Shown piece after piece: positions 1-25,796 of a stretch of DNA of 25,796 nt. The notes beneath the pieces were generated by a model. The model was given only the letters and a program-made list of their open reading frames with translations. It was not told the origin of the DNA and searched no databases. The position numbers were made by a program, and so were the translations under genes. This stretch comes from Spirogloea muscicola (lineage: Eukaryota; Streptophyta; Zygnematophyceae; Spirogloeales; Spirogloeaceae): positions 21,565 to 47,360 of the forward strand of contig WELB01000376.1 in NCBI GenBank assembly GCA_009602725.1, read 5' to 3'. Position 1 is the first letter of the stretch; every line of letters starts with the position of its first letter.

Positions 1-295
1 GCCGCGCCGCGTCCGCCGGCGGGCTGACGGCCGAGGCGCGACCGCCGCGGCGATCCCGGGCATCCGCGTGGCGGCTGTCCGGGGCCTGGAGACTGGTGGC
101 GCTTTCGTCAGCGGCAGGGAGCTCGTAGGACCCTACGAGGCTGCCGGGCCATCGCGCGCGGGCGCACTGAGCGCTCCGCGCAAGTGGAAATCCAGAGCGC
201 CGCCTCCGCCGCCAATTGCGGCCGCCGGCGCGCCGGCGGCCACCGAATTCACGGGGGACCAGGCGGCGGAGCTCCTGGCCAGGCCGCTTTCGGAC
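1..295 (+). other. CpG-rich 5' region of the MBD4-like gene
   Basis: This is very GC-rich sequence with the reading frame of exon 1 open from base 2 but containing no in-frame ATG before 296. It is either 5' UTR and promoter or the rest of an exon whose start lies outside the window. The predicted peptide is rich in Ala, Pro and Gly and shows no domain. Confidence 0.4.
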
Positions 296-3200
296 ATGGC
301 GGCGACGTCCCTCCGCCAGGCTGCGCCCAGGGGCCTGGGAAAGCACTGCCATTGCTGCCGGCAGAAGCGACCGATCGGCCAGCTTATACCATGCGGCGCG
401 TCCGCCGGCGAGGGCGGTGCCAAGCATGGCCCCTGGTGCCACCGCTGCATCGCCACACGGCTGCACCAGAGCCCTCACTTCATCGCCGCGGCCAGCGCCG
501 CCGCCAGAGACGGCTCCTGGAAGTGCCCCAGGTGAGCCAAAGTCTGCAAGCCTGTGCTTTGGCGACGGGGCATGGGGACATGGCATAGCGATATGCCTGA
601 GAAGTGAGTCTGGATGCGTGTAGCATGCATGCCGTTGCCCTCGACATTGTACTACTTGGAAACCTCATGCTTGACATACTCAGACTTCGATTCACTCGCA
701 CAATTGCGCCTGTTGTGGCCATCGGCGGTGCATCCTGCATGTCAGCGTTAATTGCCTCCTCTTAGCGAGACTCTGCAGGTGCTATGACGCATGCCCTTGC
801 AACAAGTGCGACCAACGCAGGAGTAAGCTTGGGAAGAGCATGGGGGATGCGATGGAGATGTGGGGCAGGTCAGTGCATGGTGATCCCTCTTTTTCATGTT
901 GGATGTTGGTTCTCCTTACGTCATGCTGCTGTTCTGGCTTGCAATTTGGCTGCCTACTGGTAATTCGTCATGACTTCCTCTCACCAGCCTATTGTGAACT
1001 GTTTGGCCCTGTCATCAGCGAGCGTGACTTCGTTGTGGAAGATGTTGATGTTGGAAGACAATCAGATGAGCTACAAGTAGAGCAGGACGCTGCCAGTGAA
1101 GATGATGAAGAGCCACACACCGATGATGAAGAGCAGAAACCATGTATGACTCTGGATGCTGGGGCTTGTGCGAGCCCGGTCTCTGCTCCAATCACTCTGA
1201 GAGGACCTGCAACTCCAGGCACTGGTGTCGGCCGAGGCCGACCAGCATGTACAAGCGTCCTCAGCAGCATTGACAGCCCTGGCGACTCATGTATGTTAGA
1301 ATGACGCTGCTTCTTTGACACATGAACTGCATTGGCTAGTCTCTTTTACTGGTCTGGTTCTAACATTCCGAGTACCTTGTCTCATCATCGTAGATTACAT
1401 GTTGATGTTGTTATGTTGCAGTTCAAGATGATCCAGAGTTGTACGAAGGAGCCCTTGGACTTTGTAAAATACTCGACGACTTAAGCAGCCCTCACATACC
1501 AAAATTGTCATTGACTCCAAAAAGTCATGTGAGTGGTTGCCTGGTAGCAGGTGCTAGAGCCTGCACTTCAGGGTATCTGTGTTTGTTGACTCTTGACCAC
1601 GTCCAAAAGGGATGTGCACGGTTGAGAGTGACAAGCATTTTGGAGATAAGTGCCCATTGGTGTAGGAGACCTCCATGATAGTGTCACTTTCACTATGATC
1701 ATCACTTGCGTCAAGCAGCAACGAAGAGCTATGCTATGTGGCGAAGCTCCTATGTTCGCCAAGTTAATAATAGCATATACCATTCTCCTGGATATGTCTC
1801 TCTACCGCTGATGTGCATCTGCTGTGCTTTGTACTGCAGGAAGCATGTACAGTTGTGACCCCAGCGTCTGCAACAATCGATTGGGGAGCCCCCTTAAGCC
1901 CCCAGAGTCGGAGAAAACGTTCACGAGTAGTTGCAGAGAGAAGGCAAATACTGCGGGCGGATGAGAGATTAGCCCCTGTTGTTACCGACAGCGCAATCTT
2001 GAAGAAGAAGCACTTTCATCCCCCAGTACACATACCCACATATATGCAGCAAGATTGCAGTGTTCATGCCATCGCACATGACAACCGCTTACCATTGCAC
2101 CCCAACGAGCAGCAGCAGGTGGCAGGGAAGGAGGAGGCAGTGAGTCCGTCCGAAGCAACGTCACACGAGCAGGCTGACAAGCCATGGGCTGTGTCTGAAG
2201 TGGATGTTGAGAAGCCCGAAGGTGATGGTGGGCACAACGATAGGCAAGGACAACCTCAAAGGGAGGTCACGCCTGCCTCGAGGCAGACAGTTGAGGAGCT
2301 GACAGGCAGCACAAGCAGCAGGGATGATGCAAGTACAGGTAGCAGCAGGGGTGAAGCCAGTGCCGGCTTGACTTCCGGCATAGAACTTGGTGGAGAGGCT
2401 GGACAGGAAGAATCTGGCGATTGCTTCAAGGATGGGGGATGTCACAGGAATGAGGGCAGCGAAGAAGGCAGTGAGAGCTCCCTAGAAGCTTTGCAAGGCA
2501 CAGTGCCTGGCATTGACTTTACAAGATATGCCTTCCTTCCTGGCAGCGCTGGAAAGTCCCACCAAGTGAGCTCACCACTAAGCATGAAGGCTAAGGCTGA
2601 GGCAAGCCTGGCAGCAGCTAAAGCATGCGCGGAGTCTGGTGGTTGGAGAGTCCTTGGACATCACCAGGGCCTCAAGGTTGGCCGGCCACGCACTATGCAG
2701 AGAGCTGCCAAGGGGCCACCAGGCAAGGTGCAGTTGCAGATCAATGATACTGGCGACGAGGCCAAACTTGCTGAAAAGAGGAAGAGGAAGGCAAAGGATC
2801 TTGGACTGACTCCAGCAGAGGTTGTGAAGAGGAGGAAAAATGTTGTGGATTCTACTTGGGTACCCCCCGTGTCGCCGTTTGGCTTGATACAAGAGAAGTT
2901 GTACCGTGAGCCGTGGAAGCTCTTGGTGGCATGCATGCTTTTAAACAAGACTGCGGGGCAACAGGTACTGACAGTAGTGCCAGTAGTCTGGCAGGATATG
3001 TCTTGCCATTTCTTATAGCTTGTCCTTAAGATTATCTGCCAGGAGGAAGTTAACAGCTCAAGTCATACATTAAGATGCTGCATAGAATGCTAGGCTGCTC
3101 CTTATCCGTCCACCGCAAAGCTGTCTAACTGTATACTTAATCATGCTAGCTCCAATCCCTTTGGCTTCAGATGTATCTTGTGATATGGGAGCTTTTTGAG

Positions 3201-3703
3201 CTCTGCCCGACACCAGAGGCTGCGGTGGCCGCCAGGACCGAAGACATTGGAGCTATCATTTACAGGCTTGGTCTACAAAACAAGCGCGCACACCTGATAC
3301 AACAATTCTCGGCTGACTACATACGAGACGATTGGACTGAGATCACACAATTGCATGGAATCGGCAAGTAGGTTTGCAAGCCTGTACTCAAGTGTGTCCA
3401 AGTCAGTCCAAGCGTAGTTGTCGTCCACTGGCCTTGCAGGCCCATGCCTTACGTCCACAATCTGCTTGCATGCATCAACAGCAGAGGATGGCATCGAATT
3501 GCATCTGTATCAATATCTTGGCATCCTTCACTTAACATACAGGGTGCCATGCATTGGTTGACAGGTACGCAGCTGACTCACATGCCATATTCTGTGAGGG
3601 GCGCTGGCGGGAAGTGACACCAGACGATCACATGTTGAACAAGTATTGGACCTGGTTGCACCAGACGCAGGGCCAGGGTTACGGCTTCTCTATGGACATC
3701 TGA
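296..3703 (+). CDS. MBD4-like DNA glycosylase with N-terminal CDCA7-type 4CXXC_R1 zinc finger
   Basis: Seven exons are proposed: 296-531, 779-879, 988-1290, 1422-1528, 1840-2964, 3171-3367 and 3565-3703. All junctions are GT-AG and the phases close, giving about 735 aa. Residues 16-89 carry C18xxC21 (followed by RQK), C33, C48xxC51, C77xxC80 and C84xC86xxC89, the zf-4CXXC_R1 pattern known from CDCA7. The middle is acidic and low in complexity. The last ~150 residues are an HhH-GPD glycosylase of the MBD4 type: [27 protein letters not shown], helix-hairpin-helix LHGIGK (~685-690), and [10 protein letters not shown] with the catalytic aspartate at about residue 711. MBD4 enzymes remove T or U mispaired with G, the products of 5-methylcytosine or cytosine deamination, in the nucleus. 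As in land-plant MBD4L no MBD is seen. The first ATG in frame is 296, but the frame is open upstream to base 2, so an earlier exon is possible. Exon 2 could instead end at 868, but that breaks the frame. The enzyme end is very certain; the fusion rests on phase-compatible introns. Confidence 0.85.
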
Positions 3704-4798
3704 GATAAAGCATGACATGTCCAAGTCCCTGCTCAGCGGCCAAATTCGCTGCACAAGTTCGCCCTGAGGCTGGGCAACAACTCGGTCAGCTGCCCTAAGG
3801 AGGCAGAAGTTCATACTTTGCAGGCCCATGTGCTTGTATGTATGTACAGGAGTTGGAAGGCTATAAGTTGGCAACTGGCCCCTCTGCACGGTGATAGGAA
3901 GGACCTCCCCTCCGAGCCCCATCCGTACCCCCTCCATCCCCACAACTCTTTGAGCCTTACTCATACTCAGTGCAGGGACAGTGGCGGGAGTTGCCTCAGC
4001 CATACAACATCTACGCCCTTGCCCTAGTACATTGTAGCGTCGCCTGTACAGAATACTGGTTTGGTTGTTGGGTGTACAAGTACCCAGTAGCAAGTACTGA
4101 TGTAGCGGACATGAGGGCGATGGGAGGCCCTGCGGGGTCTCTCCCTCTGGAGCTCGCTTTGGCTCTCACACTCTGGGCAGTGATACCATGTACATACGAG
4201 CCCCTCCTTTCTCTTGTCGCCTGTTGCCACTTAGGAACGTTGTATAGAGGAAGAGGCCATGCGGCCAGAATTCTTGCCGCCCAGTCAAGGCATACGTCCT
4301 CACACTGCGGAGGACACTACAACTGTGACAAAGCTTTGGCTTGACTGCTTGCTGGCGGCATGCCCCCTGCTCCTTTACAGTCTCCCCAAAATTCGTCCCT
4401 CGCTGGACCTCATATGCACCATTCTAGTACTCAGCAACGCACTATACATAAGGGCAGTAGTAGCACCGAGGGTGCTGAAGTGCCAGCGCTGACCTCAAAG
4501 GGTAGTATGAGGGCAGAAATATGATACAATTCACAAGTTGTCGGGTGCTCCGTCAGAAAAACACTATTGTTCACAACTTCGACAGTCCAAGTCAGCCTCT
4601 TGACTTGTGATAAAGTCCAAGTCCAGATCTTCCTAGTTGTAGCACAATCAAAGTAAGGCCACATGAGGTGCACTTTGTCTGTGACTGCAATCTTCAGCTC
4701 CTTGGCTGTAGCCCACTCACCAACAAACATCACGGGGGGCCTGCTTCACGCTGGCCAGCAGCATCTACTCCCTCCATGGGAGTGGTATCCCCATGGGA
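3704..4798. other. Convergent 3' intergenic region
   Basis: This lies between the stop of the MBD4-like gene (+) and the proposed last exon of MED10 (-). Small open frames occur on both strands, but none resembles a known protein or has a consistent exon structure. A TGTAA motif (the usual green-algal polyadenylation signal) occurs on the minus strand at about 4374-4378 and could serve MED10. Most of the segment is probably 3' UTR. Confidence 0.4.
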
Positions 4799-6206
4799 TC
4801 AGCTGAAAGCCCCCTCGACCACCTCCGCATGTGTAGTCGCCTCGTCCACATCCTTGGGACCGCCCGCGCCATTGGACAGAGTAGCAACTGGCTCAACCTT
4901 TACCACCTGCATATTATGAGGACAAGCAAGGAGGTGGACACATTAGGGTGCTGCACAAGAATCTGCCAAACTTTACAAAGTACAGTGTCTCGACTTAGCA
5001 GTACTTTTTAGCAGGGCAACAGAGGACAACAACAGTTCTTTGCTGTGATAGCACTCGCGAAGAGCTCGCTGACCCCAAGGACAATGCCAATTCATTCCGA
5101 GGCAGGCAAGGCCTCACCGAAGCACTCCGCAGGGCACGATATGCCTCGGTCTCCTCGGGAAACGCACCGTCGATAGCGATTATCAGCTCACTGCGCAGAG
5201 CCTGCAGCAAGAGCCCGAGCGGAGGCAGTGAGGCTGGCGCACCAAGCAAGGGGCACATGCAGGATGGTGCTGGCGCAGGCCCCGCCAACCTGGGGCCGCC
5301 CAACACAAGCGGCTCGCGGATGGCAATCTTGGCCAGCTCTGCTCCTGCCGTGAGGAGCGAGTGACAGATGCACAAGGCCAAGTGGAGCCGGTAGCGTGCG
5401 CCAATGGTCAGGCCGGAGTGCACCTTGAAGGCGTCCACACGGCCCTTGGTGGCCTGGTTGCGGGCCGCGCACGCCTGCAGGAGGTCACGCGTGAAGCTGT
5501 CGGGGTTGCGCCCCTCGTCGATCAGCCTGCGAGGCAGCAGAGCGCGCCCCACAAGCTCGCCCGCCTCAGGTTCTCAAGCTTCGGGCTCCATCTCACCTCG
5601 TGTATCACAGAACGGCTGTAGCTGCTTCATGTAGAAATGCAGTCAAATGAAGTCAAGCATTGATTATATTGCCCCAGGCTGTCAGCATGCAGGGGCTTGA
5701 GTGCTCTTCGCGGCGGGCTTCTGTGGGCCACCGCCGCACTCCAGCCCTGCAGTTCCGCGCTCTCCCTGCTGCCCAGATCCTTGCCCTCACGGTCTGGCGC
5801 AGAAAAGGCTCAGTGCAAGGAAGGCCAGCCTCTCACGGCGGCGCGTCGTCTGGCCGCTTTCTCACCTGACGACCTCCAGAGGGACGCGGGCGTCGCCGCA
5901 GCCGTCGGCCGCCTCGGCCACCGCGGCCAGCTCCTTCACCAGGCCATTCCTACGTGCCCGCCGCCGCCGCCAGGCGCCGGAGCTCAAGCTGGGCGGCGGG
6001 CGCGAGCCTGTGAAGCCGCCGCCACAACCAAGACCAAGGCGGCCGATGGCGGCGCCGGCCTCGGCCAGGAGCAAGGGGGGGGGGGGAGGGCCCCACAGGC
6101 GCTCGAAGAGCAGCAGCTGGCTGCTGTCGCGGTACCCCGCCAGCGTCCGCTCCAGCTGGTGAGTCTCGGCCAGCGCCCGCCCCACCGCCGCCCGCAGGCC
6201 GTCCAT
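4799..6206 (-). CDS. MED10: Mediator complex subunit 10
   Basis: MED10 is a small subunit of the middle module of Mediator, which links transcription factors to RNA polymerase II. Proposed exons on the minus strand are 6206-6097, 5949-5866, 5526-5424, 5201-5118 and 4906-4799, about 162 aa. The match covers the family length: the N-terminal helix (MDGLRAAVGRALAETHQLE), then SSQLLLFERL joined across an intron to NGLVKELAAVAEAAD, then VPLEVVRLIDEGRNPD, FTRDLLQACAARNQATKGR and finally ALRSELIIAI and FPEETEAYRA. Intron 6096-5950 is in frame and contains a GC-rich, G-run sequence; removing it restores the expected contiguity of ERL with NGL. The last exon is uncertain. Without splicing at 5117 the frame runs on to a stop at 4995, adding about 41 residues with no family similarity. 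The ATG at 6206 fits the family start. Intron positions are hand-placed. Confidence 0.85.
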
Positions 6207-6210
6207 GCCC

Positions 6211-6241
<31 letters not shown>

Positions 6242-6361
6242 TGAGCTGATGAGCTGAAGCTGCAGCCCGGCCGTGGAGACGTCCGCCCGCCGGAGTGGCC
6301 ACGCTGGACGTGGCCCGAGGTGACCTGATCAGACAGAAACGGCAGCTCATTCCGGAAAGAN
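6207..6361. promoter_or_regulatory. Divergent MED10 / MZT1 upstream region, ending in an N
   Basis: This short GC-rich interval holds the 5' side of MED10 (-) and the lost 5' side of MZT1 (+). It begins with a GCC-repeat tract (about 6207-6240) and ends in a single N at 6361. It probably contains a shared promoter, but the N suggests missing bases. No TATA box or other defined element is evident. Confidence 0.4.
6361..6361. other. Single N, probable collapsed gap at the MZT1 start
   Basis: One ambiguous base lies between MED10 and MZT1. It falls at the point where the MZT1 start codon is expected, in a GGC/GCC trinucleotide run. A gap of unknown length reduced to one N explains the missing start. 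Confidence 0.6.
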
Positions 6362-6602
6362 CGGCGGCGGCGGCGGCGGCGCCGCCGCCGCGACGGCCGC
6401 GGCAGCGTTGGAGGCGGCTCACGGCGTCTCGCGGCTTCTTCGCACGGGCCTGGACCGCGACACGCTGGCCGTGCTCGTCGCGCTGCTGGAGAACGGCGTC
6501 AACCCCGAGGCGCTCGCCGCCATCGTTCGCGACCTCCGCGAGCGCGGCCGCGCCCGCGCCGCCGCCGGCGCTGGAGCCGCTGCGGAGCCCCGCGGCTCGT
6601 AG
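6362..6602 (+). CDS. MZT1: Mitotic-spindle organizing protein 1 (MOZART1/GIP1), 5' truncated
   Basis: This is a very small protein that binds gamma-tubulin complex proteins and helps recruit gamma-tubulin complexes to microtubule-organising sites. The frame read from 6363 encodes Gly/Ala-rich sequence and then the family core VSRLLRTGLDRDTLAVLVAL, LENGVNPEALAAIVRDLRER, followed by an Ala/Gly/Arg tail and a TAG at 6600-6602. The core matches the MZT1 signature (GLDR-x-TL, GVNPEALA, V-x-(E/D)-LR) throughout. There is no intron in the visible part. The start codon is missing because the sequence begins at the N at 6361; the few residues before the core should lie in the missing bases. FBXL begins 142 bases downstream on the same strand, so its promoter must be short. 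Confidence 0.88.
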
Positions 6603-6744
6603 GACGCCCGCTCGCTCCCGCCACGACGCGCCGGCAGCGGTGCCAACCAGCGGCGGCTGAGCTCGCTCGCCGGGAGTGGCTCTTATCTGCGACGGCCGGG
6701 CGTCGCAGCATGCGCGGCCGCCGGGGGCTTGCCGCGCAGCCGCC

Positions 6745-9700
6745 ATGGACAGCCGGTCCACCAGCAGCTCCGGGAGCGCCGAGGACCTGCAGCAGGCGGC
6801 TCTGAGCCTCAGCCGGCCCGCGTCCCCCGCCGACGTCCCGCACGTCCTCCTCTTCGTCTTTGCGCTGCTGTGCCAGCGGGACCGGTGCAGCGTCGCCCTG
6901 GTCTGCCGCGAGTGGCACCGCCTCGCCAGTCACCCGTCGCTCTGGAAGGTAGCCTCGTTGCACTCCTGACCTGCCGAGGATATCGACCACATGGTCATAT
7001 TCTTGCATGCTCCACGCAAAGTGCCGCCCGACACCAAGTGGTCTTTTGTGTCATTGGTGGCGCTCTGATATAAAACAATTCATGGTAATAATTTGCTGTT
7101 TGCGCGTGCATCAAGCGACTGGCGCTCACGCCCTGATAGTAGTTCCGCGTGTCGGCAGACGCTGAGCCTCCAAGGTGCCCGCAATGCAGGCCAAAGGCTC
7201 CCCTCGGCTGTCATGCAGGTCAGTAACACAGAGTGATCAGGATGTGCACGTTGCTCTAGCAGACCTCCATGTGCTTGTTACGCCTGTCTTATCTCGTCTC
7301 TGCTGACATCCCAGGCCACCATGCCTCAATCAGGTTTGCATTGTGACTCCTCCAACAGGCGCGCTTCTGCCTCCTACGAGAGGTGGACTTCGAGTTCGCG
7401 CAGGGGTTGGAGGATCTTCATCTTTCTCTTCTAGCAGATAAGGTGACAAGGCCAATATCCCTCATCTTCATATCATTGGCTGGTCAGCCTCTCATTTGCT
7501 CGGTTGCATAATGGCTCATATCGAGCTGTGAGGAGATCAAGCTGCTTGCAGACGGAGTCAGAGTGCTGCTCACAGAGAATGAGTGTAGCTCACATCAGCA
7601 GCAAGCTCCACGCCTTCATCTTGTGACACAGCGGATGCGACAGGCAGCATGTCCTTTACATTCACTTCGGTTTGATTCCCAATCCTGCAATGTGCTCGCA
7701 GGACTTGCGCGTTGTCAATCTCAACGCATGTCAGAAAGTCACCGATGCTGGCGTAGTACATTTGTGCTCAAGTCAGCCTAAGCTGACAAGTCTCTCCATC
7801 TACTGGAACCTCAAGTAAGTGAGTGCTGCTGCTAGTGAGATGTGCAGCTTACGCTTTTCGTTTTGTCACCTTAGACCTATTACATTCCTTTTTGTTCTCC
7901 TTACACACAGTGTACTGGCTTGCTACGGCCTCCCTTCCATTTCATGCGCACAGCGAGCCTCCCCGTACACAAATCAGGATGATTAGCATGTAGACTAGCT
8001 GGTGACCTGGATGATTTCGATGATGCTGCCAAAGCAGGATAACAAACAGGTCGCTGGAGGCCCTGGCGACTTACTGCCCGCGACTGCAGAAGTTGAATAT
8101 CAGTGGCTGCAAGGTGAATGCACACACCACTTAGACGTGTGGTCAGTACAGCCGGTTATTGTTGGGAGGACAATGTCGCGCACGGTTGGCCTGATGCCTA
8201 CTCGTCAAGCTCAGAAAGCTTGAGTTGTCCCCACACAGGTCAGACTTAAGATGTCAGCTATATGCAGAGGCGTCACATTTAACCCTGGACTGCAAGTCAG
8301 TCTTTGGAAGTCTGCTGCAGGGTCGCTGCAGAATGGCAGGGGCTAGCACACTGTGCCACTCAGTCACTGTGCCAGGATACCAGCTCACTGCGTTGAGCTA
8401 TTTCATTTCTGTGCTACGACTCAGCATATCCAGCCTCATGTTGTGAGGCAATTGGTGACAATGACGGTTGCTAACCATGCAATTTGTATACCATAAAATT
8501 CTGCAGAACGTCACAAATGTCGGACTTCATGCTGTTGCCAGAAGTTGCCATCGATTGACCAGTGTCAACCTCACTCGGTAAGCAACCACTGCTCACAGCA
8601 TGGATATTTAGGCAGGCAGCTGATTGCGACCAGACTGATGGACGGGTTCTCCTCCATGAAGTAGGCTGAAAATGATTCATGTAACATGTACTCAGGGGTT
8701 GTCTTGCAGGTGCATTCACGTGACAGATGCAGGAGTAATCAACATCATTAGAAGTTGCACAGGATTGACTGAGTTGTATCTTTATGCTGACTCAAAGTAC
8801 GTGGATCAAGCTCTGCTGGACATTTTATATTGTTGGTTGTGAACATGTGCGGCTTACACCGCTCATTTAGCAGTTATGCGATGGATGCAAAGCATTGTCA
8901 CCTTAATCAATCTGCTGTCCGGCCTGGCAGCCTCACTGATCTACTTTTTACACGCCTCTCCACTCTCCACAACCTTCACCTTCTCGACCTGTGTGGCATG
9001 CAGGTACTTGTCTTAGCTAGTAGATTCTCCTCTACTGAAGACATAGGATACCTTTTAAGTATAACCTCATTGACATGGTACTTCTTTTGTACATACCAGG
9101 AGGATAGAATTGTATTGCTAGTTGTGAGAGCATGAGATCATAGTCTTCGCCAACTTACAGTCTTCGTATGCCGTGGAGGCCCTGTTGCAGCATTTGACAG
9201 ACAAGGGCCTTGAGGCTATCGGATCCTGTACGAAGCTGAGGTCGCTAAATCTGACATGGTGAGACGTGATTGATACATGCCGTGTGCATGATCATGGTTT
9301 GCTCATACTATCAATGACAATTCAAAGCTAGCCAGAGAAATTCCTGGCAAACACCGGCCATAATCTGAGCAGGATCTGTGTCTGAGCCGCTGGCAGGTGT
9401 GTCCAGATAACTGACGCAGGACTTGCTGCCATTGCGTATGGCTGCCAGTCTATGGAGGTTTTGAGGTACTGGTGGATGCAGAAGGGTCTTCTGCTCAACA
9501 ATGTACTTTCTGTCGCAGGTCCCACAAATGAAAGCTCAAAGAGTGACAACGACTGCAAGAGTCAATCAATTGCACCAGTTTATGTTTGTGAACTAGTTGG
9601 GATTTGTGCTTGATGATGACCTGCAGTCTTTATGGCATCCGGGGGATCACGGATAGCGGCATTGAAGCTCTGGCTCGGGGTTGCAGCACGTCGCTTACAA

Positions 9701-9952
9701 CCCTTGATGTCAATGGTTGTGTCAACATCATGGTAGCTCCACCTGGCCTTACAAGACCACCACAACCCTTGGTGGTATCTCATGCAGCTCCAGCTGCCAA
9801 ATAAGCCACACCCAGAAGCTGGCAAGACTTCTTCGCTTCTTGCTTCTTTTTGAGACTGACTGAATATGTGCTTGCCTGTTGTGCAGAGGCGATCCCAGGC
9901 TGAGCTGCTGCTGCTCTTCCCCAAGCTGCAGTGCTTCCTTGTTCACAGCTAG
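6745..9952 (+). CDS. F-box/leucine-rich-repeat protein (SCF substrate receptor, At3g58530-like)
   Basis: Twelve exons: 6745-6948, 7159-7218, 7359-7442, 7702-7814, 8038-8113, 8507-8577, 8710-8796, 8931-9003, 9191-9258, 9397-9465, 9627-9732 and 9887-9952. Phases close throughout, giving 358 aa, close to the plant relative. The N-terminus holds the F-box (about residues 30-68; CSVALVCREWHRLASHPSLWK). It is followed by about eight cysteine-containing LRRs, most introns falling once per repeat: VVNLNACQKVTDAGVVHLC, ITNRSLEALATYC, VTNVGLHAVARSC, VTDAGVINIIRSC, LTDKGLEAIGSC, ITDAGLAAIAYGC, ITDSGIEALARGC. The C-terminus ends in LFPKLQCFLVHS, as in plant At3g58530-type proteins. F-box proteins of this class bring targets to the SCF ubiquitin ligase; the target is unknown. 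About ten residues expected between exons 3 and 4 are absent, so a microexon in 7443-7701 may have been missed. The intron 8114-8506 shows nothing recognisable. Confidence 0.9.
7864..7950 (+). repeat. Decayed LINE-like 3' tail inside an F-box gene intron
   Basis: Part of intron 7815-8037 resembles the 3' tail of the retrotransposon cluster at the right end, for example the segment at about 24150-24280. Shared blocks in the same order are a TCACCTTAG block, CACAGTGTA followed by GGCTTG, and CCATTTCAT followed by TGCGC. It is too diverged to code. It lies in the sense orientation of the host gene. Confidence 0.55.
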
Positions 9953-10403
9953 CTGGCAGCAGCATTGTGTGTCCTCGGCTTAGCCCCCTAAAGTCCACCT
10001 TTCACAATGATGCTTAAGGGTCATTGCGTGCTGTTGGACGAAGCTCTGCAACACTCTCTGCTTGCTTTCAGCCGATGTATTGGCCTGCTGAGCCAAGGCA
10101 TGTCTCCAAATCACAGGACAGGCTCGAGCTGCTAGCTCAGCTGAGTGTCTTGGCCCTATCCTTGCCTCCTCCCGGACACCGACAGGAGTCGCCAAAGGAA
10201 CACTGCTGACTGCTAAGCCATGAGCCAGTTGTGCTACTTGCTAGTGCTTCAAGGACACCAGTATCTTCATCATGAGCACAGGGTAAAGACGCCGATACCC
10301 TTTGGCCTCTGAGGTCGGTCATGTCTGCAAAGGTGGAGGACGATGGCCTTGAAGCGGACACATGTCCCCAATCGACTTGGTGCGACATGCTTCATGACTA
10401 GCA
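9953..10403. other. Convergent 3' intergenic region
   Basis: This lies between the F-box/LRR stop (+) and the last proposed GARP exon (-). It should contain both 3' UTRs. Short open frames on both strands show no family similarity. Confidence 0.4.
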
Positions 10404-13214
10404 TTAGGACTCACGCTTGGAGCCTGGAGGTATGGCTGCGCAGCCTGTTGTGCGGTCATTGCGGCCTCTGCCAGCCATACTGGCTTCATTCCTCGCCTGT
10501 CCGAACGAGGACATGAGGTCCCTTGCCTGGTCGCCGCTGGTCCCGCCTGGCACACGCTCTGACCTCCCTCTGGAGGTGCTGAGTGCAGCCCGGCGGCGTG
10601 CGTGGAACTCCTCATCAGCGTCCCTGTCGGGGGCTCCGTCAAACTCGTGCAAGGCTGCCGGATTGTCCTCGGCGCCATGCAGCTCATGGCGCCGCCGACT
10701 TTGGTGCGGCAGCACGCCCGTCAGGGGCGGGTACTCGCCTACCTCCTGGAAGGCTGCTGACAGTGGCTGCTGCTCCGATGGCCGCTTGTACGAGGAGGGC
10801 TCCTGCCACTGAGGCTGGACACTACCAGGTGCAACGGGAGTGCATCATAAGGCTACGGAAATGCATGCCACCAAGTTACTAGAGAGAACGGTGCTCCAGC
10901 AGCAAGCTCATTATTGCACAATTATCAAGCAAGGGCCTTTGTGAAGTATCGATGAGCGAGAAGGCAGGAAGGTGACGCTTGATGTCCTTGCATGGCCGTG
11001 TTGTAGCCACAGATGTCCTTGTTAGTGGCGCAGTACATGCAGCAGACTGCTGTTCAGTGTCTGGCAGGCTGCTGTAGGTGCAGGTACCTGTAGAGCTCAC
11101 GCTCCATCAACACGTGCTGCTGCTGGTTCCGCTCCAAGGATGGCACTGGACCGGAATCCATGCACGGGCCGGATGCTGGTGCGTCAAATGCGGCCCCCTG
11201 CGATGCCGCGGCTGTTGTGGCAGGCAGAGCCTGTGTGTACCCTGGGGGCACCCAGATGCTCCCCAGCACCATCAGCTGCTGCGCCGCACCGCCACTCCCC
11301 GCGGTCGCCAGCGTCTGCAGCTGCAGAGACGGGCTTGGCCTCCGCGTATGCAGGCGATACTTCTGTGCCCAGAATGAAAGAGGGCAGAAGTCAGTGCTCG
11401 GAAATGCACCCAGGCGCTGGCGCAATGGCCTTAAATGTTGCGAGACAATGCAAGACCAGGGCACTGTTGTAAGATGTTGCAAGAAAATGCAAGAGCAGGG
11501 CTATGGCTCCGCGTTTACCTGAAGGTGCGACTTGACCTCGTCATTTGTGAGCCCGTCCACCTTCATGAGCTCGCGTATGTGCTTTGGCGTTGCCACTGCG
11601 CACAGCCACCGGCACGCGCTGTGCATAAGTAGGGCTCATTCTTCACTTGGATGGGTGGGTGGGAAGAAGGGGGGGCCTGCAATTGATTAAAGCTGCAACA
11701 GCACTCTGGGCCCACTGATGCTCATGTTTGACCACAAACAGTGCGCGCTCATGTGGTGCTGCCTCCATTGTTCGCCAATCACAGCAACCCAGACATGCTC
11801 GAGATTATAGGAAGATCTAGGGAAGGGGCATTGGAGGTTTACTACGGGGTCCCCCTAGCTGCTTAAGCGCCTCCACAAAGCGGCGGTGCAGCTCCGGAGA
11901 CCAGCACCGGCGCACCTTGCGCTCCCGAGGGGACAGGTTCCCGCTGCCGACACGCTCGAGACTGTGCGAGCCGCCATCCCGTGCCCGCATGTCGTCAGAG
12001 CTCTCCCCTGAGCTCCTGTCAAGGGGGCCCCTGCCGCGCTCGAGGACAGCCCTTTCACCGGTATCCAGTGACGCCGACCTCTCCAGCTTGTAACCCGTTG
12101 AGGCGCCAAAGCCCAGGCCGCCATTGTGGCCGCGGATGCCAAGGGCAAGCTCCGTGGACGTCGGGGAGAAGTGGTGTAGGGAGGAGGGCCGTTTCGGTGG
12201 CTGTGACGGGGGGCCATACACCTGCCCTGGGCTTGAGCTGGACCGGCTGAAGGGCGTGAAAGCACCGAGCGGCCGACGCTGAGCAGGATGTGAGGCCCCC
12301 CCGCCGGTGGCATCACCACCGTCAAGGTGCACTTGAGCGTGTGCACCGTCATCCGTAAGCTCCTGCAACGCCTGCGCCGTTTGGAGCGCCTGCTGGCCCT
12401 CTGCCTGCAGAGTCACCTGGAAGAGCCAGGTCAGCACATAGCAGTCTAGCATGCAAGCAGAGAGACCCACAAGTCTAAGCGGGCATGCTACTTAGATCCC
12501 ATCAAAGTAGCTGAGCCGGCCGAGCGGGAGCAGGCCCAGCATCTTCGCTGCGGTAGAGACTCCTATTAATGGCCCCTCTCGCGTTGTCCAAGTCGCGCCT
12601 CTGCAGACATTGCAGCAAGCCGGCTCGTCTAGCAAGACGCCGGACAATCGTAGCAACTTCAGCTTTCCATCTTGAAAGATTGCTGCGCCGGGATGTCACG
12701 GATGCCTTACCTGCTGGCCTCCTGCCGCCTGCCACTGGTTCCAGAGCTGCGGCCCAACGTGCCACACTGCAGTCGGTGGCAGCTGCAGGCCCAGGAGATG
12801 GCTGCCGTCGCCCTTGGGGGCAGGCGATGCTGCTGCCGCCTGGCTGAGCTGCAGCGGCTCCGCCGCGGCGCTACCGTGGCCACCAGGCTCCTCCGGCGGG
12901 CACCTCGCCTCGGGCGCAATATCGCCGTCGCCGCCTCCGCCGTGCGCGCTGCTCCTGCTGAAGACGCTCTGCAGCCGCCTCTTGGCCACAGCTACCGCTA
13001 CGCCAGACCCAATGCACGCCCCCGTGAGCACGACAGCACCCACATGGCATTTCTGGTCGAGCCCCGCAGATGCGTGAGCACAGAGCAGGGGGCCCAGCGC
13101 GTCACCTTCGTCGAGCAGGCCCATGCAGAGCGGCAGCTCGCGCTTGAAGGCCTCGATCTTGCGCTGCTCATCCTGCAGCGCTCGCAGGTGCTCCTCCAGC
13201 TGCGCCGCCAGCAT
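10404..13214 (-). CDS. GARP (MYB-like) transcription factor, HRS1/HHO/NIGT1 type
   Basis: Proposed minus-strand exons are 13214-13106, 12991-12711, 12416-11843, 11595-11519, 11362-11088 and 10821-10404, all phase-consistent, about 577 aa. The N-terminus is the HHO coiled-coil box ([20 protein letters not shown] followed by ELPLCM). The GARP DNA-binding domain, about residues 296-354, is split over three exons: [39 protein letters not shown], then SHLQ joined to KYRLHTRR. The following [12 protein letters not shown] is also typical of this group. Land-plant members are nuclear repressors in nitrate and phosphate starvation signalling; that role is only inferred here. Linkers are rich in Ser, Pro and Gly. 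The second exon's acceptor at 12992 is weak; the 114-base intron is also in frame if retained. The last exon shows no known domain. The start is the first ATG but lies 15 bases from an N. Confidence 0.85.
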
Positions 13215-13228
13215 ACGCCCGCCGGCCG

Positions 13229-13229
13229 N
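13229..13229. other. Single N between two head-to-head genes, probable collapsed gap
   Basis: The N lies between the GARP start (13214, minus strand) and the first phosphatase codons (from 13231, plus strand). Only about 16 bases separate two coding sequences with no room for promoters or the phosphatase start, so bases are almost certainly missing here. Confidence 0.7.
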
Positions 13230-13230
13230 G

Positions 13231-14817
13231 CCCCGCGTGGTGGCGCTTGGCGACGTGCATGGCGACCTGGGCGCGGCGCGCGCGGCGCTGCGCCTGGCGG
13301 GCCTGCTGGCGGAGGAGGACGGCGGCGAGGACCGGTGGGCGGGCGGCGCCGCAGTGGCGGTGCAGGTGGGCTGCCAGTCGCTGGTGTTTGCGCCTTTCGG
13401 CCCTTTGGACCTCGTTCACTCCGTTTGGGTGTCGGCCTGCTTGCAGCGAGAGCTCAGGCTCATGCTGTGCACCAGAAAGCTGGTCGAGCATTAGCTGGTG
13501 GCACAAGAGCTTGCTCATTGCCGTCCGGTATTCGGGCATCAGTTAGCGACCTCTACGTGCTGACTGGTGGTTACTGAGCGTGTCAGCTTAGCAGCAGGTG
13601 ATGTGCATCTGTCAATGTGCTTGCCTTGGTACTTGGCCACTCAGGCCCTCCAACTTTAAGTACACACTTCAATTATTTCTGGGCTGACTTTCCACAGGTG
13701 GGTGACGTGCTGGACCGCGGCGGCGACGAGCTGCGCCTGCTGTACCTGCTGGAGAAGCTGCGCCGCGAGGCCGGCCGCGCCGGCGGCGCGCTGCTGCTCC
13801 TGCACGGCAACCACGAGGCCGTCAACCTCGCCGGCACCTTCCGCTTCGCCACGCCCGCCGGCCTCCAGGTGGGCGGCGGCGTCCGCTGCGGCCAGCTTCT
13901 CTTGAACGTTGTGGCAATGGCGGCCGCTCTCGATCTGCTCACGAAGCGCCTCGCTACGTGATCGTGGGCTGGCCACTTTATGGGCTAGGCAGCTGCGCGC
14001 CCGGCCTACCGGCCCACCACCCAAAGCTCTGTGCACGCCTTACGGTCTTGCCTAGTCCTGTGCCAGTGGTCACTCTCTGTCGACAGCTGATGGGTCTGGT
14101 CTGATGTGATCTCAATGTGGCCATTGCCAGGAGTTCGACCACTGGCTCAAGTGGCAACTCATTGGCAACCAGCTCAAGCGGCAGTGCGAGGGCGTGCCGA
14201 AGCCCCGCAGCCCCACAGCTGGCGTGCCTGCCTTTGTGCCGCCTGCTGAGAGGGCTCGATATGCGGCCCTCCGTCCGGGGGGTGCCATCGCGAAGCGCTT
14301 CCTGGCTTCCCACTCCGTGGTCGCCCTGGTTGGGACCACTCTCTTTGTCCACGGCGGCGTCCTTCCGCAGCACGTCGCCTACGGCCTGGACAGGATCAAT
14401 CAGGAGACACAGGGCTGGGTTCTCGGCAGCGGCGGGCACATGCCGACATTCCTGCAGGGCAAGGACGCCATCGTTTGGTCCCGCCAATACTCAGAGCGCA
14501 GGGAGAGAGACTGCCGTTGTGATGTGCTGGAGCAAGCCCTTGAGATGATGCCAGGCGTCTCTCGCATGGTCGTTGGGCACACCATCCAGCAGCCCGGTGG
14601 CATAAATGGCGCCTGTGGCAACCGGGTGCTCCGAGTCGATGTGGGCATGAGTGCTGGCTGCGGTGGTGCGGCGCCTGAAGTCCTTGACATTCGGGCGGAC
14701 CGCATCATCCGCGTGCTGCGGAGAGATGGCCCGCCCAAGCTGCTGCACATCGAGGATTTACCACCACGGGGACTCGCAGATATTCTGCCTATCCCTGTCG
14801 AAGTGCAGGTCCACTGA
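13231..14817 (+). CDS. Shewanella-like PPP-family protein phosphatase (SLP), 5' truncated
   Basis: This is a metal-dependent Ser/Thr/Tyr phosphatase of the PPP superfamily, in the bacterial-like SLP branch of plants and algae. Visible exons are 13231-13365, 13698-13868 and 14131-14817 (stop TGA), 330 residues. The catalytic motifs occur in order: RVVALGDVHGD, GDVLDRGGDE, LLLLHGNHEAVNL, LFVHGGVLP and VVGHT. The aspartates, histidines and asparagine of the two-metal site are all present. The C-terminus (DILPIPVEVQVH) lacks the PP1/PP2A-type tail, as expected for SLPs. No targeting peptide can be judged because the start is lost at the N at 13229; plastid (SLP1-like) and cytosolic or mitochondrial (SLP2-like) forms cannot be separated here. 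Intron 1 (13366-13697) holds a retrotransposon fragment. The gene is head-to-head with the GARP gene. Confidence 0.93.
13429..13645 (+). repeat. LINE-like 3' fragment (copy A) in phosphatase intron 1
   Basis: This sequence resembles the plus-strand copy at 24676-24880. Shared parts are TCGGCCTG followed by TTGCAGCG, the GTGCACCAGAAAGCTGG-like block, the terminal peptide SVSDLYVLTGGY with its TGA at 13575-13577, and a tail with ATGTGCTTGCCTTGGTACTTG. The upstream frame is broken compared with the later copies, so it is an old insertion. It is in the sense orientation of the phosphatase gene and fills most of the intron. Confidence 0.7.
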
Positions 14818-15512
14818 GCTACTCCATGCACTCAATAGCCTGTTTGCTTAAAAACCGAAAAGACAGCAAGCACTGTTGGCCGAACGTTTCATAACCTGAG
14901 CACAGTGGTCGTCCACCTATCAACTGTATGTGACTGCTCACATGTATGTTGATTGCACAAATGTTCCCTTTCTAAGTCATGGGCCCTTGATAAGCTGTAC
15001 TAGACACTGCACACAAAGTGGCATGCTTGGACCGGTGCTCGGGATTTGGAAAGGCAGCACTGCTAGTAATTGGAGTGAGTGCGTGGCCAAAAGAATGAGA
15101 ACAACACAGTGGGATGGGCTTTGTGCAAATATGTGTGCAACTAGGGATGTCTTGTTGAAGCGGCAAAAAGGGAGAGATCTCAGCGGGAAAGTATGTAGTA
15201 AGGAGGAATAGTAGGTCAGGGGCTGTAGGACAGACATGGGTTTCAGAGTCTAAAGCGCTACAGACAAGCTCAGTCCGGGAAGGAGAGAATGATGGAGGGG
15301 GGCAACAACCTCTTTGGCCTGTATGCTGGGAATGTGAACCTAGGTCCGAGCTGAACCAAGCGGCTTTCAGAAAGAGATATACTTTCACGAAAGGGCAGGG
15401 GCTGGGAGAACAGGCAACGGTTTGAGTGATGTAGGTATGAACACGCTCAGATGCTGCAAAGAATTGAGGAGATTAGCTGGGTGATTACCACTCCTGCCTA
15501 GTGTTCTCCTTA
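14818..15512. other. Convergent 3' intergenic region
   Basis: About 700 bases lie between the phosphatase stop (+) and the TPS stop (-). I see no gene, repeat or RNA. It should contain both 3' UTRs. Confidence 0.5.
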
Positions 15513-23059
<7,547 letters not shown>

Positions 23060-23276
23060 GGCCGCCGCCGCCGCCGCCGCCGCCGCCACCGGGGCCGGGG
23101 CAGCCGCCGCAAATAACGGCGGGGGCGGGGGCAAGAGGCACGTCTCTCTCCAACGATATGATGGCAACTGCCACATCAGCCGCCGCCGGATACGGCTGGC
23201 TGCACGACGGTGCGGCACAGCGCCCGTGACGGCAAGCAAGGCCCCGACCTGGCGCTGCGACGTGCGGAGACGGCGA
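23060..23276 (-). promoter_or_regulatory. CpG-rich sequence upstream of TPS
   Basis: This interval lies between the candidate TPS ATG and the first retrotransposon copy. It is GC-rich with GCC runs, consistent with 5' UTR or promoter of TPS. No defined motif is evident. The transposon cluster starts only about 220 bases upstream of the candidate start. Confidence 0.35.
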
Positions 23277-23474
23277 AGAGAGAGAAGGCGCGCGGGGCGC
23301 ATGAATTGAAAGGGAGGCCAATTCAAGCCAATACATTGTTCAGGCAGAGTCGAGTGCAGACTAAACAATGCTACATAATACGGAGACCTAATCTAAGGTA
23401 CCTAAGATGACATTAGTACCCACGGGTGAGCACAAACAAATCTGACAAGCTAACTTGGGGAGCTGGAGCGCCGC
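23277..23474 (-). repeat. 198-bp direct repeat, copy 1 (LINE-like 3' end)
   Basis: It is identical, base for base by eye, to 25438-25635. Read on the minus strand it contains the C-terminal codons of the element (SLSDLFVLTRGY, stop TAA at 23415-23413) and a tail of about 135 bases ending in a CTTCTCTCT run. A diverged inverted copy lies at about 24085-24278. Confidence 0.9.
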
Positions 23475-23527
23475 GGTGGGGCGCGCCGGGAAGCGGCAGA
23501 AGAAAGTGCTTCGCCCATTGAGGATAG

Positions 23528-23546
23528 GGGCTGGAAAAGCCAGCCC
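23528..23546. repeat. Inverted repeat (7-bp stem) in copy B
   Basis: GGGCTGG and CCAGCCC face each other across a 5-base loop. The same hairpin sequence occurs in copy G at 25137-25155, in the opposite strand orientation, so it is a conserved part of the element rather than chance. Confidence 0.6.
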
Positions 23547-23754
23547 ACAACCCTGAACAACGTACGAGAAGGGGGCCAGGGGAAGCGGCACTCTGCTGGG
23601 TCTTGTACGTTCCTTGGGGCTGGCCTCTCACAGCCATTGCCGTACAGTGGAAGAGCTGTTCTTTACTGGGCCAGAGCCCCGCGAGCAAGCGGCCCGCCAC
23701 TCGACGGGGGCTGCCGTGACTGGCCCGCCAGCCAGCCGACGGCGGGAAGCACTT

Positions 23755-23965
23755 TCAGATCCAACCGGGCAAGCTCTGATGAGACCGCGCTTTTCTGGCG
23801 TAGTTTAGTATTCATGCATCGAGTAGTGACCTTTATGTTTTGACCCGTGGTTATTGAGCGGGTCAATCTGCTGTAGGTTATGTAGATTTTTAGATGTGCT
23901 TGCCTTTGTACCTGGCCATTTGGCCTACATTTCTTTCTAATACACGATCTTTTTCTGGCAGGCCC
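23755..23965 (+). mobile_element. LINE-like 5'-truncated copy C
   Basis: It ends in the peptide SIHASSSDLYVLTRGY with TGA at 23855-23857. A tail of about 110 bases follows that is very like the tail of copy E (GTCAAT, GCTGTAGGTTATGTAGAT, TGTGCTTGCCTTTGTAC, TTGGCCTACATTT). Upstream of the terminal peptide the frame is broken. Confidence 0.7.
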
Positions 23966-24278
23966 TAGTTGCAAATTAAAAAATGCGGCTCTCACTTCGT
24001 TTGCAGCGCTCACAAGCATTGGCTCTTCATCAATCTGCACGGCGCGCTTTGAGTCTCTTCTTCTTCAAGTCAAGCCTGCGGCTTTCGTGGCGGCGCTCCA
24101 GCTCCCCAAGCTAGCTTGTCGGATTTGTTTGTGCTCACCCTTGGGTACTGATGTCACCTTAGGCACCTTGTTTTCCATATTATGTAGCCCTGTTTAATTT
24201 GCCCTAGACTCTGCCTGCACAGTGTATCGGCTTGAATTGGCATCCATTTCATTTTATGCGCCCCGCGCGCCTTCTCTC
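23964..24278 (+). mobile_element. LINE-like 5'-truncated copy D
   Basis: The plus strand gives QALVAN, a stop, then MRLSLRLQRSQALALHQSARR and, after a frame disruption, GGAPAPQASLSDLFVLTLGY with TGA at 24149-24151. A diverged version of the 198-bp repeat tail follows. It is the inverted partner of copy H. The in-frame stop and frameshift show that it is dead. Confidence 0.75.
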
Positions 24279-24305
24279 TTTTCTGGCCCCTTCGGAGCCA
24301 GAAAA
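24279..24305. repeat. Perfect 9-bp inverted repeat at the end of copy D
   Basis: TTTTCTGGC and GCCAGAAAA are separated by a 9-base loop. It sits right after the CTTCTCTC that ends the element tail, at the junction with copy E. It may be the terminal hairpin of the element or a junction product. Confidence 0.6.
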
Positions 24306-24905
24306 GCCTTCACCGCGGACGCCCAGGGACGTCATCATCGCCGCACACTTGACATTGTGGGCGTTCAACCTGGTGGAGGACCACGGGCCCTGGTCGACGT
24401 TGTTGTTACGGAGGCATATAAGGCCCAGCATCGACACATCGCTGGGCATGCAGTGGGCGGTGCAGAACAAAGAAAACTGCGGCACTACTCCGATTACCCC
24501 CAATGCGATCAGCTCCTGCCAGTGGCAATCGACATCTATGGCTGTCTGGGTCCTCGTTTCCACACTCTGCTTCAAAACATTGCCAATCTAGGCTACACTC
24601 GACGTGCAGATGTGTTTCCGGCTGAGATGGGCTTGCCAGCTGCATATCTGTCGCTCTTGCGACGACGAGTTTCGGCCTGTTTGCAGCGTGCTCAGGCTAG
24701 TGCCTTGCACCAGAAAGCTGGGCGAGCTCTAGTTGGTGGCAGAAGGCTCCGTTTCTGGCATCTAGTGTTCATGCATCGATTAGTGACCTTAAGGTTTTGA
24801 CCCGTCGTTATTGAGCGGGTCAATGTGCTGTAGGTTATGTAGATCTTCAGATGTGCTTGCCTTTGTACTTGGCCATTTGGCCTACATTTGTTTCTTATAC
24901 ACGAA
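24306..24905 (+). mobile_element. LINE-like copy E with longest ORF remnant (C-terminal endonuclease-like region)
   Basis: About 440 bases read as coding: VDVVVTEAYKAQ, then GGAEQRKLRHYSDYP, LLPVAIDIYGCLGPRF, ACLQRAQASALHQKAGRALV. After a frame shift near 24740 comes SSVHASISDLKVLTRRY with TGA at 24812-24814, and then a tail shared with copy C. The DVVVT ... A-x(3)-K-x(2)-Y ... P-x-A-x-(D/E)-x-YG arrangement is the pattern I associate with the C-terminal region, probably a degenerate PD-(D/E)xK nuclease-like domain, of non-LTR retrotransposon polyproteins in algae and fungi. No reverse transcriptase is present, so this is a 5'-truncated remnant. Confidence 0.65.
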
Positions 24906-25065
24906 ATTTTTCTTCGGAGCCGGTAGACTTACCTGCAGCCGGCTCGCTGGCGCAAGTGTACCGTATGTGCCTGGCCGTCTCGCTGCAGAGGGACCCACTT
25001 CCAGGACATTGCGTCTCTGACTTGAGGCTGCTTAGCAGCGGTTACTGAGTGATCCATAGCTGCTT
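24906..25065 (+). mobile_element. LINE-like 5'-truncated copy F
   Basis: It reads AGSLAQVYRMCLAVSLQRD, then after a short internal deletion HCVSDLRLLSSGY with TGA at 25046-25048. The first part matches copy G (AGSLAQVFRMRLAVSMQRS). Confidence 0.65.
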
Positions 25066-25094
25066 TGTTTCGTTGTGTGCTTGTTTTTCTTAGC

Positions 25095-25437
25095 GCTTTC
25101 CCTGGCCGCCTTCTCGTCCTTTGTTGATTCCTTTTTGGGCTGGCTTTTCCAGCCCCTATGTGGACGTGCACGGAGCCTTTTGCTCCAAATGGCTTGACTT
25201 GCTCCACCGCCTGGCGCGGCGTGCAGCGGCCCGCCGCCTCGGGCAGCAGGGCGAGCAGCCCGGCTTCAACGTAGCCGGGTCCCTCGCTCAGGTGTTCCGT
25301 ATGCGTTTGGCCGTCTCGATGCAGCGGTCCCTCGCCTTCGCGGTTCACTTGCGCGCAGGCCGAGCTTTGGCGGCGGCCTCCGGCTTCCGTCAGGGCGACG
25401 TCTTTCCACCAGCTAGCTACTCGGATCTGCATCTCCT
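25095..25437 (+). mobile_element. LINE-like copy G, truncated at its 3' end by copy H
   Basis: The open frame gives WAGFSSPYVDVHGAF, LLHRLARRAAARRLG, AGSLAQVFRMRLAVSMQRS, FAVHLRAGRALAAASGFRQG and SYSDLHLL, and then stops matching exactly where the 198-bp repeat begins (25438). The element therefore lost its terminal codons and tail, either by insertion of copy H in the opposite orientation or by recombination. The frame shows no stop within the copy. Confidence 0.7.
25137..25155. repeat. Inverted repeat (7-bp stem) in copy G
   Basis: GGGCTGG, a 5-base loop and CCAGCCC. It is the same hairpin as at 23528-23546 in copy B. Confidence 0.6.
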
Positions 25438-25635
25438 AGAGAGAGAAGGCGCGCGGGGCGCATGAATTGAAAGGGAGGCCAATTCAAGCCAATACATTGT
25501 TCAGGCAGAGTCGAGTGCAGACTAAACAATGCTACATAATACGGAGACCTAATCTAAGGTACCTAAGATGACATTAGTACCCACGGGTGAGCACAAACAA
25601 ATCTGACAAGCTAACTTGGGGAGCTGGAGCGCCGC
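25438..25635 (-). repeat. 198-bp direct repeat, copy 2 (LINE-like 3' end)
   Basis: It is identical to 23277-23474. It forms the 3' end of copy H. Confidence 0.9.
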
Positions 25636-25790
25636 CACGAAAGCCGGAGGCCTGACTTAGAGCGCGCCCTGCACGTTGATGAAGAGCCAATGCTTGCGAC
25701 CGCTGCAAACTAAGCGAGAGCCGCATTCTATAATATGCAACTAAGGCCTGCGGAATGCTGGAGTGGCCCAAGCTGCCCCCCCGACTTCGA
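25438..25790 (-). mobile_element. LINE-like copy H, open C-terminal ORF
   Basis: The minus strand carries an intact frame ending at 25574: PQALVAYYRMRLSLSLQRSQ, ALALHQRAGRALSQASGFRG, then GAPAPQVSLSDLFVLTRGY and TAA. This is the cleanest version of the conserved C-terminal region in the window. The ATG at 25771 is only the first in the visible frame; the element's ORF should begin much further upstream, near or beyond the window edge. It is the inverted partner of copy D. Confidence 0.75.
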
Positions 25791-25796
25791 CGACGC

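Follow-up and report, generated by a model that had tools for sequence, protein, structure and literature searches.

In the window (the whole stretch of Spirogloea muscicola DNA that was analyzed, 25,796 nucleotides), positions 296 to 3703 of the plus strand hold seven exons that join in phase across canonical GT-AG introns to encode 721 amino acids and a stop codon. We propose, with about even confidence, that this one gene encodes an MBD4-type glycosylase with a divergent zf-4CXXC_R1 N-terminal module that would tether the enzyme to methylated chromatin. In the predicted protein, a linker of some 475 residues separates the finger (residues 15 to 95) from the glycosylase domain (residues 573 to 710).

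Gene structure and a second copy

The exon phases (0-2-2-1-0-0-2) fit along the whole gene, and all seven exons lie on the plus strand. Exon 1 (296..531; residues 1 to 79) contains the start ATG and the first part of the finger with 6 of its 10 signature cysteines, and exon 2 (779..868; residues 79 to 109) contains the last four (C80, C84, C86, and C89). The linker begins with an acidic segment in exon 3 (1019..1290; residues 109 to 200), which has an AT-hook-like RGRP at residue 181, and continues through exon 4 (1422..1528; residues 200 to 235) into exon 5 (1840..2964; residues 236 to 610), where basic NLS-like clusters and a GRPR motif precede the first part of the glycosylase domain. Exon 6 (3171..3367) encodes the glycosylase core with most of the HhH hairpin (LHGIGKY, residues 671 to 677), and exon 7 (3565..3703) encodes the end of the domain and the stop codon.

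The same genome has a second copy of the gene (copy B, contig C30), which is 10% diverged from the copy in the window (copy A) and retains the 12 splice dinucleotides, the ATG, and the stop codon. Exons are 94.6 to 100% identical between the copies and introns 82 to 91%. Exon 1, with its ATG and donor site kept, is 97.0% identical and free of indels, and exon 2 is 100% identical between flanking introns of 89% and 84% identity. The two exon indels (3 and 12 nt) both preserve the frame, and 2 of the 14 intron indels are divisible by three. A run of N directly precedes the window, and the frame of copy A upstream of position 296 is open to the window edge. Position 296 is supported as the start by copy B, where an in-frame stop precedes the ATG and no Met codon lies between the two, which also speaks against an extension of the protein upstream.

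Third codon positions carry an excess of the changes between the copies (57 of 93; P 3e-8), and the overall dN/dS is 0.158. By part, the ratio is 0.044 for the finger, 0.213 for the linker (0.126 for exon 3 and 0.211 for residues 236 to 560 in exon 5), and 0.070 for the glycosylase domain. Constraint is strongest in the finger, on a count of 7 changes, 1 of them nonsynonymous. These ratios indicate that both domains, and the linker taken together, are under purifying selection, and the shared structure of the copies indicates that the fusion is older than their divergence. Two explanations are rejected: a pseudogene, by the dN/dS of 0.158 and the intact frames in both copies, and a chance arrangement, by a second copy in which splice dinucleotides, ATG, and stop codon are kept.

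Could the locus instead consist of two adjacent genes, the first encoding a 4CXXC_R1 protein that terminates within or beyond exon 3 and the second, farther down, being MBD4-like? In copy A, an in-frame stop ending at 1304, five codons beyond the exon 3 donor, would suit such an arrangement. So would TGTAA, the chlorophyte poly(A) signal: it occurs at 1463 in exon 4 of copy A, also occurs in exon 4 of copy B, and is absent from the 0.9 kb scanned downstream of the copy A stop codon, so a shorter, finger-only transcript is possible. However, copy B has no stop at the place equivalent to 1304. Intron 2 differs between the copies by two 1-nt indels and must be spliced in copy B, since read-through shifts the frame into stops. 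Exon 4 has no Met codon, and the first Met codon of exon 5 differs between the copies (304 in copy A and 247 in copy B), the first one common to both being Met 484 in copy A numbering. The third-position excess is already present upstream of this residue, at residues 236 to 303 (P 0.009) and 304 to 483 (P 0.02), evidence that translation reaches exon 5 from the upstream exons. The excess in exon 3 is weak when taken alone (P 0.21), and exon 4, with four changes (1 synonymous and 3 nonsynonymous), a number too small for a separate test of selection, displays no constraint of its own. With phases that fit throughout and splice sites kept in copy B, we consider two genes very unlikely, and the single gene of seven phase-compatible exons proposed in a sequence-only reading of this DNA holds up.

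The glycosylase domain

Residues 573 to 710 (2851..3667, split by introns 2965 to 3170 and 3368 to 3564) match MBD4 best among solved structures. The matches comprise 15 distinct MBD4 sequences with E-values of 3e-39 to 2.4e-37, followed by two endonuclease III sequences at 0.03, and identity to two solved MBD4 chains is 44 and 46%. In a four-row alignment with solved MBD4 chains, the LHGIGKY hairpin and D127-H128 (alignment numbering) are invariant. The aspartate is D697 (codon 3626..3628), which aligns with the catalytic aspartate of MBD4 (D560 in the human protein). The assignment of an MBD4-type HhH-GPD domain with its catalytic aspartate, made earlier from the sequence alone, is supported by these matches to solved structures. 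The Pfam HhH-GPD match (PF00730; residues 598 to 709; E 7.7e-5) scores 23.4 bits, below the cut-off of 26.2, and NCBIfam gives a weak endonuclease III match alone (28 bits versus a cut-off of 211.7). No MBD domain was found in the 721-residue model, in which Pfam searches up to an E-value of 1 return PF10497 and PF00730 only and have no matches to DDT, WHIM1, or JmjC.

Relatives of this domain also occur in viral contigs, with nine MBD4-type loci that comprise five distinct frame sequences (four loci are identical, as are two others). Their frames are 147 to 171 amino acids long from stop to stop and therefore leave no space for a finger. One bacterial relative (134 amino acids, stop to stop) was present in the genome contigs scanned. 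The viral and bacterial relatives inform on the glycosylase and not on the fusion.

The CDCA7-type finger

The finger (residues 15 to 95; 338..827, split by the intron at 532 to 778) matches Pfam zf-4CXXC_R1 (PF10497) with an E-value of 3.2e-8 and 34.1 bits versus a cut-off of 22.7, which supports its initial recognition as a 4CXXC_R1 finger. Its nearest solved relatives are CDCA7 chains, which are weak matches by sequence alone (E 0.019 to 0.098). Of the 11 signature cysteines, the finger carries 10, in order ("eight or more" had first been noticed); the one without an equivalent is the fourth (C289 in human CDCA7, with residue numbers counted from R274). Both pairwise and three-row alignments place R22-Q23-K24, G45, and R55 opposite human R274-Q275-K276, G294, and R304. 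All three ICF residues (R274, G294 at the zinc site, and R304) thus have kept equivalents, and the G294 substitution that is a trait of class II zf-4CXXC_R1 domains is absent. The sequence-only reading had pointed to a Gly replaced in TRLH, the one that follows the conserved Arg in CDCA7; this Gly differs from the ICF glycine, whose equivalent G45 is intact. For human CDCA7, passages of PMC11343034 report that selectivity for hemimethylated CpG resides in R274 and Q275 and that R304 contacts the backbone; the equivalents of the first two are encoded at 359..364.

The finger also departs from human CDCA7. Asn stands at the position of S330, three insertions lengthen the finger by 1, 2, and 6 residues, and the Pfam match reaches no farther than position 77 of the 99 in the profile. 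The 22 positions left unmatched correspond to the helices on which DNA binding by human CDCA7 depends. For the C-terminal helical segment of CDCA7, the finger alignment contains no convincing aligned stretch, and a diverged helix may remain. In the part of PMC11343034 that covers binding, the cysteine-rich segment of human CDCA7 alone had no detectable DNA binding, which was conferred by the C-terminal extension with its two predicted helices.

These departures, the missing cysteine, and the behavior of the human segment would suit another reading of the fused gene, in which its 4CXXC_R1 module has degenerated, no longer reads CpG methylation, and binds DNA nonspecifically or a chromatin protein, as the divergent fingers of JmjC proteins may do. 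Passages of PMC10538959 present the roles known for divergent variants as not directly tied to DNA methylation, and canonical CDCA7-type genes with the C-terminal segment are present separately in this genome. On the other hand, the equivalents of R274, Q275, K276, G294, and R304 are all kept, and the finger is under the strongest constraint in the protein, although on the few changes given above. We regard a degenerate finger as a serious possibility, but one that falls short of being probable.

Genome context

Between the copies, differences of the CpG-to-TpG/CpA type affect 199 of 1386 CpG sites (14.4%) versus 135 of 2624 for GpC (5.1%), a 2.8-fold excess, and the observed/expected CpG ratio is 0.44 in the six introns of the gene and 0.72 across the whole window. 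The genome also contains genes with SRA and MBD domains. A repair of deaminated 5mC makes sense here because of the excess of CpG transitions and the presence of SRA, MBD, and canonical CDCA7 genes, and the genome likely contains 5mC as a substrate. There are 71 DNA methylase matches, and the single one examined sits in a retrotransposon. TTTAGGG telomere arrays are present, compatible with a green plant or alga.

All 14 protein matches found in the genome fall in the two fused copies, seven in each. The genome search found no further MBD4-like gene, and exon-by-exon matching could miss a diverged second MBD4. The limits of such matching are evident from the PF00730 search (4 matches), which missed the domain of the window gene itself, and from the PF10497 search (11 matches), which missed the finger of copy B. 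Likewise, PF03167 (UDG) gave no genome matches, yet TIGR00628 gave 8 partial UNG matches, none above the cut-off; the PF03167 result is thus a matter of exon-by-exon sensitivity and says nothing about TDG.

Discussion

The fusion suggests an alternative way of guiding the repair of deaminated 5mC, and methyl-guided repair by the finger is plausible from the residues that it keeps. We hypothesize that the C-terminal domain, like MBD4 and AtMBD4L, excises T or U from mispairs with G at CpG, and that contacts of Arg22 and Gln23 in the CpG major groove would tether the enzyme to methylated chromatin. Such tethering would raise repair where 5mC deaminates. The least certain part of this explanation is a preference of the finger for hemimethylated CpG. 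That the finger is a true hemimethylation sensor, directing the repair enzyme to freshly replicated or single-strand-methylated CpG, is in our view unlikely. When the sole 5mC of a hemimethylated site is deaminated, the remaining T would still bear one methyl beside G; Arg22 could then read the T lesion itself, and Gln23 would require the other strand to be unmethylated. If this were true, T:G repair would be tied to the replication window, a targeting logic unlike that of the MBD of animal MBD4.

A role in active demethylation or methylation control rather than in avoiding mutations would have the finger bring base excision to hemimethylated CpG, preventing or undoing methylation. CDCA7-type fingers act in methylation maintenance according to the relevant part of PMC11343034, and the many methylase matches could fit such a role, although the one examined lies within a retrotransposon. 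However, passages of PMC6728418 attribute direct excision of 5mC to the DML family and excision of T or U to MBD4L; the fusion has a domain of the MBD4 type, from whose sequence 5mC excision cannot be deduced. We consider this role highly improbable.

Plant MBD4 relatives are described without an MBD (passages of PMC10573277 and PMC6728418), which raises the question of how they find deaminated 5mC. In the fusion, the N-terminal place is occupied by a finger of the family to which the hemimethylated CpG sensor of CDCA7 belongs. Should this finger be functional, nature would have solved methyl-guided mismatch repair in a second way, and the effect of a reader on a glycosylase could be studied within one protein. 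Otherwise, the fusion, being conserved, would still mean that a 4CXXC_R1 finger was recruited into base excision repair, beyond chromatin remodeling and histone demethylation.

The sequence-only reading knew of no description of this architecture, and within the part of the literature searched we found no report that pairs a 4CXXC_R1 finger with an MBD4-type glycosylase. The finger has recombined with other chromatin or DNA domains in DDR1-3 (DDT and WHIM1), IBM1/JMJ24, fungal JmjC, and CHROMO forms, for which the sections of PMC10538959 concerned describe no glycosylase partner, the word glycosylase being absent from its main text. DME/ROS1 (DML family) also combine an HhH-GPD glycosylase with a CXXC-type zinc finger, but, as described in part of PMC9266487, their glycosylase is of another HhH subfamily (split, with an FeS cluster) that excises 5mC, and their finger is a C-terminal, permuted CXXC finger, homologous to other CXXC fingers. 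With CDCA7 (class I zf-4CXXC_R1, HMZF domain), the fusion shares the CxxCRQK start, the equivalents of R274, Q275, G294, and R304, and 10 of 11 cysteines; unlike CDCA7, it is without C289, S330, and a recognizable C-terminal segment and is joined to a glycosylase. Plant MBD4L (AtMBD4L, At3g07930) is likewise an MBD4 glycosylase that lacks an MBD and has a long N-terminal region, described without an N-terminal reader where the fusion has a 4CXXC_R1 finger, a comparison made by description only, from portions of PMC10573277 and PMC6728418. Animal MBD4 shares the C-terminal HhH-GPD domain with its catalytic Asp and LHGIGKY hairpin, and also the layout of an N-terminal DNA-reading module followed by a long linker; in animals this module is an MBD, whereas here it is a zf-4CXXC_R1 finger.

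Results

The fused gene lies near the start of the window (G000:C376:21565-47360; contig C376 of the 153-Mb, 471-contig Spirogloea muscicola assembly). Its seven exons on the forward strand (296-531, 779-868, 1019-1290, 1422-1528, 1840-2964, 3171-3367, and 3565-3703) join in phase across GT-AG introns, and the spliced product has 721 residues. A Pfam scan of this protein placed zf-4CXXC_R1 at residues 15-95, over the cut-off (E 3.2e-8), and HhH-GPD at residues 598-709, below it (E 7.7e-5; 23.4 bits, cut-off 26.2); the scan, carried to E 1, found no other Pfam domain. Against solved structures the glycosylase domain matched 15 distinct MBD4 sequences at E 3e-39 to 2.4e-37, the next match being endonuclease III at E 0.03. 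Its identity to the MBD4 chains 7kz0 and 1ngn, which we take to be human and mouse, is 44 and 46%, and the alignment with both shows no change in the LHGIGKY hairpin or in the catalytic segment's Asp-His. D697 is presumably the catalytic Asp, the counterpart of human D560. Judged by its sequence, the C-terminal domain is clearly of the MBD4 type, which bears out the sequence-only reading.

Whether the exons form one gene was examined by comparison with a second copy on contig C30 (copy B). Colinear blocks link copy B with the window from position 14 to 13235 (89.6% identity across 12,757 aligned bases), and copy B retains the ATG, the stop, and all 12 splice dinucleotides. Exons are 94.6-100% identical between the window gene (copy A) and copy B, and introns 82-91%; both exon indels (3 and 12 nt) are multiples of three, compared with 2 of 14 intron indels. 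The whole coding sequence has a dN/dS of 0.158; the linker (residues 111-570) stands highest at 0.213, with 0.044 for residues 1-110 and 0.070 for residues 571-721. Third codon positions hold 57 of the 93 exon differences (P 3e-8), an excess that is clear in exon 5 (P 2e-5) and weak in exons 3 (P 0.21) and 4 (P 0.41), with few changes in each. There is no Met codon in exon 4; the first in exon 5 is residue 304 in copy A and 247 in copy B, and the first common to both is 484 (copy A numbering). Upstream of Met 484 the excess is found in residues 236-303 (P 0.009) and 304-483 (P 0.02), and synonymous/nonsynonymous counts over nearly the same stretch as the former gave P 0.049. Because the excess starts before the first shared Met, the comparison argues that exon 5 would be translated from the upstream exons, and we consider two genes in place of one fusion quite improbable. 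A shorter isoform of the fused gene is the remaining doubt, since TGTAA, presumably a chlorophyte poly(A) signal, occurs inside exon 4 in both copies. Read-through of intron 2 is possible in copy A; in copy B it shifts into stops.

Base 1 of the window directly follows a run of N on C376, and a 1,292-base N run lies just upstream of copy B (L028:3156-4447, on the C30 stretch holding the copy). The assembly therefore lacks the promoter, along with any 5' exon that may precede 296. The frame upstream of 296 is open in copy A; copy B has an in-frame stop upstream, and its next Met is the counterpart of the ATG at 296. Colinearity with C30 stops at 13235, beside a single N at 13229, while the C30 stretch continues for about 2 kb, so a misjoin near 13229-13235 is possible. 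Further single N bases lie at 6361 and 22966, a long A run meeting a long T run around the latter. A Glyco_transf_20 fragment, presumably of the trehalose-6-phosphate synthase family, occupies 21480-22229 on the reverse strand (E 1.1e-17).

The finger matches the human CDCA7 chains 8tlk, 8yv8, and 8tle at E 0.019-0.098. Aligned with human CDCA7 (residue numbers obtained by counting from R274 of the printed chain), it keeps CxxCRQK, the equivalents of R274, Q275, K276, G294, and R304, and 10 of the 11 signature cysteines, that of C289 being missing; the S330 position is Asn, and there are insertions of 1, 2, and 6 residues. The Gly replacement that the sequence-only reading had pointed out (TRLH) is present, as His two residues after R304, but the Gly replaced is not the ICF glycine. 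Since the Pfam match stops at profile position 77 of 99, a CDCA7-like C-terminal extension is not recognisable in it; beyond the finger lies a short stretch that gives way to acidic sequence.

A protein search of the genome gave 14 matches, seven per fused copy, and no further MBD4-like locus. Ten other zf-4CXXC_R1 profile matches mark CDCA7-type genes at C127:282094-314553, C89:80581-80970, and C43:480581-480989. Most of the pieces inspected are of the canonical CDCA7 type (RQKT, GQFCGDC, YGEN, CNCSFC), and in most GWAPTGQLYRKV follows the last cysteine; C127 carries four match sets within 33 kb, and at least two of its loci (L005 and L006) look altered.

Between copies A and B, CpG-to-TpG/CpA differences affect 199 of 1386 CpG (14.4%), against 135 of 2624 (5.1%) for the matching transitions at GpC, with transversions at 6.1 and 4.7%, respectively. 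CpG o/e is 0.44 in the gene's six introns and 0.72 over the whole window, and the genome has four SRA and four MBD domain matches. DNA methylation is likely present in the organism, the CpG figures being a signature and not a methylome, and this signature together with the SRA and MBD genes would fit a cell needing repair of deaminated 5mC.

The fused gene (10% nucleotide difference) and the SRA, MBD, UNG, and HhH-GPD matches occur as pairs on different contigs, which suggests that the genome holds two diverged haplotypes or subgenomes. PF00145 (C5 DNA methylase) has 71 matches genome-wide, many of them fragments. At L085 (G000:C2:496500-502500), a 1411-aa frame with a DNA methylase, and with retropepsin and zinc knuckle below cut-offs, adjoins a frame with reverse transcriptase and RNase H; by its domain content this locus is a retrotransposon carrying its own methyltransferase, and excerpts of one study describe DNMTs captured by retrotransposons in dinoflagellates and charophytes (PMC5890265). 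Among the matches listed, TTTAGGG arrays stand head to head, forward then reverse, near 905,866 (G000:C27:905790-906317), and represent either fused telomeres or an assembly join.

Discussion

What might the fused protein do? MBD4 and AtMBD4L are described as removing T and U opposite G (PMC10573277, PMC6728418), and by analogy the C-terminal domain should excise the same bases. The N-terminal finger probably tethers the enzyme to methylated chromatin, with Arg22 and Gln23 placed at the CpG. We give such methyl-guided repair an even chance, and favor it because the finger conserves the reading residues of CDCA7. In the excerpted account of CDCA7, R274 and Q275 read hemimethylation, R304 and S330 contact the backbone, and substitution of G294 is predicted to disrupt one of the zinc sites; the cysteine-rich segment alone showed no detectable DNA binding, an N-terminal extension raised binding weakly, and selective binding came with the C-terminal extension (PMC11343034). 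A finger that no longer reads methylation is a tentative alternative that we take seriously; the missing signature cysteine and C-terminal segment point to a possible loss or change of specificity, although this sits poorly with the conserved reading residues. That the fusion serves demethylation instead of methyl-guided repair seems to us very unlikely.

Plant MBD4 has been described without a methyl-binding domain (PMC10573277, PMC6728418), and a review of non-catalytic glycosylase domains, which covers MBD4's MBD as well as DME's permuted CXXC, uses neither the word "algae" nor "hemimethylated" (PMC9266487). No literature was found that pairs zf-4CXXC_R1 with MBD4 or joins 4CXXC, glycosylase, and algae (papers on 4CXXC and glycosylase alone could exist); the best matches for CDCA7 with MBD4 had no plant or alga in their titles, and excerpts on MBD4L and algae did not yield the pairing. 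The architecture, suspected from the start to be undescribed, is thus new as far as our searches reach. Stand-alone glycosylase relatives are minimal: all nine loci on viral contigs, among which there are five distinct frame sequences, and one bacterial locus have frames of 134-171 aa. The MBD4-type glycosylases on the viral contigs (L064-L072) are 37-42% identical to the window domain.

Within the zf-4CXXC_R1 classes, as excerpted from PMC10538959, the finger fails the 11-cysteine rule of class I and does not fit class II (G294 changed, DDT and WHIM1), nor does the fused protein fit class III (JmjC). The protein described here would be a variant within a known kind of enzyme, an MBD4 glycosylase in which a different module takes the N-terminal place of the animal MBD.
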